Origin: Ilyobacter polytropus DSM 2926
GTDB taxonomy: Bacteria > Fusobacteriota > Fusobacteriia > Fusobacteriales > Fusobacteriaceae
DNA length: 64,000 nucleotides
Reading direction: 5' to 3'
Assembly: GCF_000165505.1 (NCBI RefSeq)
Contig: NC_014633.1
Coordinates: 434,001-498,000, forward strand
This document shows, piece by piece, positions 1 through 64,000 of this stretch. The stretch's first letter is position 1; every line of letters begins with the position of its first letter. Under the pieces are notes generated by a model. That model worked only from the letters and a program-made list of their open reading frames with translations. It made no database searches and had not been told where the DNA came from. A program made the position numbers and the translations under genes.

Positions 1-1
1 G

Positions 2-151
2 ATACTAAGCTGGTCTGGTTATGGAGTGGCAATGGGAAATGCCATTGAAGAGATCAAAAATGTGTCAAAGTACATTGCTGATACAAATGAAAAAGATGGG
101 GTGGCAAAATTTATAGAGGCCTATGTATTAGAAAAAATAGAGGCAGCATAA
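2..151 (+). CDS. C-terminal end of a Cof-type HAD hydrolase (partial)
   Basis: Only the last 49 codons lie in the window; the gene enters from the left edge in frame 2 and ends at TAA 149-151. The visible peptide contains GVAMGNAIEEIK followed about 20 residues later by DGVAKFIEAYVLE. This is the usual C-terminal signature of Cof/YidA-type sugar-phosphate phosphatases of the haloacid dehalogenase superfamily: a GNA motif after the catalytic Asp-Asp, then an N-x-x-DGVA segment. The substrate cannot be judged from this fragment. Confidence 0.75.
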   Translation: MLSWSGYGVAMGNAIEEIKNVSKYIADTNEKDGVAKFIEAYVLEKIEAA

Positions 152-179
152 AGGCCCTTTAGTTGAATATAGGGTGAAA

Positions 180-569
180 TTATTCTGCCCAACCGTGATA
201 ATACCATCTGCCTTTTATTTTTACAAAGAGACTCTTTTCATGATGGATATGTCTTTTACCATTTGCTATATAAGAGGCTTTGAACTCTACAATGCCTTTT
301 TTATCCCTTACTTTTCCTGCCTTTGTTTTTACTATTTCAAGGCCATCCCATTTAGAAGACTCAGACCATGCAATTATTGAATCTCTGCTGACATCTGACA
401 CTGTGGCTGGATCGTGAGTTTCCAATATGTAATCAAAATCGCCGACTACGTATGCCGTATATCTAGATTTCATAAGAAGCTCAGCCGTAGGAGGTATAAG
501 AGCTTTTTTTATATATTTTTTGCAGCAATCTTCATATTTTTTACCACTTCCACAGGGACATATATTCAT
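180..569 (-). CDS. YchJ-like SEC-C motif protein
   Basis: A 129-residue protein. The N-terminus is a SEC-C zinc motif (C4-P-C6, then C15-C16). The rest (about 30-125) matches the YchJ/UPF0225 NTF2-like domain, with the RYTAYV, THDPAT and WDGLEI segments and a C-terminal WYYHG. Family members are small cytosolic proteins of uncertain biochemical role; the zinc motif resembles that at the end of SecA. The length is close to the family norm (about 130-160). It is transcribed away from the trhA-like gene with roughly 150 bp between them. I see no partner gene that would give a function. Confidence 0.85.
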   Translation of the reverse strand: MNICPCGSGKKYEDCCKKYIKKALIPPTAELLMKSRYTAYVVGDFDYILETHDPATVSDVSRDSIIAWSESSKWDGLEIVKTKAGKVRDKKGIVEFKASYIANGKRHIHHEKSLFVKIKGRWYYHGWAE

Positions 570-668
570 ATTATTACTCCTTTCAATTGAAAATTCTTCT
601 GCTATTATACCATGAAATTCCTATCGTTATAATGGAAATATTTTATAGAATTGCCTTTATTTCAATCT

Positions 669-696
669 TTGACGGTGATATAATAAAGTATATTAT
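669..696 (+). promoter_or_regulatory. candidate sigma-70 promoter of the hemolysin-III gene
   Basis: TTGACG at 669-674 and TATTAT at 691-696 are 16 bp apart and lie about 20 bp before the ATG at 717. This predicts a very short leader. The hexamers are visible in the sequence; promoter activity is inference. Confidence 0.45.
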
Positions 697-716
697 TTTG
701 AAATGGGGTCATAACT

Positions 717-1352
717 ATGAAGATTATAAATAAATTTTCCAGAGAGGAAGAAATAGCTAACGCCTTATCCCACGGATTAGGGATACCTCTTTCTGTAATA
801 GCTTTAGTTTTTTTATCTGTCAAAGGAGTGAAGTCGGGTAACAGTCTAAGTGCAGTAGGGTTTATAAGTTTTGGTGTTTCACTTTTTATTATGTATACCA
901 TGTCTACTTTGTATCATTCTCTAAGGCCAGGTAGGGCAAAGAGAGTTTTCGAACGTCTTGACCATTGCTCTATATATATTTTGATAGCAGGAACCTACAC
1001 CCCCTTTTGTTTTACCCTCTTAAAGGGAAAAGCGGGCTGGATTCTTTTTGGATTTCAATGGGGACTGGCTCTGATCGGGATAATTTTTAAATCTATCTGG
1101 ATAGATCGGTGGGTTGCTGCGGCTACTGCAGTATATGCCGCTATGGGATGGTCTATAATTTTCGTTATACAGACACTATTAGCCTCTATAGCCTACGGAG
1201 GATTCTTACTTCTCCTTATAGGGGGGATCCTCTATACTTTAGGCATAATATTTTTTGCCCTTCCTCTGTTTAAATATCATCATGGAGTCTGGCACTTTTT
1301 CGTTCTAGGAGGAAGTATAACTCACTTTTTCTGTGTTTATCTTTATTTGTGA
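717..1352 (+). CDS. Hemolysin III / TrhA-family membrane protein
   Basis: A 211-residue integral membrane protein with about seven hydrophobic segments, of the bacterial hemolysin III family related to eukaryotic PAQR receptors. Family signatures are visible: the N-terminal SREEEIANALSHGLG, S-T-L-Y-H-S near residue 65, ERLDHCSIYILIAGTYTPF near 78-97, and a C-terminal H-H-x-x-W-H followed by T-H (about 185-203). These residues form the metal site seen in PAQR-like proteins. Bacterial TrhA has been linked to membrane-lipid and energy homeostasis rather than true hemolysis. It is a single gene; the next gene converges from the other strand. Confidence 0.9.
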   Translation: MKIINKFSREEEIANALSHGLGIPLSVIALVFLSVKGVKSGNSLSAVGFISFGVSLFIMYTMSTLYHSLRPGRAKRVFERLDHCSIYILIAGTYTPFCFTLLKGKAGWILFGFQWGLALIGIIFKSIWIDRWVAAATAVYAAMGWSIIFVIQTLLASIAYGGFLLLLIGGILYTLGIIFFALPLFKYHHGVWHFFVLGGSITHFFCVYLYL

Positions 1353-1381
1353 CATCATTTTTATGTAAAATCAGAAAAAAA

Positions 1382-1404
1382 ATAGAGCCGTATAACGGCT
1401 CTAT
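1382..1404 (-). terminator. rho-independent terminator of hpf
   Basis: A perfect 10-bp inverted repeat (1382-1391 / 1395-1404, loop ATA) is followed on the minus strand by a run of Ts (plus-strand As from 1381 leftward). It overlaps the stop codon of the ribosome-hibernation gene. The plus-strand side has no T run, so it serves the minus strand. Confidence 0.85.
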
Positions 1405-1709
1405 GCTAAAGGTACTCTTTTAGAATCTATTATTTTTTGTTTTTCATTTACTAGGATATCTTTTAATTTAGTCTTAGACTCACTTATAGCGTTGTAAAGG
1501 TCTTTGTCCTTTGCTTTCACTACATAGTTATGACTTTTTACTTTTGCAATAGCTTCAGCTTCAAATTCCTTGTGCATATGTCCAGAAAGGACTACTTCGA
1601 CTTCATCAATATGGTCAAAATATTTTTCTAACTTTTGCACTTTTTCCTCTGCAAAATTTTTGATAGCATCTGTTACTTCCAGGTGTCTTCCTCTTACGAT
1701 GATTTTCAT
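1401..1709 (-). CDS. hpf: Ribosome hibernation promoting factor (short HPF/RaiA type)
   Basis: A 102-residue S30AE-family protein. It starts MKIIVRGRHLEVTDAI and continues with F-A-E-E-K-V-Q-K-L-E-K-Y-F, a standard opening of HPF/YfiA proteins; the strand pattern VEVVLSG...AEAIAKV...VVKAKDKDLYNAI fits the beta-alpha-beta-beta-beta-alpha fold. The family binds the decoding centre of the 30S subunit in stationary phase and blocks translation or promotes 100S dimers. The C-terminal dimerisation domain of long HPF is absent, so this is the short form. A good SD (GAAGGGAAGTG) precedes the ATG. Confidence 0.9.
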   Translation of the reverse strand: MKIIVRGRHLEVTDAIKNFAEEKVQKLEKYFDHIDEVEVVLSGHMHKEFEAEAIAKVKSHNYVVKAKDKDLYNAISESKTKLKDILVNEKQKIIDSKRVPLA

Positions 1710-1832
1710 AAAATCACTTCCCTTCTGTAGTAAAAATTTATTGTAATAAGATTATATCTCCTAAAATCTGAAAAAGCAAGATTATAGAGGTAAATAGACC
1801 CACAAGGAAGCATTGCACCTATAAGTTTAATT

Positions 1833-4175
1833 TTATTTTCCGCGAATACTTCCAACCAATTGAAGTTTTTTCTTGATCGGTATTGTTATTTTAAAAGTTG
1901 TCCACTCTTTGTGCTTGCTTTTTACTTCTATTTCACCTTCCATCATATCTACTATCTCTTTTACGATTGTAAGGCCTAGGCCAAAGCCTTTTTTTTCTAT
2001 GTTTTCATTGAGATCAAGTTGATGGTATCTTTCAAAGATAGAGCTAAGTTTGTCTTGGGGAATTCCCATTCCGGTATCTGTTATACTTATAAAGAGTTTA
2101 TCATTATAACTGTCAAATTTGACTTCGACCTTTCCAAATTTGGTAAATTTAAAGGCGTTATTCACAAGATTTAAAATTACCTCTGTGAGCCTCACTTCAT
2201 CACCCATAAAATATTTTGGGACTTTTTCTGTTACATTCATGATAAAGAAGACATTCCGACCTTTATTTAGACCGTTACATATTCTCTCGATATTATCTAT
2301 CATATTTCTCAAATTGATTCTTCTATACTTGAGTTCCACTTTACCAGCCTCTAGTTTAGATAAGTCTAAAATGTTATCTATAAAAGTAACCAGGGTGTCT
2401 CCAGCCACTTGTATATTTTCAAGAAGCTTTTGTTTTTTTGGGTCATCTTCTCTTTTTAGAAGGAGTTTTGTGAATCCCATGACTGCAGTCAAGGGGGTTT
2501 TTAACTCGTGGCTTACATTTGCCAAGAAGGCAGTTTTTATATTCAGTGCATTTTCTAGTTCTCTTTTTGTTTCTAGCAGTTTTATTTCTGCTTTTTTTCT
2601 TTTATTAATCTCGTTCTTTAGAATCATGAGATAAGGTACTAATATCAGTATGGCTAATCCAAAGATTATCATCCATTGCCGGTAAGGCGGTTCCTCATTG
2701 TTTTCCTGGGCTTTAAATGTCCATTTTGAAAAAACTTCATCAGTATCTGTAATTTTTAAAATTTTATCCATGATATTTCTAAGAATTATGTCCTCTTTAA
2801 AAGTTGCAAATGAAAGAGAAAAATCTTTATCCAATATTCCGTAAAGTTTTAAGTTATTCATTCCTTTTTTATTTCTAGAGTTACTCATGAGAGTATAATC
2901 ATAGATAAAATAATCTATTTTGCCCGACTTCATCATTTTGTAAAGCTCTTCTAAATCGTCAGCAGATTTTATTTCAAAATTATCATTTATATTTAACGAT
3001 CGTAGGCTCGATTTTTCTTGTGTAATTCCTATTTTTTTTCCAGAGAGTTCATTCAAATTCCTAAAAAAATTGTGTCCTGAATGTTCAAGGCCAAAAATAC
3101 CTAAAGTACAACGATAGTACGGTCTTGTGGTTACAAGTTCCTTGTGTGTCAGATCCTTTGAAGCAACTGCAAAAAGATCGATGTCTAATTCTTTACCATA
3201 TTCTTCTAGAGACGTGCCTTTGTTTATATACTCAGGAATAAACGACACCTCTACACCGGCACCGTATTTAAACATATTTATATAGTCTGAAACTACTCCC
3301 TTTAAATTTCTTGTAGAATCAAAATACATAATAGGGGCTAAGTCCTTTAAAAATCCGCCGATCTTAATGGTACCCTTTTCTTCTAAATATCTTTTTTCTG
3401 CAGGAGTTATTTCTATAAGATTCCATAGAAATTTAGCTGAACTTTTTTCATAATTTTCTTTTTTTTCCAAGTGACCGTAGTTTCCTATAAATACATTTGA
3501 TATTCTTTTCAAGTTTTTATTTTTGGATTTCACACTGAATTTTTTTTCTAAATATAAATTTTTACTTAGAGTCAACTTTTCAAATATCTTCTGTTCAGGA
3601 AGTCTCATGTACATATCGTCTTTAAGAGAAAAAAACAAATCTAATTTTTTTTCTCTTAGAAGTGAGAATCCTTTTTCGATATCTTCTACTTTTATAACCT
3701 CTATATTCTCAGCTATTTTTTCAAGCTTACTTACAGGAGAGTGATCTCCTTTTAATACTCCTATTTTTTTGTTTTTTAAAAAGTTTTCTTCTTTATTTTC
3801 CTTTCCTTTAAGCCGATAAAATGCATAGGGAAACACATTTATAGTGGGACTCTCAGAATATTCTATAGTTGATTTCGGACTGTCTATTATTATATCTATA
3901 TCTTCTGTGCTTGTAATCTCGTCAAAACTGCCCTTTATTACAAAAGTTTTCATCCCTGTTTTTTCACTAAAAGTTTTTATAAGTTCTTCATTATATACAT
4001 CATTATAGCTTTTTCCCTGTGAGCTGTGTTGGATATATGCAAATGTTACTACTTTTTTATTTTTTATATATGCTATATCTTCTGGGCTCAGAGCATCATC
4101 TAAAAGGGAGAAAGCTTTAAAAAAAATCATAAGGAATAATAAAAGAAATTTCACACTAGAGTTTATTTTTTTCAA
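1833..4175 (-). CDS. Sensor histidine kinase with two periplasmic SBP-type domains
   Basis: I place the start at TTG 4175, because AAGGGGG (4184-4190) lies 8 nt upstream and the protein then opens with a clean signal sequence (KKINSSVKFLLLFLMIFF); an in-frame TTG at 4241 has no ribosome site. Two bacterial extracellular solute-binding (family 3) domains follow in tandem, the second beginning near GTIKIGGFLKDLAPIMY. Then come a transmembrane helix (WMIIFGLAILILVPYLMIL), a coiled coil, a HisKA box (ANVSHELKTPLTAV) and an HATPase_c domain ending in GFGLGLTIVKEIV. The architecture resembles BvgS/EvgS without PAS, receiver or HPt domains. It should phosphorylate a response regulator on binding a small solute or amino acid. 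No response regulator is adjacent, so its partner is unknown. Confidence 0.88.
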   Translation of the reverse strand: MKKINSSVKFLLLFLMIFFKAFSLLDDALSPEDIAYIKNKKVVTFAYIQHSSQGKSYNDVYNEELIKTFSEKTGMKTFVIKGSFDEITSTEDIDIIIDSPKSTIEYSESPTINVFPYAFYRLKGKENKEENFLKNKKIGVLKGDHSPVSKLEKIAENIEVIKVEDIEKGFSLLREKKLDLFFSLKDDMYMRLPEQKIFEKLTLSKNLYLEKKFSVKSKNKNLKRISNVFIGNYGHLEKKENYEKSSAKFLWNLIEITPAEKRYLEEKGTIKIGGFLKDLAPIMYFDSTRNLKGVVSDYINMFKYGAGVEVSFIPEYINKGTSLEEYGKELDIDLFAVASKDLTHKELVTTRPYYRCTLGIFGLEHSGHNFFRNLNELSGKKIGITQEKSSLRSLNINDNFEIKSADDLEELYKMMKSGKIDYFIYDYTLMSNSRNKKGMNNLKLYGILDKDFSLSFATFKEDIILRNIMDKILKITDTDEVFSKWTFKAQENNEEPPYRQWMIIFGLAILILVPYLMILKNEINKRKKAEIKLLETKRELENALNIKTAFLANVSHELKTPLTAVMGFTKLLLKREDDPKKQKLLENIQVAGDTLVTFIDNILDLSKLEAGKVELKYRRINLRNMIDNIERICNGLNKGRNVFFIMNVTEKVPKYFMGDEVRLTEVILNLVNNAFKFTKFGKVEVKFDSYNDKLFISITDTGMGIPQDKLSSIFERYHQLDLNENIEKKGFGLGLTIVKEIVDMMEGEIEVKSKHKEWTTFKITIPIKKKLQLVGSIRGK

Positions 4176-4413
4176 ATTTTTCGCCCCCTTTTCACATGAC
4201 ATCATCTGTATCATATTATTACATTTTTCACTGTTTTTCAACTATTGAAGGGTAAAAATTATTTTTATATGACAATATGGTGAAAAATTTTCTTTTTTAA
4301 TCAGACTTTAAATAATTTAATAATTTTGATATAATAAATGATGAATTTTATAAAATCATGAGTTCAAGAGCAGCTAAATTTCTTTTGACTTTTATTTATA
4401 TTGGGAGGCCACT

Positions 4414-5151
4414 TTGCTAAAACATGAAAAAGAGGTAATAATTGATTTTTTAAATAAACCTGAAATGAAGATAATCCAGAGAGCAGACTATTTTAATTTT
4501 TCGCTGGATTCGGTGCTTGTTTCAGAATTTCTTACAATAAACCGTGGAGTTAATAAAATACTGGACCTTGGAACTGGAAATGGGTCTATACCAATGCTTC
4601 TTTCTAGCCGTTCAAAGGCTCGAATAACTGGGGTTGAGATACAGGAAGTTTCTGCAGATCTTGCTAGAAGAAATATTGAACTAAATAAGCTTCAAGAACA
4701 GGTAGGTATTATACATGACGATTTGAAGAACTGGAAAAAGCATTTTAAAACCGGAAGCCAAGATGCGGTTATAAGTAATCCCCCGTTTTTTAAGTTTAAT
4801 GGAAACACAGAACTTTTAAATGATTTGGATCAGCTTACCTACGCCAGACATGAGATAACTGCCAATTTGGAAGATATAGTATCGACTGCATCGGGTTTAC
4901 TAAAAGACAGAGGATATTTTGCCCTGGTTCACAGGCCAGATAGGATGATTGAAATATTAGACCTTATGAGGAAATATGATATATCTCCAAAAAGACTTCA
5001 GTTCTGCCATTCAAAATTTGGAAAACCTGCAAAAACCATCTTACTTGAGGGAATCAAATATGGTAAAGAGGGGATATCTATTCTTCCGCCTCTATACACA
5101 CATACAGAAGACGGATCTTATTCTCCTGAGGTTTTGGAGATGTTTAAATAA
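4414..5151 (+). CDS. tRNA1(Val) A37 N6-methyltransferase-like protein (TrmN6/YfiC family)
   Basis: A 245-residue class I SAM-dependent methyltransferase. The SAM-binding loop is I-L-D-L-G-T-G-N-G-S (49-58) and the catalytic N-P-P-F motif is at 122-125, typical of N6-adenine methyltransferases. The N-terminal stretch IIQRADYFNFSLDSVLVSEF is characteristic of the YfiC/TrmN6 group, which methylates A37 of tRNA1(Val). The start is TTG, supported by GGGAGG 5 nt upstream. It is a single gene ending in a bidirectional terminator. Substrate assignment rests on family resemblance only. Confidence 0.82.
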   Translation: MLKHEKEVIIDFLNKPEMKIIQRADYFNFSLDSVLVSEFLTINRGVNKILDLGTGNGSIPMLLSSRSKARITGVEIQEVSADLARRNIELNKLQEQVGIIHDDLKNWKKHFKTGSQDAVISNPPFFKFNGNTELLNDLDQLTYARHEITANLEDIVSTASGLLKDRGYFALVHRPDRMIEILDLMRKYDISPKRLQFCHSKFGKPAKTILLEGIKYGKEGISILPPLYTHTEDGSYSPEVLEMFK

Positions 5152-5192
5152 AAAAATCAGGAGAAAGCTTATAGACTTTCTCCTGATTTTTT
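5151..5192. terminator. bidirectional terminator shared by two converging genes
   Basis: A 17-bp inverted repeat (5151-5167 / 5176-5192) has A and T runs at its outer edges, giving a U-tract on either strand. It ends both the plus-strand methyltransferase and the minus-strand diguanylate cyclase gene; the stop codon of the latter falls inside it. Confidence 0.9.
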
Positions 5193-6768
5193 ATCGCTTT
5201 TTATAAAAAATTATTTTATTTCGTCCTGTTTCTTTGGCTTTATAAAGCTTTGAATCTGCAATTTTAATGAATTCTTCTAAATCATCATCTTTAGTCGGGA
5301 CTGCGCTATAGATACCAACACTTGCAGTTACAACACCGTCTATACCCTTTGAATGCTCAATTTTTTCATTTCTGAGATTACTTATAAATGAATTTATAAG
5401 TCTGTTTATCTCTTGAGCTGCTTTTCCCTTCGAGAATACTAAAAACTCTTCTCCACCGTATCTCATTATGAAATCTGAGCTGTAAAAGGTTGATTTTAGC
5501 ATCTCACCGATTTTCATAAGAACAGTGTCTCCCTGGATATGGCCGTAGGTGTCATTATACAGCTTGAAATGATCCACATCTATCATTGCAATAGATATGA
5601 GTTCATTGTTCTCTGTAGCGTCTCTAAAGTCCTCTGGCATCTTATCCTGAAGCAGTCTTCTTGATCCCACTCCGGTAAGGGTGTCGATATACACCATGTC
5701 AGCAAGAACACAGTTTTGATTTTTTAATTCAATATCTCTTTTTTCAAGTATGTGAATCATTTTGTTGAAAGAATGGATTACTGTATCTACTTCATTTTTT
5801 TTATTTTTGTGAACCAACGGCTTTAAGGTAGACAAGTCACTGATATTTTCTATGTGTTTATGAAGGTTTATAATAGGTCTGGTTATAGATTTTATTCTTA
5901 AGTTTGTAAATAATATTATTAAAATTATAAGGACGACAAGGATAATTTCAGTAAAGTGCATTAAGGTATTATTTTGTAATTCCTGATCTTCCATTTTTAA
6001 ATTTACTGCAAAAGATATATTATCATCTGATCCGTAGAAAGGAATGAGCAGTGTTCTGCCAAAATCATGATGAGGTTTAAAACCGATTTTTTTTGGTGGT
6101 GGTGGCGGCTTTTGTTCCTTTAAGGGAGTTTTAATAGCATTTAAAGGAACAAAACTAAAATTAAATCCGGTACCCTCTGATAATTGATCTACATATTTGC
6201 TGTCTATCTCCCTTAAAAAAAATAAATACCCTGCAGGGGTCTCATTTTTTAAATTGTCTAGGATATGGTGAACTCCGTAGACATAGCTTTTCCCGTTGAA
6301 GTTGATAAGGTCAATATCCCTATAATTTTTTAATTTATCATTCCATTCTAGGTCGATTAAGCTATCTGCTTTATTATTTATAAAGTCCTCTGTTTCAAAA
6401 TAATGCCTTGAATTTTTAACTGACCAGATTTCTTCTTTTGAAAGATCGAAAAAGCCGATATAGTCTAGTTTAAAATTAGTGAGATAAGTTGGGTCAAAAT
6501 AATTTTTCAAAAATTTTATATCTTTATCTGATACTGCCTTATGAAGGTCAAACCAAATAGAGTGAGTACTAAGGTTATGTTTTAAGGTGTTTAGATCTTT
6601 TGAAAAAATAGATTCTACCCGAGCTATTTCACGACTTTCAAGTTTATTTCTAAAATCCCGTATTGCAGGATTTATAAAAAAAAACCTTGTAATTAAAATA
6701 ATTACGACTGCCAAAATGGCAAGCGTTTTAAATATTTTATTTTGTTCTTTTAATATTCCCTTTTCCAT
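5191..6768 (-). CDS. Membrane diguanylate cyclase with CHASE4-like sensor and HAMP
   Basis: A 525-residue protein. One transmembrane helix (about 14-33) is followed by a roughly 240-residue periplasmic region whose HSIWFDLHKAV and DYIGFFDLSKEEIWS segments resemble CHASE4 sensors. A second helix (about 275-295), a HAMP linker (RIKSITRPIINLHKHI) and a GGDEF domain follow, with the active signature G-G-E-E-F at 438-442. It should make cyclic di-GMP. The RxxD inhibitory site is absent: Y-S-S-D occupies the position five residues before GGEEF, so product inhibition may be lost. A five-proline run (P-P-P-P-P-K-K) lies in the periplasmic part and would be expected to need EF-P for translation. Confidence 0.88.
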   Translation of the reverse strand: MEKGILKEQNKIFKTLAILAVVIILITRFFFINPAIRDFRNKLESREIARVESIFSKDLNTLKHNLSTHSIWFDLHKAVSDKDIKFLKNYFDPTYLTNFKLDYIGFFDLSKEEIWSVKNSRHYFETEDFINNKADSLIDLEWNDKLKNYRDIDLINFNGKSYVYGVHHILDNLKNETPAGYLFFLREIDSKYVDQLSEGTGFNFSFVPLNAIKTPLKEQKPPPPPKKIGFKPHHDFGRTLLIPFYGSDDNISFAVNLKMEDQELQNNTLMHFTEIILVVLIILIILFTNLRIKSITRPIINLHKHIENISDLSTLKPLVHKNKKNEVDTVIHSFNKMIHILEKRDIELKNQNCVLADMVYIDTLTGVGSRRLLQDKMPEDFRDATENNELISIAMIDVDHFKLYNDTYGHIQGDTVLMKIGEMLKSTFYSSDFIMRYGGEEFLVFSKGKAAQEINRLINSFISNLRNEKIEHSKGIDGVVTASVGIYSAVPTKDDDLEEFIKIADSKLYKAKETGRNKIIFYKKR

Positions 6769-6843
6769 ATTTTCCTCTCAGTACATTCTTCAAAATTTAT
6801 GTTATTAATATATTACACCATAAACTTCGAAAATGTAAATACC

Positions 6844-8529
6844 TCAGGAAAGTTTTAATTTTACCTGTTTATTGATCATATCTTTTGCAAAGTCAAGGGA
6901 AATGTCATAATCTGAAAATATTTTTTCCTCTCCGATCATGTCGAAGATTCCGGATTTTTTTAAGTAGCCTATGAGTCCGCTTTTCACACCTGATAAAACC
7001 AAGGTGGTATCCTGGTGCTGACATTTTTTTACGAGGTGTTCTAAGGCTCTCAAACCTGTGGCATCTATAACACTGACCTCTCTCATTCTCAGGATGAGAA
7101 TCTCTGGAGCATAATTTATATCAGAGAGAATCTCTGTAAATTTATCTGCAGCTCCAAAGAAAAAAGCTCCCTGTATCTCATAGACCTCTATACCCTTAGG
7201 GATTTGACTCTTATCGAATAAGCTGTCCATCTCCTCTTCTATTACCTCATCGGTTATAAAGTTTCCTCCGCTAACGTCTGCCATTCTTTTCATAAACAAG
7301 AATGCAGAAAGAATCATCCCCATCTCAATGGCCACAGTAAGATCTAAAAATACTGTGAGAAAAAATGTGGTGAGCAGTACAGACACATCACTTTTAGGAC
7401 TTTTGAAAAGCTTGATAAAATAAGCTAGCTCACTCATGTTGTAAGAGACTACTATCAGAATAGCTGCTAAGGTAGCCATGGGTATCATGGCTGAAAGTTT
7501 TCCGAAGAACAGCATTATTAACATGAGAGTTGTGGCATGAACTATACCTGCTACAGGAGTTCTACCTCCGTTTTTGATGTTGGTGGCTGTTCTGGCTATG
7601 GCACCGGTAGCAGGGATTCCTCCGAATAGGGGAGAAAAAATATTTGCTATTCCCTGTCCCACTAGCTCCATATTGGAATTGTGCTTACCTCCTATCATAC
7701 CGTCAGATACCACAGCAGACAGAAGTGATTCTATACCTGCAAGGATAGCTATAGTTATAGCAGGCTGTATGAGATTCTTCATTGTGGCTATATCTGCATG
7801 AGGTATTGATGGCATCCTCAGCATATTTGGTACCGCTCCGAAATTTGTTCCTATGGTTTCCACAGGAAGGTTCATCAATTTAACTATAACTGTGGTAACT
7901 ATAACTGCCACCAGAGAACCAGGTATTTTTTTGTTTATTTTGGGGAAAAATAAAATTATGAAAATAGCTATTAGTCCTATTGCAGCCGCTTGATAGTTTA
8001 TATTGTGAATATTTGTAAAATAATAATGGATTTTTTCATGAAATTCCGAGGGGAGGTTTTCTGCTCGTATTCCCAGAAAATCCTTTAACTGTCCCGAAAA
8101 GATAACTAAAGCTATACCTGTTGTAAAACCTATTGTTACAGGATATGGTATGTATTTTATGATGGTACCCATGCCGGTAAGCCCCATTAATATGAGCATG
8201 ACTCCTGCCATCATGCCAGATATAGCAAGACCGTCATAACCGTATTTTCCCACGATCTGAGAAAGGACGACAATAAAGGCACCTGTGGGACCACCTATCT
8301 GAACTCTGCTTCCACTGAAAAAAGAGATAAGGAATCCTGCAACAATTGCTGTATAGAGGCCCTGTTCTGGTTTTACTCCTGATGCTATGGCCAGTGCTAT
8401 GGAAAGAGGAAGTGCTATTATTCCAACCACCACCCCTGCATTTATATCTTTTAAAAACTGTTCTTTTGAATAACCCTCTTTAAACATGATTTTAAAGAGC
8501 TTTGGTTGAAAATGCCCTAAATTCATCAC
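6844..8529 (-). CDS. SulP/SLC26-family anion transporter with STAS domain
   Basis: A 561-residue protein with the SulP layout: a membrane core from about 25 to 435, then a cytosolic STAS domain (about 450-555). Recognisable core segments are DINAGVVVGIIALPLSIALAIASG and the GPTGAF loop; the STAS domain has E-I-L-I-L-R-M-R and IDATGLRALEHL. Family members move sulfate, bicarbonate, dicarboxylates or other anions by proton or sodium coupling; the substrate cannot be read from the sequence. An SD-like AGGAGATG stands before the ATG. It is downstream of, and codirectional with, the PocR operon but separated from it by a strong hairpin. Confidence 0.9.
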   Translation of the reverse strand: MMNLGHFQPKLFKIMFKEGYSKEQFLKDINAGVVVGIIALPLSIALAIASGVKPEQGLYTAIVAGFLISFFSGSRVQIGGPTGAFIVVLSQIVGKYGYDGLAISGMMAGVMLILMGLTGMGTIIKYIPYPVTIGFTTGIALVIFSGQLKDFLGIRAENLPSEFHEKIHYYFTNIHNINYQAAAIGLIAIFIILFFPKINKKIPGSLVAVIVTTVIVKLMNLPVETIGTNFGAVPNMLRMPSIPHADIATMKNLIQPAITIAILAGIESLLSAVVSDGMIGGKHNSNMELVGQGIANIFSPLFGGIPATGAIARTATNIKNGGRTPVAGIVHATTLMLIMLFFGKLSAMIPMATLAAILIVVSYNMSELAYFIKLFKSPKSDVSVLLTTFFLTVFLDLTVAIEMGMILSAFLFMKRMADVSGGNFITDEVIEEEMDSLFDKSQIPKGIEVYEIQGAFFFGAADKFTEILSDINYAPEILILRMREVSVIDATGLRALEHLVKKCQHQDTTLVLSGVKSGLIGYLKKSGIFDMIGEEKIFSDYDISLDFAKDMINKQVKLKLS

Positions 8530-8692
8530 TAATCATCTCCTGTAAAGTATAATTTAACAATTAAAAATTATACTCCTGTTATGATTTTTCTGCAATGATA
8601 TAATTATTAATTTTTATTAATTAATTTCTTCAATATTTCATTTAGCGGAACTTATAGAATTGTAAGGCTTCATAACCCAGATGTAATATAAA

Positions 8693-8722
8693 AGTGGATA
8701 TTCTGAATTCAGAATATCCACT
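8693..8722 (-). terminator. perfect 30-bp palindrome, probable terminator of the PocR operon
   Basis: The arms 8693-8707 and 8708-8722 are exact complements with the centre at GAATTC. Read on the minus strand, about 30 nt after the stop of the PocR-domain gene, the hairpin is followed by TTTTATATT, so a terminator is the simplest reading. The U-tract is short and the absence of an unpaired loop is slightly unusual. Confidence 0.6.
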
Positions 8723-8754
8723 GATATTTTAGTAAAAGTTATAAAAAATTTTAA

Positions 8755-9582
8755 TTATTTTTTATTTGTGAATAAAGATGTAGTCATGGTTTCGAAATTT
8801 TCCTTTGTTTCTTTCAGTTTTGTATCTATTTTGGAAGTTTCATAAGAGATAGAATTTATTTGATTATTTATGGAAGATATTTTATCATCATCTACTTTAA
8901 ACTTTTTAAACAGTGTATCTGAAATTCTCAGAAAAAAATTCTTAACTGTACATTTAAAATCTGAGTCAATTGAAGAAGAGGTTTTTTCTATATTTTCTAA
9001 AAAAAGATTAAATTCTTCGGTGCTTTTTTTTAAGTTTTTGCTAGATGCCATACCAACATCCTGATAATAAGTAAAATCCGATATCTTAGATGAAATTTTA
9101 TACACAAAATTTGCAATATACTCTATTTCTTCGTACGGAAGTATTTTTATTTTGTCCACTGCATCGAGATACACATCTGAATCTATACCAAATTCTTTGG
9201 ATATATTTGTAAATTTTTCTTTATCGGGTTTTTCTGACAAGACCTGACCGCACAAAAAACATCCTATCAACTTGTCTCCCATCAGTATAGGGCTGGCAAA
9301 ATCAATCAAACCAGCGTGGCATTTGTACACTATTGGTTTCTTTAAAAGCATGGCCTTTGTTCCTCCGTATGAATCACAAAGCATACATTTTTTAAAACCT
9401 AACTCAGTTTTTCTGGTGTGATCGCCGCAAAATTCCGTAAAATTACTAGGTTTTGTTATGGGAAATCCGTTTACATCTGTTATGACACTGGCTATCTGAA
9501 ACTCTTTTGACAATCGGTCCTGCAATATCTGGAAAAACTCTATATCCAATGAATTTTTATTATTATCAACTAAATTATTCAT
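8755..9582 (-). CDS. Free-standing PocR ligand-binding-domain protein
   Basis: A 275-residue cytosolic protein. Residues about 13-170 match the PocR sensory domain: FQIASVITDVNGFPIT, FCGDHTRKTELGFKKC, a C-H-A-G-L segment and FLCGQVL, with cysteines at 52, 66, 69, 88, 108 and 111. The rest (about 180-275) is helical, heptad-like and charged, probably a coiled coil. There is no DNA-binding or kinase domain. In Salmonella the same domain is fused to AraC-type PocR, the activator of pdu and cob, and it has been predicted to sense simple hydrocarbon derivatives such as propanediol. Here it is the third gene of an operon with a kinase and a regulator (AAGGA, 8 nt before ATG, overlapping the end of the regulator gene), next to the pdu locus. 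I infer that it senses the diol and modulates the kinase. Confidence 0.85.
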   Translation of the reverse strand: MNNLVDNNKNSLDIEFFQILQDRLSKEFQIASVITDVNGFPITKPSNFTEFCGDHTRKTELGFKKCMLCDSYGGTKAMLLKKPIVYKCHAGLIDFASPILMGDKLIGCFLCGQVLSEKPDKEKFTNISKEFGIDSDVYLDAVDKIKILPYEEIEYIANFVYKISSKISDFTYYQDVGMASSKNLKKSTEEFNLFLENIEKTSSSIDSDFKCTVKNFFLRISDTLFKKFKVDDDKISSINNQINSISYETSKIDTKLKETKENFETMTTSLFTNKK

Positions 9583-9596
9583 AGTTTACATCCTTC

Positions 9597-10268
9597 TTAT
9601 TTCAAGATATATCCAAATCCTCTTTTGGATACTAATGCGTCATTCAATAACGGAATTTTTTTTCTGAGTCTTTTTAAACACTGATCAACAGCCTTGTTGC
9701 TTATTTCTAGGTTATCATCCCACACATGATCTAGTATTTTTTCTCTGTTCAGTAAAATACCCTTATTAACTATGAAAAATGTAAGTAGTTTAAATTCATT
9801 TTTTGAAAGAGTTACATTGTCGGTATCATAAACAACATTTTTATTTTTCAAATTGACATTTATTTTTTCGTATGTTAACTCCTGTTTTTTTTCTGGAACT
9901 CTTTTAATAAATTTTTTTATTCTTATTAAAAGTTCCTTTTGATTAAAAGGTTTTTTTATGTAGTCATCACAACCTAGCTCGAGATTTTTATTTATACTAC
10001 TCTGAGAAGTTTCTGCAGTGATAGCCAAAATAAAAGGGTTGTTATATAAGGTAGGATTTTTTCTCAGTTTTTCACAAACATAACTTCCGTTTCCATCTGG
10101 CAGGTTAAGATCTAAAAGGATTATATTTGGTTTTTTCAAAGTTATAATCTTCATTCCCTCTTTCACTGAACTTGCCTCATAAATTTCAATATTATTTTCA
10201 TTGCGTAGTATCACTTTCAAAAGTTCTACGGTTTCTTCAGAGTCTTCTATAATTAACACTTTTACCAT
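9597..10268 (-). CDS. OmpR/PhoB-family response regulator, likely controller of the microcompartment locus
   Basis: A 223-residue protein with a receiver domain (1-120; acidic pocket E-D near 8-9, phospho-acceptor Asp53 in ILLDLNLPDG, conserved K in the DYIKKPF motif) and a C-terminal winged-helix DNA-binding domain (about 130-223, with LSKNEFKLLTFF and a final KRGFGYIL). Its ATG overlaps the kinase stop codon (TAATG), so the two are translationally coupled. Regulators of this class bind direct repeats spaced by one helical turn. Exactly such repeats (GACA, 11 bp) sit at the three microcompartment promoters at 12.2, 16.1 and 17.3 kb. The link is inference from proximity and geometry. Confidence 0.92.
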   Translation of the reverse strand: MVKVLIIEDSEETVELLKVILRNENNIEIYEASSVKEGMKIITLKKPNIILLDLNLPDGNGSYVCEKLRKNPTLYNNPFILAITAETSQSSINKNLELGCDDYIKKPFNQKELLIRIKKFIKRVPEKKQELTYEKINVNLKNKNVVYDTDNVTLSKNEFKLLTFFIVNKGILLNREKILDHVWDDNLEISNKAVDQCLKRLRKKIPLLNDALVSKRGFGYILK

Positions 10269-12160
10269 TAATTATCCTCCATTTCATTATTTATAAAATA
10301 TTCTAAATGACTAAAAAATATAGGCTCATTAATTGGTTTGGTTATATACCCGTCAAATCCAAGAGGGAGGTATTTTTCTTTGTCGCCCACTATTGCCTGA
10401 GCTGTCAGAGCAAGGGTAGGTGTTTTTTTTAATTCAAAATTTGATTTTATATGCTTTAAAGCCTGGACTCCGTCCATTACCGGCATTTGAATATCTAAGA
10501 AAATAATATCAAATTTATTTTGCTGTAATTCTTTTAAAGCCAACAAGCCATTCTCTACACAAGTTAGTCTTACTGCATCTGATTCTAATAGAGCTCTCAT
10601 AAAATCTCTATTTTCTTCCACATCTTCAGCCATAAGAATACTTAATTTTTTATTTTTCATCTTCAGATATTCTTTAAAAATACTATCATATTCTAAAGTC
10701 CGATTCATATTTTCCAGTTCTGAGATGCAGGAGAGGATTTTTTTAAAATTAACTTTATCTTTTTTTAGTTCGCTTGATATATCCTTTGATTTTCCATAGA
10801 TAAATGCCATATTTAAATTTCCGTACGTGCCCAAATTCTTGTGGTTTAATTTTCTGATTTCTTCTATATTTTTGTTTTCACAGGCTTCTTTTAGTTTTTT
10901 TAATCTAATAGGGAATTTCAAAAGACTTTTTAAAATAATAGGTTTTACTTTTGGATTTGTCTTGTTCAACAATTTTCTTAAATTAAAGGCAAAATTTTCA
11001 TCTGAGTTTTTGTAAATTTCAATTGGAATACTTACATTAAAAGTGGTTCCGATACCCAATTTACTCTCGACTTTTATATCTCCCTTTAGAATCTCAATTA
11101 ATCTTTTAGTGATGCTAAGTCCTAGACCTGCACCTGCAGACTGTTTGTTTATCTGTCCGAAACTTTCAAAAATATAATTGATATTTTTATCAGAGATTCC
11201 TATGCCGCTGTCATAGACATCAAAGCATAACAAAGAGTCTCTTATTTCTACGGTACACAGAACAGATCCCTTTTTAGTATATTTAATGGCGTTATGAACC
11301 AGATTTTTTACAACTTCATATAACTTCATTTTGTCAGAATATATTATTATGTCATTTTGAGGTAACTCAATTTGAAATTGTATATTTTTTTCCTCAGCTT
11401 TTTCACAGTGTTCATTGTAAATTTCTTTGAAAAATTTTTTGATGCCAAAAGGCTCAAAATTCAGTTCGACTGTTCCGGCTTCTATTTTTGAAAAGTCCAA
11501 AAGTTCATTTGTAAAGTTTAATAACTTAACTCCGGAGTTGTGGATAGTTTCGAGTTTTTCTTTTGTATAATCTGATAATTCTGATTTTTTTAACATACGA
11601 GAGTATCCGATTATAGGAGTCAGAGGTGTCCTCATTTCGTGACTTATTTTTGCTAGAAATTCATTTTTAGACCGGTTTGCAGCTTCAGCATGTTCCTTTG
11701 CAGATTTTAACTGGGTAGTCCTTTTCTCAACCATCTGTTCTAGATTTTTGTTCAAAAGGGTTAGTTTTTCACTGAGTTCTTCAGCTTTTTCTTTTTGTTT
11801 TTTTATCTCACTTTCTTTAACCAGGATATCAATAATATCTATTTTAATGGATGAAAAGATTTGGTGAAAACATCCTTCCATGTTTAAAAGCTCTTTTCTT
11901 AAGTTAGAAATAAACTTGTTATTTATTAGAGATATTACCTTATCTAATTTTTCAAGACTGCTGTAGACGGTTATTAACATAAATTTAGAAATGAAATTTG
12001 ACATGATGAAAAAAACAGAAACAGCTGCTATTGTCTTTATAAAAAAATGATCTTTAAGTATTGAAATACCGATGCTTTCTTTTAAAAAAATATAAGCTGC
12101 TGTTAAGTACAAGGTAAATATAATAGTGTTGGAAAGAGCTATTTTTCTATGTATTTTCAT
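10268..12160 (-). CDS. Hybrid sensor histidine kinase
   Basis: A 630-residue protein. Two transmembrane helices (about 8-26 and 41-66) are separated by only some 15 residues, so there is no extracytoplasmic sensor domain. A coiled coil (about 110-160), HisKA (His174 in KISHEMRTP), HATPase_c (with GAGLGLSITKRL) and a C-terminal receiver domain (about 503-620, Asp556 in FLDIQMP) follow. It is predicted to phosphorylate the downstream OmpR-type regulator, perhaps by phosphorelay through its own receiver. Because it lacks a sensor domain, its input probably comes from the cytoplasm; the PocR-domain protein encoded two genes downstream is the natural candidate. The start is supported by AAGGGGAA 6 nt upstream. 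It is transcribed divergently from pduS. Confidence 0.9.
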   Translation of the reverse strand: MKIHRKIALSNTIIFTLYLTAAYIFLKESIGISILKDHFFIKTIAAVSVFFIMSNFISKFMLITVYSSLEKLDKVISLINNKFISNLRKELLNMEGCFHQIFSSIKIDIIDILVKESEIKKQKEKAEELSEKLTLLNKNLEQMVEKRTTQLKSAKEHAEAANRSKNEFLAKISHEMRTPLTPIIGYSRMLKKSELSDYTKEKLETIHNSGVKLLNFTNELLDFSKIEAGTVELNFEPFGIKKFFKEIYNEHCEKAEEKNIQFQIELPQNDIIIYSDKMKLYEVVKNLVHNAIKYTKKGSVLCTVEIRDSLLCFDVYDSGIGISDKNINYIFESFGQINKQSAGAGLGLSITKRLIEILKGDIKVESKLGIGTTFNVSIPIEIYKNSDENFAFNLRKLLNKTNPKVKPIILKSLLKFPIRLKKLKEACENKNIEEIRKLNHKNLGTYGNLNMAFIYGKSKDISSELKKDKVNFKKILSCISELENMNRTLEYDSIFKEYLKMKNKKLSILMAEDVEENRDFMRALLESDAVRLTCVENGLLALKELQQNKFDIIFLDIQMPVMDGVQALKHIKSNFELKKTPTLALTAQAIVGDKEKYLPLGFDGYITKPINEPIFFSHLEYFINNEMEDN

Positions 12161-12528
12161 AATTGTTCCCCTTATCTATATTCTTAGAATGTTACAGAAA
12201 AACATAATAATTTTTTTAAGTGTGTGTAAAAATAACACTAAACGACATTATTATGACACTTCTATCTAATATTATATCATTATTTCTAGAATATCAATAT
12301 TATTTCAATTATAATGACAAGAATGAAATACTTTTTGAGATAAAAGATTGAGATACTAGGGCGTAGAGAAATAAAGAATGGATGAAAAAATATTTTAAAT
12401 AGTTTTAATTAAATTAATGTTTTATATATAGATTGATATTATTGTTACTTAAATTTGATTTTTGGAGACAACAGACTGTCATATTTAAAGTAGTGTTTAA
12501 AGTTAAAAAAAGTTGAAGGAGGGAAGGG
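12161..12528. other. divergent intergenic region between kinase operon and pduS
   Basis: This 368-bp AT-rich gap holds the start regions of two divergent units. It contains one GACA repeat pair with its -10 hexamer (12244-12275) reading toward pduS, which leaves an untranslated leader of about 245 nt before the pduS ATG. I see no clear terminator or riboswitch in that leader and no open reading frame with a ribosome site. A matching repeat pair reading toward the kinase gene was not found. Confidence 0.7.
12244..12275 (+). promoter_or_regulatory. GACA direct-repeat operator and -10 box upstream of pduS
   Basis: GACA occurs at 12244-12247 and 12255-12258, exactly 11 bp apart. A -10 hexamer TATTAT starts at 12270, 15 nt after the G of the second repeat. 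No good -35 hexamer is present, as expected of an activator-dependent promoter. The same geometry recurs upstream of pduQ and pduB. Confidence 0.7.
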
Positions 12529-13872
12529 ATGGATATTGTTCAAAAAATACGTGAAGCCGGAATTGTAGGTGCTGGAGGTGCCGGTTTTCCCACCCACATA
12601 AAATTTTCTGTGGATAAGGTAGATTATTTACTGGTAAATGGAGCTGAGTGCGAACCCCTTTTACAAATAGATAAGTACCTCATGAGGGAAAAAGCCAGTG
12701 AAATAATTAAAATTTTGGAGCAATTAGGTGATAGAATCCAGGCAAAAGAGATACATATAGCTCTTAAGGGAAAGTATAAATCTGAAATTACTGAGCTGGA
12801 AAATGCAATAAAAAATTTAAATTCAAGGGTGAAGATATTTAAAATGGGTACTTATTATCCTGCTGGTGACGAGCAGCAGATAGTTTTTGAGGTAACAGGG
12901 CGTACAGTTCCAGAAGCAGGAATACCTCTTGATGTTGGGGTTATAGTTACCAATGTAGGAACCCTTGTAAATATATATGAGGCTGTGGACTCTGACAAAC
13001 CTGTGGTTGATAAATGTCTAAGCATACATGGGGAAGTAAAAAAACCTCTGATTATAAAGACGCCTATTGGAATGACCTTTGAAAAATGTATAGAGGCTGC
13101 CGGAGGTGCAACTATTGACAATTATAAGATAATTGTCGGGGGCCCTATGATGGGAAAAGTTATAGTTAAAGAAAGTTTGAAAAAAGAGGTAGTTACAAAA
13201 ACAACAGGGGCACTTATTGTGGTACCGGAAGATCACTATATGATCTACAGAAATGGGAAAACCGTAAAGCATATTGTAAATGAAGCCAAGTCAGCTTGTA
13301 TCCAGTGCAGGATGTGTACTGATCTCTGTCCTAGATATCTTATTGGTCACAAGCTCAGACCTCACAGAATCATGAGAAATGTGAGTATGCTGGAAAATGA
13401 CAGCGAGATATTGAAAGAGGCCATGCTCTGCTGTGAGTGTGGTATCTGCGAGCTATTTGCATGCCCTATGCAGATTTCTCCAAGACTTGTAAATATACAC
13501 TTAAAAAATATATTTAGAAAAAATAATGTCAGGTTTGAAAAAAGTACAAGGGAACTCGCGGCAGATTCTATGAGGGAGTATAGAAAAGTACCTACCGACA
13601 GGCTTATAAGCAGGATAGGTATGAGTAAATATACTGATTTTTCTGAAAAAAAAGCTGTGGTTTTAGAGTCAGATGAAGTTTCTATTCCTCTGAAACAGCA
13701 TATAGGAGCACCTGCTAAACCAGTGGTGTCTGTAGGGGACCATGTAGAGTGCGGTCAGGTTATAGGTGAGGTAAAGGAAGGTTTAGGAGCAAATATCCAT
13801 TCTAGTATAGAGGGGATCGTGATTGGTATAGGGGATTCTGTAATTATAAAAAACAAGGGGGCGAATAAATAA
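12529..13872 (+). CDS. pduS: PduS cobalamin reductase (RnfC-like Fe-S flavoprotein)
   Basis: A 447-residue protein matching PduS and the RnfC/Nqo1 fold. The N-terminus has the glycine-rich GAGGAGFPTH (14-23) and NGAECEPLL segments of the flavin/NADH-binding module. Two [4Fe-4S] motifs follow: C257-x2-C260-x2-C263-x3-C267-P and C301-x2-C304-x2-C307-x4-C312-P. A C-terminal biotinyl-like domain has HIGAPAKPVVSVGD. PduS reduces cob(III)/cob(II)alamin to cob(I)alamin so that PduO can adenosylate it, recycling the cofactor of diol dehydratase in the compartment. The SD is GGAGGG. It is the first gene of the pduS-pduT-kinase unit, and its stop overlaps the pduT start (TAATG). Confidence 0.92.
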   Translation: MDIVQKIREAGIVGAGGAGFPTHIKFSVDKVDYLLVNGAECEPLLQIDKYLMREKASEIIKILEQLGDRIQAKEIHIALKGKYKSEITELENAIKNLNSRVKIFKMGTYYPAGDEQQIVFEVTGRTVPEAGIPLDVGVIVTNVGTLVNIYEAVDSDKPVVDKCLSIHGEVKKPLIIKTPIGMTFEKCIEAAGGATIDNYKIIVGGPMMGKVIVKESLKKEVVTKTTGALIVVPEDHYMIYRNGKTVKHIVNEAKSACIQCRMCTDLCPRYLIGHKLRPHRIMRNVSMLENDSEILKEAMLCCECGICELFACPMQISPRLVNIHLKNIFRKNNVRFEKSTRELAADSMREYRKVPTDRLISRIGMSKYTDFSEKKAVVLESDEVSIPLKQHIGAPAKPVVSVGDHVECGQVIGEVKEGLGANIHSSIEGIVIGIGDSVIIKNKGANK

Positions 13873-14417
13873 TGGATACAGTGGGAATTATAGAACTAAA
13901 CAGTATAGCTCGTGGAATAGAGGTAACTGATAGTTTATTGAAATCTGCAGAAGTAACTCTTTTGAAAGCCGGTACAATATGCCCCGGAAAATATATGGTT
14001 ATTGTAAAAGGATATGTAGGGGCTGTAAAATCAGCTATACAAACAGGGGTAGAAATTGGTGCGGAAAATGTAGTGGAAAGCAAGGTGATAACCAGACTAG
14101 ACCCGAGGGTTATAATGGCAGTAAATGCTGCTAGTGAAATAAAAAAAATGAGGTCCCTGGGAGTAATTGAATTTTTTGATGTCACTTCTGCTCTTTATGC
14201 TGCAGACTCAGCAATAAAATCCGCAGATGTTGAGATTATAGAGATAAGGATGGGGTATGCTATAGGAGGTAAATCTTATGTTACTCTGACCGGTGACCTG
14301 AGTGCTGTAAAAACTGCTGTAGAAGTGGGTTCTAAAGCTGGGGAAGACAATTGTATGCTTGTCAATAAAGCTGTCATTGCTTCGCCTCGAAAGGAGTTAA
14401 TTGAAAGCCTATTATAA
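13872..14417 (+). CDS. pduT: PduT tandem-BMC shell protein with Fe-S pore cysteine
   Basis: A 181-residue protein made of two BMC domains (about 4-85 and 95-175), with the shell motifs GIIELNSIARGIEVTDSLLK and SLGVIEFFDVTSALYAADS. In characterised PduT a cysteine near residue 38 of the first domain holds a [4Fe-4S] cluster at the pore of the trimer. Here the equivalent is Cys37, in the I-C-P-G-K-Y loop. It should be an electron conduit through the shell, consistent with its coupling to the reductase PduS. Overlap with pduS ensures co-translation. Confidence 0.93.
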   Translation: MDTVGIIELNSIARGIEVTDSLLKSAEVTLLKAGTICPGKYMVIVKGYVGAVKSAIQTGVEIGAENVVESKVITRLDPRVIMAVNAASEIKKMRSLGVIEFFDVTSALYAADSAIKSADVEIIEIRMGYAIGGKSYVTLTGDLSAVKTAVEVGSKAGEDNCMLVNKAVIASPRKELIESLL

Positions 14418-14479
14418 GTGGGAGTTTTCTGTAAATATCCCAAATAGCTGTCTCAGTAATTACTCGAGTAAAAGGAGGA

Positions 14480-15724
14480 GTGGAATTGGGATTGATTTTG
14501 GATAATGAAAATATTGAGTTATATGTAAAAAAACGGACGAAATTATTTGATCAACACTCAGAGTTAACAATTGTAAATATTGCTGATCAAGATGATGAAG
14601 AGACTGATGGATTTGTAAACTTTCTCTTTCGTATTATAGATGACGCAGGGAAATCTGTTATATTAAAGCAGGCTCGACCTTATATAAGAGTATTTGATGA
14701 GGCATCACTAGATGTATCACGAAATAAGCTAGAATATGAAACAATGAGAATCCGTAGCAATATTTGTCATAATTACGTTCCAGAGATTTTTCATATAGAT
14801 TATGAAAATAACGCCTTTATTATGGAAGACTGTAAAGATTATAGACCTTTAAGATTTGAGATGTCCAAGATGAAACGTTTCGATGATTTGGCAAAACAAA
14901 TTTCAGAGTATATGTCAAAGTCAAATTTTTATACTTCAGAATACTTTTTATCATCAGAGGATCACAAAGGACTTCAGGCAGCCTTTGTTAACATTGAAAT
15001 GAGAAATATTATAGAAAATGCTGCCTTTATTAAAGATTATGTGAATGTAGGTACCCGGCGTGATGATATTCATGAGACTATCGTTGAGTGGATATGGCAA
15101 CAAGAAATTGTTCAGCTCGAGACATTAAAAAGCCGTGACATATTTATGAAAAAAGGACAATGTCTGGTACATGGTGATCTGCACACATCAAATGTTCTTG
15201 TTTCAGAAGATAACATAAAGATTATAGACATGGAGTATACTTTTATGGGGCCTTTTTCAGCAGATATGGGGTATTTTCTGGCTAATTTTATATTTGCTTA
15301 CAGTGCTTTAATGATGAGGGAAGACTGCAGTACTAGTGAAAGATCTGATTATGCCAAGTATATCTTGGAAACTATTGAGGAAACAGTCGATAATTACTAT
15401 AAAAATTTTAGGCTGTGTTGGGAAAAGGATGCTAAGGAGATCTATCGAAAAGTCCCGGGATATCTTGAAAATATTGAAAAAGATTTTTTATTCGAATCCA
15501 TGGGGATAATGGCTTCAGCTGCTATTTGCAGAGTAACTGGAGATTTTGAACTGACTGACTTAAATTGCATTGATGACCCATTAAAGAAAAACAAGGCACG
15601 CAGCTTGGTTATGCTAATATGTCATCAGGTTTTTAAAGAAAGAGAGAAATATGGTGGCATAAAAGATTTGATTAAAACCATTGTTGATACGAGCAAGGTA
15701 TTTATATCAATTAACGGATTCTAA
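14480..15724 (+). CDS. Methylthioribose-kinase-like phosphotransferase in the Pdu regulon
   Basis: A 414-residue APH/choline-kinase-fold enzyme. The catalytic loop is V-H-G-D-L-H-T-S-N-V and the metal-binding DFG-equivalent is I-I-D-M-E-Y, followed by GPFSADMGYFLANF; together these resemble 5-methylthioribose kinase (MtnK). A late C-I-D-D-P-L-K-K-N-K-A segment also fits that family. Roles to consider: phosphorylating 5-deoxyribose or methylthioribose released from 5'-deoxyadenosine (a by-product when AdoCbl is damaged), or an unrelated small-molecule kinase. Arginine is written mostly with CGN codons, whereas flanking genes use AGA/AGG almost only, which suggests recent acquisition. It sits 62 bp after pduT (SD AAAGGAGG, TTG start) and before a terminator. 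Confidence 0.78.
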   Translation: MELGLILDNENIELYVKKRTKLFDQHSELTIVNIADQDDEETDGFVNFLFRIIDDAGKSVILKQARPYIRVFDEASLDVSRNKLEYETMRIRSNICHNYVPEIFHIDYENNAFIMEDCKDYRPLRFEMSKMKRFDDLAKQISEYMSKSNFYTSEYFLSSEDHKGLQAAFVNIEMRNIIENAAFIKDYVNVGTRRDDIHETIVEWIWQQEIVQLETLKSRDIFMKKGQCLVHGDLHTSNVLVSEDNIKIIDMEYTFMGPFSADMGYFLANFIFAYSALMMREDCSTSERSDYAKYILETIEETVDNYYKNFRLCWEKDAKEIYRKVPGYLENIEKDFLFESMGIMASAAICRVTGDFELTDLNCIDDPLKKNKARSLVMLICHQVFKEREKYGGIKDLIKTIVDTSKVFISINGF

Positions 15725-15901
15725 ATTAGTTATAAAATATGCAGATGCAGGATTATTTGATACTGGATTTTATGAGGTTTATTATAGTTTTTTTCTTCAA
15801 AATATTCTAAAATAATCATTTGGAAGATTTCTAAAAATGAAAAATTAACAATGACAAGAGATGATTTGATAAAATTCAAGGTAAATAATTTAAGATGTCA
15901 T

Positions 15902-15941
15902 AAAAAAGCTGTAGCCAAAAGTATTGGTCTACAGCTTTTTT
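15902..15941 (+). terminator. rho-independent terminator after the pduS-pduT-kinase unit
   Basis: AAAAAAGCTGTAG (15902-15914) pairs with CTACAGCTTTTTT (15929-15941); two further C-G pairs close the loop after a bulged T. The right arm ends in six Ts. It lies about 180 bp after the kinase stop codon. Confidence 0.8.
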
Positions 15942-16059
15942 ATTGGAGATAAAGAGATTATTTTATTTGCTTCTTTTAAAATTCCAAAACATTTGTAAGT
16001 ATGAATTCTTAATGAAAACCAATAATATAGAACAGTTTGAATAAAAAGTAACAAAAAAT

Positions 16060-16091
16060 GACATTATCACGACATTTTTATCTAGTATTGT
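16060..16091 (+). promoter_or_regulatory. GACA direct-repeat operator and -10 box upstream of pduQ
   Basis: GACA occurs at 16060-16063 and 16071-16074 (11 bp apart). The -10 hexamer TATTGT starts at 16086, again 15 nt after the second repeat. The leader to the pduQ ATG is about 50 nt. Confidence 0.7.
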
Positions 16092-16144
16092 ATTTGTATA
16101 ACTAATGAATAAAAGTTTTTATTTTGATTTTAAGGGGGATTGAT

Positions 16145-17251
16145 ATGGGAATATTTCATGTCAAAACTGAGATATACTCCGGTATAGGGGTTAGAGAAGT
16201 TTTAGAAATGGATAATCTGAAAAAGGTAATTATTATAACTGACCCTGTGATGGTTAAGCTAGGATTGGTTGAAATTGTAGAAAAGACATTGGAAGAGCTG
16301 AAAGTGAATTATGATATTTTTGATGAGGTAGAAGTCGATCCGACTCTGGAATCTGTAAAAAAAGGGTTGGAAAAGGTAATGAAGTTCGCTCCGGATAAAA
16401 TGATAGCCTTGGGAGGCGGTTCAGCCATAGATTCTGCCAAATCAATATATTATTTTATGAAAAAAAGCGGAAAAGAGATACCTATAATAGCTATTCCAAC
16501 AACAAGTGGGACTGGTTCTGAAGTGACATCTTATGCAGTTATAACAGACAAAAAGAAAAAGGTGAAAATACCAATCAAAGATGAAGATATGATACCGGAA
16601 AAGGCAATACTTGACCCTGTATTTACTAAAACTCTGCCAAGAGTTGTTGTGGCAGACGGAGGGATAGATGCTCTCACACATGCCATAGAATCTTACACAT
16701 GCAAAAGTGCAAATTTTTATACCCAAACATTTGCATTGACTGCGATTGTTGGGATTTTTAAAAATATTTTGAAGGTATATAACAACATTGAGGATGAAGA
16801 TGCAAGAGTTGAAATGGGAAAAGCTTCATGTATGGCCGGGATAGCCTTTGATAGATCAGGATTGGGAATAAATCACAGTATAGCTCATGTAATCGGAGGT
16901 AGGTTTCATAAATCTCACGGAAGATCCAACGGAGTCATTCTTCCATACGTAATAAAATTTAATTCAAGTGATAAAGAGACAGCAAAAAGATATTGGCAGA
17001 TTTCTAAAAGGCTGGGTTTGCCAAGTGAGACAAAAGAACAGGGAGCAGAAAGTCTCGCTGTAGCTGTAGAGGTTTTAAATAAATGCCTTGGAATTCCAAG
17101 TTGTTTGAAAGAAATGGAGATCGGCTGGGAGGCCTATAAAAAATTGATTCCTGAAATGGCTAAAACTGCCATGGAAGATATCTGCACCGATGGAAATATT
17201 AAAAAAGTTTCTCAGGGGGATATGGAGGAAATATTCCAAAAGATTTATTAA
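16145..17251 (+). CDS. pduQ: Iron-containing alcohol dehydrogenase (PduQ-type, 1-propanol/1,3-propanediol dehydrogenase)
   Basis: The start is ATG 16145: AAGGGGG lies 6 nt upstream, whereas an in-frame TTG at 16124 has no ribosome site. The 368-residue product is a group III iron alcohol dehydrogenase. It has the NAD-binding GGGSAID (90-96), the PTTSGTGSEVT segment (118-128) and metal ligands Asp175 and His179 in IDALTHA, plus histidines in HSIAHVIGGRFHKSHG. It reduces propionaldehyde (or 3-hydroxypropionaldehyde) to the alcohol, regenerating NAD+ for PduP. It forms its own transcription unit with a dedicated repeat-pair promoter. Sequence alone does not separate the PduQ and DhaT roles. Confidence 0.88.
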   Translation: MGIFHVKTEIYSGIGVREVLEMDNLKKVIIITDPVMVKLGLVEIVEKTLEELKVNYDIFDEVEVDPTLESVKKGLEKVMKFAPDKMIALGGGSAIDSAKSIYYFMKKSGKEIPIIAIPTTSGTGSEVTSYAVITDKKKKVKIPIKDEDMIPEKAILDPVFTKTLPRVVVADGGIDALTHAIESYTCKSANFYTQTFALTAIVGIFKNILKVYNNIEDEDARVEMGKASCMAGIAFDRSGLGINHSIAHVIGGRFHKSHGRSNGVILPYVIKFNSSDKETAKRYWQISKRLGLPSETKEQGAESLAVAVEVLNKCLGIPSCLKEMEIGWEAYKKLIPEMAKTAMEDICTDGNIKKVSQGDMEEIFQKIY

Positions 17252-17293
17252 TGTTTTAAAAAAGAATCTGTTGTATTGAAATAGTCTTAAAAC

Positions 17294-17325
17294 GACATTC
17301 AAATGACATTTTGAACTTTTATAAT
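17294..17325 (+). promoter_or_regulatory. GACA direct-repeat operator and -10 box of the main pdu operon
   Basis: GACA occurs at 17294-17297 and 17305-17308 (11 bp apart). A consensus -10 TATAAT starts at 17320, 15 nt after the second repeat. Transcription is predicted to start about 40 nt before the pduB ATG. This is the strongest -10 of the three copies, as fits the largest operon. Confidence 0.75.
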
Positions 17326-17373
17326 GTAAAAGACACTTCTAAATATAAATTAAAATAACGAGGAGGTAAATGA

Positions 17374-18156
17374 ATGCAAGAAAATCTGGTAGAAAAAATG
17401 ATGGCTGAAGTAATGGAAAAATTGGGAGGCGAACAGAAAAAAGATGAACCTGTTGTAAATACAGAGTGTCGTCTGACAGAATTTGTAGGAACTACAACTT
17501 TAGGTGACACAATAGGCCTTGTGATCGCCAATGTAGACCCTGCATTGCACGAAGCCATGGGAATAGACAAAAAATATCGTTCGATTGGAATTATGGGGGC
17601 AAGAACTGGGGCAGGACCACATATTATGGCTGCAGATGAAGCTGTAAAAGCCACCAACACAGAGGTTATATCTATAGAACTTCCTAGAGATACAAAGGGA
17701 GGAGCAGGACATGGTTCTTTGATTTTATTTGGTGCTGAAGATGTGTCTGATGCCAAAAGAGCGGTAGAAGTTGCTCTTAATGCGGTTAATGAAAAATTTG
17801 GAGACGTATATGCAAATGATGCAGGGCATATAGAACTTCAGTATACAGCTAGAGCTTCTTATGCTTGTAATAAAGCATTTAATGCACCTCTAGGAAAATC
17901 TTTTGGATTAATAGTAGGAGCTCCGGCGGCTATAGGGGTAGTTATAGCAGATACAGCCTTAAAGGCAGCCAATGTAGAAGTACTTGCTTATTCATCTCCT
18001 TCTAATGGAACTAGTCTTTCAAATGAGTCTATTTTAGCAATTTGCGGAGATTCTGGAGCAGTTAGACAAGCTGTTTTAACAGCAAAAGAGGTTGGAGTTA
18101 AGCTTCTAGAGACAATGGGAGGATCTGCACCTTCAGTAACTACACCATATATTTAA
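17374..18156 (+). CDS. pduB: PduB trimeric shell protein
   Basis: A 260-residue tandem-BMC protein of the PduB/EtuB class, with the motifs TTLGDTIGLVIANVDP, SIGIMGARTGAGPHIMAADEA and GLIVGAPAAIGVVIADTALKAANVE. The N-terminal helix QENLVEKMMAEVMEKLGG resembles encapsulation peptides; in Salmonella this extension ties the enzyme core to the shell. The internal start that gives PduB' in Salmonella (around residue 38) has no counterpart here, since no ATG, GTG or TTG lies in that stretch. An AGGAGG SD precedes it. It is the first gene of the operon; a pduA gene is not placed ahead of it. Confidence 0.95.
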   Translation: MQENLVEKMMAEVMEKLGGEQKKDEPVVNTECRLTEFVGTTTLGDTIGLVIANVDPALHEAMGIDKKYRSIGIMGARTGAGPHIMAADEAVKATNTEVISIELPRDTKGGAGHGSLILFGAEDVSDAKRAVEVALNAVNEKFGDVYANDAGHIELQYTARASYACNKAFNAPLGKSFGLIVGAPAAIGVVIADTALKAANVEVLAYSSPSNGTSLSNESILAICGDSGAVRQAVLTAKEVGVKLLETMGGSAPSVTTPYI

Positions 18157-18188
18157 AGAGAATTTAAAATAAAAAATAGGAGGTCATA

Positions 18189-19853
18189 ATGAAATCAAAA
18201 CGTTTTGAAGTATTGGGAGATAGACCTGTAAATAAAGATGGATATATAAAGGAATGGCCAGAAAAAGGGCTGATTGCAATGGATTCTCCATTGGATCCTA
18301 AACCAAGTGTAAAAGTTGTAAATGGAAAGATAGTAGAGCTTGATGGAAAAAAAGAAGCTGACTTTGATCTTTTAGACAGTTTCATTGCTAATTATGGGAT
18401 AAATATAGAAAATGCGGAAAAAGTAATGGCCATGGATTCTAGAGAAATAGCCAAAATGCTGGTAGATATCAATATTTCTAGAGATGAAGTAAAAAAAGTA
18501 ACTCTATCCTTGACTCCTGCAAAGGCTGCTCAGGTAATGACACACATGACTGTTCTTGAGATGATGATGGCTGTAAATAAAATGAGAGCCAGAAGAACTC
18601 CGTCAAATCAGTGTCATGTAACAAACTTGAAGGACAATCCGGTACAGATAGCAGCAGACGCAGCAGAAGCAGCTCTAAGAGGATTCTCTGAACAGGAAAC
18701 AACAGTAGGGATAGTTAGATATGCTCCTTTTAATGCTTTGGCATTACTTGTGGGAGCTCAGGTTGGAAGACCAGGAGTATTGACTCAGTGTGCCGTAGAA
18801 GAAGCTACAGAACTACTTCTAGGGATGAGAGCACTGACTAACTATGCAGAAACAGTATCGGTATATGGAACAGAACAAGTATTTATAGATGGAGATGACA
18901 CTCCTTGGTCTAAGACATTCCTAGCATCAGCTTATGCCTCTAGAGGGCTTAAGATGAGATATACATCAGGAAGTGGATCTGAGGTATTGATGGGTTATGC
19001 AGAAGGATGCTCGATGCTATATCTTGAAACTCGTTGTCTTTTTGTTACAAAAGGAGCCGGGGTACAAGGAATACAAAATGGTTCTGTAAGTTGTGTAGGA
19101 GTACCTGGAGGGGTACCTGGAGGTGTCAGAGAGATTCTTGCTGAAAACCTAGTAGCTATGATGCTAGACCTTGAGTGTGCATCAAGTAATGACCAGACAT
19201 TTACACACTCTGATTTAAGAAGAGTGTCTAGAAGTTTGATGCAGATGATACCAGGAACTGACTTTATATGTTCTGGATATAGTTCTACACCAAACTATGA
19301 CAATATGTTTGCAGGTTCAAACTGGGATGCAGAAGATTATGATGACTGGAATATAATCCAGAGAGACTTAAAGATAGACGCAGGTCTGCACCCTGTGGAC
19401 AAAGATGAAGTAATAAAGGCTAGAAATAAAGCAGCAAGAGCAATTCAGGGTATTTTTGATGCTCTTGGATTCCCTGAGGTTACTGATGAAGAGGTAGAGG
19501 CAGCTACTTATGCTCACGGAAGTAAAGATATGCCGGCAAGAGATGTTGTAACAGATCTGAAAGCAGCTCAAGAACTTATGACAAGAGGAATAACAGGTAT
19601 AGACTTAGTTAAAGCCTTGAAAACAAAAGGATTTGATGATGTGGCTTCTGATCTTTTACAGGTACTTAAATTGAGAGTGTCTGGAGACCTTCTACATACA
19701 TCGGCAATATTAGATGGTGACTTCAATGTAATAAGTGCGGTAAACGACAGAAATAATTACAGTGGTCCAGGAACAGGTTATCAGATATCTGATGAAAGAT
19801 GGGAAAAAATTTCAAATATTCCAAATGCGATAGATCCAACAACAATTAAATAA
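18189..19853 (+). CDS. pduC: AdoCbl-dependent diol/glycerol dehydratase, large subunit
   Basis: A 554-residue alpha subunit, the usual family length. It forms a TIM barrel that holds substrate and cobalamin. Family landmarks are [22 protein letters not shown] (the catalytic-site histidine), [30 protein letters not shown] and [11 protein letters not shown]. The enzyme dehydrates 1,2-propanediol to propionaldehyde or glycerol to 3-hydroxypropionaldehyde by a radical mechanism. SD AGGAGG; followed directly by pduD and pduE. Long extensions on the two small subunits favour the encapsulated diol dehydratase over free glycerol dehydratase. Confidence 0.96.
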
Positions 19854-19863
19854 GGAGGTAAAC

Positions 19864-20517
19864 ATGCAGTTAAATGAGCAGGCGATTCGTGGAATTATAG
19901 AAGAAGTGGTAAAAAGATATGCAAGCGGTGCAACACCTATTGAAACAACATCGAACCCGGTTTCTCAAGGAAAACTTGAGATTACAGAAGTAGGAGAAGC
20001 CACAAAAGGGATGAGCAAGGACGAAGTGGTAATAGCTGTAGCTCCTGCTTTTGCCAAGTACCAGACAGAAACAATTACTAAGATACCTCACTCAGATGTG
20101 TTGAAAGAGATGATGGCAGGAATAGAGGAAGAAGGTTTAAAGCCTAGACTGATAAGAGTTCTAAGAACTTCAGATGTATCGTTTTTGGCAAATGACGGAG
20201 CAAAACTAAGTGGATCAGGGATAGGTATAGGAATTCAGTCAAAGGGAACTACAGTAATTCACCAAAAAGACTTATTTCCACTATCAAACCTAGAACTATT
20301 TCCTCAGGCACCTCTTTTACAAAGAGAGCATTTCAGAATGATAGGTAAAAATGCAGCTAAATATGCAAAGGGTGAATCACCTAATCCGGTGCCTCAGATG
20401 AATGACCAGATGGCAAGACCTAAATATCAAGCAATAGCTGCACTTCTTCATATAAAAGAGACTGAACATGTAGTTAAAAATTCGGCTCCTGTAGAATTAA
20501 AAGTAAAATTTAAATAA
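19864..20517 (+). CDS. pduD: Diol dehydratase, medium subunit
   Basis: A 217-residue beta subunit. Residues about 1-20 ([18 protein letters not shown]) form an amphipathic helix like the PduD encapsulation signal, joined by a Ser/Thr/Pro-rich linker to the cobalamin-binding core ([42 protein letters not shown], and [21 protein letters not shown]). The length matches diol dehydratase (about 224) better than DhaC (about 194). Ten bp separate it from pduC, with AAGGAGG 6 nt before the ATG. Confidence 0.95.
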
Positions 20518-20543
20518 TAAAACAGATAAGGATGGTGAAATAA

Positions 20544-21038
20544 TTGGAACAGCAAATGTTGGAAAAAATGATAAGAGAAGCAATCCTTTCAATGTCAGGA
20601 GAGAGTGAGAGCTGTGGTGTAAACACAGGAACTATATCTGTAAAAGATTATCCTTTGAGTAAAAATAAAGCTGATGTTTTAAAATCTTCTACTGGAAAAA
20701 GTCTTAAAGACTTTACTGTGGAAAATGTAATGAACGGAAGTATAAAACCTGAAGATATAAGAATATCTCCAGAAACTCTTGAAATGCAGGCACAGGTAGC
20801 AGAGTCAGACGGAAGAAAGGCTTTTGCACAAAATCTTAGAAGGGCCGCAGAGCTTATCGCAGTTCCTGATGACAGAATTCTAGAGATATATGACAAGTTA
20901 AGACCTTATAGATCAACTAAAGACGAACTTCTAGGAATAGCAAGTGAATTGGAGACAAAATACAATGCAAAAATAAATGCCGCACTTGTGAGAGAAGCTA
21001 CAGTTCTTTATGAAAAACGAGACAGACTAAAAAGATAA
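20544..21038 (+). CDS. pduE: Diol dehydratase, small subunit
   Basis: A 164-residue gamma subunit. An N-terminal helix (EQQMLEKMIREAILSMSG) again looks like an encapsulation peptide. The core has DYPLSKNKADVLKSSTGKSL, NGSIKPEDIRISPETLEMQA and LRPYRSTKDELL. It completes the (alpha-beta-gamma)2 enzyme. The start codon is TTG, preceded by AAGGATGG. The length is near the diol dehydratase norm (about 173). Confidence 0.95.
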   Translation: MEQQMLEKMIREAILSMSGESESCGVNTGTISVKDYPLSKNKADVLKSSTGKSLKDFTVENVMNGSIKPEDIRISPETLEMQAQVAESDGRKAFAQNLRRAAELIAVPDDRILEIYDKLRPYRSTKDELLGIASELETKYNAKINAALVREATVLYEKRDRLKR

Positions 21039-21061
21039 GTTTTTAGCACCTGGAGGTAAAA

Positions 21062-22876
21062 GTGAAATTAATCGTAGGAATAGATATAGGAAATGCTACT
21101 ACAGAAAGTACCCTTGCTCAGGTAGATGGAGAAAAGGTCCAAGTACTAAGTAGTGGAATAGTAAAAACTACCGGGATTAAGGGTACCAAAGAAAATATTA
21201 AGGGAGTCTTCAAATCACTTCAAAAAGCACTTGAAAACTGCGGAAAGACATTGGAAGAAGTATCTCTTATAAGAATAAATGAGGCAGCTCCTGTTATTGG
21301 TGATGTGGCCATGGAAACAATCACAGAAACCATAATAACGGAATCTACTATGATAGGTCATAACCCTTCTACTCCAGGAGGAATAGGAATAGGTGTTGGA
21401 ATTTCACTTCCAATCGAAGATATAAAGAAAGACCACGTTGGAGTAGAGGTAATAGCCCTTATTAATAAGGATGTTGATTTCCAAGTGGCAGCAAGAACAA
21501 TAAATAATCTTGTAAAAATGGGAGTTAATATAACAGGGGCAATTGTCCAAAAAGACGATGCAGTCCTTATAAATAACAGGCTAGATAGGAAAATACCCAT
21601 TATAGATGAAGTTCTCCATATTGAGAAAGTACCTGTAAATATGAAGACGGCTATAGAGGTCTCTGAAAAAGGTAAAGTAATCTCTATGCTCTCTAATCCC
21701 TACGGGATTGCCACTTTATTTGATCTAACCCCAGAAGAAACTAAAATGATAATGCCGCTATCTAGGGCTCTTATCGGGAACAGGTCGGCTGTTGTAATAA
21801 AAACCCCTAAGGGAGATGTAAAATCTAAAATTATCCCTGCTGGGGAATTAAATATAACAGGTGAATCTAAAAAAAGATCTGTACGAGTGGACAGGGGTTC
21901 AAAAGAGATAATGAGTGCTATAAAAGCATGCCATCCTGTCAACGATATCTACGGAGAAACGGGTACCAATGCAGGTGGAATGTTAGAAAAAGTAAGAGTG
22001 GTAATGGCTCAGTTGACAGATCAAAATGTAAAAAATATTAAAATCCAGGATTTGTTAGCTGTAGATACCTTTGTTCCTCAAAAAGTAGTAGGGGGAATGG
22101 CAGGGGAATTTGCCATGGAAAATGCAATCGGAGTAGCGGCCATGGTAAAAGCTGACAAGCTTCAAATGAAAATGGTTGCTAGTAATCTTGAAGAAAAATT
22201 AGATATAGCTGTAGAAGTAGGGGGAGTAGAAGCAGAGATGGCTATAATCGGTTCTCTTACTACTCCTGGAACCACAAAACCTCTTGCAATATTGGATATG
22301 GGTGCTGGCTCAACAGACGCATCTATTATAACAAAATCCGGGGAGATATCTTCGTGTCATTTGGCAGGAGCTGGGAATATGGTAACAATGCTTATAGACA
22401 GAGAGTTGGGTCTAGGGGATTTTGACCTAGCTGAAGATATAAAAAAATATCCTCTGGCAAAGGTGGAAAGCTTATTTCATATAAGGCATGAAGACGGAAG
22501 TGTACAGTTTTTTGATACACAACTAGATCCAGGTATATTTGCAAGAATAGTAATATTGAAAGACGGAGAGATGCAACCTCTGGAAATAGATGGGAATATA
22601 GAAAAGATCAAAAACATAAGAAGAGAAGCAAAGAAAAAAGTTTTCGTAGAAAACGGAATAAGGGCCTTGGTGAGAATATCTCCTACGAGCAATATAAGAG
22701 ATATTGATTATGTGGTTTTGGTAGGAGGTTCAGCACTTGATTTTGAAATTCCTCAGATGATTACTGACAGCCTTGCTCATTATGGAATAGTGGCAGGACG
22801 AGGAAATATAAGAGGAGTGGAAGGACCTAGGAATGCTGTGGCAACAGGACTATCTCTTTCATATAGGGAGGGATAA
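21062..22876 (+). CDS. pduG: Diol dehydratase reactivase, large subunit
   Basis: A 604-residue DdrA/PduG-type chaperone-like ATPase with an actin-fold phosphate loop (GIDIGNATTEST, 6-17), a second one (LDMGAGSTDASI), and the family segments INEAAPVIGDVAMETITETIITEST and HNPSTPGGIGIGVG. With PduH it swaps damaged cobalamin out of inactivated dehydratase at the cost of ATP. Start GTG with GGAGGT upstream. It ends 2 bp before pduH. Confidence 0.95.
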   Translation: MKLIVGIDIGNATTESTLAQVDGEKVQVLSSGIVKTTGIKGTKENIKGVFKSLQKALENCGKTLEEVSLIRINEAAPVIGDVAMETITETIITESTMIGHNPSTPGGIGIGVGISLPIEDIKKDHVGVEVIALINKDVDFQVAARTINNLVKMGVNITGAIVQKDDAVLINNRLDRKIPIIDEVLHIEKVPVNMKTAIEVSEKGKVISMLSNPYGIATLFDLTPEETKMIMPLSRALIGNRSAVVIKTPKGDVKSKIIPAGELNITGESKKRSVRVDRGSKEIMSAIKACHPVNDIYGETGTNAGGMLEKVRVVMAQLTDQNVKNIKIQDLLAVDTFVPQKVVGGMAGEFAMENAIGVAAMVKADKLQMKMVASNLEEKLDIAVEVGGVEAEMAIIGSLTTPGTTKPLAILDMGAGSTDASIITKSGEISSCHLAGAGNMVTMLIDRELGLGDFDLAEDIKKYPLAKVESLFHIRHEDGSVQFFDTQLDPGIFARIVILKDGEMQPLEIDGNIEKIKNIRREAKKKVFVENGIRALVRISPTSNIRDIDYVVLVGGSALDFEIPQMITDSLAHYGIVAGRGNIRGVEGPRNAVATGLSLSYREG

Positions 22877-22878
22877 TA

Positions 22879-23229
22879 ATGGAAAATATAGCAATAAATA
22901 TATATTATTCCAATTCTCTGAAGATAAATGGTGATCTGGAAGAGATACTTTTTGGAATAGAAGAAGAGGGACTGCCGTGGATTGTGACAGAGTCTGAAGA
23001 AAAAGATTCAAAAGTATTGGGAAATATAGCTTCTCAGTCATCAAAGCTTGGTGTTGGTATTGGAATAGGCATCGATGGGGTGACCCTTCATCATGATAAG
23101 TTGGAAAAATATAAACCATTGTTTACTTTTCCTTTGTCGAGTATGAAAGAAACCTTTAGAATGCTAGGGATGAACGGAGCTAGATTAATAAAAGGGGAAC
23201 CTTTCGTTATCCCCAAAGGAGGGAAATAA
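22879..23229 (+). CDS. pduH: Diol dehydratase reactivase, small subunit
   Basis: A 116-residue protein of the DdrB/PduH family, structurally related to the dehydratase beta subunit that it displaces. Shared motifs: EILFGIEEEGLPW, the glycine-rich KLGVGIGIGIDGVTLHH, and FRMLGMNGARLIKGEPF. An AGGGAGGG ribosome site lies within the end of pduG. Partner of PduG. Confidence 0.94.
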   Translation: MENIAINIYYSNSLKINGDLEEILFGIEEEGLPWIVTESEEKDSKVLGNIASQSSKLGVGIGIGIDGVTLHHDKLEKYKPLFTFPLSSMKETFRMLGMNGARLIKGEPFVIPKGGK

Positions 23230-23235
23230 CTGAAT

Positions 23236-23805
23236 ATGGGTAACTCATTAGGATTTATTGAGGTAGTAGGAATGTTAGGGGCTATAGAGGCCTGTGATGC
23301 GGCAGTTAAATCAGCTTATGTAGAACTTGTAAGATGTGAGCTTACGAAAGGTAGCGGTTGGGTTACTATAGTTTTAAAAGGAGATGTAGCAGCTGTAAAA
23401 GCCGGAGTAGATGCGGCAGTAGCCTCTGCTGAAAGGGTTTCAAAGGTAGTTAGCTATACAGTAATAGCTAGGCCTTCTGAAGAGCTTAGGAAAATAACCC
23501 CAGACAAACCTGCCCAATCAAGAGAAAAAAAAGATGAACAATCTGAAAATAAAAATGATAAAGATGAAAAAAGAGTAACTGAAGAAAAGCCTTTGGTTGA
23601 AGCAGAAAAAAAAGAAGAAAAAATAGCTCAACCTAAGGCTTTACCAGAAAAAAAAGAGGAAAAAATAGTTCAACTGAAAACTTTACCAGAAAAAGTTGCA
23701 GTTAAAGAAACAGCCACAGCAGAAAAACAAGAAAGTAAACCTGATGAAGGAAAATCAACGGGAACAACTAGAAGACGAAGAACAACTAGAACAGCAAAAA
23801 AATAA
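23236..23805 (+). CDS. BMC-H shell protein with long charged C-terminal tail (PduK-like position)
   Basis: A 189-residue protein. Residues 1-88 are a canonical hexameric BMC domain (GFIEVVGMLGAIEACDAAVK, GDVAAVKAGVDAAVASAERV, VIARPSEEL). Residues about 95-189 are a low-complexity, Lys/Glu-rich region holding a degenerate repeat (K-K-E-E-K-I-x-Q-x-K-x-L-P-E-K, twice) and ending in a strongly basic T-R-R-R-R-T-T-R-T-A-K-K. The tail is predicted to be disordered and might contact cargo, nucleic acid or other compartments. Salmonella PduK is also an extended BMC-H, but its extension carries a metal-binding motif not seen here, so I leave the symbol open. Confidence 0.88.
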   Translation: MGNSLGFIEVVGMLGAIEACDAAVKSAYVELVRCELTKGSGWVTIVLKGDVAAVKAGVDAAVASAERVSKVVSYTVIARPSEELRKITPDKPAQSREKKDEQSENKNDKDEKRVTEEKPLVEAEKKEEKIAQPKALPEKKEEKIVQLKTLPEKVAVKETATAEKQESKPDEGKSTGTTRRRRTTRTAKK

Positions 23806-23827
23806 AGAAAATTGAGGAGGAAAATCA

Positions 23828-24106
23828 ATGGGAAATGCGTTAGGATTAATTGAAACTAAAGGACTTGTAGGAGCGATAGAGGCGGCAGATGCTATGACAA
23901 AATCTGCAAATGTTGAATTAGTAGGATATGAAAAAATAGGTTCTGGTCTCATAACTGTAATGGTAAGAGGAGATGTAGGAGCAGTAAAAGCAGCAGTAGA
24001 CGCTGGAGCCGCAGCAGCAGAAAGACTAGGAAGCGTTCAGGCTGCTCATGTAATCCCTAGACCTCATACAGATACAGAAAAATTACTAGAAAAGTTAGAA
24101 AAGTAA
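23828..24106 (+). CDS. pduJ: BMC-H hexameric shell protein (PduA/PduJ type)
   Basis: A 92-residue single BMC domain: [60 protein letters not shown], then VIPRPH and a short helical end. It is the major facet-forming hexamer with a small polar pore for diol passage. The sequence does not separate PduA from PduJ; I use pduJ from its position after pduH. AGGAGG lies 8 nt upstream of the ATG. It is the only unextended BMC-H gene in the locus. Confidence 0.93.
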
Positions 24107-24117
24107 TGGTGATTTAA

Positions 24118-24750
24118 ATGAAGCCGTGTAAAAAGACATTGGAGCTTGTATTAAAGGAGGTTCTTTCTGATATTATTTCTGATGAAGTAGTCGTTGGAGT
24201 ATCAAATAGACACCTGCATATTTCCCAAAATGATCTTGAAAAAATTTTTGGGCCAGATTACAAGCTAACCAAAATGAAAGAGTTGCGACAGCCAGGGCAT
24301 TATGCAGCAAATGAAACGGTAACTATTATTGGACCAAAAGGAAAGATGGATAAGATCAGAATTTTAGGTCCAGTAAGAAAAGAAACTCAGGTTGAGATAT
24401 CCATGTCTGATGCTTTTAAACTTGGAATAAAAGCTCCTGTGAAAGAGTCAGGTAAGTTAGAAGGAACACCTGGTCTAACAATAGTAGGGCCTAAAGGTAC
24501 TCTGAAAACAGATAAAGGCGTGATAGTGGCAGGGAGACATATACACATGCCCAAATTTATTGCCGATATTAAAGGCTATAAAGATGGAGATATGGTATCT
24601 GTGGAAACTTCTGGAGAAAGAAAAGCGTTATTTCATAATGTTTTGATAAGAGTGGGATCTAATGTAGTGAAAGAGATTCACTTGGATATGGATGAAGCAA
24701 ATGCTTCAGGCGCATCAAATGGTGATTTTGTAAAAATAATAAGGGATTAA
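24118..24750 (+). CDS. pduL: PduL phosphate propanoyltransferase
   Basis: A 210-residue microcompartment phosphotransacylase, unrelated to Pta. Two zinc-binding His-x-His motifs are present, His32/His34 in NRHLHIS and His141/His143 in GRHIHMP, plus a later His188. It converts propionyl-CoA and phosphate to propionyl-phosphate and CoA, recycling CoA for PduP inside the compartment. The N-terminal helix KKTLELVLKEVLSDI is probably the encapsulation peptide. No propionate kinase (PduW) gene follows, so the ATP-forming step must be encoded elsewhere. Confidence 0.95.
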   Translation: MKPCKKTLELVLKEVLSDIISDEVVVGVSNRHLHISQNDLEKIFGPDYKLTKMKELRQPGHYAANETVTIIGPKGKMDKIRILGPVRKETQVEISMSDAFKLGIKAPVKESGKLEGTPGLTIVGPKGTLKTDKGVIVAGRHIHMPKFIADIKGYKDGDMVSVETSGERKALFHNVLIRVGSNVVKEIHLDMDEANASGASNGDFVKIIRD

Positions 24751-24757
24751 AAAAATG

Positions 24758-24781
24758 GAAAGGAGTTCTTGGGCTCCTTTC
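24758..24781 (+). terminator. intra-operon hairpin between pduL and the PduM-like gene
   Basis: GAAAGGAG (24758-24765) pairs with CTCCTTTC (24774-24781) around an 8-nt loop. The following sequence (TCTTTAAG) is a poor U-tract, so this is at best a partial terminator, and it may instead protect or define an mRNA end. The left arm contains an SD-like AAGGAG. Confidence 0.4.
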
Positions 24782-24807
24782 TCTTTAAGCCCTGTAAGGG
24801 GTGAGAT

Positions 24808-25515
24808 ATGGAATTTGACCTATTGATAGATCATATAGTCAAAGAAGTCATTGAAAAATTAAAAACTCAAAATCCAGTAATGGAATTGAAAAAAAAGAGA
24901 TGTCTTGTAATAGTTAATGGAGGAACCGCAGGTCTAGAACAAGTCCTTTTGCAGCTAAAGGAAATCTCGTCCAATTATGAATTGCAGATTATGTTTTCTG
25001 AGTCGGGAAAAGAAATAATCGGAGAAGACAGATTTTCTCAATATGAGACAAAGGATCCTTCTTTAATGGAAGTTTCTTCTTTTATTAAAGATATTGATAT
25101 GATTTTACTCCCTTTGCTTACTAAAAATACATGTGCTAAAGTTGCTGTGGGAATAAGGGATAATGCTGTCACTTATCTTATTTCTAAAGGGATAACCTCT
25201 GGAAAAAAGATTGTAGCAGTAAATGATTCCTGCACTGCAGAAGGAGGCACAGTTTATGCAGATCAGATCAATCTTAATATAAAAAAGCTCAAGAGTTACG
25301 GTATTACATTTGTAAAAAGTACTAAACTGTCTAATTATATATTAAGAGAAGAAAAAAATAAAAATACCTGTCTCAGAGAGAAAAAAATTATAACTTTGAA
25401 AGACTTGTTTAACGTGAAAAACTGCAAAATTTTATTGTCAAAGGACACTATAGTCACAGCTCTTGCAGAAGAAAAAGCCAGAGAAAATAAGGTGAGCTTC
25501 GAAATAGAGGAATAA
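24808..25515 (+). CDS. PduM-position protein with flavoprotein-like core
   Basis: A 235-residue protein lying exactly where pduM lies in Salmonella, between pduL and pduN. The N-terminus FDLLIDHIVKEVIEKLK is an encapsulation-type helix. The middle (about 30-145) resembles the flavoprotein family: CLVIVNGGTAGLEQVL, then LLPLLTKNTCAKVAVGIRDN and GKKIVAVNDSC. The last 40 residues (TLKDLF...IVTALAEEKARE) resemble the C-terminus of PduM as I remember it. PduM is required for proper compartment formation but its biochemistry is poorly known. Possible roles: a structural PduM equivalent, or a flavin-dependent redox partner for PduS. The start is supported by AAGGGGTGAG upstream. Confidence 0.7.
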   Translation: MEFDLLIDHIVKEVIEKLKTQNPVMELKKKRCLVIVNGGTAGLEQVLLQLKEISSNYELQIMFSESGKEIIGEDRFSQYETKDPSLMEVSSFIKDIDMILLPLLTKNTCAKVAVGIRDNAVTYLISKGITSGKKIVAVNDSCTAEGGTVYADQINLNIKKLKSYGITFVKSTKLSNYILREEKNKNTCLREKKIITLKDLFNVKNCKILLSKDTIVTALAEEKARENKVSFEIEE

Positions 25516-25531
25516 CAGGGAGTTGATAGGA

Positions 25532-25798
25532 ATGTTTTTAGCTAAAGTAGTAGGAAAGGTAGTGGCCACAACTAAAAACGAAGGGTTGAACGGGAAGAAA
25601 ATTCTGATAGTTGCCCCTATAGATATGGACGGGAATATCTCCGGAAATGAATTTGTGAGCATAGACAGTGTCGGGGCCGGAATCGGAGACCAGATATTGG
25701 TAACAAAAGGAAGTGTTTCTACATATGCTTTTGACAATAAGAACATTCCTGTGGATTCTGCAATTGTAGCTATTATTGACGTAATAGAGAAAAATTAG
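25532..25798 (+). CDS. pduN: BMC-P pentameric vertex protein (PduN/EutN/CcmL family)
   Basis: An 88-residue protein starting M-F-L-A-K-V-V-G-K-V-V-A-T, the standard EutN/CcmL opening, with LIVAPID, VSIDSVGAGIGDQILV and PVDSAIVAIID. Pentamers of this family cap the vertices of the polyhedral shell. ATG 25532 is preferred because AGGGAG (25517-25522) is 9 nt upstream; a TTG at 25523 abuts that site and cannot be used well. It is the only vertex gene in the locus. Confidence 0.93.
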   Translation: MFLAKVVGKVVATTKNEGLNGKKILIVAPIDMDGNISGNEFVSIDSVGAGIGDQILVTKGSVSTYAFDNKNIPVDSAIVAIIDVIEKN

Positions 25799-25810
25799 GT
25801 GGTGATAGGA

Positions 25811-26866
25811 GTGGGAGAAGTCTACACCAATTTGGTAAGTGTTTACACTAAAAAGGGAGATTCTGGTGATACGGGACTTTACGGAGGGTCAAGAGTCTCT
25901 AAAACAGATATAAAAGTAGATACCTATGGGAGTATAGATGAGGCCAGTTCTTTTATAGGAGTTGCAAGAGCATTAATAAAAGATGAAAAGATAAAAACAA
26001 CTCTGTATAAAATTCAGGAAAAATTTATCATAATAGGCGGATATCTGTCTAGTGACAGAAATGGAGTTTTAAAATTAAAGGAAAAGATTTCTGATGATGA
26101 CGTAATTAAACTAGAAAAAGAAATAGACTACTTTTCAAAAGATCTTCTTCCCCTTAAAAACTTTATAATTCCAGGGGAAAATATTCAGTCTTCTTCTCTA
26201 CATGTTGCAAGAACTGTGGTACGTAGAAGTGAAAGAAAGATTGTTCAATTAAAAGAGAGAAGAGATGTTCCGAGAGAGATTTTAAAATATATTAACAGGA
26301 CTTCAGACCTTTTATTTATTCTAGCTAGAGTAACAGAAGGCCAGGAGGCTATAAGTTATATATCAAAAGATATCATGGAAAGAATGGAAAAACCTGAATC
26401 TGAAAATAGATTAATAACTGGAAAAACAAGTTGGAAAGGAAGGGATATGGAAAGTAAAAATATGCTTAGTTTAGAGGATGCCAAAGAAATAGTATATGCA
26501 GGGGAAAAAAAAGCTGCTGAACTTGGTAAGGATTTTGTTTTTGCAGTTGTAAATTCAGAGGGGAATTTAATACTGGAAGAAAAAATGGACAACGCCATTT
26601 TGGCAAGTACAGATATCGCTCTTAAAAAAGCCTATACATCTGCTGCCCTAAAGATGCCTACCTCTGAACTTGCAGATTTGGTTAAGCCTGGGGCATCTCT
26701 TTACGGTCTTCATTCAGACTCTAAATATGTGGTATTCGGAGGCGGATACCCACTGGAATTAAAAGGAGAAGTGGTAGGAGCAGTAGGGGTTAGTGGTGGT
26801 ACGGTAGAAGAGGATATGACCATTGTGGATGCATGTGTTGAATCCTTTATAAAACGGGAGGACTAA
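25811..26866 (+). CDS. pduO: PduO ATP:cob(I)alamin adenosyltransferase with C-terminal HbpS-like domain
   Basis: About 351 residues from GTG 25811, chosen because AGGTGGTGA precedes it at good spacing; two earlier GTGs overlap that site. The N-terminal domain (to about 190) is a PduO-type adenosyltransferase: VYTKKGDSGDTGLYGG (ATP-binding), VDTYGSIDEASSFIG and the RRSERKIVQL/YINRTSDLLFILAR signatures. The C-terminal domain (about 215-351) is the PduO-C/HbpS (DUF336) fold with MLSLEDAKEIVYAGEKKAAE and FGGGYPL, reported to bind haem or cobalamin in some proteins. It makes AdoCbl from the cob(I)alamin supplied by PduS. It lies 2 bp before pduP. Confidence 0.93.
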   Translation: MGEVYTNLVSVYTKKGDSGDTGLYGGSRVSKTDIKVDTYGSIDEASSFIGVARALIKDEKIKTTLYKIQEKFIIIGGYLSSDRNGVLKLKEKISDDDVIKLEKEIDYFSKDLLPLKNFIIPGENIQSSSLHVARTVVRRSERKIVQLKERRDVPREILKYINRTSDLLFILARVTEGQEAISYISKDIMERMEKPESENRLITGKTSWKGRDMESKNMLSLEDAKEIVYAGEKKAAELGKDFVFAVVNSEGNLILEEKMDNAILASTDIALKKAYTSAALKMPTSELADLVKPGASLYGLHSDSKYVVFGGGYPLELKGEVVGAVGVSGGTVEEDMTIVDACVESFIKRED

Positions 26867-26868
26867 TT

Positions 26869-28287
26869 ATGAATTTGGATGCAAATAATCTAAATAATAT
26901 TGTTTCTTTGATCATGAAGGAACTGGACAAGAATAATAATATAGACGACACCGGTCAGGGTTGCGGTGGAGAAGAGGGTAAAAACGGTATATTTTCTTCT
27001 ATGGATACAGCAGTCTCTAAGGCTAAGGAGGCTCAAGTAACTCTGTTTGCGTCTAAGCTTGAGCTTAGAGAGAGAATAATAAAGGCCATTAGAGAAGATG
27101 TCAGAGAGGCAGCGGCTGAACTCGCTGAGATCGCAGTAGAAGAAACAGGTATGGGAAGAGTAGATGATAAGACTCTGAAACATTATGTTACTGTGGATAA
27201 AACTCCAGGTGTGGAGGATTTGAGAGCCTTTGCCTATAGTGGGGATAACGGACTGACAGTTATGGAATTGTCTCCATATGGAGTAATAGGATCGATAACT
27301 CCATCTACAAATCCAAGTGAAACTATTGTATGCAACGCTATAGGTATGATTGCTGCAGGAAATTCAGTGGTATTTGCACCTCATCCTGGTGCAAAAAAGA
27401 CTTCTCTTAGAGCAGTGGAAATCCTAAATAAAGCAGTGGCAAGGGCTGGAGGTCCTAATAATCTTGTGGTAACAATTTTTGAACCTAGTATAGAAAATAC
27501 CAATAAAATGGTCAAAAATCCAGATATAAAAATGGTAGTAGCCACAGGAGGACCAGGGGTTGTAAAAAGTGTCATGTCTTCTGGAAAGAAAGCTATAGGG
27601 GCAGGAGCAGGTAATCCACCTGTATTAGTAGATGAAACTGCAGATATAGAGAAGGCGGCTAAGGATATTGTAAATGGATGCAGTTTTGATAATAATTTGC
27701 CGTGTATAACTGAAAAAGAGGTTGTGGCAGTAGATTCAATAACAGATTATCTTATATTTGAGATGCAGAAAAACGGAGCATATTTGGTACAAGACAGTAA
27801 AACAATAAAAAAATTATGTGAGATGGTTATAAATGATGGATCACCAAACAGAGCTTACGTAGGTAAAAATGCTTCATACATTCTTAAGGATTTGGGAATA
27901 GACGTTGGTGATGAAATAAAAGTAATTATTGTAGAGACTGATGCAGGGCATCCACTTGCTGTCTTAGAAATGCTTATGCCGGTTTTACCAATAGTAAGGG
28001 TAAAAGATGCTCTAGAAGGTATAAAAGTATGCAAAAAACTTGAAGACGGACTTAGGCATACTGCCATGATTCACTCAAAAAACATAGACATTCTGACAAA
28101 ATATGCAAGGGATATGGAAACAACGATATTAGTAAAAAATGGACCTTCATATTCAGGAATTGGAGTAGGCGGAGAAGGGTACACTACCTTTACCATAGCG
28201 GGGCCTACTGGAGAGGGATTAACATCTGCCAAAAGTTTTGCCAGAAACAGAAGGTGTGCATTGGTAGGAGGCTTATCAATAAAATAA
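26869..28287 (+). CDS. pduP: PduP CoA-acylating propionaldehyde dehydrogenase
   Basis: A 472-residue aldehyde dehydrogenase of the PduP/EutE group. The N-terminus (NLNNIVSLIMKELDKN) is the encapsulation helix, followed by a Gly/Asp-rich linker. The NAD site is around ITPSTNPSETIVCNA and the catalytic cysteine is Cys279 in DNNLPCITEKE. It oxidises propionaldehyde (or 3-hydroxypropionaldehyde) with NAD+ and CoA to the acyl-CoA, which PduL takes on. SD GGGAGG. Catalysis inside the compartment keeps the toxic aldehyde away from the cytosol. Confidence 0.95.
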   Translation: MNLDANNLNNIVSLIMKELDKNNNIDDTGQGCGGEEGKNGIFSSMDTAVSKAKEAQVTLFASKLELRERIIKAIREDVREAAAELAEIAVEETGMGRVDDKTLKHYVTVDKTPGVEDLRAFAYSGDNGLTVMELSPYGVIGSITPSTNPSETIVCNAIGMIAAGNSVVFAPHPGAKKTSLRAVEILNKAVARAGGPNNLVVTIFEPSIENTNKMVKNPDIKMVVATGGPGVVKSVMSSGKKAIGAGAGNPPVLVDETADIEKAAKDIVNGCSFDNNLPCITEKEVVAVDSITDYLIFEMQKNGAYLVQDSKTIKKLCEMVINDGSPNRAYVGKNASYILKDLGIDVGDEIKVIIVETDAGHPLAVLEMLMPVLPIVRVKDALEGIKVCKKLEDGLRHTAMIHSKNIDILTKYARDMETTILVKNGPSYSGIGVGGEGYTTFTIAGPTGEGLTSAKSFARNRRCALVGGLSIK

Positions 28288-28346
28288 AAAAAATTATAAA
28301 TCAATTTTATGTGCATTGAATTTATTTGAATCTGGAGGAGGTTAAT

Positions 28347-28907
28347 TTGAAAAAAAATCTTATCTTATTGGAATTTAGAAATATAAGCTCAGCCTTTTTC
28401 ATTTTGAATGAGATCACAAAAAATTTTAATGTGAATGTTGAAGAATCAAGATTGATTTGCCCTGGGAAATATCTGCTTATATTTAGCGGTTCCCAGGGAG
28501 ACATTGACAATGTCAGAAGGAATGTGGAAGAAATAAGAAATCAAAAGGGTAAATATAAACATATTATTGTAAAAACAATAAGTGGTATCAGCGGTGACCT
28601 CTTAGGGAAGTTAAATAAAATTATTCAATATCCCGAGTATGTCAGAAGCCTGGGTATAGTTGAGTTTAGCAATACTGCAGAAGCAATAAAAACTGCTGAC
28701 ATTATAGAGGATATGAGTCCTGTAGTCATACTGACAATAAAGATCGGGATTGGAATGTGTGCTAAAGGAGTAATAATTTTTGAAGGGGATACATCAGCTG
28801 TTACTGAGATTATATCCAAGATAGAAAATGAGAATTTAGAGGGGATGATTTCATCTGATATTGTAAATTCTCCTAGCAAAATTTTATTGGATAATTTCCG
28901 TTTCTAA
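28347..28907 (+). CDS. Second PduT-like tandem-BMC protein, divergent
   Basis: I place the start at TTG 28347, since GGAGGAGG lies 5 nt before it; an in-frame TTG at 28326 has no ribosome site. The 186-residue product has two BMC-like halves. The first is divergent (LILLEFRNISSAFFILNEI) but keeps the I-C-P-G-K-Y loop with Cys38, the position of the Fe-S cysteine in PduT; the second is more regular (SLGIVEFSNTAEAIKTADI...GDTSAVTEII). With the gene at 13.9 kb this makes two PduT-type proteins in one locus. It may form a second kind of redox pore or mix with PduT in trimers. Confidence 0.8.
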   Translation: MKKNLILLEFRNISSAFFILNEITKNFNVNVEESRLICPGKYLLIFSGSQGDIDNVRRNVEEIRNQKGKYKHIIVKTISGISGDLLGKLNKIIQYPEYVRSLGIVEFSNTAEAIKTADIIEDMSPVVILTIKIGIGMCAKGVIIFEGDTSAVTEIISKIENENLEGMISSDIVNSPSKILLDNFRF

Positions 28908-28922
28908 ATGGAGAGTATGAGT

Positions 28923-29753
28923 ATGAATATAAAAGAGGCTAATGCATATATAAAAAAATTTGATGAGAAAATTCAAAAACCAAGTATTATTTCTCCTGAT
29001 ACAGAATTTTATGTAGGAGTGGACTTAGGGACGGCTAACATCGTTATAAGTGTCGTGGATAAAAATGGAGAGCCTCTAGGGGGAGCAACTTACCCGTCTT
29101 CAGTGGTTAAGGATGGAATCGTTGTTGACTTTATAGGGGCAATTAAAATCGTAAGGGATTTAAAAGGAAAAGTAGAAAAAGATCTGGGAATAGAAATCAC
29201 CGAAGGATTCACGGCTATACCTCCAGGAGTAGAAGTTGGGAGCGTCAAGGCCATATCTAATGTCATAGAGTCGGCAGAAATAGATGTGGTAAGAGTAATA
29301 GATGAGCCTACAGCTGCAGCTAAAACACTGAAAATAACCGACGGAGCGGTTGTGGATGTGGGAGGAGGTACAACTGGAATAAGTATATTGAAAGACGGCA
29401 AGGTGATTTTTGTGGCTGATGAACCTACTGGAGGTACTCATATGTCACTTGTTCTTGCAGGAAATTACGGAATAACATTTGATGAAGCGGAAGAGCTAAA
29501 AAAAGATAAGAGTAAAGAAAATGAAATTTTTACCACTGTAAAGCCAGTAGTGGAAAAAATGGCTGCAATTGTAAAGAAATTTTTATCTGGTTATGATGTA
29601 GATACTATTTATTTAGTCGGAGGAGCTTGTACTTTTAAAGGTTTTGATTCTGTATTTGAAAAAGAGCTTGGAAAAAAGATCGTAAAAACATATAAACCCC
29701 TTTTGGTAACTCCTTTGGGGATAGCTCTTACAGAGGTACAGGGAAAAGCATAA
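28923..29753 (+). CDS. eutJ: EutJ-type chaperone-like protein
   Basis: About 276 residues from ATG 28923 (GGAGAG 7 nt upstream); two earlier ATGs at 28908 and 28917 are alternatives without a properly spaced site. The fold is Hsp70/actin-like: phosphate loop VGVDLGTANIVISVVD, a DGIVVDFIGA segment, DEPTAAAKTL, the second phosphate loop VDVGGGTTGISIL, and the adenosine motif LVGGACTFKGF. EutJ belongs to ethanolamine loci, where it is thought to help enzyme or compartment assembly. Its presence in a Pdu locus points to a hybrid gene set. It is the penultimate gene of the operon. Confidence 0.88.
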   Translation: MNIKEANAYIKKFDEKIQKPSIISPDTEFYVGVDLGTANIVISVVDKNGEPLGGATYPSSVVKDGIVVDFIGAIKIVRDLKGKVEKDLGIEITEGFTAIPPGVEVGSVKAISNVIESAEIDVVRVIDEPTAAAKTLKITDGAVVDVGGGTTGISILKDGKVIFVADEPTGGTHMSLVLAGNYGITFDEAEELKKDKSKENEIFTTVKPVVEKMAAIVKKFLSGYDVDTIYLVGGACTFKGFDSVFEKELGKKIVKTYKPLLVTPLGIALTEVQGKA

Positions 29754-29809
29754 AGGGTTAATCTGTATATTTTGATCAAATAGTTTCTTGAAAAATTAGG
29801 AGGAAAAAA

Positions 29810-30628
29810 ATGAAAAGAGAAAATTTATTTGGAGAATGTATTGCTGAGTTTTTAGGTACAGGTCTTCTCATCTTCTTTGGTGCTGGATGTGTGTCGTCTC
29901 TAGTACTCTCGGGTGCCCAGATGGGATTGTGGGAGATAAGTATCGTCTGGGGATTTGGAGTTTCAATGGCAATCTACATAACTGGTGGAGTTTCTGGGGC
30001 GCATATAAATCCTGCAGTTACCATCGCTCTTGCAACATTTAAAGGTTTTGACAAGAAGAAGGTAATTCCATATATAATATCTCAGATAGTAGGAGCATTT
30101 TCAGCATCTGGTTTGGTATACTTTCTCTATAGAAACCTATTTATAGCATTTGATAAGAATAACGGAATAGTAAGAGGTTCAGTTGAAAGTCTGTCAACAG
30201 CGGGGATTTTTACAACATATCCCAATCCAGCAATAAACAACATGCAGGCATTTATAGTGGAAATCATAATAACAGCAGTACTTATGATGACAATATTAGC
30301 AGTTACTGATGACAAAAATGGAGCTCCCAAAGGACATATGTCAGCGCTACTTATAGGAATAGTTATTGCAGTTATAGGAGGTTCTTTTGGTACACTTACC
30401 GGGTTTGCTATGAATCCAGCAAGAGACTTTGGTCCAAAGTTATTTCTTTTTGTTTCAGGGTGGGGAAATGTAGCATTAACCGGTGGACTCTCAAATCCTT
30501 ATTTCTGGGTTCCTATTTTAGGCCCTATATGCGGAGCCTTGGGTGGTACTGTCATTTATGACAAAATGATAGGAGCTAACATCCCCGTTGAAGAAGAGGA
30601 AGAGGTAAATGAGTTGGCGGTGGATTAA
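29810..30628 (+). CDS. pduF: Aquaglyceroporin (GlpF/PduF family diol facilitator)
   Basis: A 272-residue MIP-family channel with six membrane helices and two half-helices. Both NPA motifs are present: HINPAVT and AMNPARD. The Asp after the second NPAR is the hallmark of glycerol-conducting channels rather than water-only ones. It would bring glycerol or 1,2-propanediol into the cell. AGGAGG lies upstream of the ATG. It is the last gene before the operon terminator, 56 bp after eutJ. The acidic end (E-E-E-E-E) is unremarkable. I use pduF from context; glpF is equally possible on sequence. Confidence 0.9.
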   Translation: MKRENLFGECIAEFLGTGLLIFFGAGCVSSLVLSGAQMGLWEISIVWGFGVSMAIYITGGVSGAHINPAVTIALATFKGFDKKKVIPYIISQIVGAFSASGLVYFLYRNLFIAFDKNNGIVRGSVESLSTAGIFTTYPNPAINNMQAFIVEIIITAVLMMTILAVTDDKNGAPKGHMSALLIGIVIAVIGGSFGTLTGFAMNPARDFGPKLFLFVSGWGNVALTGGLSNPYFWVPILGPICGALGGTVIYDKMIGANIPVEEEEEVNELAVD

Positions 30629-30670
30629 AAAATAAAGGTTATATTAAACAGTATTCATAAAAATATTTTT

Positions 30671-30718
30671 AAACCTCTTGGTTAAGGTGGGATGCTACTC
30701 TTACTGAGAGGTTTTTTT
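30671..30718 (+). terminator. terminator of the main pdu operon
   Basis: AAACCTCT (30671-30678) pairs with AGAGGTTT (30707-30714) and is followed by further Ts. The 28-nt loop is long, so the hairpin may include inner pairing. It lies about 45 bp after the facilitator gene. Confidence 0.7.
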
Positions 30719-30794
30719 CTAGAAAAATAGCTTAATTTGAAGATTGAAGTTTTTTAGATCAAGAAAATATATTTTTTTAAAGGAGGAAGGTCTT

Positions 30795-31343
30795 ATGAAA
30801 TTAATTTATTTACCCTTTATATTTATAAGCCTTACTCTAGATGTTTTTACAGCTTCGTTAACAAAGGGATTTACCATTGAAAAATTAAAGTTTACAGATA
30901 TTTTTAAAACCATTACTGTATTTGGAGTATTTCAGGTTTTGATGTTTTTTATAGGGTTTAAAAGCAGAGTTTTATTTTTAGGAAAGACCAGTGCTTTTAT
31001 TCACTTTTCTCTGTTTTTCATTCTTGTATTTTTAGGAGGGAAAATGGTTTTTGAATCTTACAAAGAGTATAAGAACAAAAAAACATTAGAAACCAAGTCT
31101 GAGTTTAATCTTATTTTGCTCAGTCTTGCAACGAGTATAGATGCCTTGGTAATAGGAGCCTCTGTATCTTTGAAACTTAGTGTTGAAATCTTTGTTATTA
31201 CCGCTATGATAGGCGTATTTACTTCTATGGCTTCTCTACTAGGGATTTATTTGGGATATAAAACGACTTATTTTGCAAACTATCCAATGAATTTTGCTGG
31301 CGGATTTATACTTATATTTATAGGGGTGAAGAGTTTATTCTGA
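30795..31343 (+). CDS. MntP/YtaF-like membrane protein (putative manganese efflux)
   Basis: ATG 30795 has AGGAGGAAGG just upstream, so the longer in-frame ORF from 30744 is rejected. The 182-residue product has six hydrophobic segments in two similar halves. Each half carries the acidic motif of the family: ISLTLDVFTASLTKGF near the N-terminus and LATSIDALVIGASV near the middle. MntP exports Mn2+; YtaF is a sporulation-associated homologue. The terminator after this gene and the one before it make it a single-gene unit. Confidence 0.82.
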   Translation: MKLIYLPFIFISLTLDVFTASLTKGFTIEKLKFTDIFKTITVFGVFQVLMFFIGFKSRVLFLGKTSAFIHFSLFFILVFLGGKMVFESYKEYKNKKTLETKSEFNLILLSLATSIDALVIGASVSLKLSVEIFVITAMIGVFTSMASLLGIYLGYKTTYFANYPMNFAGGFILIFIGVKSLF

Positions 31344-31376
31344 TTTAAATAGTTATTTTAAAGTTTAGATTGTAAA

Positions 31377-31414
31377 AAAAAGCAGACCAAGCTTTAAAGC
31401 TTGGTCTGCTTTTT
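31377..31414 (+). terminator. strong rho-independent terminator
   Basis: A perfect 16-bp stem (31377-31392 / 31399-31414) with a 6-nt loop and A/T runs at the base; it can work on both strands. It ends the mntP-like gene. Confidence 0.9.
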
Positions 31415-31431
31415 AAATGAGGGAGAAAATT

Positions 31432-31494
31432 ATGAAGGTGAGAATTGTCGAATACAAATTCTCGATTTGCCACTTCATAAATTTAGTCGTCTAA
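31432..31494 (+). CDS. possible 20-residue leader or remnant ORF
   Basis: ATG 31432 is preceded at good spacing by GAGGGAG (31419-31425), and the frame runs 20 codons to TAA: M-K-V-R-I-V-E-Y-K-F then S-I-C-H-F-I-N-L-V-V. It begins 18 nt after a strong terminator, and the start of the ORF also forms an imperfect hairpin (31440-31463). It could be a leader peptide, a small membrane peptide or a gene remnant; I recognise no family. Only the ribosome site supports it. Confidence 0.25.
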   Translation: MKVRIVEYKFSICHFINLVV

Positions 31495-31737
31495 GATCTA
31501 TAAAAAGTTTAAATTTTTTTTTAAATTTTAAAAACCTCACTACCAACTACAAAGTCCGATAATTTATAAGTATTATATTTTTTTTAAAATAACAAAAACA
31601 ATAAAATATAATAATAGAGATATAAAAAATAAATATTGATACACTGATTTTTTTATGTAAAACTGATTAAAATATTAAATAGTTGTTGAAAAATACTACA
31701 AAAAGATTTATAATGAACAGGTAATATTATATAAAAC

Positions 31738-31901
31738 GATTAAGGTTTTGGAACAATTCCAAATTAAAAGGGAAGAAGAGTGAAAATCTCTCGCGGTCCC
31801 GCCACTGTAAAGCTGACTAAGGTATGTTTGCCACTGGAAAATATTTTCTGGGAAGGGTGTACCTTATAGGATGAAGCTGAGCCAGGAGACCTGCCTTGAT
31901 C
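31738..31901 (+). promoter_or_regulatory. cobalamin riboswitch aptamer
   Basis: The closing helix P1 is formed by GATTAAGG (31738-31745) and CCTTGATC (31894-31901). The B12 box is at 31874-31895, with the core GCCAGGAGACCTGCC. The upstream conserved parts GGGAAG and CGGTCCCGCCACTGTAA (about 31770-31809) are also present. Such elements bind adenosylcobalamin or related cobalamins and switch off expression of B12 synthesis or uptake genes. The terminator that follows shows that control is at transcription. Confidence 0.95.
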
Positions 31902-31986
31902 TTAGAGATGTACTAGCCTGCGAGGACAGGGAGGCATAGCTTGATTTGAGGCAGAAAAACATTCTGATCAGACTGAGATATTCCTG

Positions 31987-32014
31987 ACCTTCCTTGCACA
32001 AGGAAGGTTTTTTT
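31987..32014 (+). terminator. riboswitch expression-platform terminator
   Basis: ACCTTCCTT (31987-31995) pairs with AAGGAAGGT (32000-32008) and is followed by seven Ts. It lies immediately before the cbiA ribosome site, so cobalamin binding should stop transcription of the whole downstream operon. Confidence 0.9.
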
Positions 32015-32029
32015 ATTGGAGGATATTCT

Positions 32030-33361
32030 ATGAAGAGATTACTGATAGCAGGAACAAATTCAGGAGTTGGAAAAACTACCATAAGTACGGCTATAATGGC
32101 TGCTTTAGATAAAGTTACTCCTTTTAAGGTGGGACCGGATTATATTGATCCAAGATTCCATGAATTTGTAACAGAAAACCCATCTTACAATCTGGATATA
32201 TTTATATGTGGAGAAGAAGCAGTAAAAAAAATATTTATAGATGGAAGCAGCCGAGGGAATATATCAATAATAGAAGGTGTAATGGGACTCTATGATGGTA
32301 AAAACCATGATCTAGACAACGGAAGCAGTGCACATATGGCGAGACTTTTAAAAACCCCGGTTATGCTGGTAGTAGACGCTAAGGGTGCATCTACAAGTGT
32401 AGCGGCAAAGGTATTAGGCTATAAACTTTTGGATTCTAGGGTAAAAATAGGAGGAGTCATATTAAACAATGTGTCTAGTGAGAAACTGTACGATTTATTG
32501 AAAGAAGGGATCGAAAGACACACAGGAATAAAATGTTTTGGTTACTTTCCTCCGAACCCTGAGATAGAACTAGGAAGCCGTCACCTGGGTCTCAGACAGG
32601 CAGAGGAGATAGAAGGACTCAAGAAAAAACTTGAGGTTTTGAAAGAGATGGCAGAAAAGTACTTAGATTTAGAGGGGATTCTAGAGGCATCAGAAACTGA
32701 TGAGGTTATAGAGAGTAGTTATGAATCAGAAAAAATCAAAGATATGTTTAAAGGACTCAAGGTTGCAATAGCCAGAGACACAGCATTTTCTTTTTATTAT
32801 AGATCAAACATAGAGCTTATGGAGTATGCAGGGATGGAAATAACTGGTTTTAGTCCCCTTAATAACGAAAAGATTCCAGAAAACAGTGACTTTATTTATC
32901 TAGGGGGAGGATATCCTGAAAATTTCGGAGAAATTCTTGAAAATAACAAGATAACACAGGACTCCATAAGAAACGCCTATGAAAATAATATTCCAATTTA
33001 CGGGGAATGCGGTGGATTTATGTACCTTGGTAAGGGAATTAAGGACAAAGAAGGTGTCTATCACAAAATGTGTGGACTAATAGATGTAGATGTAGAGATG
33101 AAAAACCGACTTAATATAAAAAGGTTTGGATACATAAATTTTGAGACTACTGACGGACTCAAGGGCAGAGCCCATGAATTTCACTATTCAGACATATCAA
33201 GAGTTGGAGATGAAAAATGTTACTTTGATATTTCCAAGGAAAACGGAAGAAAGTGGCAGTGTGGCTTTACAAAAAGAAACCTTTTGGCAGGATATCCTCA
33301 TGTGCATTTCTGGGGAAATATAGAATTTTTTAAAAAACTTTTTGAAAAAGGGAGAAGATAA
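32030..33361 (+). CDS. cbiA: Cobyrinate a,c-diamide synthase
   Basis: A 443-residue glutamine-dependent amidotransferase. ATG 32030 has GGAGGA 6 nt upstream; a TTG at 31994 lies inside the riboswitch terminator and is rejected. The N-terminal ATP domain has the P-loop AGTNSGVGKTTIS and KVGPDYIDPRFH. The C-terminal class I glutaminase-like domain has the nucleophile cysteine in YGECGGFMYLG. It amidates side chains a and c of cobyrinic acid. First gene of the cobalamin operon; it overlaps cbiC by one base. Confidence 0.94.
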   Translation: MKRLLIAGTNSGVGKTTISTAIMAALDKVTPFKVGPDYIDPRFHEFVTENPSYNLDIFICGEEAVKKIFIDGSSRGNISIIEGVMGLYDGKNHDLDNGSSAHMARLLKTPVMLVVDAKGASTSVAAKVLGYKLLDSRVKIGGVILNNVSSEKLYDLLKEGIERHTGIKCFGYFPPNPEIELGSRHLGLRQAEEIEGLKKKLEVLKEMAEKYLDLEGILEASETDEVIESSYESEKIKDMFKGLKVAIARDTAFSFYYRSNIELMEYAGMEITGFSPLNNEKIPENSDFIYLGGGYPENFGEILENNKITQDSIRNAYENNIPIYGECGGFMYLGKGIKDKEGVYHKMCGLIDVDVEMKNRLNIKRFGYINFETTDGLKGRAHEFHYSDISRVGDEKCYFDISKENGRKWQCGFTKRNLLAGYPHVHFWGNIEFFKKLFEKGRR

Positions 33362-34008
33362 TGAAATACATAAAAGTACCTATGGATATCGAAAAGAGAA
33401 GTTTTGAGATAATAACAGAAGAGTTAGGTGAGAAAAACAAGCTTTTTACAGAGCAACAAGCTCCTGTTATAAAAAGACTTGTTCACACTACAGCTGACTT
33501 TGAATATGCTGATATAACTGAATTTTCAGAAGGTGTAATAGAAAAGGCTATGGAAGCAATTAAAGGCGGATCTAGAATATATTGCGATACCAGTATGATA
33601 GTGAACGGATTATCTAAAAAAAATCTTGAGAGATTTGGATGTGTACCTTACTCTATGGTTTCAGACCCTGAGGTGGCAAAAATAGCAAAAGAAAGAGGAG
33701 TAACTAGATCAATGGTGGGGATGGAAAAGGCCGCTAAAGATCCAGAAACGAAGATATATCTAATAGGAAATGCTCCTACAGCACTTTTTACTTTAAAAGA
33801 ACTTGTAGAAAAAGGAGAGGTAGAAAAACCTGCCTTAGTTATCGGTGTTCCTGTTGGTTTTGTGGGAGCTGCTGAATCTAAAGAGGCCTTAAAAGAGATG
33901 AAAGATATACCATATATAATTACAAAGGGAAGAAAGGGCGGAAGTACCGTTGCAGTGGCAGCACTTCACGGGATACTTTACCAGATGTACGACAGAAAGG
34001 ATTTCTAA
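33361..34008 (+). CDS. cbiC: Cobalt-precorrin-8 methylmutase
   Basis: A 215-residue CbiC/CobH protein. The family segments are SFEIITEEL, the catalytic-histidine-containing KRLVHTTADFEYADI (about 38-52), IYCDTSMIVNGLSK, and VPVGFVGAAESKEAL. It moves the methyl group from C-11 to C-12 to give cobyrinic acid. ATG overlaps the cbiA stop (TAATG), and its own stop overlaps cbiD in the same way. Confidence 0.95.
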   Translation: MKYIKVPMDIEKRSFEIITEELGEKNKLFTEQQAPVIKRLVHTTADFEYADITEFSEGVIEKAMEAIKGGSRIYCDTSMIVNGLSKKNLERFGCVPYSMVSDPEVAKIAKERGVTRSMVGMEKAAKDPETKIYLIGNAPTALFTLKELVEKGEVEKPALVIGVPVGFVGAAESKEALKEMKDIPYIITKGRKGGSTVAVAALHGILYQMYDRKDF

Positions 34009-35174
34009 TGGAAAATTTTGTTCATATGGATAAATTTACTTATCAGGACGGGAAAAAACTCCGTTATGGTTACACCACAGGAAGTACTGCAACTGCCGCG
34101 GCTAAGGGAGCTGTAGAGGCTCTTTTTGCAGGAGAGTTTAAGGAATCTGTAAAAATAGATACACCCTTTGGCTGGGAACTTGATTTGCAGATAACAGAGG
34201 CAGAACTTGATAGAGACAGGGCAGTATGTGCTGTACGAAAGGATGCGGGAGATGACCCTGATGTAACACATGGAATTTTGATATTTGTGTCGGCAGAAAA
34301 AGTTGATGACCTGAGTATAGAGAGAGAAGACTGCTTTTATAACGAGAATAGAACCATAGAACTTACAGGTGGTGAGGGAGTGGGGAAGGTTACAAAAAAA
34401 GGACTTCAGGTTCCACCTGGAAAGCCAGCAATAAATCAAGGACCGAGAAGCATGATTTTCAAGGAAGTTCAAAAAGTTCTTCCAGAAGGTGAAAAAGTGA
34501 GGCTAGAAGTATTTATCCCTCAGGGACAGGAAAAGGCTCTTATGACATTTAATCCAAAACTTGGAATAGTGGGTGGGATATCGGTACTTGGAAGCAGTGG
34601 GATAGTAAAGCCAATGTCAGAAGAGGCTTATAAAAATTCTCTTACTGTGGAGCTTGGATTTCACAAAGAGGAGAGAAAGAAAAATACTGTTGTTTTTACC
34701 TTTGGAAATTACGGAAAGAGATTTATAAAAGAGAATCTCAACATTCCAATTGAAGATGTATTTGTAATAAGCAATTTCGTAGGATTTATGATAGAACAGG
34801 CAGCTCATAGGAAATTTGAAAGAGTTATCTTACTAGGGCATATAGGGAAAATGGTTAAACTAGCAGGGGGTATTTTTCATACTCACAGTAAGGTAAGTGA
34901 TGCCAAGCTAGAGATCTTCACAACCTGTGCTTTACTAGCAGGGGAAGACTATGAAACACTGTTGAAAATCGCTGATTCAAATACAACAGATGAGGCTGTG
35001 GAATATGTAACCAATGAAAAAACTTATGAAATAATGTGTGAAAGAATAGTTGAAAAATGCAGTCATAAGGCTAAAAATATAGAATTTGCAAGTTTATTAT
35101 TCTCCTTTGAAAAAGGTGAATTGGGAAGAAGTTATAATTTTGACAGAGTGATTGAGGAGCTGGAAACAGTATGA
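34008..35174 (+). CDS. cbiD: Cobalt-precorrin-5B C1-methyltransferase
   Basis: A 388-residue CbiD. Signature parts: LRYGYTTGSTATAAAKGAVEAL, KDAGDDPDVTHG, GGEGVGKVTKKGLQVPPG and NPRS-like NQGPRSMI near 144-151; later VILLGHIGKMVKLAGGIFHTHS. It methylates C-1 of the corrin ring in the anaerobic (early cobalt insertion) pathway. Its presence, with CbiG, identifies that pathway rather than the aerobic one. It overlaps cbiE by 4 nt. Confidence 0.95.
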   Translation: MENFVHMDKFTYQDGKKLRYGYTTGSTATAAAKGAVEALFAGEFKESVKIDTPFGWELDLQITEAELDRDRAVCAVRKDAGDDPDVTHGILIFVSAEKVDDLSIEREDCFYNENRTIELTGGEGVGKVTKKGLQVPPGKPAINQGPRSMIFKEVQKVLPEGEKVRLEVFIPQGQEKALMTFNPKLGIVGGISVLGSSGIVKPMSEEAYKNSLTVELGFHKEERKKNTVVFTFGNYGKRFIKENLNIPIEDVFVISNFVGFMIEQAAHRKFERVILLGHIGKMVKLAGGIFHTHSKVSDAKLEIFTTCALLAGEDYETLLKIADSNTTDEAVEYVTNEKTYEIMCERIVEKCSHKAKNIEFASLLFSFEKGELGRSYNFDRVIEELETV

Positions 35175-35800
35175 AAATAAATGTGCTGGGACTGGGACCT
35201 GGAAACAGAGATTATATACTCCCAGAGGTAGAAAAAAGAATAAAAAGTTCAGATCTTATAGTCGGTGGAAAAAGGAATATAGAAAGTATCCCAGACTTAA
35301 CATCAGGGAAAGAGATAGCTTATATAGACAGACACCTAAAAGAACTGGTTCAATCTATGAAAGACAACATGAGTGAAAAGAAAATTGCGGTGGTTCTTTC
35401 TGGAGACACGGGATTTTACAGTATGCTAGGTTATCTCAGGAAAAACTTTGAACTGTCACAATTAGATGTAGTGCCTGGGATATCATCTATGCAGTATTTT
35501 TTCGCAAAGATAGGCGAGCAGTGGCATGATGCAGTAATAAAAAGTGTCCACGGAAGAGAGTTTGATTATATAGAGGCTCTGAAATCAGCAGGAAAGGTAG
35601 GGCTGCTAACTGACAATATTAATACTCCCCAGGAAATAGCAAAAAAAATCTGGGAATCTGGTATAGAGGCCACTGTCTATGTAGGAGAAAACCTCTCTTA
35701 TCCTGATGAGTGCATAACTTCAGGAAAGGCCAGTGAAATCAAGAGTATTCAGAAAAAGTTTGATTTGAACGTCGTAATAATAAAAGGTGAGGAATTGTGA
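35171..35800 (+). CDS. cbiE: Cobalt-precorrin-7 C5-methyltransferase
   Basis: A 209-residue tetrapyrrole methylase. It starts with the SAM-site motif V-L-G-L-G-P-G-N-R-D-Y and continues VVLSGDTGFYSML and VPGISSMQYFFAKIG, typical of CbiE. In many bacteria CbiE and CbiT are fused (CobL); here they are separate genes overlapping by 4 nt (GTGA). It methylates C-5. Confidence 0.93.
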   Translation: MKINVLGLGPGNRDYILPEVEKRIKSSDLIVGGKRNIESIPDLTSGKEIAYIDRHLKELVQSMKDNMSEKKIAVVLSGDTGFYSMLGYLRKNFELSQLDVVPGISSMQYFFAKIGEQWHDAVIKSVHGREFDYIEALKSAGKVGLLTDNINTPQEIAKKIWESGIEATVYVGENLSYPDECITSGKASEIKSIQKKFDLNVVIIKGEEL

Positions 35801-36366
35801 GACATATAAGAGACAGGGAATTCATAAGAGGCAGTGTGCCTATGACTAAAGAGGAAGTGAGAGCTGTATCAGTAGCAAAACTTCAGTTAGAACCTCATCA
35901 CATTCTTGTAGATGTAGGGGCGGGAACTGGTTCTGTAGGTATAGAGGCTGCCGGTTATCTTTCTCAGGGAAGCGTCTACGGTATAGAGATAAACCCTGAC
36001 GGAATAGATATAATCAAAAAAAATATCGAAAAATTTCAAATTGGCAATTACAACTTGATAGAGGGGCTTGCTCCTGAAAATATTCCGAAGATAAAGTATC
36101 ATAGGATGTTTGTGGGAGGAAGCAAGGGAAATCTGGACACCATTGTAAATCATTTTATGGAACATTCTGCAGAGGATGGAGTTATAGTGATAAACGCTAT
36201 AGTGCTAGAAACCCTAACAAAGGCAATGGACACATTGAAGGCCAATAGATTTACAGATATAGAGGTAGTATCTATGACTGTTGCTAGAAACAGAAAAGTA
36301 GGAACAATGAACATGATGATGGGCGAAAACCCCATATATATAATAACTGCTAAAAGAGGAGAGTAA
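35797..36366 (+). CDS. cbiT: Cobalt-precorrin-6B C15-methyltransferase (decarboxylating)
   Basis: A 189-residue class I SAM methyltransferase with I-R-D-R-E-F, VDVGAGTGSVGIEAAG and YGIEINPDGIDIIKKN, and a late RMFVGGSKGN. It methylates C-15 and removes the acetate carboxyl at C-12. The start is GTG 35797 inside the end of cbiE, with GGTGAGGA upstream, showing translational coupling. Confidence 0.94.
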   Translation: MRHIRDREFIRGSVPMTKEEVRAVSVAKLQLEPHHILVDVGAGTGSVGIEAAGYLSQGSVYGIEINPDGIDIIKKNIEKFQIGNYNLIEGLAPENIPKIKYHRMFVGGSKGNLDTIVNHFMEHSAEDGVIVINAIVLETLTKAMDTLKANRFTDIEVVSMTVARNRKVGTMNMMMGENPIYIITAKRGE

Positions 36367-36368
36367 AA

Positions 36369-37088
36369 ATGTCAAAACTTTATGGAATTGGTGTAGGAGT
36401 AGGAGATCCTGAACTGATAACGCTAAAAGCTATCAGAAAAATAAAGGAATTGGATGTGATAATCCTTCCTGAGGCCAAAAATATAGGCGAGAGTACAGCA
36501 TATACCATTGCAAAAGAATATATGAAAGAAAATGTGGAAAAAGTAGCAATTTCTTTTAAAATGCAGGATAGCTGGGAAGCAAGAAGAGAAGACCACAAAA
36601 GAAATGCAGTGATAGTAAATGAACTTCTTGAGGCAGGTAAAAATGTAGGATTTTTAACAATAGGGGATCCTATGACTTACAGTACCTTTGTGTACATCAT
36701 GGAATTGCTAAACGACGGAGTAGAGGTAGAAACTGTACCTGGAATAACTTCTTTTGCTTCTATTACAGCCAGAGTAAATATACCTCTTGTAATGGGAGAC
36801 GAGTCTATGAAAGTTGTGGGTATCGCAAAAGAAACAGATATAGTAAAAGAGATAGAAAGCTCAGACAACGTCATCTTTATGAAGGTTGTAAGAAACCTAG
36901 AGAGACTAAAAGATGCTCTTAGAGAAACAGGAAACATGAATAATGTAGTCTTGATCTCAAACTGCGGTAAAGAAGACGAACAGATTATATATGATTTAGA
37001 AAACATAGAGAAAGATGACATATCTTATTTCTCAACAATGATATTAAAAAAAGGTGGGATTGAAAAATGGAAAAGGTTTACTTCATAG
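36369..37088 (+). CDS. cbiL: Cobalt-precorrin-2 C20-methyltransferase
   Basis: A 239-residue tetrapyrrole methylase: YGIGVGVGDPELITLKAIRKI at the SAM site (the string is conserved in CbiL/CobI), FLTIGDPMTYSTFVYIME and VPGITSFASITARVNIPL. It is the first methylase after cobalt insertion. It overlaps cbiF by 22 nt. Confidence 0.93.
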   Translation: MSKLYGIGVGVGDPELITLKAIRKIKELDVIILPEAKNIGESTAYTIAKEYMKENVEKVAISFKMQDSWEARREDHKRNAVIVNELLEAGKNVGFLTIGDPMTYSTFVYIMELLNDGVEVETVPGITSFASITARVNIPLVMGDESMKVVGIAKETDIVKEIESSDNVIFMKVVRNLERLKDALRETGNMNNVVLISNCGKEDEQIIYDLENIEKDDISYFSTMILKKGGIEKWKRFTS

Positions 37089-37831
37089 GAGCTGGTCCTG
37101 GGGACCCGGAATTGATAACGGTAAAAGGACAAAGACTTGTTTCTGAAGCAGATGTGATAATTTATGCAGGTTCTCTTGTACCTAGACAGGTAATAGAATG
37201 TCATAAAGAGGGAGCAGAAATATATAACAGCGCCAGTATGAACTTGGACGAGGTAATGGAAGTAACTATAAAAGCTGCAAAAAATGGGAAAATGGTAGCA
37301 AGAGTACACACTGGTGACCCTGCTATCTATGGAGCTCACAGAGAGCAGATGGATATTTTAGCAGCCCACAACATAGATTTTGAAGTAATACCAGGTGTAA
37401 GTTCGTTTTTAGCATCTGCTGCAGCTATAAAAAAGGAGTTTACACTCCCAGATGTAGCTCAAACAGTTATCTGTACTAGAATGGAGGGAAGAACTCCTGT
37501 ACCTGAACTTGAAAAGCTAGAACTTCTAGCATCTCACAAGACATCAATGGCAATATTCTTGTCTGTTCAGATGATAGATAAAGTTGTAAACCAGCTGCTT
37601 ACACACTATGAAAAAGATACACCAATAGCAGTGGTCCAAAGAGCCACATGGGAAGATCAGAAGATTGTAGAGGGGACACTTGAAAATATAGCAGAGAGAG
37701 TAAGGGAAGCTAACATTACAAAGACTGCTCAAATCCTGGTTGGAAGATTTATGGGAGATGAATATTCAAAGTCAAAACTTTATGATAAACACTTTACTCA
37801 TGAATACAGAGTTGGAATTGATAAAAAATAA
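37067..37831 (+). CDS. cbiF: Cobalt-precorrin-4 C11-methyltransferase
   Basis: A 254-residue tetrapyrrole methylase with FIGAGPGDPELITVKGQRL, IIYAGSLVPRQVIEC, VHTGDPAIYGAHREQMD, IPGVSSFLASAAAIKKEFTLP and CTRMEGRTPVPE. These are standard CbiF/CobM motifs. It methylates C-11. A 136-bp gap follows, the only sizeable break in this operon; I see no terminator there. Confidence 0.94.
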   Translation: MEKVYFIGAGPGDPELITVKGQRLVSEADVIIYAGSLVPRQVIECHKEGAEIYNSASMNLDEVMEVTIKAAKNGKMVARVHTGDPAIYGAHREQMDILAAHNIDFEVIPGVSSFLASAAAIKKEFTLPDVAQTVICTRMEGRTPVPELEKLELLASHKTSMAIFLSVQMIDKVVNQLLTHYEKDTPIAVVQRATWEDQKIVEGTLENIAERVREANITKTAQILVGRFMGDEYSKSKLYDKHFTHEYRVGIDKK

Positions 37832-37967
37832 CTTTTATTTAGATTTTTAGGTAAAATGATTAGAATAAAAGATAAAAAGAAATGCCACGAGTTTACCTTA
37901 GCTATTTATGTGATTTGTGACAAAGAATATTTTTCTATAAAGTTAGAAAGATTTAGGGGATGAAATT

Positions 37968-38957
37968 ATGAAATGGGCTGTTATAAGTGTCACTGAAAAA
38001 GCAGTGGAAAAAGCTATGGAAGTTGCAAAAAAAATTGATTGTGATATCTATACTCTTCCTAAATACTCTGTAGAAGGAACTATTCCCTTTGAAAATGGAT
38101 TCAAAAAAGGAGTTGGCAATATTTTTTCAGAATATAAGACACTTCTCTTTATAATGGCTAGTGGAATTGTAGTGAGAACCATCGCTCCCTTAATAAAGAG
38201 TAAGGACATAGATCCAGGAATACTGGTCATGGATGAAAAGGGAAATTTTGTAACTTCCCTTTTATCGGGCCATTTAGGAGGAGCAAATACAGCTTGTGAA
38301 ACTATAGCCCAAGCTGTGGGTGCAGTACCTGTAATATCTACAGCCTCTGATGTTTCAGGAAAAACTGCTGTAGATACCCTTGCTATGGCGATAAAAGGAA
38401 AAATGGACAGTTTGGAAAAAGCTAAGCATGTAACTTCTCTTATTGTTGGAGGAGAAAAAGTAAGTCTTAAACTTCCTGATAACGTAACTATTTCAGAGGA
38501 TAATTCAGCTGGGGTAATTGTTCTCTCTAACAGGAAAGAAGTAAAAGTCAGCCAGATTATACCCCAGAATATAGTTGTTGGAGTGGGCTGCAGGCGGGGG
38601 ACACCTAAAGAAACCATCATAGAAGCTGTTGAAAAAGCGATGTGTGAAGCCAATCTTCATATGGACAGTATAAGAATATTTGCAACTGTGGATTTGAAGG
38701 GAGACGAAAAAGGGCTCTTGGAAACGGTAAAACATTACGGCAGAGAACTAACTGTGATCTCGAGAGATAAGATACTTCCTATTGAGGATAATTTTGAAGG
38801 ATCGGATTTTGTAAAAAAGAGTATAGGAGTTAAGTCTGTATCTGCACCCTGTGCTTTTCTGGCCTCTGAATCTAAGGGGAAGTTTATAACTGAAAAGATG
38901 AGACAGGCTGGGGTAACAGTATCAATATATGAAGAGGAGATAAGAAGAGATGGGTAA
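37968..38957 (+). CDS. cbiG: Cobalt-precorrin-5A hydrolase
   Basis: A 329-residue CbiG. The N-terminal domain has FIMASGIVVRTIAPLIKSKDIDP and SLLSGHLGGANTACE, and the C-terminal domain VVGVGCRRGTPKETI and KSVSAPCAFLAS. It opens the delta-lactone and releases acetaldehyde (C-20 with its methyl). SD AGGGGATG precedes the ATG. The last 8 nt overlap cbiH. Confidence 0.95.
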   Translation: MKWAVISVTEKAVEKAMEVAKKIDCDIYTLPKYSVEGTIPFENGFKKGVGNIFSEYKTLLFIMASGIVVRTIAPLIKSKDIDPGILVMDEKGNFVTSLLSGHLGGANTACETIAQAVGAVPVISTASDVSGKTAVDTLAMAIKGKMDSLEKAKHVTSLIVGGEKVSLKLPDNVTISEDNSAGVIVLSNRKEVKVSQIIPQNIVVGVGCRRGTPKETIIEAVEKAMCEANLHMDSIRIFATVDLKGDEKGLLETVKHYGRELTVISRDKILPIEDNFEGSDFVKKSIGVKSVSAPCAFLASESKGKFITEKMRQAGVTVSIYEEEIRRDG

Positions 38958-39675
38958 AATTTATGTAATCGGTATAGGTCCTGGAAACAAGGAAAACATG
39001 ACTTTCAGAGCATATAAGGCTATGGAAGATTCAGATATAATCGTAGGACACAAGACATATATAAATCTTGTAGAAGACTTGTTTGTAGGTAAAGAGACAT
39101 TTAGATCTGCAATGAAAAAAGAGATAGAAAGATGTCAGGAAACTCTAAACTTTGCAAAGAATGGGAAAACAGTTGCTCTTATAAGCTCTGGAGACGCCGG
39201 AGTATATGGTATGGCAGGAATAATGCTAGAAGTAGCTGCAGACAGCGGTATAGAGGTGGAAGTAATACCAGGAGTAACATCTGCTAATGCTTCAGCAGCT
39301 GTAGTAGGAGCTCCAGTAATGCACGACCACGCAACTATAAGTCTAAGTGACCTTCTTACTGATTGGGACCTTATTACAAAGAGGATAAAACTTGCCTCTG
39401 AAGGAGATTTTATAATTTCTTATTATAATCCTAAAAGTTTCGGAAGACAGACTCAGATAGTCGAAGCATGGGAGATCATGTTGAAATACAAGAAAAAAGA
39501 TACTCTGGTTGCTATAGTTAGAAATACTGGAAGAGAGGGACAAGAGTACGAACTTACTACCCTTGAAAATATGCTTGAGCATGAGATAAATATGTTTACT
39601 ACAGTAATTGTTGGAAATTCTAAGACCTTTATAAAAGGTGGTAAAATGATAACTCCTAGGGGATATAAGGTCTAA
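38950..39675 (+). CDS. cbiH: Cobalt-precorrin-3 C17-methyltransferase
   Basis: A 241-residue tetrapyrrole methylase with YVIGIGPGNKENMTFRAYKAM, IVGHKTYINLVEDL, ISSGDAGVYGMAG, IPGVTSANASAAVVGAPVMHD and the final ISLSDLLTDW segment typical of CbiH/CobJ. It methylates C-17 with ring contraction. It overlaps cbiG and is followed by cbiJ after 3 nt. Confidence 0.95.
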   Translation: MGKIYVIGIGPGNKENMTFRAYKAMEDSDIIVGHKTYINLVEDLFVGKETFRSAMKKEIERCQETLNFAKNGKTVALISSGDAGVYGMAGIMLEVAADSGIEVEVIPGVTSANASAAVVGAPVMHDHATISLSDLLTDWDLITKRIKLASEGDFIISYYNPKSFGRQTQIVEAWEIMLKYKKKDTLVAIVRNTGREGQEYELTTLENMLEHEINMFTTVIVGNSKTFIKGGKMITPRGYKV

Positions 39676-39678
39676 GCT

Positions 39679-40419
39679 ATGATCTGGATTATAGGGGGGA
39701 CCAAAGATTCTAGGGACATAATAAACAAGCTTGGGGACATTGAAATAATAGTGTCTACAGCTACAGAATATGGAAAGAAATTGTTAAAAGGACTGAATGT
39801 TGTATCTGAACCTATGAATAAGGATGAGATGCGAAAGTTTATAAGGGCAAATAGGGTGGATCTGGTGCTCGACGCCAGCCATCCATATGCAGTAAATGTA
39901 TCTCAAAATGCTATAGAGGCTTCTACGGCTGAGGGTATAGATTACCTAAGATTTGAGAGAGAGATGCTTAATTATGACGGAGGAGTGAAATTTACTTCAA
40001 TGGAAGAACTAACAAAGTACTTGGGAGGTCTAAAAGAGAAGATATTAGTCACTCTTGGAAGCAACAATCTAAGTTACTTTAAGGATATATCCAATTTGGA
40101 AAATATCTACTTTAGAATACTTCCTGTGAAAGAGTCTCTTGAAAAGGCGGAAAAAGCGGGGATACTCCCAAAACAGCTTATAGCTGTTCAGGGACCTTTT
40201 TCAAAGGCGTTTAACACAGCTATTTATAAAAATTATGAGATAAAGTATGTAGTCACAAAAGAAAGTGGATCTACAGGAGGAGAGCTAGAAAAGATAGAGG
40301 CTGCTGCAGACTGCAGAGTAAAACCTATCATATTATCTAGACCTGAAATAGATTATCCTTGGAAAACTGGTAATATAGACCAAATAATAAAAAAGGTGAT
40401 GGAATATGAAGAAGCATAA
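39679..40419 (+). CDS. cbiJ: Cobalt-precorrin-6A reductase
   Basis: A 246-residue CbiJ/CobK. The N-terminal IWIIGGTKDSRDI is a nucleotide-binding loop; further segments are VLDASHPYAVNVSQNA, YLRFERE, and VTKESGSTGGELEKIEAA near the C-terminus. It uses NAD(P)H to reduce the macrocycle. It overlaps cbiP by 14 nt. Confidence 0.93.
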   Translation: MIWIIGGTKDSRDIINKLGDIEIIVSTATEYGKKLLKGLNVVSEPMNKDEMRKFIRANRVDLVLDASHPYAVNVSQNAIEASTAEGIDYLRFEREMLNYDGGVKFTSMEELTKYLGGLKEKILVTLGSNNLSYFKDISNLENIYFRILPVKESLEKAEKAGILPKQLIAVQGPFSKAFNTAIYKNYEIKYVVTKESGSTGGELEKIEAAADCRVKPIILSRPEIDYPWKTGNIDQIIKKVMEYEEA

Positions 40420-41914
40420 AAATATTATGGTACAAGGGACTGCATCCTCTGTGGGGAAAAGTCTTGTTACAACAGCATTATGCAGAATTCTCTATAAGGA
40501 CGGATATTCGGTATGTCCTTTTAAATCACAAAATATGGCTTTAAACTCATTTATCACAGAAGATGGTAAAGAGATGGGGAGAGCTCAGGTAGTTCAGGCA
40601 GAAGCCTGTGGTATAAAGCCTGAAGCCTTTATGAATCCAATATTATTGAAACCAACAACAGATCGAAAATCACAGGTAATCTTAAACGGCAAGGCTCTAA
40701 GAAATATGACTGCTAGGGAATATCATGAGTTTAAACCAAGCCTGAAAGAGGAACTGATAAAAATATACAGTGGAATAAAAGAAAATTATGATACCTCTGT
40801 AATCGAAGGAGCAGGGAGTACTGCTGAGATTAATCTCAAAGAGGGAGACATTGTAAATATGGGGATGGCGGAGATCGCTGATTCTCCTGTAATACTTGTT
40901 TCGGACATAGACCGTGGAGGTGTGTTTGCCTCTATACTGGGAACACTCATGCTCCTGGAAGATCACGAGAGGGAAAGAGTAAAGGGTGTAATCATAAATA
41001 AGTTCAGAGGTGATGTGGGGATATTGAAACCTGGCATAAAACAGCTGGAAGAGATAATAAAAAAACCAATTCTAGGTGTGTTACCTTATTCAGAACTGGA
41101 TATAGAAGACGAGGACTCAGTAACAGAGAGATTTAAAAAATATAGCGGTGACAAAGATATAAGAGTCTCTGTAATAAGAATAAATCACATGTCAAACTTT
41201 ACTGATCTGGATGCACTTGGTGTTTATGAAGATGTGTCGGTAAAGTATATCACAAAGGCTGAAGATCTAGGAAATGAAGATATTATTATAATACCTGGTT
41301 CAAAAAGCACTATTGACGACTTGAAAGAGATAAAGGACAAGGGAATAGCTGAAAAAATAGTAAGACTTGCTAAAAAAGGAACGATAATATTTGGAATCTG
41401 CGGAGGATATCAGATGTTAGGTCAGAAAATTTCAGATCCTGATAAAATAGAGAGTTCTCTTTTGGAAATCCCTGGAATAGGATTACTAGATATGGAGACA
41501 GTCATGAAAAGTGATAAGAGAACTGTGCAGTATGAAGGAAAAGTAGTTGTAGACGGAGGATTCTTAGAGGGAACAAAGGGAATGACAGTGAAAGGATATG
41601 AAATACACCAAGGGATTACCAATGGAAATGAGGGCAACGTATTTCTACAGGGAAACGGCTGTGTAAATGGAGCCTTTAAAGACAATATAATAGGGACTTA
41701 TATCCACGGAATCTTCGACAACAGTGATTTTACAAGAAAGTTTCTCAATAACATAAGGAAAAACAAGGGACTTGACGAGATAAATGACGCCATAGATTTC
41801 CAGGAATTTAAAGAAAGAGAATTTGATAAGCTTGCTGATATAGTCAGGGAACATCTTGACATGGAAAAAATATATAAGATATTAGAGGGTGAGAATGTTG
41901 AATGTGATTGCTAA
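40406..41914 (+). CDS. cbiP: Cobyric acid synthase
   Basis: A 502-residue CbiP/CobQ amidotransferase. The ATP-binding start is IMVQGTASSVGKSLVTTALCR, followed by PFKSQNMALNSF. The glutaminase domain has the nucleophile cysteine in FGICGGYQMLG and a late GTYIHGIFDN with the catalytic histidine. It amidates side chains b, d, e and g. Its end overlaps cbiB. Confidence 0.95.
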   Translation: MKKHKNIMVQGTASSVGKSLVTTALCRILYKDGYSVCPFKSQNMALNSFITEDGKEMGRAQVVQAEACGIKPEAFMNPILLKPTTDRKSQVILNGKALRNMTAREYHEFKPSLKEELIKIYSGIKENYDTSVIEGAGSTAEINLKEGDIVNMGMAEIADSPVILVSDIDRGGVFASILGTLMLLEDHERERVKGVIINKFRGDVGILKPGIKQLEEIIKKPILGVLPYSELDIEDEDSVTERFKKYSGDKDIRVSVIRINHMSNFTDLDALGVYEDVSVKYITKAEDLGNEDIIIIPGSKSTIDDLKEIKDKGIAEKIVRLAKKGTIIFGICGGYQMLGQKISDPDKIESSLLEIPGIGLLDMETVMKSDKRTVQYEGKVVVDGGFLEGTKGMTVKGYEIHQGITNGNEGNVFLQGNGCVNGAFKDNIIGTYIHGIFDNSDFTRKFLNNIRKNKGLDEINDAIDFQEFKEREFDKLADIVREHLDMEKIYKILEGENVECDC

Positions 41915-42860
41915 GATAGCTATCGCTTATCTGATAGATCTAATAGCTGGAGATCCCTACTGGATGCCTCATCCAGTACAGTTTATCGGTAAATTTATTG
42001 AAAAATTTGAAAAGTTTTTGTACAGATTTAAAAACAAAAGGTTTTCAGGAGCAGTACTCACAATCACGGTACTTTCTCTTACCTTTGCAATAAGTTATAC
42101 CCTTGGAATGTTTCAGATTCTAGAAATTTATTTTCTTTATACAATTTTTGCTACGAGGTGCCTGGCAAAAGAGGGAATGAAGGTATACAATATATTGAAG
42201 GCTAAGGATATGGAAAAAGCTAAAAAAGAGCTGTCATATCTTGTGAGCCGTGATACAAACAGCATGGATGAAAGAAACATAATAAGAAGTGTCATGGAAA
42301 CTATCTCAGAAAATACAGTTGATGGCATTATAGCACCTATGTTCTATATGATGATCGGAGCACTACTTTTACCTGGGAATCCTGGTGCAGCCTTGGCTTT
42401 TGGGATGACTTATAAAGGTGTAAATACTCTTGATTCTATGGTTGGCTATAAAAATGAAAGATATAGTGATTTCGGATGGTTTTCAGCAAGACTTGATGAC
42501 TGGGTAAATTTAATCCCTGCTAGAATAACCGGGATGATACTTTATCCTTTATCGGCTATGATTTTAGGTTTTGACTATAAATCTTCTTTTAGAATTTACT
42601 TTAGAGACAGGCTAAGGCATGCCAGTCCAAATGCAGGTCATCCTGAATCTGCTGTTGCTGGAGCAATAGGGATACAATTTGGAGGAGTCACAAGTTATTT
42701 TGGAGAAAGTCATGAAAAACCTACAATAGGAGATAAAATTAAAGAGTTTGATATAGAAGATATAAGAAAAAATATAAAGATGATGTACGGAGCTTCTATT
42801 ATAGGGATAATCTTTTTTATGGGGATAATCTGGGGAGTCCATAGATCTTTCATAGCATAG
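41895..42860 (+). CDS. cbiB: Adenosylcobinamide-phosphate synthase
   Basis: A 321-residue membrane protein (321 residues from ATG 41895, with GAGGG 5 nt upstream; GTG 41889 is an alternative start). Motifs: DLIAGDPYWMPHPVQFIG, SRDTNSMDERNIIRSVMETISENTVDGIIAPMFY in parts, and HASPNAGHPESAVAGAIGIQFGG. It attaches aminopropanol phosphate (or aminopropanol) to cobyric acid. The gene overlaps cbiP by 20 nt and is followed by cobD, which makes its substrate. Confidence 0.93.
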   Translation: MLNVIAKIAIAYLIDLIAGDPYWMPHPVQFIGKFIEKFEKFLYRFKNKRFSGAVLTITVLSLTFAISYTLGMFQILEIYFLYTIFATRCLAKEGMKVYNILKAKDMEKAKKELSYLVSRDTNSMDERNIIRSVMETISENTVDGIIAPMFYMMIGALLLPGNPGAALAFGMTYKGVNTLDSMVGYKNERYSDFGWFSARLDDWVNLIPARITGMILYPLSAMILGFDYKSSFRIYFRDRLRHASPNAGHPESAVAGAIGIQFGGVTSYFGESHEKPTIGDKIKEFDIEDIRKNIKMMYGASIIGIIFFMGIIWGVHRSFIA

Positions 42861-42870
42861 GAGTGGTAGG

Positions 42871-43947
42871 ATGGAACTGCACGGAGGAAACATCTATAAA
42901 CTTGCAAGAGAAAAGGGAATCGAAAAGATACTGGACTACAGTGCAAATATAAACCCTTTCGGACTTCCTGAAAGTCTGAAAAAAGCGGTTGTGGAAAATT
43001 TTCATATTTTTGAAAAGTATCCCGACCCAGAATATGTAGAACTGAGAGAAATCTTGGCAAAGCATAATGGTATGAACTATGAAAATATAATTGTTGGGAA
43101 CGGAGCCACTGAAATTATATTTCTATATATGAAAATGCTCAATCCTAAAAAAGCACTTGTTGTAAACCCTACCTTTGTAGAATATGAAAGAGCTCTAATG
43201 CAGACTTCGTGTCAGGTAGATCACTTCAGGCTGGAAGAAAATGAGAATTTTGTACTGGATAAAGAAAAACTCCGAGAAGAATTAAACAAAGGTTATGACC
43301 TGCTGGTAATATGCAATCCAAATAATCCTACCGGTCGTTTTATGACAAGGGCAGAGATGGAAGAGATCGCAACAATAGCAAAAGAGTCTGGTACAAGACT
43401 TATGGTAGACGAAGCATTTATTGAATTTGTAGAAGGTAATTACAGTGAGAGTATAGCCCATCTAAAAGATCCGAATATATTCGTAGTAAGAGCCCTTACA
43501 AAGTTTTTTGCCATACCTGGAATAAGGCTGGGGTTTGCAATATGCCACGATAGTGCTATAATAAATCGAATACAGGGAGAAAGAGAACCTTGGACTGTAA
43601 ACGCTCTGGCAGAACTAACTGCCAAGGTTGTTTTAGATGACAGGGAATATATAGAAAAATCTGAGAATTGGGTTAAAAAAGAAAAAAAATGGATGTACGA
43701 GGAACTTACTAAAGGCAATAATATAAAAGCTTATAAAACCGAGACAAACTTTATACTTGTAAAACTGACGGGAAACTCTAACTCTAAAGCACTGAGAGAA
43801 AAACTTATTGAGGATGGAATACTAATAAGAGATTGTTCAAATTTTCCGTTTCTTGATGAAAATTATATTAGACTTGCGATCAAGGATCACAAAAGCAACC
43901 AATATGTTGTGGAAAGGGTAGTGGCTAGGACAAATGAGAATGGATAA
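42871..43947 (+). CDS. cobD: L-threonine-O-3-phosphate decarboxylase (CobD type)
   Basis: A 358-residue PLP enzyme of fold type I, with the family opening HGGNIYKLARE and LDYSANINPFGLP, then CNPNNPTGRF, DEAFIEFV, and the PLP lysine in RALTKFFAIPGIRLGF. It decarboxylates threonine phosphate to (R)-1-amino-2-propanol phosphate for the nucleotide loop. No PduX-type L-threonine kinase gene is visible in the window. Position between cbiB and hemA supports the assignment over HisC. Confidence 0.92.
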   Translation: MELHGGNIYKLAREKGIEKILDYSANINPFGLPESLKKAVVENFHIFEKYPDPEYVELREILAKHNGMNYENIIVGNGATEIIFLYMKMLNPKKALVVNPTFVEYERALMQTSCQVDHFRLEENENFVLDKEKLREELNKGYDLLVICNPNNPTGRFMTRAEMEEIATIAKESGTRLMVDEAFIEFVEGNYSESIAHLKDPNIFVVRALTKFFAIPGIRLGFAICHDSAIINRIQGEREPWTVNALAELTAKVVLDDREYIEKSENWVKKEKKWMYEELTKGNNIKAYKTETNFILVKLTGNSNSKALREKLIEDGILIRDCSNFPFLDENYIRLAIKDHKSNQYVVERVVARTNENG

Positions 43948-44932
43948 CTTTTATGCAGTAGGAATAGATCATAAAAAAGTTGATATGGGCGGCAGAGAGA
44001 GTTTTATACAGAAAAACCCGACTGAAATTTTTGATGAACTCCTTGGGAACAAAAAAATAAAGGGCTATGTAAATCTTTCCACTTGCCTCAGGATCGAGTA
44101 TTATATCCATGTAGAGGAAGGATTCACAGAAGATGAAATAGTTGGCCTTTTTCCAAGTCAGGAGGAACTCTTTGTAAAGCGAGGGGAAAACGCTCTTCAC
44201 TATCTTTTCAGAGTTATATGTGGATTTGAGTCTGTAATAAAGGGAGAGGACCAGATCTTAGCACAGGTAAAAAAAGCTCACTATGATTCTGTAGAGGTAG
44301 GGACCACATCAAAAGTTCTAAATGTAATATTTAATAAGGCTATAGAGGTTGGGAAAAAATTTCGAAATGAAAGTCAGATAGCACACAATGCCCTATCGCT
44401 AGAAGCAATATCACTGAAATTTATAAAAAACAATGTAGAGAATCTTGAAGATAAAAATGTACTTATTCTAGGTGTAGGAGATCTTTCCCAAGGGATACTC
44501 TACCTTCTTAAAAAAAGTAAAGTGAAAAATATAGTTGTTACAAACAGAAGCCACCATAAAGCCCTTGTTTTAAAAGACAGTTATGATGTGGATGTAATAA
44601 CTTTTGATCAAAAGGTTAAGATGGCTATAGATAGTGACGTAATAATCAGTGCCACATCGGCTCCTCATTTCGTGCTCAAGAGTGAAGAACTGATGGGAAA
44701 ACTTGATGACGGAAGAAAAAGGTTCTTTTTAGACCTTGCAGTGCCTAGAGATATTGATGAGAAACTCGGGGACCTTCCCAATGTAGATATTTATAATTTG
44801 GATCATATATGGGAAACTTATGAAAAAAATGTTACTAAAAGAGAGAACAGACTAAAAGAATATTCACACCTTATCACAGAACAGATAGAAAATGTGAAAA
44901 AATGGTTTGAATACAGAGAAAGGATAGCTTAA
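43934..44932 (+). CDS. hemA: Glutamyl-tRNA reductase, short form
   Basis: A 332-residue protein with the catalytic cysteine (Cys51) in NLSTCLRIEYY, the ESVIKGEDQILAQVKKAH segment, the NADPH site VLILGVGDLSQG and a linking helix. Canonical HemA has some 400-450 residues; this one ends soon after the NADPH domain, so most of the C-terminal dimerisation domain is missing, with only a short helical end left. It makes glutamate-1-semialdehyde for tetrapyrroles (C5 route). It overlaps cobD by 14 nt. ATG 43940 is an alternative start. Confidence 0.9.
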   Translation: MRMDNFYAVGIDHKKVDMGGRESFIQKNPTEIFDELLGNKKIKGYVNLSTCLRIEYYIHVEEGFTEDEIVGLFPSQEELFVKRGENALHYLFRVICGFESVIKGEDQILAQVKKAHYDSVEVGTTSKVLNVIFNKAIEVGKKFRNESQIAHNALSLEAISLKFIKNNVENLEDKNVLILGVGDLSQGILYLLKKSKVKNIVVTNRSHHKALVLKDSYDVDVITFDQKVKMAIDSDVIISATSAPHFVLKSEELMGKLDDGRKRFFLDLAVPRDIDEKLGDLPNVDIYNLDHIWETYEKNVTKRENRLKEYSHLITEQIENVKKWFEYRERIA

Positions 44933-45843
44933 TGATGAAGAAAAACAAAGTGGTAATAGGAACTAGAGGAAGTTTACTGGCTGTAGCTCAGTCAAAACAC
45001 GTAAGATCAATGTTAAAGGAAAAATATCCAGAAATAGAATTTGAGATCAAAGAGATAGTTACTACAGGGGATGTTGACTTAAGAACCAACTGGAACAACA
45101 GTGACACTTCTCTTAAAAGCCTTTTTACAAAGGAGATAGAAAAAGAACTATTAGATGGAACTATCCACCTCGCAGTTCACTCGATGAAAGATATGCCAGC
45201 AGAAAGTCCAGCAGGATTAATCTGTGGTTCTATTCCTGAAAGAGAGGACTACAGGGATGTTGTAGTATCAAAATCCAATTTAAAGCTTTCTGAACTTCCA
45301 GAAGGATCTGTAGTTGGAACAAGTTCTCTAAGAAGAACAATGGCTGTTAAAGAGATGAGACCTGATCTAGTTATAGAACCTATAAGAGGGAATATTCATA
45401 CAAGACTTAGAAAACTTAAAGAGGAAAATTTTGATGCAATAGTACTTGCTGCTGCAGGTCTAAAAAGAGTTGGTCTAGAAAATGAGATAACTCAGTACTT
45501 AGAAACTCACGAGATGATGCCTGCTCCTGCTCAAGGAGCTCTTTGTATACAATGCAAAGAAGATGATCTTTTTATAAGAGAAATATTATCCTCTATAACA
45601 GAGAAAGAAGTGGAAGAAGTAGTAGAGATAGAGAGAGAGTTCTCTAGAATATTTGACGGAGGATGTCATACTCCTATGGGCTGTAGTGCCGAGATAATAG
45701 GGGATGAAATCTGCCTCAAGGGAATGTACTGCCATGAAGAGGTAGTATATAAGGGCGAGGTTACAGGAAAAAGAGAAGAGGGAAAATCGCTTGCTCAAAA
45801 ACTTGCAGGAATTATTAGGGGGCAGATTGATGAACAAAGGTAA
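44932..45843 (+). CDS. hemC: Porphobilinogen deaminase (hydroxymethylbilane synthase)
   Basis: A 303-residue HemC with VVIGTRGSLLAVAQS, LAVHSMKDMP, GTSSLRR, and the cofactor-binding Cys245 in FDGGCHTPMG. It polymerises four porphobilinogens. ATG follows the hemA stop with overlap, and the end overlaps cobA-hemD by 14 nt. Confidence 0.96.
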   Translation: MMKKNKVVIGTRGSLLAVAQSKHVRSMLKEKYPEIEFEIKEIVTTGDVDLRTNWNNSDTSLKSLFTKEIEKELLDGTIHLAVHSMKDMPAESPAGLICGSIPEREDYRDVVVSKSNLKLSELPEGSVVGTSSLRRTMAVKEMRPDLVIEPIRGNIHTRLRKLKEENFDAIVLAAAGLKRVGLENEITQYLETHEMMPAPAQGALCIQCKEDDLFIREILSSITEKEVEEVVEIEREFSRIFDGGCHTPMGCSAEIIGDEICLKGMYCHEEVVYKGEVTGKREEGKSLAQKLAGIIRGQIDEQR

Positions 45844-47302
45844 GGTATATATTGTAGGAGCAGGGCCTGGAGACTTGGAGCTTCTATCATTAAAAGCTAA
45901 GAGATGCGTTGAAGAAGCTGACTGTATAGTTTATGACAGGCTTATAAATAAAAGGATTCTAAAATTTGCAAAACCTGATGCAGAACTTATATACCTAGGA
46001 AAGCTAAATACAGAAGGAGGAGTGATCCAGGACGAGATCAACAAGACCCTTGTGAGAGAAGCTTTAAAAGGTAAAGTAGTGACTAGGTTAAAAGGCGGTG
46101 ACCCCTTTGTATTTGGTAGAGGCGGTGAGGAGATACAGGAAATATTAAAAGATGAGATTCCTTTTGAAGTTGTTCCTGGTATCACTTCTTCTATATCTGT
46201 TCCTGCATATTCTGGTATCCCTGTTACTCACAGGGGAATCTCAAGGTCTTTTCATGTGTTCACAGGTCACACAATGGAAGACGGAGGATGGCATAATTTT
46301 GATGCCATTGCCAAACTAAAGGGAACTCTGGTTTTCTTGATGGGTGTAAAAAATCTTGATCTTATTACAGGTGACCTCATAAAAAACGGGAAAGACCCTG
46401 AAACACCTGTTGGGATAATAGAAAAAGGAAGTACTTCTAAGCAGAGAGTTATAAGAGGAACTCTTTCAACTATAGTTGAAATTGCCAAGAAAGAAGATGT
46501 AAAACCTCCAGCTATAATTATTATAGGAGGCGTTGTAAACCTACGTGACGAGTTTAACTGGTTTGAGAAAAAGGAACTCTTCGGTAAAAAGATACTTGTG
46601 ACAAGAGATGAAAAACAGGCTGAAGCAATGAGTAGTGTTATAGAAAAAAAAGGCGGAGAAGCAGTGGAACTTCCTCTTATTCAGATAGAGGATCAGATGA
46701 AGGATTATGATTATTCAGAGATCAAAAAATATAGCTGTCTTCTTTTTAATTCGCAAAATGCAGTGAGAAGTTTCTTTAGGTATCTTCCTGACATGAGATT
46801 ATTGGGCGATATAAAGATAGGTGTAGTGGGAGTGAAGACTAAGGAAGAGCTGTTAAAAGTGAAGCTGGTTCCGGACTTTATGCCTGAAGAGTATATTGGA
46901 GAACTTCTTGCAAAGGAAGCTTGTGATTGTACAAAAGAGGAAGACAAAATTTTGTTTGTAACATCTGATATATCTCCGAATAATCCAGAGGAATGGAGTG
47001 CCAAATACAAAAGAAACTTTGAAAAATTAGCGGCATATAAAACAGTAAAGATAAAAAAAGATAAAAGTGAAGTGGAAGAAACTCTTAAAGGGGTTGATAT
47101 AGTTACATTCTTAAGTTCTTCAACTGTAGAGGCTTTTGTAGAAAGCCTTGATGGAAATTTGGACGGGATAAAAGGTGTGAAATTTGCATCTATAGGACCT
47201 GTGACAAGTGAGACCATGAAAAAGTTGGGATTATCTGTGGATATAGAGGCCAAGATATTTACAGCAGAAGGAGTTTTAAAGTCGATTGAGGAGGCTATGT
47301 GA
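45830..47302 (+). CDS. Fused uroporphyrinogen-III C-methyltransferase and uroporphyrinogen-III synthase
   Basis: A 490-residue fusion, CobA/SumT-HemD. ATG 45830 has AGGGGG 7 nt upstream. The first domain (about 1-245) has VYIVGAGPGDLELLSLKA, VVTRLKGGDPFVFGRGGEE, VPGITSSISVPAYSGIPVTHR and the later PPAIIIIGGVV. The second (about 255-490) starts KKILVTRDEKQAEAM and has VTFLSSSTVEAFVE and SIGPVTSETMKKLG. It closes hydroxymethylbilane to uroporphyrinogen III and adds methyls at C-2 and C-7 to give precorrin-2. Channelling one domain's product to the next is plausible. Confidence 0.93.
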   Translation: MNKGKVYIVGAGPGDLELLSLKAKRCVEEADCIVYDRLINKRILKFAKPDAELIYLGKLNTEGGVIQDEINKTLVREALKGKVVTRLKGGDPFVFGRGGEEIQEILKDEIPFEVVPGITSSISVPAYSGIPVTHRGISRSFHVFTGHTMEDGGWHNFDAIAKLKGTLVFLMGVKNLDLITGDLIKNGKDPETPVGIIEKGSTSKQRVIRGTLSTIVEIAKKEDVKPPAIIIIGGVVNLRDEFNWFEKKELFGKKILVTRDEKQAEAMSSVIEKKGGEAVELPLIQIEDQMKDYDYSEIKKYSCLLFNSQNAVRSFFRYLPDMRLLGDIKIGVVGVKTKEELLKVKLVPDFMPEEYIGELLAKEACDCTKEEDKILFVTSDISPNNPEEWSAKYKRNFEKLAAYKTVKIKKDKSEVEETLKGVDIVTFLSSSTVEAFVESLDGNLDGIKGVKFASIGPVTSETMKKLGLSVDIEAKIFTAEGVLKSIEEAM

Positions 47303-48279
47303 TGTTTAAGAGACACAGAAGGCTAAGGGGCAGTCAAGTAATGAGGGATATGGTGAAGGATCTTTATCTAGATGTGAAAGATTTTGTATATCCTTTATTT
47401 ATAGAGGAAGGAACCGGAATAAGACAAGAAATACAGTCTATGCCGGGACAATACAGACTATCGATTGACATGCTAAAGCCTGAATTGGATGAAATATGGG
47501 ATCTAGGTATTAGAAGTATATTGATTTTTGGTATACCTCTTGAAAAAGACCCCATGGGTAAAGAGGCTTATAATGATCTTGGAATAGTTCAGGAAGCTGT
47601 AAGGTTTATAAAAAAATCTTATCCTAAAATGCTCGTGATAACAGACGTATGTATGTGTGAGTATACTTCCCACGGTCACTGTGGTATATTGAGCGGGCCT
47701 CATGTACTAAATGATGAGACTCTTTATTACCTTTCCAAGATAGCTGTGTCTCATGCCAAGGCAGGTGCTGATATGGTTGCTCCGTCAGATATGATGGACG
47801 GAAGGATTTTAGCTATGAGGAAGGCATTAGACAATGAAGGGTTTATAAACACCCCTATAATGTCCTATAGTGTAAAATATGCATCATCATTTTACGGTCC
47901 TTTCCGTGATGCTGCAGACTCATCTCCTTCTTTTGGCGACAGAAAGACCTACCAGATGGACTTTAGAAGTACAAAAGAAGCTTTGAGAGAGGCAGAGGCG
48001 GATTTAGATGAGGGAGCTGACATTCTTATAGTGAAGCCGGCTTTATCTTATCTAGATGTGGTAAAAAGACTTTATAGAAGATACGATGTTCCAATAGCTG
48101 TCTATAATGTCAGTGCTGAATATTCCATGGTAAAAGCTGCTGCCCAAAACGGGTGGATAGATGAAAAGGGAATTGTCATGGAAAAAATGTATGCCTTTAA
48201 AAGAGCAGGTGCTTCTATAATAATAACCTACCATTCAAAGGATATCGCCAGATGGCTCAAGAATAAAGAGATATACTAA
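47302..48279 (+). CDS. hemB: Delta-aminolevulinate dehydratase (porphobilinogen synthase)
   Basis: A 325-residue HemB. ATG 47302 has GAGGAGG upstream and overlaps the previous stop (TGATG). The zinc site cysteines are in DVCMCEYTSHGHCG, so it is a zinc-dependent type. Schiff-base lysines sit in MSYSVKYASSFYGPF and LIVKPALSYLD. Two aminolevulinates condense to porphobilinogen. Confidence 0.95.
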   Translation: MFKRHRRLRGSQVMRDMVKDLYLDVKDFVYPLFIEEGTGIRQEIQSMPGQYRLSIDMLKPELDEIWDLGIRSILIFGIPLEKDPMGKEAYNDLGIVQEAVRFIKKSYPKMLVITDVCMCEYTSHGHCGILSGPHVLNDETLYYLSKIAVSHAKAGADMVAPSDMMDGRILAMRKALDNEGFINTPIMSYSVKYASSFYGPFRDAADSSPSFGDRKTYQMDFRSTKEALREAEADLDEGADILIVKPALSYLDVVKRLYRRYDVPIAVYNVSAEYSMVKAAAQNGWIDEKGIVMEKMYAFKRAGASIIITYHSKDIARWLKNKEIY

Positions 48280-48291
48280 GGAGTGAAAATA

Positions 48292-49593
48292 ATGAGATAT
48301 GAAAATTCTGCTGAAATTTTTGAAAAAGCAAAAAAAGTAATTCCTGGAGGAGTAAACAGTCCTGTTAGAGCTTTTGGATCGGTAAATAAAAGCTATCCTA
48401 TTTTTGCCAAGAAAGCCAAGGGAAGTAAAATCTGGTGTGAAGATGATAATGAATATATAGATTACATATGTTCTTGGGGTCCAATGATTTTGGGACACAA
48501 TAACGAGAGGGTAATGGCAGGAGTTAGAGAGGCTATAGAGGACGGAAGTTCTTTCGGACTACCTACAAAGATGGAAGTAGAACTTGCCGAACTTGTGATA
48601 AAATGTTACCCTTCTATAGAAAAAATAAGACTGACTACTTCTGGAACAGAGGCTACTATGGCTGCTGTGAGACTGGCCAGAGCTTATACAAAGAAAAATA
48701 AGATACTTAAATTTGAAGGTTGTTATCACGGACATTCTGATTCTCTCATGGTAAAAGCCGGGTCTGGACTTCTCACTGACGGATATCAGGATAGTAACGG
48801 GATCACACAGGGAACTATAAAAGATACCCTTACTTTACCTTTTGGGAGAATGGATCTTGTAAAAGAATTATTTGAAAAAGATGACGATATCGCCTGTATC
48901 ATAATGGAACCTGTACCTGCAAATATGGGAATAATAGAGACAGATGCAGAGTTTTTGAAAGGTGTAAGAGAGCTTTGTACCGCTAAGAATTCTGTTCTTA
49001 TCTTTGACGAGGTAATAAGCGGATTCAGACTGGCTCTAGGCGGGGCACAGGAATTATTCGGAGTGACTCCTGACCTGACAACCCTTGGTAAAATTATAGG
49101 GGGAGGCTATCCTGTAGGAGCCTTTGGTGGAAAGAATGAACTTATGGATATGATAGCTCCTGTGGGAGATGTATATCATGCTGGAACTCTTTCTGGAAAT
49201 CCTGTATCAGTGAGAGCAGGATATGAAACTATAAGTGAGTTACTGGAAAACAAAGATACCCTTTATAAAGAATTAAAAGAAAAAGTAAATTATATTACTT
49301 CTAATATCGAAAAGATTTCTGAAAAACATAATGTTCCTGTATGCATAAATAAACAGGGGTCACTTTTCACAATATTTTTCACAGATAAAGATGAGATCAA
49401 GACTCTGGATGATGTAATAGAAACAGATACAGAAAAATATGCAAAATATTTTAATGTGATGTTAGATTCTGGAGTTGTTACACCTCCTTCTAAATATGAG
49501 GCTCATTTTGTATCAGCAGCTCATACAAAAGATGATATGGATAAGACTTTAGAGATTATGGATAAGGCTTTTGAAGAGATTTCAAAGATGTAA
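48292..49593 (+). CDS. hemL: Glutamate-1-semialdehyde 2,1-aminomutase
   Basis: A 433-residue PLP aminomutase. ATG 48292 is preferred, with AAGGAG 8 nt upstream; an in-frame GTG at 48283 overlaps that site. Motifs: VIPGGVNSPVRAF, YIDYICSWGPMILGH, TSGTEATMAAVRLAR, the metal-free aspartate FDEVISGFRLA and the PLP lysine in TTLGKIIGGGYPVGAFGG. Last gene of the operon, completing glutamyl-tRNA to aminolevulinate with HemA. Confidence 0.96.
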   Translation: MRYENSAEIFEKAKKVIPGGVNSPVRAFGSVNKSYPIFAKKAKGSKIWCEDDNEYIDYICSWGPMILGHNNERVMAGVREAIEDGSSFGLPTKMEVELAELVIKCYPSIEKIRLTTSGTEATMAAVRLARAYTKKNKILKFEGCYHGHSDSLMVKAGSGLLTDGYQDSNGITQGTIKDTLTLPFGRMDLVKELFEKDDDIACIIMEPVPANMGIIETDAEFLKGVRELCTAKNSVLIFDEVISGFRLALGGAQELFGVTPDLTTLGKIIGGGYPVGAFGGKNELMDMIAPVGDVYHAGTLSGNPVSVRAGYETISELLENKDTLYKELKEKVNYITSNIEKISEKHNVPVCINKQGSLFTIFFTDKDEIKTLDDVIETDTEKYAKYFNVMLDSGVVTPPSKYEAHFVSAAHTKDDMDKTLEIMDKAFEEISKM

Positions 49594-49594
49594 T

Positions 49595-49629
49595 AAAAAA
49601 ACCAGTTGATTTTTTCAGCTGGTTTTTTT
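49595..49629 (+). terminator. terminator of the cobalamin/tetrapyrrole operon
   Basis: AAAAAACCAGTTG pairs with CAGCTGGTTTTTT (one G-T wobble) around a short T loop, ending in seven Ts at 49623-49629. It is the first clear terminator after the riboswitch, some 17.5 kb upstream. Confidence 0.85.
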
Positions 49630-49658
49630 ATGGAATCAGACATAGTGTGATTATTTCT

Positions 49659-50573
49659 TTAAAATATGCTAAGAGATAATTCTGATGAAAGATCTTCTAA
49701 AAGAGCCTCACCAGCTATAGGGTTGCCTTTATTATCAAGAGCTGGACTAAAGACCCCTATACCCATTTTACCAGGAACTACAGACATTATTCCCCCTCCT
49801 ACACCTGATTTTGAAGGAATCCCCACTCTCAGGGCAAACTCTCCTGATCCGTCATACATTCCGCAGGTTATCATAAGAGTTTTTATTATTTTTGCGATAC
49901 GTTCACTTACAACTCTTTCTCCGTTACTCATGACCCCGCCTCTTGCTAAAAAAAGACCTATTCTGGCAAGGTCTTTTGCAGTGACCTCTATAGAGCACTG
50001 CCTAAAATAAACATAGAGGGCATCCTCTATACTTCCATCGATATAACCCTCTCCTTTCATAAAATAAGCCATTGCCTTGTTTTTATTTCCTGTGAGGCTT
50101 TCTCCTAGATAAATATCATCATTCACTTCAAGTGTTTCATTTTCTGATATTTTTCTAAAAAAATCTAGAAGTCTTTGAAATTTTTCTTGGGAATTTTTAC
50201 CCTTTATTAAAGCACTGGTAGCTATTGCTCCTGCATTAATCATAGGGTTAAAAGGTTTGTGAGTTTTGCAGGTTTCTAATTTTTGAATGGAATTAAAAGC
50301 GTCTCCTGTAGGCTCCATACCCACCTTGGAGAAAACATGTTCTTCTCCGTGATCGAGTATTGCCAGCATCAATGTTATTGGCTTTGAAACACTTTGTATG
50401 GTAAATTTTATATTGCAGTCTCCTATTGAGTAGATAGTGCCGTTGGTGCTCGTAATACACAGTCCCAGGGCATTTTTATCTGACTTTTCAAGTCCCGGTA
50501 TATAGTCTGCTACGTTACCGACCTCACTTTTAATTCTATTTTTTTCCACCAAACCTTTAAGGAATTCTTTCAT
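49659..50573 (-). CDS. glsA: Glutaminase
   Basis: A 304-residue serine-dependent beta-lactamase-fold glutaminase. The catalytic S61-V-S-K64 is in FTIQSVSKPITLMLA; further conserved parts are PFNPMINAGAIATSALI and GVGGGIMSVVPGKMGIGVFSPALD. It hydrolyses glutamine to glutamate and ammonia. AGGAGG lies before the ATG. A separate unit, with a notable inverted repeat upstream; the glutamate could feed the GshF reaction encoded upstream. Confidence 0.95.
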   Translation of the reverse strand: MKEFLKGLVEKNRIKSEVGNVADYIPGLEKSDKNALGLCITSTNGTIYSIGDCNIKFTIQSVSKPITLMLAILDHGEEHVFSKVGMEPTGDAFNSIQKLETCKTHKPFNPMINAGAIATSALIKGKNSQEKFQRLLDFFRKISENETLEVNDDIYLGESLTGNKNKAMAYFMKGEGYIDGSIEDALYVYFRQCSIEVTAKDLARIGLFLARGGVMSNGERVVSERIAKIIKTLMITCGMYDGSGEFALRVGIPSKSGVGGGIMSVVPGKMGIGVFSPALDNKGNPIAGEALLEDLSSELSLSIF

Positions 50574-50682
50574 TTTTTTACCTCCTCTATAGATAATGAT
50601 TTGTTTTTTATTAATATTTATATTTATTTGAAAAGCTTTATAAATTCAGGAAAGTTAATTCATTAATTAAAGAATAGCAAAT

Positions 50683-50715
50683 TTTGTATTTTAAGATTGT
50701 ATCTTAAAATACAAA
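50683..50715 (-). repeat. perfect 15-bp inverted repeat upstream of glsA
   Basis: TTTGTATTTTAAGAT (50683-50697) and ATCTTAAAATACAAA (50701-50715) are exact reverse complements, 3 bp apart. It lies about 110 bp before the glutaminase ATG and is not followed by a T run on the glsA strand, so it looks more like an operator than a terminator. Confidence 0.6.
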
Positions 50716-50739
50716 TAAATTATTATTTTTATTAAAATC

Positions 50740-50764
50740 AAAAAAGGCACTCTTATGAGTGCCT
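50740..50764 (-). terminator. terminator of the glyoxalase-GshF-MATE unit
   Basis: AGGCACTC (50745-50752) pairs with GAGTGCCT (50757-50764) with a TTAT loop. On the minus strand it is followed by six Ts. It lies about 50 bp after the glyoxalase stop. Confidence 0.85.
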
Positions 50765-50810
50765 GGATAAAACAGATACTAAATATTTAATTTTTGAAAA
50801 TATCTATTAT

Positions 50811-51194
50811 TTACTGTGCCCTGATTATTTCTATGGCATATCCGTCTGGATCTTTTACAAAATAGTATCTAGGTTTTTCCCCTGGTAAGCCTTTGAGATC
50901 ACCTACGTCATAGCCCATATCTATATGTCTTTTATGTGATTCTTCTAGTTCTTCTACTGTCAAAGCAAAATGGCTAAAACCGTTTCCTATATCATAAGGT
51001 TTTTCAGTATCGTAATTGTATGTTAATTCGATTTCATAGTTATTGTTTTCATCAGTTAAATATACCAGTGTAAACTTATGTTCTGGAAAATCTTTTCTTC
51101 TTACCTCTTTTAAACCTAAAGCATTTTTGTAAAAATCCAATGACTTATCGAGATCCATTACTCTGATGCACCCATGTTCTAACTTGTATTTCAT
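50811..51194 (-). CDS. gloA: Lactoylglutathione lyase (glyoxalase I family)
   Basis: A 127-residue VOC-fold enzyme with LEHGCIRVMDLDKSLDFYKNALG, a metal-ligand His7, a G-F-S-H-F-A-L-T-V segment with the second His, and the late glutamate in DPDGYAIEIIRA. It isomerises the glutathione-methylglyoxal hemithioacetal. This makes sense next to the glutathione synthesis gene and in a cell that makes C3 aldehydes and triose phosphates. Confidence 0.92.
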   Translation of the reverse strand: MKYKLEHGCIRVMDLDKSLDFYKNALGLKEVRRKDFPEHKFTLVYLTDENNNYEIELTYNYDTEKPYDIGNGFSHFALTVEELEESHKRHIDMGYDVGDLKGLPGEKPRYYFVKDPDGYAIEIIRAQ

Positions 51195-51255
51195 AATTTC
51201 CTCCTTATAGTAAATTAAAATTTATAATTTTTAATATTTTTTATTTATCTTTTAA

Positions 51256-53601
51256 CTAAAACCCCAAAGCATCTAAAATTTTACCACCTAACTCTCTGTT
51301 TGTACCTATATAAGGATAACAGTGAATATGAATTGCAGGATTAAAATTTATCTCTATTATACCATAGTTGTTTTCTGGATTTGGATTTTTTATATCCTTT
51401 ATAATCATATCTACCCCACAGATAACCGCTCCTGCAGATTTTGATGCTTTCACAGCTATCTCCTTGTAGATAGCTGGGATATCATCGGTGTAGTCGATGC
51501 TGTCCCCCCCTGTGCTTATATTTGAGTTTTCCCTCAAGAAAACCTTCTCTCCACTGAGAGGGACGTACTGAATATTTTTTCCCTGGGATTCTAAAAACAT
51601 TTTTTCAGATTCTCCGAGAACGATCTTTTCTAGAGGAGTCTTATATCCTTTTCCTCTGAGATAATTTTCATTTTTTATTTGAACAAGTTTTTCTATACTT
51701 TTTTTTCCGTCACCTAAGACATTGGCCGGTACACGGTGAAGAATACCAACTGTTTCATCTCCTATAACAAAAAATCTGTATTCTTTTCCCTCTATAAATT
51801 CCTCTATAAGTATGGAATTGTCCTCATTAAAGGCCATATCCACTGCCTTTTCATAATCATTTCTGCTGAATCCCGCCTTAAAAATAGTTATCCCAAGACC
51901 AAAATTAGTGGATTTTGGTTTGATTACAGTACCTGAATTTTTATAGTCCTCATAATCACTCTTGGCCTTTGATGGATCATCATAATTCTCTCCCTTAGGG
52001 ACCACTATATTGCTGTCTGACAGAACTTTTTTTGTAACAACCTTATTTTCCATAATAAGTGCAGTAATATACGAGTCCAATGAGGTTTTTGTGGCCTGTT
52101 TGATATACTCTTTTTTTATTCCGTTATCCAAGAGCACGAAGTTTTCACTTCGATCTACAATCTCAAACTTTACACCTCTTTTTATGGCTTCTTTTAATAC
52201 TATCTGTGTAGAAAGTTCCAAATCTTCATAGCCCTTTAGTGCAAAACTTTTTTTCCTACTCTCTTCAAGGGAACTTTTTGCTTTTTCAAGGTGAAAATTA
52301 ATAAAGCCTTTATCTTTTATACCTTTTAAAAGACGCGAAACATATTGTCTGTCTTCATTTTTTATTTTTTCCTTTTGGAAATTAATAATTTCATTATATT
52401 TATCATCTAAGATACCCAGTTCTCCAAAATAGCCAGTCATCTCATCTATAATTTCTTCTGCCCATTCCCTGGCAGTAATTTTAAGATCTTTGCCTTTATT
52501 TAAAAGTAACTCTTTATCTCGCCCTCTGCTTGCAAGCAACTCCTGGTTTTGAATGGCATTTTTGTACTGGGATTCTCCAAACTCATTGTTTTCTTCTTTT
52601 AAAAGAAGGTAAATAATAAAGAGATGTACGAACTTCAAATCCAAGATATCCACCCCTATTCTGCTGAAGGGGTTCAGGTCAATAGAACGAAATTCAAGAT
52701 ACTCGATTCCGTCTTTTTCTAGGGCATCAAGGATATTTGTTTTGCTTTTGGATTTGACTCTTATGGAACTGTAGTATTCTTTGGCTTCTTGAAGGACATT
52801 TTTTTCAATTAATTTTTTTATGTCAGACACATAATCTGTTAGGCTGCTGTGGGAAACATAGATTTCACCTAAATTTTTATATCCGCATATCCCGTTTCTA
52901 AAGGAAAGTGTGTCTTCAAAATAATAGGAGTTGTCTTTTAGCTGTGCCATCTTTTCTATACACTCTTTTTTGTATGTCCCGTGTATAGGGGAGCTTGCCC
53001 CAAAAAGATATATGAAAAACCAGCCATACCTAAAGTGATTTCTTGCTATTTTCAGATAAAGATGGTTTTTGAACTTTTTAAAATCCCGAAATTCTGAGCC
53101 GTGAGGGATCTCTTCGTAAAGCTTATTTAAAAATTTATCTGAGAAAGAAAAATTATAGTGTATCCCTGATAAAAGCTGAAGCTTTTTACCATATTTTTTT
53201 GCCAGTCGTTCTCTGTATTCTTTGTTACTTTTCCCCGCCTCGCCGTGAAATATCCCTATGGGGATATCTTTTTCTTCAGGAAGAATAGGAGGGATGCTTT
53301 GTGGCCAAAGATATTCACTGTCTAGAGTGGTGCTGACAATATCGTGTAAATTCTCCAAAAAAGTATAAGCTTTTTCGACGGTATCAAAACTGGGAGTTAT
53401 CATTTCCAGCTGACTTTCTGAAAAATCAATTGTTATATATGGATTTTTTAGCTTATCACCGAATTCTTTTGGGTGCAAAGTAAGTGCAAGTTCACCGTTT
53501 TTATTCACCCTCAGATTTTCCTTTTCCAACCCAAAATTTCCTCTTGTTAGCAAAGATTCTAATTTTGATTTTTTTATCAAATCCCTAAAATTTAAATCCA
53601 T
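51256..53601 (-). CDS. gshF: Bifunctional glutamate-cysteine ligase / glutathione synthetase
   Basis: A 781-residue GshF (GshAB) fusion. The N-terminal domain (to about 450) is a GshA ligase with LTRGNFGLEKENLRVN, DFSESQLEMITPSF and EYLEFRSIDLNPFSRIG. The C-terminal domain (about 490-781) is an ATP-grasp synthetase, more like D-Ala-D-Ala ligase, with TNFGLGITIFKAG, ILIEEFIEGKEYRFFVIG and GIIEINFNPAIHIH. It makes glutathione in one polypeptide. The start has AAGGGAGAGG upstream and overlaps the MATE gene by 10 nt. Confidence 0.95.
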   Translation of the reverse strand: MDLNFRDLIKKSKLESLLTRGNFGLEKENLRVNKNGELALTLHPKEFGDKLKNPYITIDFSESQLEMITPSFDTVEKAYTFLENLHDIVSTTLDSEYLWPQSIPPILPEEKDIPIGIFHGEAGKSNKEYRERLAKKYGKKLQLLSGIHYNFSFSDKFLNKLYEEIPHGSEFRDFKKFKNHLYLKIARNHFRYGWFFIYLFGASSPIHGTYKKECIEKMAQLKDNSYYFEDTLSFRNGICGYKNLGEIYVSHSSLTDYVSDIKKLIEKNVLQEAKEYYSSIRVKSKSKTNILDALEKDGIEYLEFRSIDLNPFSRIGVDILDLKFVHLFIIYLLLKEENNEFGESQYKNAIQNQELLASRGRDKELLLNKGKDLKITAREWAEEIIDEMTGYFGELGILDDKYNEIINFQKEKIKNEDRQYVSRLLKGIKDKGFINFHLEKAKSSLEESRKKSFALKGYEDLELSTQIVLKEAIKRGVKFEIVDRSENFVLLDNGIKKEYIKQATKTSLDSYITALIMENKVVTKKVLSDSNIVVPKGENYDDPSKAKSDYEDYKNSGTVIKPKSTNFGLGITIFKAGFSRNDYEKAVDMAFNEDNSILIEEFIEGKEYRFFVIGDETVGILHRVPANVLGDGKKSIEKLVQIKNENYLRGKGYKTPLEKIVLGESEKMFLESQGKNIQYVPLSGEKVFLRENSNISTGGDSIDYTDDIPAIYKEIAVKASKSAGAVICGVDMIIKDIKNPNPENNYGIIEINFNPAIHIHCYPYIGTNRELGGKILDALGF

Positions 53602-54941
53602 AAACCCTCTCCCTTGATCTTTCTGTAAATTTTTCTTAAGTTATTTAAAAATAATCCTGAAAGAATAATCCCTTTAAATATACTGGTTAAGGCAATACTC
53701 ACCCATACACCGTTTATCCCCATTCTAGATTCATGTGATAAATAATATGCTATGGGTATTCTCATACCTGTAAATATTATACTCACTGTAGATGCAATTT
53801 TCGGTCTTCCTATACCGCTAAAGGCTGCATTGCTTATGATTTCGATGCACATAAAAAACTGTGATATACCAACTATTCTCAGATAACTTACACCGATTTC
53901 TATAGTTTTCCTGTCTTTTACAAAAACTTTGATTAGTTCTTCTGGAAAGACTAAAAAGATAAATGTTGCAGCTCCACCTATTATAGCAGAAAGTAAAAAC
54001 GCTGTTTTAAAACCTTTTGATATTCTTTTGTATTTCTTTGCACCATAATTTTGACCTATAAAACTTGCTACTGCACCGTAGAGCCCCCCTGCAGTCATAT
54101 AGGCTATAGATTCTATCTGCAGACCTATCTTCTGAGCTGCAATCGCATCAGGTCCCCAGTTAGCGATTATTTTTGCTATGAGTATACCAAAACCTGTAAA
54201 TAAGATTCTCTGTACTGCTATAGGCAGACCCAAACTCAGTATTTCTCTTATCTTTTTAAAATTATACTGAAAGATATTTTTTATAGAAAAATATTCCCTA
54301 GAGGCTTTTATGAATAAAACCATATTGACTGCCTGTGATATGATAGTTGCCAGTGCAGCACCTGCCACTCCCATATCCAATCCAAATATCAGTAGGGGAT
54401 CTAATATGATGTTTAGCACTACACCCACCGCATTGATTTTAAATGGAAGTTTACTTTCTCCAAAACTATTTAAAATTCTTGTAAAAAGAAAATTTAAAAA
54501 CTTAAAGACAAGTCCAAAGGCTGTTATTACCAGGTAGGTTTTCGCCATGTTTTCAACATTGCTGTCGTTTAGCTTAAAAAACCCTATTAAGTTATCTCTG
54601 AAAAATATTAAGCCACTTATAAAACAGGAAAACATTATGAGATTTATAAGGAAGGCATTTTTTATACACTCTGCAGCATCATTATAATCTTTTGATCCGA
54701 TGCTGTGAGACACTTTAATCCCCGTTCCTGTTACAACCATAGAATTAAGGGCATATCCCAAATTTATAAAAAACATTGCAGTTCCTATAGCGGCTACGGC
54801 ACTACTTCCGAGTCGACCGATCCACAGCATATCTACCAGTCCGTAAGCCATCTGCAAAAAAGAAGATCCCATTATCGGCAGTGCCAGTGCAATAAGCTGC
54901 CTGCTTATAGGCCCTTCTGTTAATCTATTTACATTTTTCAT
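53592..54941 (-). CDS. MATE-family multidrug/solute exporter
   Basis: A 449-residue membrane protein with about 12 helices in two similar halves, beginning LTEGPISRQLIALALPIMGSSFLQMAY, with WIGRLGSSAVAAIGTAMF and a central GLPIAVQRILFTGFG, as in the NorM/DinF group. It should export cationic or organic compounds with sodium or proton antiport. It is the first gene of a unit with gshF and gloA; the overlap suggests a shared role in thiol or aldehyde stress. Confidence 0.9.
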   Translation of the reverse strand: MKNVNRLTEGPISRQLIALALPIMGSSFLQMAYGLVDMLWIGRLGSSAVAAIGTAMFFINLGYALNSMVVTGTGIKVSHSIGSKDYNDAAECIKNAFLINLIMFSCFISGLIFFRDNLIGFFKLNDSNVENMAKTYLVITAFGLVFKFLNFLFTRILNSFGESKLPFKINAVGVVLNIILDPLLIFGLDMGVAGAALATIISQAVNMVLFIKASREYFSIKNIFQYNFKKIREILSLGLPIAVQRILFTGFGILIAKIIANWGPDAIAAQKIGLQIESIAYMTAGGLYGAVASFIGQNYGAKKYKRISKGFKTAFLLSAIIGGAATFIFLVFPEELIKVFVKDRKTIEIGVSYLRIVGISQFFMCIEIISNAAFSGIGRPKIASTVSIIFTGMRIPIAYYLSHESRMGINGVWVSIALTSIFKGIILSGLFLNNLRKIYRKIKGEGLWI

Positions 54942-55327
54942 TAAATTTTAGTTCACCCCTTTAAAATATATATTGATTTGTATGTGTTTATTTTTCTGTA
55001 CGAAGTTGGAAAGTTTTTATAGGCTTTCTTTCGGAAACGAACAAACATAATTATATACTTTTTTATGCTAAAATAGCAATAGTTTTTTTACTTTAGAATG
55101 AATTTTGTAGAGATAGACCTATGGAAAAAAATCCTGATTTAAGACTAAATTTTTCTTGAATGTATGTTAGAAATATATACAAGTTATGGTATAATAATTT
55201 ATATTTTTTTTAAATTTGAAGGAAATGTCATTTGTATTAGTATAAATCATAGAGATTATTAAAATATCATATCAGAAGTTAAAACAAATCGCAAAAAAAC
55301 ATACCACATCAGGAGGTAATACATTAT
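54942..55327. other. intergenic region between divergent MATE and sirC units
   Basis: This 386-bp AT-rich gap holds the promoters of both units. On the plus strand an extended -10 (TGG-TATAAT, 55187-55195) lies about 130 bp before the sirC ATG. I found no RNA gene, riboswitch or repeat of note. Confidence 0.6.
55187..55195 (+). promoter_or_regulatory. candidate extended -10 promoter of sirC
   Basis: TGG immediately precedes a consensus TATAAT at 55190-55195; no clear -35 hexamer is needed for such promoters. Inference from sequence only. Confidence 0.45.
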
Positions 55328-55786
55328 ATGGAACATAAATTTTTTCCGCTGTTTGTGGACTTGAACGACAAGAGATGTCTGGTTATAGGTGCCGGGAATA
55401 TAGCATACAGGAAAATAAAAACACTGTTAAAGTATGGTGCAATGGTAGAAGTAATAACCAGGGATGTGGCAGAAGACAGAATTTCTGAGCTTCAAGGAGT
55501 GAAAGTCTCTGTTAAAGCTTTTTCAGAAAAAGACCTTGAAAATGTATTTTTGGTAGTTGCAGCAACAAATAACAGTGACTTTAACAAGGAGATATTTGAG
55601 ATCTGTAACGCAAAGAATATTCTTGTAAATAATATGACATCAAAATTTGACATGAACGCAAGATTTTCTGCAGTATACGAGGGAGAATCGGTGCAGGTGG
55701 CGGTATCCTCAATGGGTTACCCAAAAAAATCATTGGAGATAAGAGATAACATAAAAAAGATGCTTGAAAAAAATAATTGTCAATGA
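55328..55786 (+). CDS. Precorrin-2 dehydrogenase (SirC / CysG N-terminal type)
   Basis: A 152-residue NAD-binding protein with the opening FFPLFVDLNDKRCLVIGAGNIAYRKIKTLLKYGA, then VEVITRD and NKNILVNNM-like AKNILVNNMT, and a C-terminal VAVSSMGYPKKSLEIRDNIK. It oxidises precorrin-2 to sirohydrochlorin, which cobalt or iron chelatases then use. It lacks the CysG methylase, which is instead in the fused CobA-HemD 8 kb upstream. AGGAGG lies 11 nt before the ATG. Confidence 0.9.
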   Translation: MEHKFFPLFVDLNDKRCLVIGAGNIAYRKIKTLLKYGAMVEVITRDVAEDRISELQGVKVSVKAFSEKDLENVFLVVAATNNSDFNKEIFEICNAKNILVNNMTSKFDMNARFSAVYEGESVQVAVSSMGYPKKSLEIRDNIKKMLEKNNCQ

Positions 55787-55824
55787 AAACATAAATTTTT
55801 TACTAGAACGGGAGGTAGCTTAGG

Positions 55825-57447
55825 GTGGGGAAATTTTGGTTAAAATTCTTAAAAAGTACTGCTGTGATATTTTTGATTATTATTTTTGGAGTTAATTACA
55901 GTATTCAAAAGAAAAAATCCATAGAAAAATTTAAAAAGCAAGCAGATGAAAATTTTTTTACTATGGATAATAATATCTCTTCTGTGAACAAGTTACTTAA
56001 TATTCTTGAAACTTCCGGAGACACGTATTACAAGAAAAATACACGGGTTGGGAATAATAATTTTAGATTTAAGTATATTCCAGAAGATGATTTGTATATA
56101 TCTACAGATGAATCAGAAAGAGTAGTAGTAGGTGTAGATAAAATAAGCTCTAGGTGGTCTGTAAAAAAAGAGCTGGATATGTCAGAGGTTCTAGCATCTA
56201 GCTATGATAATGTAATCGGAGTTATGCCGGATATTGCTTATATCTATTACGTATCTAACAGTGGTTTTATAAATCTTTTTCCCAAAGTATCAGATGACAA
56301 ATACTCGTCTTTGAAAAACATTTACAAATTAAATTTTGTAAAAAAAGAGCTTTTTTCAAAGGAAAAAAGTGGGGAGAACGAATCTTTCTGGAGTGGGATA
56401 TACAAAGACCCGTTAGGGGAAGATCTGCTTATAAGCAGGGGAGCTCCTATTTATGAGGGAAGTACACTAAAAGGTTTAATAACTTTAGGATTAAAAAGTG
56501 ATTTTTTTGTGAAAAAAATAGATTCTGATCTCATATTAGAATTTTTTATAGTGGATGAAGATGGGAATGCTTTATCTACAGAGAATCTTCAAAATAAAAA
56601 GGTGTCAAAATTCTACGATAGTCTTCCCCAAAAAATTTATGACAAAAGATATAAACTTCCAGATATGAAACCCTGTGACATTGAGAAAATAGGAAAGTAT
56701 TATATCTATTATGAACAATGCAATTCTTCTCCATGGAGAATTTACTATGTAACTGACTCAATGAAACTACATAGTGAAATGCTAAAAAGTAATCTGGTGT
56801 TTCTTTCTTTATGGTTTATGTCTCTGGTATTTTTATATGGAGCATTAAAGCGTAAGGCTGTGGTAGAAGATAGCCAGCAGACCATAGAAAAACTTCAGGT
56901 GATGCTCAGAAAAAGTGACAAGGAAATTGAAAAAGATTTTTTGACTGGTTCTTATAACAGGAAAGGTTTTACTAAAATAGCAAACTTGGAATTGGAAAGA
57001 ATGAAAAGGTATGACATTGATGCCTGTGTAATGATGATGGATATAGATTTCTTTAAAAAGTTCAATGATACTTACGGGCATGCCTGCGGAGATTTTGTTT
57101 TAAGATCTTTTGTTAGAGTTGTCACAAAGAATGTCCGTCTCAGTGATATAATAGGAAGATGGGGAGGAGAGGAGTTTCTAGTACTTCTTCCTGAAACAGA
57201 CTATAAAGGGGCACTTCTTGCTGCAGAGAAAGTAAGAAAGATGGTGGAACGTGAGGTTTTTTATTATCATAAACAATCTCTGAATATAACTGTGACAATA
57301 GGAGTATCAACTCTCAATGTGAGAAAACCTCTTGAGAAGGCAGTGGCAGAAGCAGATGCGGCCATGTATAGGGGAAAAGAGGATGGTAGGAACCGTGTGG
57401 TTGGATTCCAGGATATTATGACCAAAGATGTAAAATGGAAGAAATAA
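55825..57447 (+). CDS. Membrane diguanylate cyclase with periplasmic Cache-like sensor
   Basis: A 540-residue protein: transmembrane helix (about 10-26), a 300-residue periplasmic region with VIGVMPDIAYIYYVSNSGFI and PLGEDLLISRGAPIYEG typical of dCache sensors, a second helix (about 318-336), a coiled coil and a GGDEF domain with G-G-E-E-F at 447-451. The inhibitory site R-L-S-D lies five residues before it, so feedback by c-di-GMP is expected, unlike the other cyclase at 5.2 kb. Start GTG with GGGAGG 9 nt upstream. It lies 38 bp after sirC and may be cotranscribed. Confidence 0.9.
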   Translation: MGKFWLKFLKSTAVIFLIIIFGVNYSIQKKKSIEKFKKQADENFFTMDNNISSVNKLLNILETSGDTYYKKNTRVGNNNFRFKYIPEDDLYISTDESERVVVGVDKISSRWSVKKELDMSEVLASSYDNVIGVMPDIAYIYYVSNSGFINLFPKVSDDKYSSLKNIYKLNFVKKELFSKEKSGENESFWSGIYKDPLGEDLLISRGAPIYEGSTLKGLITLGLKSDFFVKKIDSDLILEFFIVDEDGNALSTENLQNKKVSKFYDSLPQKIYDKRYKLPDMKPCDIEKIGKYYIYYEQCNSSPWRIYYVTDSMKLHSEMLKSNLVFLSLWFMSLVFLYGALKRKAVVEDSQQTIEKLQVMLRKSDKEIEKDFLTGSYNRKGFTKIANLELERMKRYDIDACVMMMDIDFFKKFNDTYGHACGDFVLRSFVRVVTKNVRLSDIIGRWGGEEFLVLLPETDYKGALLAAEKVRKMVEREVFYYHKQSLNITVTIGVSTLNVRKPLEKAVAEADAAMYRGKEDGRNRVVGFQDIMTKDVKWKK

Positions 57448-57478
57448 ATAACTAAAATTATATTTTAAAAGTCATAAG

Positions 57479-57514
57479 AAAAAGAGACAGAAAATTTAAT
57501 TTCTGTCTCTTTTT
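57479..57514. terminator. bidirectional terminator between converging genes
   Basis: A perfect 15-bp stem (57479-57493 / 57500-57514) with A and T runs at the base. It serves the plus-strand cyclase and the minus-strand RND gene, whose stop codon is inside it. Confidence 0.9.
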
Positions 57515-60500
57515 AGTTTAGTTCTTGCATTTTCAACGAGGGAATAAAGTATAGGTATAATTATTAGAGTAAGAAGAGTAGAAAGTGAAAGACCGAAAAT
57601 AACTGCAATAGCCATTCCATTGTACATCTCGGCACCCTCTCCCCTACTTATTGCAAGTGGGATCATACCAAAAACTGTAGTGAGAGTTGTCATGACAATA
57701 GGTCTTAGTCTGGTCTCACCGGCTTCAATAAGAGCCTCTTCCATGTTGGACCCTCTGAGTCTCAAAAGATTAATATAGTCTATGAGCACAATGGCATTAT
57801 TTACAACTATTCCAACAAGCATTATTATCCCCACCATCACCATGATATCGAGTTTTCTTCCTGTTATAAAAAGACCTAAAAATACACCAATTACAGAAAG
57901 AGGTATTGCCCCTACTATGATAAAGGGAAGGACAAAAGATTCAAACTGTGAAACTAATATAAAATAAACGATAAAGATAGAAAGTATTAGGGCTATATTT
58001 AAATCTGTCATTGCCTCGTTTAGCTGCTGCCCCTCACCACCAAAGCCATAGGATACTGTCTTTGGAGGATTAAGTTTTTTAAACTCCTCAGCCATAAAAA
58101 CCTGAGCTTCTTTCAAGGTAAAATCATCAGCTAAGTTGGCAGAGATTGTCACTTTTCTTATCTTGTTTTTTCTTTCTACCTGTGACGAACCCTCTTGAAT
58201 TTTTAGGTATGCCACATCTCTTATTTTTACTGATATGCCAGCAGGAGTTTTTATTTTGGACTCTAAAAATTTGTCTATGGAATTTCGAAACTCTTCAGCT
58301 AATTTTACAGTAACATCGACCTCTTCATTATCAGTCTTTATGGTGATGGGATCGTCCCCTAATATCTGATAACTCAAAGCTTGGGCTATCTCGGTGACCC
58401 TTAGACCATAAGACTGTGCCTTATCTCTGTTTATCATTATTTTTGCCTGAGGTCCTCCTCCTTCAATAGATGATTTAAAGTCAACAAGCCCACGTTTATT
58501 TTGCATAATCACAAAAAGTTTTTTTGTGATGGACTCCATTTGAAGATAATTTGAGGAATATATCTCAAACTGGAAATCTCTTTCTGAAGTTTGTGGACCT
58601 CTAAAAACAGTAGTGAGATTGAGTTTTATATCTGGGATTTTTGAGAGGTCACTTCTGAGGGAATCTACAATGGCGAAAACATCACGGTTTCTATCTTTTT
58701 TCTCTTTTAGCTCGACGTTTATGGCTATCTGACTGGGGTTACCTGTGGTGCTGTATCTTAACATTTCATCGTTTTCTTTTTCTTTTACCACTCTTTTTTC
58801 TAGAAGCTGTGAAGTTCGTTCTGCCATGGAAATTTCCATTCCAGATGGAAGTTCTGCTATTATCGTATACTGACTTTCATCCTGCTCGGGCATAAATTCT
58901 CCACCGATGGTTCCTGCTATAAACACTGAGATAATAAATAATATTATTGTTATTAGAAGAGTCTTCCATCTGTGGATCAGTGTTAAGTTTAAAAGCTTCA
59001 TATAGAATATTCTTATTTTTTTTAATAATCTTCCGTCCTCACTGTGTTTCTCCTCTTTTTCCAATATCTTGCTAGATATCATAGGGACAAATGTAAGAGC
59101 AACTATAAGCGAGGCTAACAAAGAAAATGAGATTGTATAGGACATATCGCTGAATATCTCTTTTGCTATTCCCTCTCTGAGGACGATGGGAATAAATACA
59201 GCAACTGTGGTGGCGGTAGAAGCCAAAATTGGCATTGCAATCTCTCTTGCTCCTTCACCTGCAGCTTCTGAAGGACTCTTTTTTAATTCTTTATAATGTC
59301 TGTAGATATTATCTAAAACTACCACTGAGTTGTCTACTAGCATCCCTACTCCTAGGGAGAGTCCCATCAACGAGATTACATTGAGTGATATCCCCTTCAT
59401 ATCCATAAAAGCAAAGGTAAAAATTATGGAAGAAGGTATGGCAAGAGCAATTATCGAAGTGGCTCTAAAACTTTTTAGGAAAACAAATAAAATTATAGAG
59501 GCCAGTACAAGCCCTGTGATAGCGTTATTTTTTACTGTATTTATAGACTGGTTTATAAATTTTGATGCATCATAGCCCACTGAAAGATATGTTTTGGCAG
59601 GCAGGTATGGTGAGAGTTCCTCTATATCAGCTTTTATTCTGTCTGCAATATCGACTATGTTTCCGTCCTCAGCTTTATTTACCATGACGGAAACTGCAGG
59701 CTGACCGTTTACCCGATAAAATGAATCCTGGTCCTTATTGGTAAGAGTGACAGAGGCCACATCTTTGAGTCTTAGTATTTTTGAGTTTATATTTGAGATA
59801 ACGACATTTTCTATTTGAGAGACATTTTCTAGCTCCCCCTCTATTTTTACAAGATAACTTTTCTCACCGGATTTGACCTCTCCTATGGGAATGTTTATAT
59901 TTGACTGTCTTATGATGTTGAATATATCCACTGCATTTAAATTATAAGAATCCAGTTTGTAGGGATTTAGTTCTACAAGGACCTCTTTTTCAAGACCACC
60001 CCGAACTGTTACGTCTCCCACACCTTTTACCCTTTGGAACCTTGGTTTTATCAGGTTTTCTGCAGTGGACCTCAGGGAGGTGATGTCATCCCCTATATAA
60101 TCCACCAGTATAGAGGTCTCGGCCCCTATATCGATTTTGTCTGTGACAGGTTCGTTTATATCGTCAGGAAGTTCACTTCTTATCTTGTTTACCTCTGTCT
60201 GAATAAGATCCACCTTGTCATCAGAATTTGTTCCGTAGTCAAATTCTATAACTATCTGTGAAAGTCCCTGACTAGAGAAGGAATTAAAGTTTTTTATCCC
60301 CTCTACAAGGGATACGGCATCTTCTAATTTTCTTGTGACCAACTTGTCCATGTCTTCAGGAGATGCCCCAGGCCAGGTTGTAACCACTGTGGCAACAGGG
60401 ATATTAAAATTTGGAAGTAGAGCCACAGGCATTTGAGATAAACTGAGGAGTCCCACAACTATCATAGTTACGATAAGCATTAAGGTAGTCGCAGGTTTTT

Positions 60501-60528
60501 TTATAGCAATTAATGGAATATCTCTCAT
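57496..60528 (-). CDS. RND-family efflux transporter
   Basis: A 1010-residue inner-membrane pump of the HAE/AcrB superfamily, with the opening RDIPLIAIKKPATTLMLIVTMI, periplasmic VVTTWPGASPEDMDKLVTRKLED, TM4 GMLVDNSVVVLDNI (with the proton-relay Asp), and the late MVGIIMLVGIVVNNAIVLIDYIN and ETRLRPIVMTTLTTV. It exports drugs, lipids or other amphiphiles by proton antiport together with the adaptor encoded just upstream. No outer-membrane channel gene follows. Confidence 0.93.
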   Translation of the reverse strand: MRDIPLIAIKKPATTLMLIVTMIVVGLLSLSQMPVALLPNFNIPVATVVTTWPGASPEDMDKLVTRKLEDAVSLVEGIKNFNSFSSQGLSQIVIEFDYGTNSDDKVDLIQTEVNKIRSELPDDINEPVTDKIDIGAETSILVDYIGDDITSLRSTAENLIKPRFQRVKGVGDVTVRGGLEKEVLVELNPYKLDSYNLNAVDIFNIIRQSNINIPIGEVKSGEKSYLVKIEGELENVSQIENVVISNINSKILRLKDVASVTLTNKDQDSFYRVNGQPAVSVMVNKAEDGNIVDIADRIKADIEELSPYLPAKTYLSVGYDASKFINQSINTVKNNAITGLVLASIILFVFLKSFRATSIIALAIPSSIIFTFAFMDMKGISLNVISLMGLSLGVGMLVDNSVVVLDNIYRHYKELKKSPSEAAGEGAREIAMPILASTATTVAVFIPIVLREGIAKEIFSDMSYTISFSLLASLIVALTFVPMISSKILEKEEKHSEDGRLLKKIRIFYMKLLNLTLIHRWKTLLITIILFIISVFIAGTIGGEFMPEQDESQYTIIAELPSGMEISMAERTSQLLEKRVVKEKENDEMLRYSTTGNPSQIAINVELKEKKDRNRDVFAIVDSLRSDLSKIPDIKLNLTTVFRGPQTSERDFQFEIYSSNYLQMESITKKLFVIMQNKRGLVDFKSSIEGGGPQAKIMINRDKAQSYGLRVTEIAQALSYQILGDDPITIKTDNEEVDVTVKLAEEFRNSIDKFLESKIKTPAGISVKIRDVAYLKIQEGSSQVERKNKIRKVTISANLADDFTLKEAQVFMAEEFKKLNPPKTVSYGFGGEGQQLNEAMTDLNIALILSIFIVYFILVSQFESFVLPFIIVGAIPLSVIGVFLGLFITGRKLDIMVMVGIIMLVGIVVNNAIVLIDYINLLRLRGSNMEEALIEAGETRLRPIVMTTLTTVFGMIPLAISRGEGAEMYNGMAIAVIFGLSLSTLLTLIIIPILYSLVENARTKLKRDRN

Positions 60529-60529
60529 G

Positions 60530-61813
60530 CTATTCGACCTCCTTGATGCTGTCTCCGTTTTCTAAAAGGTACTGTCCCTGTATAATTACTTTATCTCCAG
60601 ATGATACTTCAGAGGAGATAACTTCGTAAAAAGAGTCAGATTCCATTCCTGTTTTTATCTGAATTATCTTAGCCTCACTGTTTTCTGCAATTGCGATATA
60701 ACTTAAGAGGTCTTTTATCATAACAGCTTCTTTTGGAACCGCAGGAACATTTCTAGGGTTTGACTCTAACCTTACCTCTGAGTACATACCTTTTTTTAGA
60801 TATCTATCGCTGTTATCTAGGGAAATTTTTACTGTGAATTTTTTTGTAGTTGGATCGGCAGAGGGATTTATTTCATAGACTTTTCCCTCTATCACATCTG
60901 AAATATCAGGAATAAATACATCTATTTTTTTGCCGACAGAAATATCAGAGATATCTTCTCCTGGGACTCCCATATCCACTTTCATGAGAGAGTCATCAAT
61001 GATGCTAAAAAGAAAATTCTTTTCGTCGATATACTGATAAAGGTCTAAATCCATATCTGATATAATTCCCGATATCTTAGCCTTCACATTGAGGTCTTCA
61101 TAATCTTTTTTTGCAGCATTAAATTCTGCTAAGGCTAACTGATAGTCGGCTTTTGTCATTGATATATCATATTTCCAGCTCTCATCCTCTTTATATTTTT
61201 TATAGAGAAGATAAGCAGCTTCTTTTTCCCTGACTCCTCCGTTTTTTAAGGACTCATATCTTACTTTTGCCTGTTCAAAGGAGCTTATTATCTCTCTGTA
61301 CTCTTTTTCTGAGATAAGCCTTTCTTTATAAAGTTTTTCATTACCTGCAAAAGTAGTTTTTTTCTCGTTAAAACTTTTTTCTGCAGCAGCAAGATCTCCT
61401 GTTGCGGAAATATATGCCGATTTTGCTTCTTCATAATTTTTTAGTATTTCATCCTTTGCAAATTTTACTGTTTTTTCCATCTGAGACTTCTTGTTTTCCA
61501 TATCTGCCTTGGCTCTGAAATATCTAGAAGATACTGTTTCATTTTTTATAGTTAATATTATCTCGTCTTTTTCAACCTTATCTCCGTTATTAAAGTTTAT
61601 GTTTATTATCTCTCCACCTTTTTCTGTGATTTGTTCTACCTGAGAAATAGGAACTATATCAGAATTGTCAACCACTCTTTTAGACATTTCAATATTTTTT
61701 ATAAGAGTTGTTTTTATAGGTTTTATCTCTTTAGGTGGAACTTCTTCTTGTATTTTTTTACCACATCCAGTTAAGAGAATAAGTATTATCAAGGTGATTG
61801 TTTTTTTTATCAT
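60530..61813 (-). CDS. RND periplasmic adaptor lipoprotein (membrane fusion protein)
   Basis: A 427-residue adaptor. The N-terminus is a lipoprotein signal with Cys17 in L-L-T-G-C-G. A barrel-sandwich half (GGEIININFNNGDKVEKDEIILTI), a long helical hairpin (about 95-215), the second barrel-sandwich half (NVKAKISGIISDMD) and beta-barrel segments follow. It joins the RND pump to an outer-membrane channel. It ends 1 bp before the pump gene; SD AAGGAAG. Confidence 0.92.
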   Translation of the reverse strand: MIKKTITLIILILLTGCGKKIQEEVPPKEIKPIKTTLIKNIEMSKRVVDNSDIVPISQVEQITEKGGEIININFNNGDKVEKDEIILTIKNETVSSRYFRAKADMENKKSQMEKTVKFAKDEILKNYEEAKSAYISATGDLAAAEKSFNEKKTTFAGNEKLYKERLISEKEYREIISSFEQAKVRYESLKNGGVREKEAAYLLYKKYKEDESWKYDISMTKADYQLALAEFNAAKKDYEDLNVKAKISGIISDMDLDLYQYIDEKNFLFSIIDDSLMKVDMGVPGEDISDISVGKKIDVFIPDISDVIEGKVYEINPSADPTTKKFTVKISLDNSDRYLKKGMYSEVRLESNPRNVPAVPKEAVMIKDLLSYIAIAENSEAKIIQIKTGMESDSFYEVISSEVSSGDKVIIQGQYLLENGDSIKEVE

Positions 61814-61857
61814 AACAGTTCACTTCCTTGGGATAATATAAAAGTAATTACTACCGT

Positions 61858-62682
61858 CTAGCTTTTTAATATAATTTTTTTAAAAACAAAAGCACTTATA
61901 AAATAGATTGAGTTTATGATAACTATGGTGGCGCCAGTAGGAATATCTAATATATAAGAGGTGAAAATCCCTAAAATCACAGATGTAGAGGAAAAAAGGG
62001 CAGAAAAGGCAAGGGTGCTCTTGAAGCCTTTGGCCACCTGCAGCGCGGTAACTGCTGGGAATACAATTAGAGAAGATATAAGCATGGTTCCTACGATTCT
62101 TATTCCTAGGGCTATTGTGACCGATGTGAGTATTATAAGGAGCTGATTTAAGAGTCTTACATTTAGTCCTTGTGACACAGCGAACTCTTCATCATAAGTT
62201 ATTGTGAAAAGATCAGGATAAAATAAGATAACTCCTGCTACAACAGTAACACAGAGGATCCCAGACATGATTATTTCTCCTTTGGTTATAATGAGAATGT
62301 TACCGAAAAGAAAACTGAATAAGTCCACGTTAAAGCCCTTTGAAAGACTGGCTATAAGTACACCTAGGGATACTGCAAGGGAAGAAACCAGACCAATTGC
62401 CGCGTCTCCGTCGATATTTGCCTTTTCATTTAGTTTCAGTATAAGGAAAGAAGCCATTATGACTAACGGAACAGACACCAGTATAGGTGAAAGAGAAAGC
62501 ATTATCCCTAGAGCTACTGTTGCGAAGGCCACATGAGCCAGACCATCTCCTATAAGGGAAAGATTTTTCAGTACTAGGAAAGGTCCTAAAAAAGAGCATG
62601 AAAGAGATATAAATATACCTGACAATATTGCCCTTTGTATAAATGAGAAACTCAGTGCCTCTGTTATTTCATTAATGATCAT
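61858..62682 (-). CDS. znuB: Metal ABC transporter permease (ZnuB type)
   Basis: A 274-residue ABC-3 family permease with about eight helices. Start ATG 62682 has GGAGG 7 nt upstream; a longer frame to 62724 lacks one. Motifs: RAILSGIFISLSCSFLGPFLVLKNLSLIGDGLAHVAFA and VGTMLISSLIVFPAVTALQVA in parts. With ZnuC and ZnuA it imports zinc (possibly manganese). It overlaps the ATPase gene by 11 nt. Confidence 0.9.
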   Translation of the reverse strand: MIINEITEALSFSFIQRAILSGIFISLSCSFLGPFLVLKNLSLIGDGLAHVAFATVALGIMLSLSPILVSVPLVIMASFLILKLNEKANIDGDAAIGLVSSLAVSLGVLIASLSKGFNVDLFSFLFGNILIITKGEIIMSGILCVTVVAGVILFYPDLFTITYDEEFAVSQGLNVRLLNQLLIILTSVTIALGIRIVGTMLISSLIVFPAVTALQVAKGFKSTLAFSALFSSTSVILGIFTSYILDIPTGATIVIINSIYFISAFVFKKIILKS

Positions 62683-63418
62683 GGGTATGCCTCCAGCAAA
62701 ATTGATGTTGTGAGATTGAGCCAAAGTAAGCCGTCATCTTATCTGACTGGCAAAATTCATCATAATTTCCATAAAAAACAAGAGACCTGTCCAGATAAAG
62801 CATTTTTGAGGTATGTTTCCCTATCCCTCCTACATCGTGGGAGACAAAAAGTATAGTGACATTCTCTCTTAAGTTTATCTCTTTTAAAAGTTCATAGAAC
62901 TCATTTCTTACCTTTGGGTCTAAAGCTGATGTAGGCTCGTCTAAGAATAAAATTTTAGGTTGTGATACTAGAGCTCTGGCTAAGAGCACCCTTTGTTGCT
63001 GACCTCCAGAAAGGTTTCCTATGGATTTATCTGCTAATTTTTCTATTTTTAGTTTTTTTAAAAGCTCATCTACATTTTTCCATTCTTTTTTTGAAAGATA
63101 GCGTGGAAACCTCTTTTTTCCAAGAAGTCCGGAAGCTACTACTTCTCTAACTTTTCCTGGGAAAGTCTTGTCAACCTTAAAACTTTTCTGTGGAAGGTAA
63201 CCTATCTCTCCCGGACTTATGTTATGGTATTTTATACTTCCTGTAGAACTTTTTATTATTCCGACCATGGTTTTAACAAGGGTAGTTTTTCCAGAACCGT
63301 TTGGCCCTACGATGCCGATATAGTCCCCTGTGGCCACATCAAAAGATATATTTTCCAGAATTCTGATTCCGTTATAAGCTATGTTAAGTTTATCTACAGA
63401 GATGATGATATTATTCAT
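62672..63418 (-). CDS. znuC: Metal ABC transporter ATP-binding protein (ZnuC type)
   Basis: A 248-residue ATPase: Walker A GPNGSGKTT, Q-loop GYLPQ, signature LSGGQQQR, Walker B ILFLDEPTSALD, and the switch histidine in VSHD. It powers uptake with the permease. The overlap of 8 nt with the znuA gene and 11 nt with znuB marks one operon. Confidence 0.92.
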   Translation of the reverse strand: MNNIIISVDKLNIAYNGIRILENISFDVATGDYIGIVGPNGSGKTTLVKTMVGIIKSSTGSIKYHNISPGEIGYLPQKSFKVDKTFPGKVREVVASGLLGKKRFPRYLSKKEWKNVDELLKKLKIEKLADKSIGNLSGGQQQRVLLARALVSQPKILFLDEPTSALDPKVRNEFYELLKEINLRENVTILFVSHDVGGIGKHTSKMLYLDRSLVFYGNYDEFCQSDKMTAYFGSISQHQFCWRHTHDH

Positions 63419-64000
63419 TTTTTAGACCTCTTTTCAAATTTTTAAGGTTATCTTCCATTATATCTATATAACCCTTTCCGGATTTTAACTCTTCTTTGGA
63501 TAGATTATGGACGCCATGTAAAAGCAGAATTTTTGTTTGGGTTTCTCTGGCTATAAGCTTTGCACTTTTGGGGTCTATAAGTTCTTCAAAATAAATATAA
63601 GAATCCCCACGTTTTTTTATAGTTTTGATAAGTTCTGCCATACGCCTTGGTGTAGGTTCTGCATCAGGAGAAAAACTTCTGTAAGGAGTAGTAAAGGTCA
63701 GGTTGTACCTCTTGGCAAAATATCCGAAGACCATATGTCCTGAGAAAACAACATCTCTTTTGTCTAGCTCTGACAGCTCTCTGTCTATTTTCTGATGAAG
63801 TCTTATAAGTTTATTTTTGTAAATTCTGGAATTTTCAATATAATATTCACTGTTTTTGGGATCTGTCTTTATAAATGCTGCAGTTATGTTGTCTGCCATC
63901 TTCATAGCAAGGACTGGATCTGTCCATATATGCGGGTCTTTATGATCGCCGTCTTTTATTTTCTCAATTCCCTGGCTGATGTCAGATACAGCAACTGATG
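63411..64000 (-). CDS. znuA: Zinc-binding periplasmic protein (ZnuA type), N-terminus outside the window
   Basis: The reading frame is open to the right edge, so this is the C-terminal part only. The edge segment translates as KDPHIWTDPVLAMKMAD, with the family's DPHxWxDP metal motif. Further on are the metal-ligand histidine in VVFSGHMVFGYFAKRY, then YIYFEELIDPKSAKLIA and a later H-G-V-H. An ATG at 63905 is internal and is not the start. It captures zinc (or manganese) for the permease. Confidence 0.9.
   Translation of the reverse strand, partial: SVAVSDISQGIEKIKDGDHKDPHIWTDPVLAMKMADNITAAFIKTDPKNSEYYIENSRIYKNKLIRLHQKIDRELSELDKRDVVFSGHMVFGYFAKRYNLTFTTPYRSFSPDAEPTPRRMAELIKTIKKRGDSYIYFEELIDPKSAKLIARETQTKILLLHGVHNLSKEELKSGKGYIDIMEDNLKNLKRGLKNE

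Follow-up and report, generated by a model that had tools for sequence, protein, structure and literature searches.

In Salmonella, PocR is a one-component AraC-type activator of both the pdu and the cob genes. Two-component control of pdu loci is also already known (PMC4207490, PMC7593272). PDU1D loci encode a histidine kinase that includes a PocR domain (Axen et al. 2014, PMC4207490). In these loci and in the 1,3-propanediol operon of Clostridium butyricum (cited in PMC4207490), a PocR sensory domain and a two-component system accompany a diol/glycerol dehydratase locus that has no AraC-type PocR. In Acetobacterium woodii, Awo_c25920 bound the regions upstream of pduA and of the kinase gene in EMSA, and the pdu cluster is induced by 1,2-propanediol (PMC7593272). 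Awo_c25920 is a 43 kDa protein, too large for the 223-residue OmpR type described below, and no short binding site is defined in the passages of that paper that were consulted.

Ilyobacter polytropus ferments glycerol to 1,3-propanediol and 3-hydroxypropionate (PMC3035301). The window analysed here, a stretch of 64 000 nt from chromosome II of this organism, contains an organelle gene cluster for the breakdown of small alcohols, for example propanediol or glycerol. The cluster shares with the PDU1D and C. butyricum loci the combination of PocR sensory domain and two-component system and the lack of an AraC-type PocR, with the A. woodii cluster the two-component control, and with Salmonella the association of pdu control with a PocR sensory domain. 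It differs from these systems in having a PocR domain that is split off as a separate protein, a HisKA hybrid kinase with an HPt-like domain, an OmpR-type regulator and a defined site. No earlier description of this arrangement was found in the literature searched, which comprised papers without their supplementary datasets and took in few subscription journals.

Three pdu units and their promoter sites

The pdu genes form three units on the forward strand. The first begins with pduS (12529–13872; Complex1_51K, SLBB and RnfC_N domains), continues with the gene for a pduT-type shell protein with two BMC domains (13872–14417) and ends with a gene for an APH-fold kinase (14480–15724). It is closed by an intrinsic-terminator-like hairpin at 15900–15943 (−22.8 kcal/mol, z −7.6). 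By domain and curated-family match the APH-fold kinase resembles methylthioribose kinase (268 bits, cut-off 275), and it is kept in two relatives, G041 and G056. The iron alcohol dehydrogenase gene pduQ (16145–17251) is a single-gene unit; its ATG has AGGGGG ahead of it, and the start given in the ORF list is a TTG at 16124. The main unit runs from pduB (17374–18156) to 30628 and includes pduCDE, pduGH, pduL and the genes for shell proteins, adenosyltransferase and aldehyde dehydrogenase, with a glpF/pduF-type gene last.

Ahead of each unit, on the forward strand, lie two 11 bp units and a −10 hexamer. These are found at 12242–12275 for pduS (units 12242–12252 and 12253–12263, TATTAT at 12270–12275), 16058–16091 for pduQ (units 16058–16068 and 16069–16079, TATTGT at 16086–16091) and 17292–17325 for pduB (units 17292–17302 and 17303–17313, TATAAT at 17320–17325). 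An earlier note on this DNA had reported GACA pairs at 12244/12255, 16060/16071 and 17294/17305, 11 bp apart, each followed by a −10 that begins 15 nt after the second G. All of these positions and spacings proved exact to the base, and the claim that every unit of the locus has such a site ahead of it is correct for pdu. The remark that none has a good −35 also held, as the best hexamers match at 2–4 of 6 positions at spacers of 15–19, equal to random sequence. At the pduB promoter, TTCAAA is found at a spacer of 16 bp and is retained, among the relatives, only in the closest three genomes. The adjacent cob/cbi genes are preceded by a cobalamin riboswitch (31726–31912) and the cob genes have no pdu-type site upstream. 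B12 synthesis is controlled separately from the pdu regulon, which is a difference from the Salmonella system.

The genome searched comprised 3,132,314 bases, including contigs of 2,046,464 and 961,624, and genome-scale statistics were obtained from pattern searches with reversed-pattern controls. By itself, GACA-N7-GACA is too weak as evidence: four copies are present in the window versus about one expected, and the fourth, at 35801, falls within coding sequence of the cob/cbi cluster. The longer pattern AYGACAYT-N3-AYGACAYT is matched perfectly at three places in the 3.13 Mb genome, and these are exactly the pduS, pduQ and pduB sites. The number expected from base composition is 0.05, or 0.0005 with TATNNT added at the observed distance. 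The next best match is a single site with one mismatch, also on chromosome II. The genome scan with two copies of AYGACAYTNNN that the earlier note had called for gave perfect matches at the three pdu promoters only. Relatives served as an independent test, since the three sites themselves had supplied the pattern.

Distribution and conservation of the motif

Two queries were run against 96 Fusobacteriales genomes: the regulator encoded beside the pdu genes, and the motif together with its −10, for which two mismatches at most were allowed. Close orthologs of the regulator (57–92 % identity) were found in G041, G056, G023, G024, G025, G027, G029 and G015, and the motif, which the earlier note had proposed should be sought in relatives with the same operon, is present in all eight. 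The nine regulator-bearing genomes, counting I. polytropus, yielded 24 motif matches versus 4 with the reversed control, and the other 87 genomes 15 versus 36. The pduB site has orthologous sites in 8/8 relatives, the pduQ site in seven (all but G015) and the pduS site in G041 and G056. The motif is therefore found before pduS, pduQ and pduB in three genomes including I. polytropus, before pduQ and pduB in five, and before pduB in G015. Judged from these searches, the motif at the pdu promoters is not due to chance.

The curated PduB model scores above its cut-off in 14 genomes, namely the nine and G031, G064, G086, G087 and G089. GACA-N7-GACA is absent around the PduB-family gene of the latter five (10–12 kb searched in G031, G064 and G089, and shorter stretches in G086 and G087). 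Hence, among loci with a full PduB-family gene, the motif is present in 9/9 with an ortholog of the regulator and in 0/5 without one (Fisher p 5e-4 as if the genomes were independent; the nine are kin and do not represent nine independent events). Of the five loci, the one in G031 is of the glycyl-radical type rather than the B12 pdu type. In G031 (L246:9419-11558), the glycyl-radical microcompartment locus is followed by genes for a histidine kinase with a PocR domain and a response regulator of the AraC type, which is the better-known arrangement. The motif-search matches of G086, G087 and G089 sit on contigs other than the one with PduB. A two-mismatch match, ATAACATCRAAATGACATTATCC, is common to these three genomes of one genus (L075, L076 and L077).

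In the sets of pduQ and pduB promoters, the half-site cores are 81–97 % identical and the −10 hexamers 80–96 %, versus 46–51 % for the flanks (45 bases upstream and 30 downstream). When GACA-N7-GACA was sought without requiring a −10, TANNNT was found at a distance of exactly 15 in 20/20 pdu-locus sites, some of which have additional TANNNT at other offsets. In none of 25 sites does a −35 candidate rise above the level of random sequence. Because there is no −35 beyond chance and the spacing to the −10 is fixed, the half-sites, at about −40 to −19, appear to replace the −35. Such a placement is the class-II layout of PhoB-type activators, and PhoB binds TGTCA cores just upstream of the −10. 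As in OmpR/PhoB operators, among them the Pho box and the ArcA box, the pdu half-sites are head-to-tail direct repeats 11 bp apart. However, TGACA runs with transcription in the pdu sites and in the opposite direction in the Pho box, the genes are different, and no phosphate link was found. For ArcA, repeats with 11 bp centre-to-centre spacing are documented (PMC3798270).

The regulatory operon and the proposed binding protein

An operon that runs opposite to pduS encodes, in an order kept in 9/9 genomes, a kinase, a regulator and a PocR-domain protein, all on the reverse strand of the window. The regulator (9597–10268; 223 residues) is of the OmpR/PhoB type, with receiver (Response_reg) and winged-helix (Trans_reg_C) domains both above cut-off, and is the proposed DNA-binding protein. 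Its recognition helix is strongly conserved across the nine genomes, and the closest solved structures are RegX3 and mycobacterial PhoP. The best curated family is PhoB, but the score of 152 bits, against a cut-off of 296, does not make it a PhoB equivalog.

The hybrid histidine kinase (10268–12160) has a hydrophobic N-terminus, HisKA and HATPase domains, an HPt-like stretch (10646–11002) and a receiver. The sequence of the N-terminus includes no sizeable outside loop, and the kinase lacks a large outside sensor domain. In the stretch between HATPase and receiver, H440, G444 and N448 (HxxxGxxxN) are invariant. The model of this stretch has a pLDDT of 89.5, and HPt structures are its best-ranked matches (Z 11–12, which is within chance reach of helical bundles). 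Foldseek gave a probability of 1.00 but a weak E of 0.09, and a Pfam search of the fragment returned no HPt domain match. The modelled domain suggests a phosphorelay.

The third gene (8755–9582), overlooked in the earlier note, encodes a free-standing PocR-domain protein of 275 residues that is a candidate cytosolic ligand sensor. PocR activators combine a PocR domain and an AraC HTH in one protein, but this protein has no HTH match and consists of a PocR domain alone; nor does the kinase contain a PocR match, as it does in PDU1D. A site located 54–84 bp ahead of the kinase start codon, and facing away from it, is present in the eight genomes that were inspected; this is compatible with autoregulation of the kinase operon.

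We consider it highly probable that the three sites serve the adjacent PhoB-like regulator as operators and that this regulator would act as a class-II activator, be fed by a phosphorelay and depend on the PocR protein as receptor. A phosphorylated dimer would bind the two AYGACAYTNNN half-sites in place of a −35 and recruit RNA polymerase to the −10 held 15 nt after the G of the second half-site. Phosphate would pass from the hybrid kinase through its own receiver and HPt-like domain to the regulator. The PocR-domain protein, a putative receptor for a diol or glycerol, would switch the kinase; this input is proposed from gene order.

The earlier note had suggested that the adjacent OmpR-type regulator drives all pdu units, replacing an AraC-type PocR. 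The comparison of genomes strongly supports the first part, with motif and regulator together at 9/9 loci and both missing at 5/5, although it is co-occurrence that ties the sites to this regulator in particular, because other OmpR paralogs of the genome may read similar repeats. The second part needs modification. The locus does lack an AraC-type PocR, but it keeps the PocR domain as a separate protein, and a protein with PocR domain and AraC HTH is encoded on chromosome I.

This AraC-type PocR, which adjoins a second dehydratase and dhaT, could itself bind the pdu sites, since an AraC DNA-binding domain, too, makes contact with two major grooves that are separated by one turn. However, its own neighbourhood, the dehydratase and dhaT included, is without the motif, and PocR matches of AraC-type size were not found in the motif-bearing G015, G023, G024, G025 and G027 while being present in many motif-free genomes. 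As binder it is disfavoured, and we regard it as extremely improbable. Another OmpR-family paralog is barely more credible and still very improbable. One such paralog is the phosphate regulator PhoB, given the curated family that the adjacent regulator matches best, at half its cut-off, and a box that is an 11 bp repeat of TGTCA, which is TGACA on the opposite strand. Yet there is no such repeat between the genes of the I. polytropus pst operon, and the motif is missing where the pdu regulator is missing, despite many OmpR-family paralogs in those genomes.

A different question is whether the regulator, once bound, activates or represses. The site overlaps the promoter, so a dimer that covers the −35 region might block polymerase until released. 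Repression of this kind is improbable, since the 25 sites have no −35 above chance and the exact spacing to the −10 would be required for contact with polymerase but not for blocking it. Activation by the adjacent regulator is the reading that we prefer.

Sites beyond the pdu locus

The earlier note had equated the whole regulon with the three units; in relatives it appears wider and takes in unrelated genes whose function suits the pathway. In G056, a site lies 46 bp ahead of a gene for an iron alcohol dehydrogenase, after which come a BMC shell gene and pduV. In G041 a site precedes the ortholog (85 % identical) of this dehydrogenase gene. The one-mismatch fourth site in I. polytropus (L021:2896-4150; G000:C2:360395 onward) is separated by an IS3-like element from a GAF/HD-GYP-type gene, and in the G041 counterpart (L179:3925, reverse strand) the site is directly ahead of the HD-GYP-type ortholog. 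The product of the HD-GYP-type gene is predicted to be a c-di-GMP hydrolase. The site before glpP-glpF-glpK in G029 is a tentative regulon member; it is absent in G025 and G027, and the G024 contig ends short of the upstream region. Equally tentative is a site with two mismatches before another alcohol dehydrogenase gene in G015, a single case. G027:C1:116865, G023:C13:21234 and G015:C1:801410 look like chance matches and were not retained as regulon sites.

Other repeats were seen in I. polytropus. Near 3268–3300 of L024 (G000:C2:381767), between two divergent operons, head-to-tail 11 bp units (GTGACATATAA twice, then GTGACATA) probably serve a different OmpR-family regulator as operator. GACA-N7-GACA pairs before a gene for a Spy/CpxP-like periplasmic protein (L025; G000:C1:805087, reverse strand) and near a bacterioferritin-like gene (L023; G000:C2:568001, reverse strand) are candidate sites of other OmpR-type regulators.

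Previously, two-component genes had merely been noted at some pdu loci in Fusobacteriota. For the control of microcompartments in this phylum, the present analysis offers a specific DNA site together with a named regulator and the regulon predicted for it. It also opens to testing the question of whether a kinase can have its sensor in a PocR domain on a separate protein. The promoter is compact and strongly conserved and could serve as a diol-inducible part. A broader reading is possible but tentative, namely that the PocR protein is the cytosolic receptor for an otherwise sensorless kinase, and that the three-gene phosphorelay switches, besides pdu, separate genes for alcohol dehydrogenase and shell proteins and, in relatives of Ilyobacter, one for a c-di-GMP hydrolase. 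If this is true, diol availability would also set the level of a second messenger.
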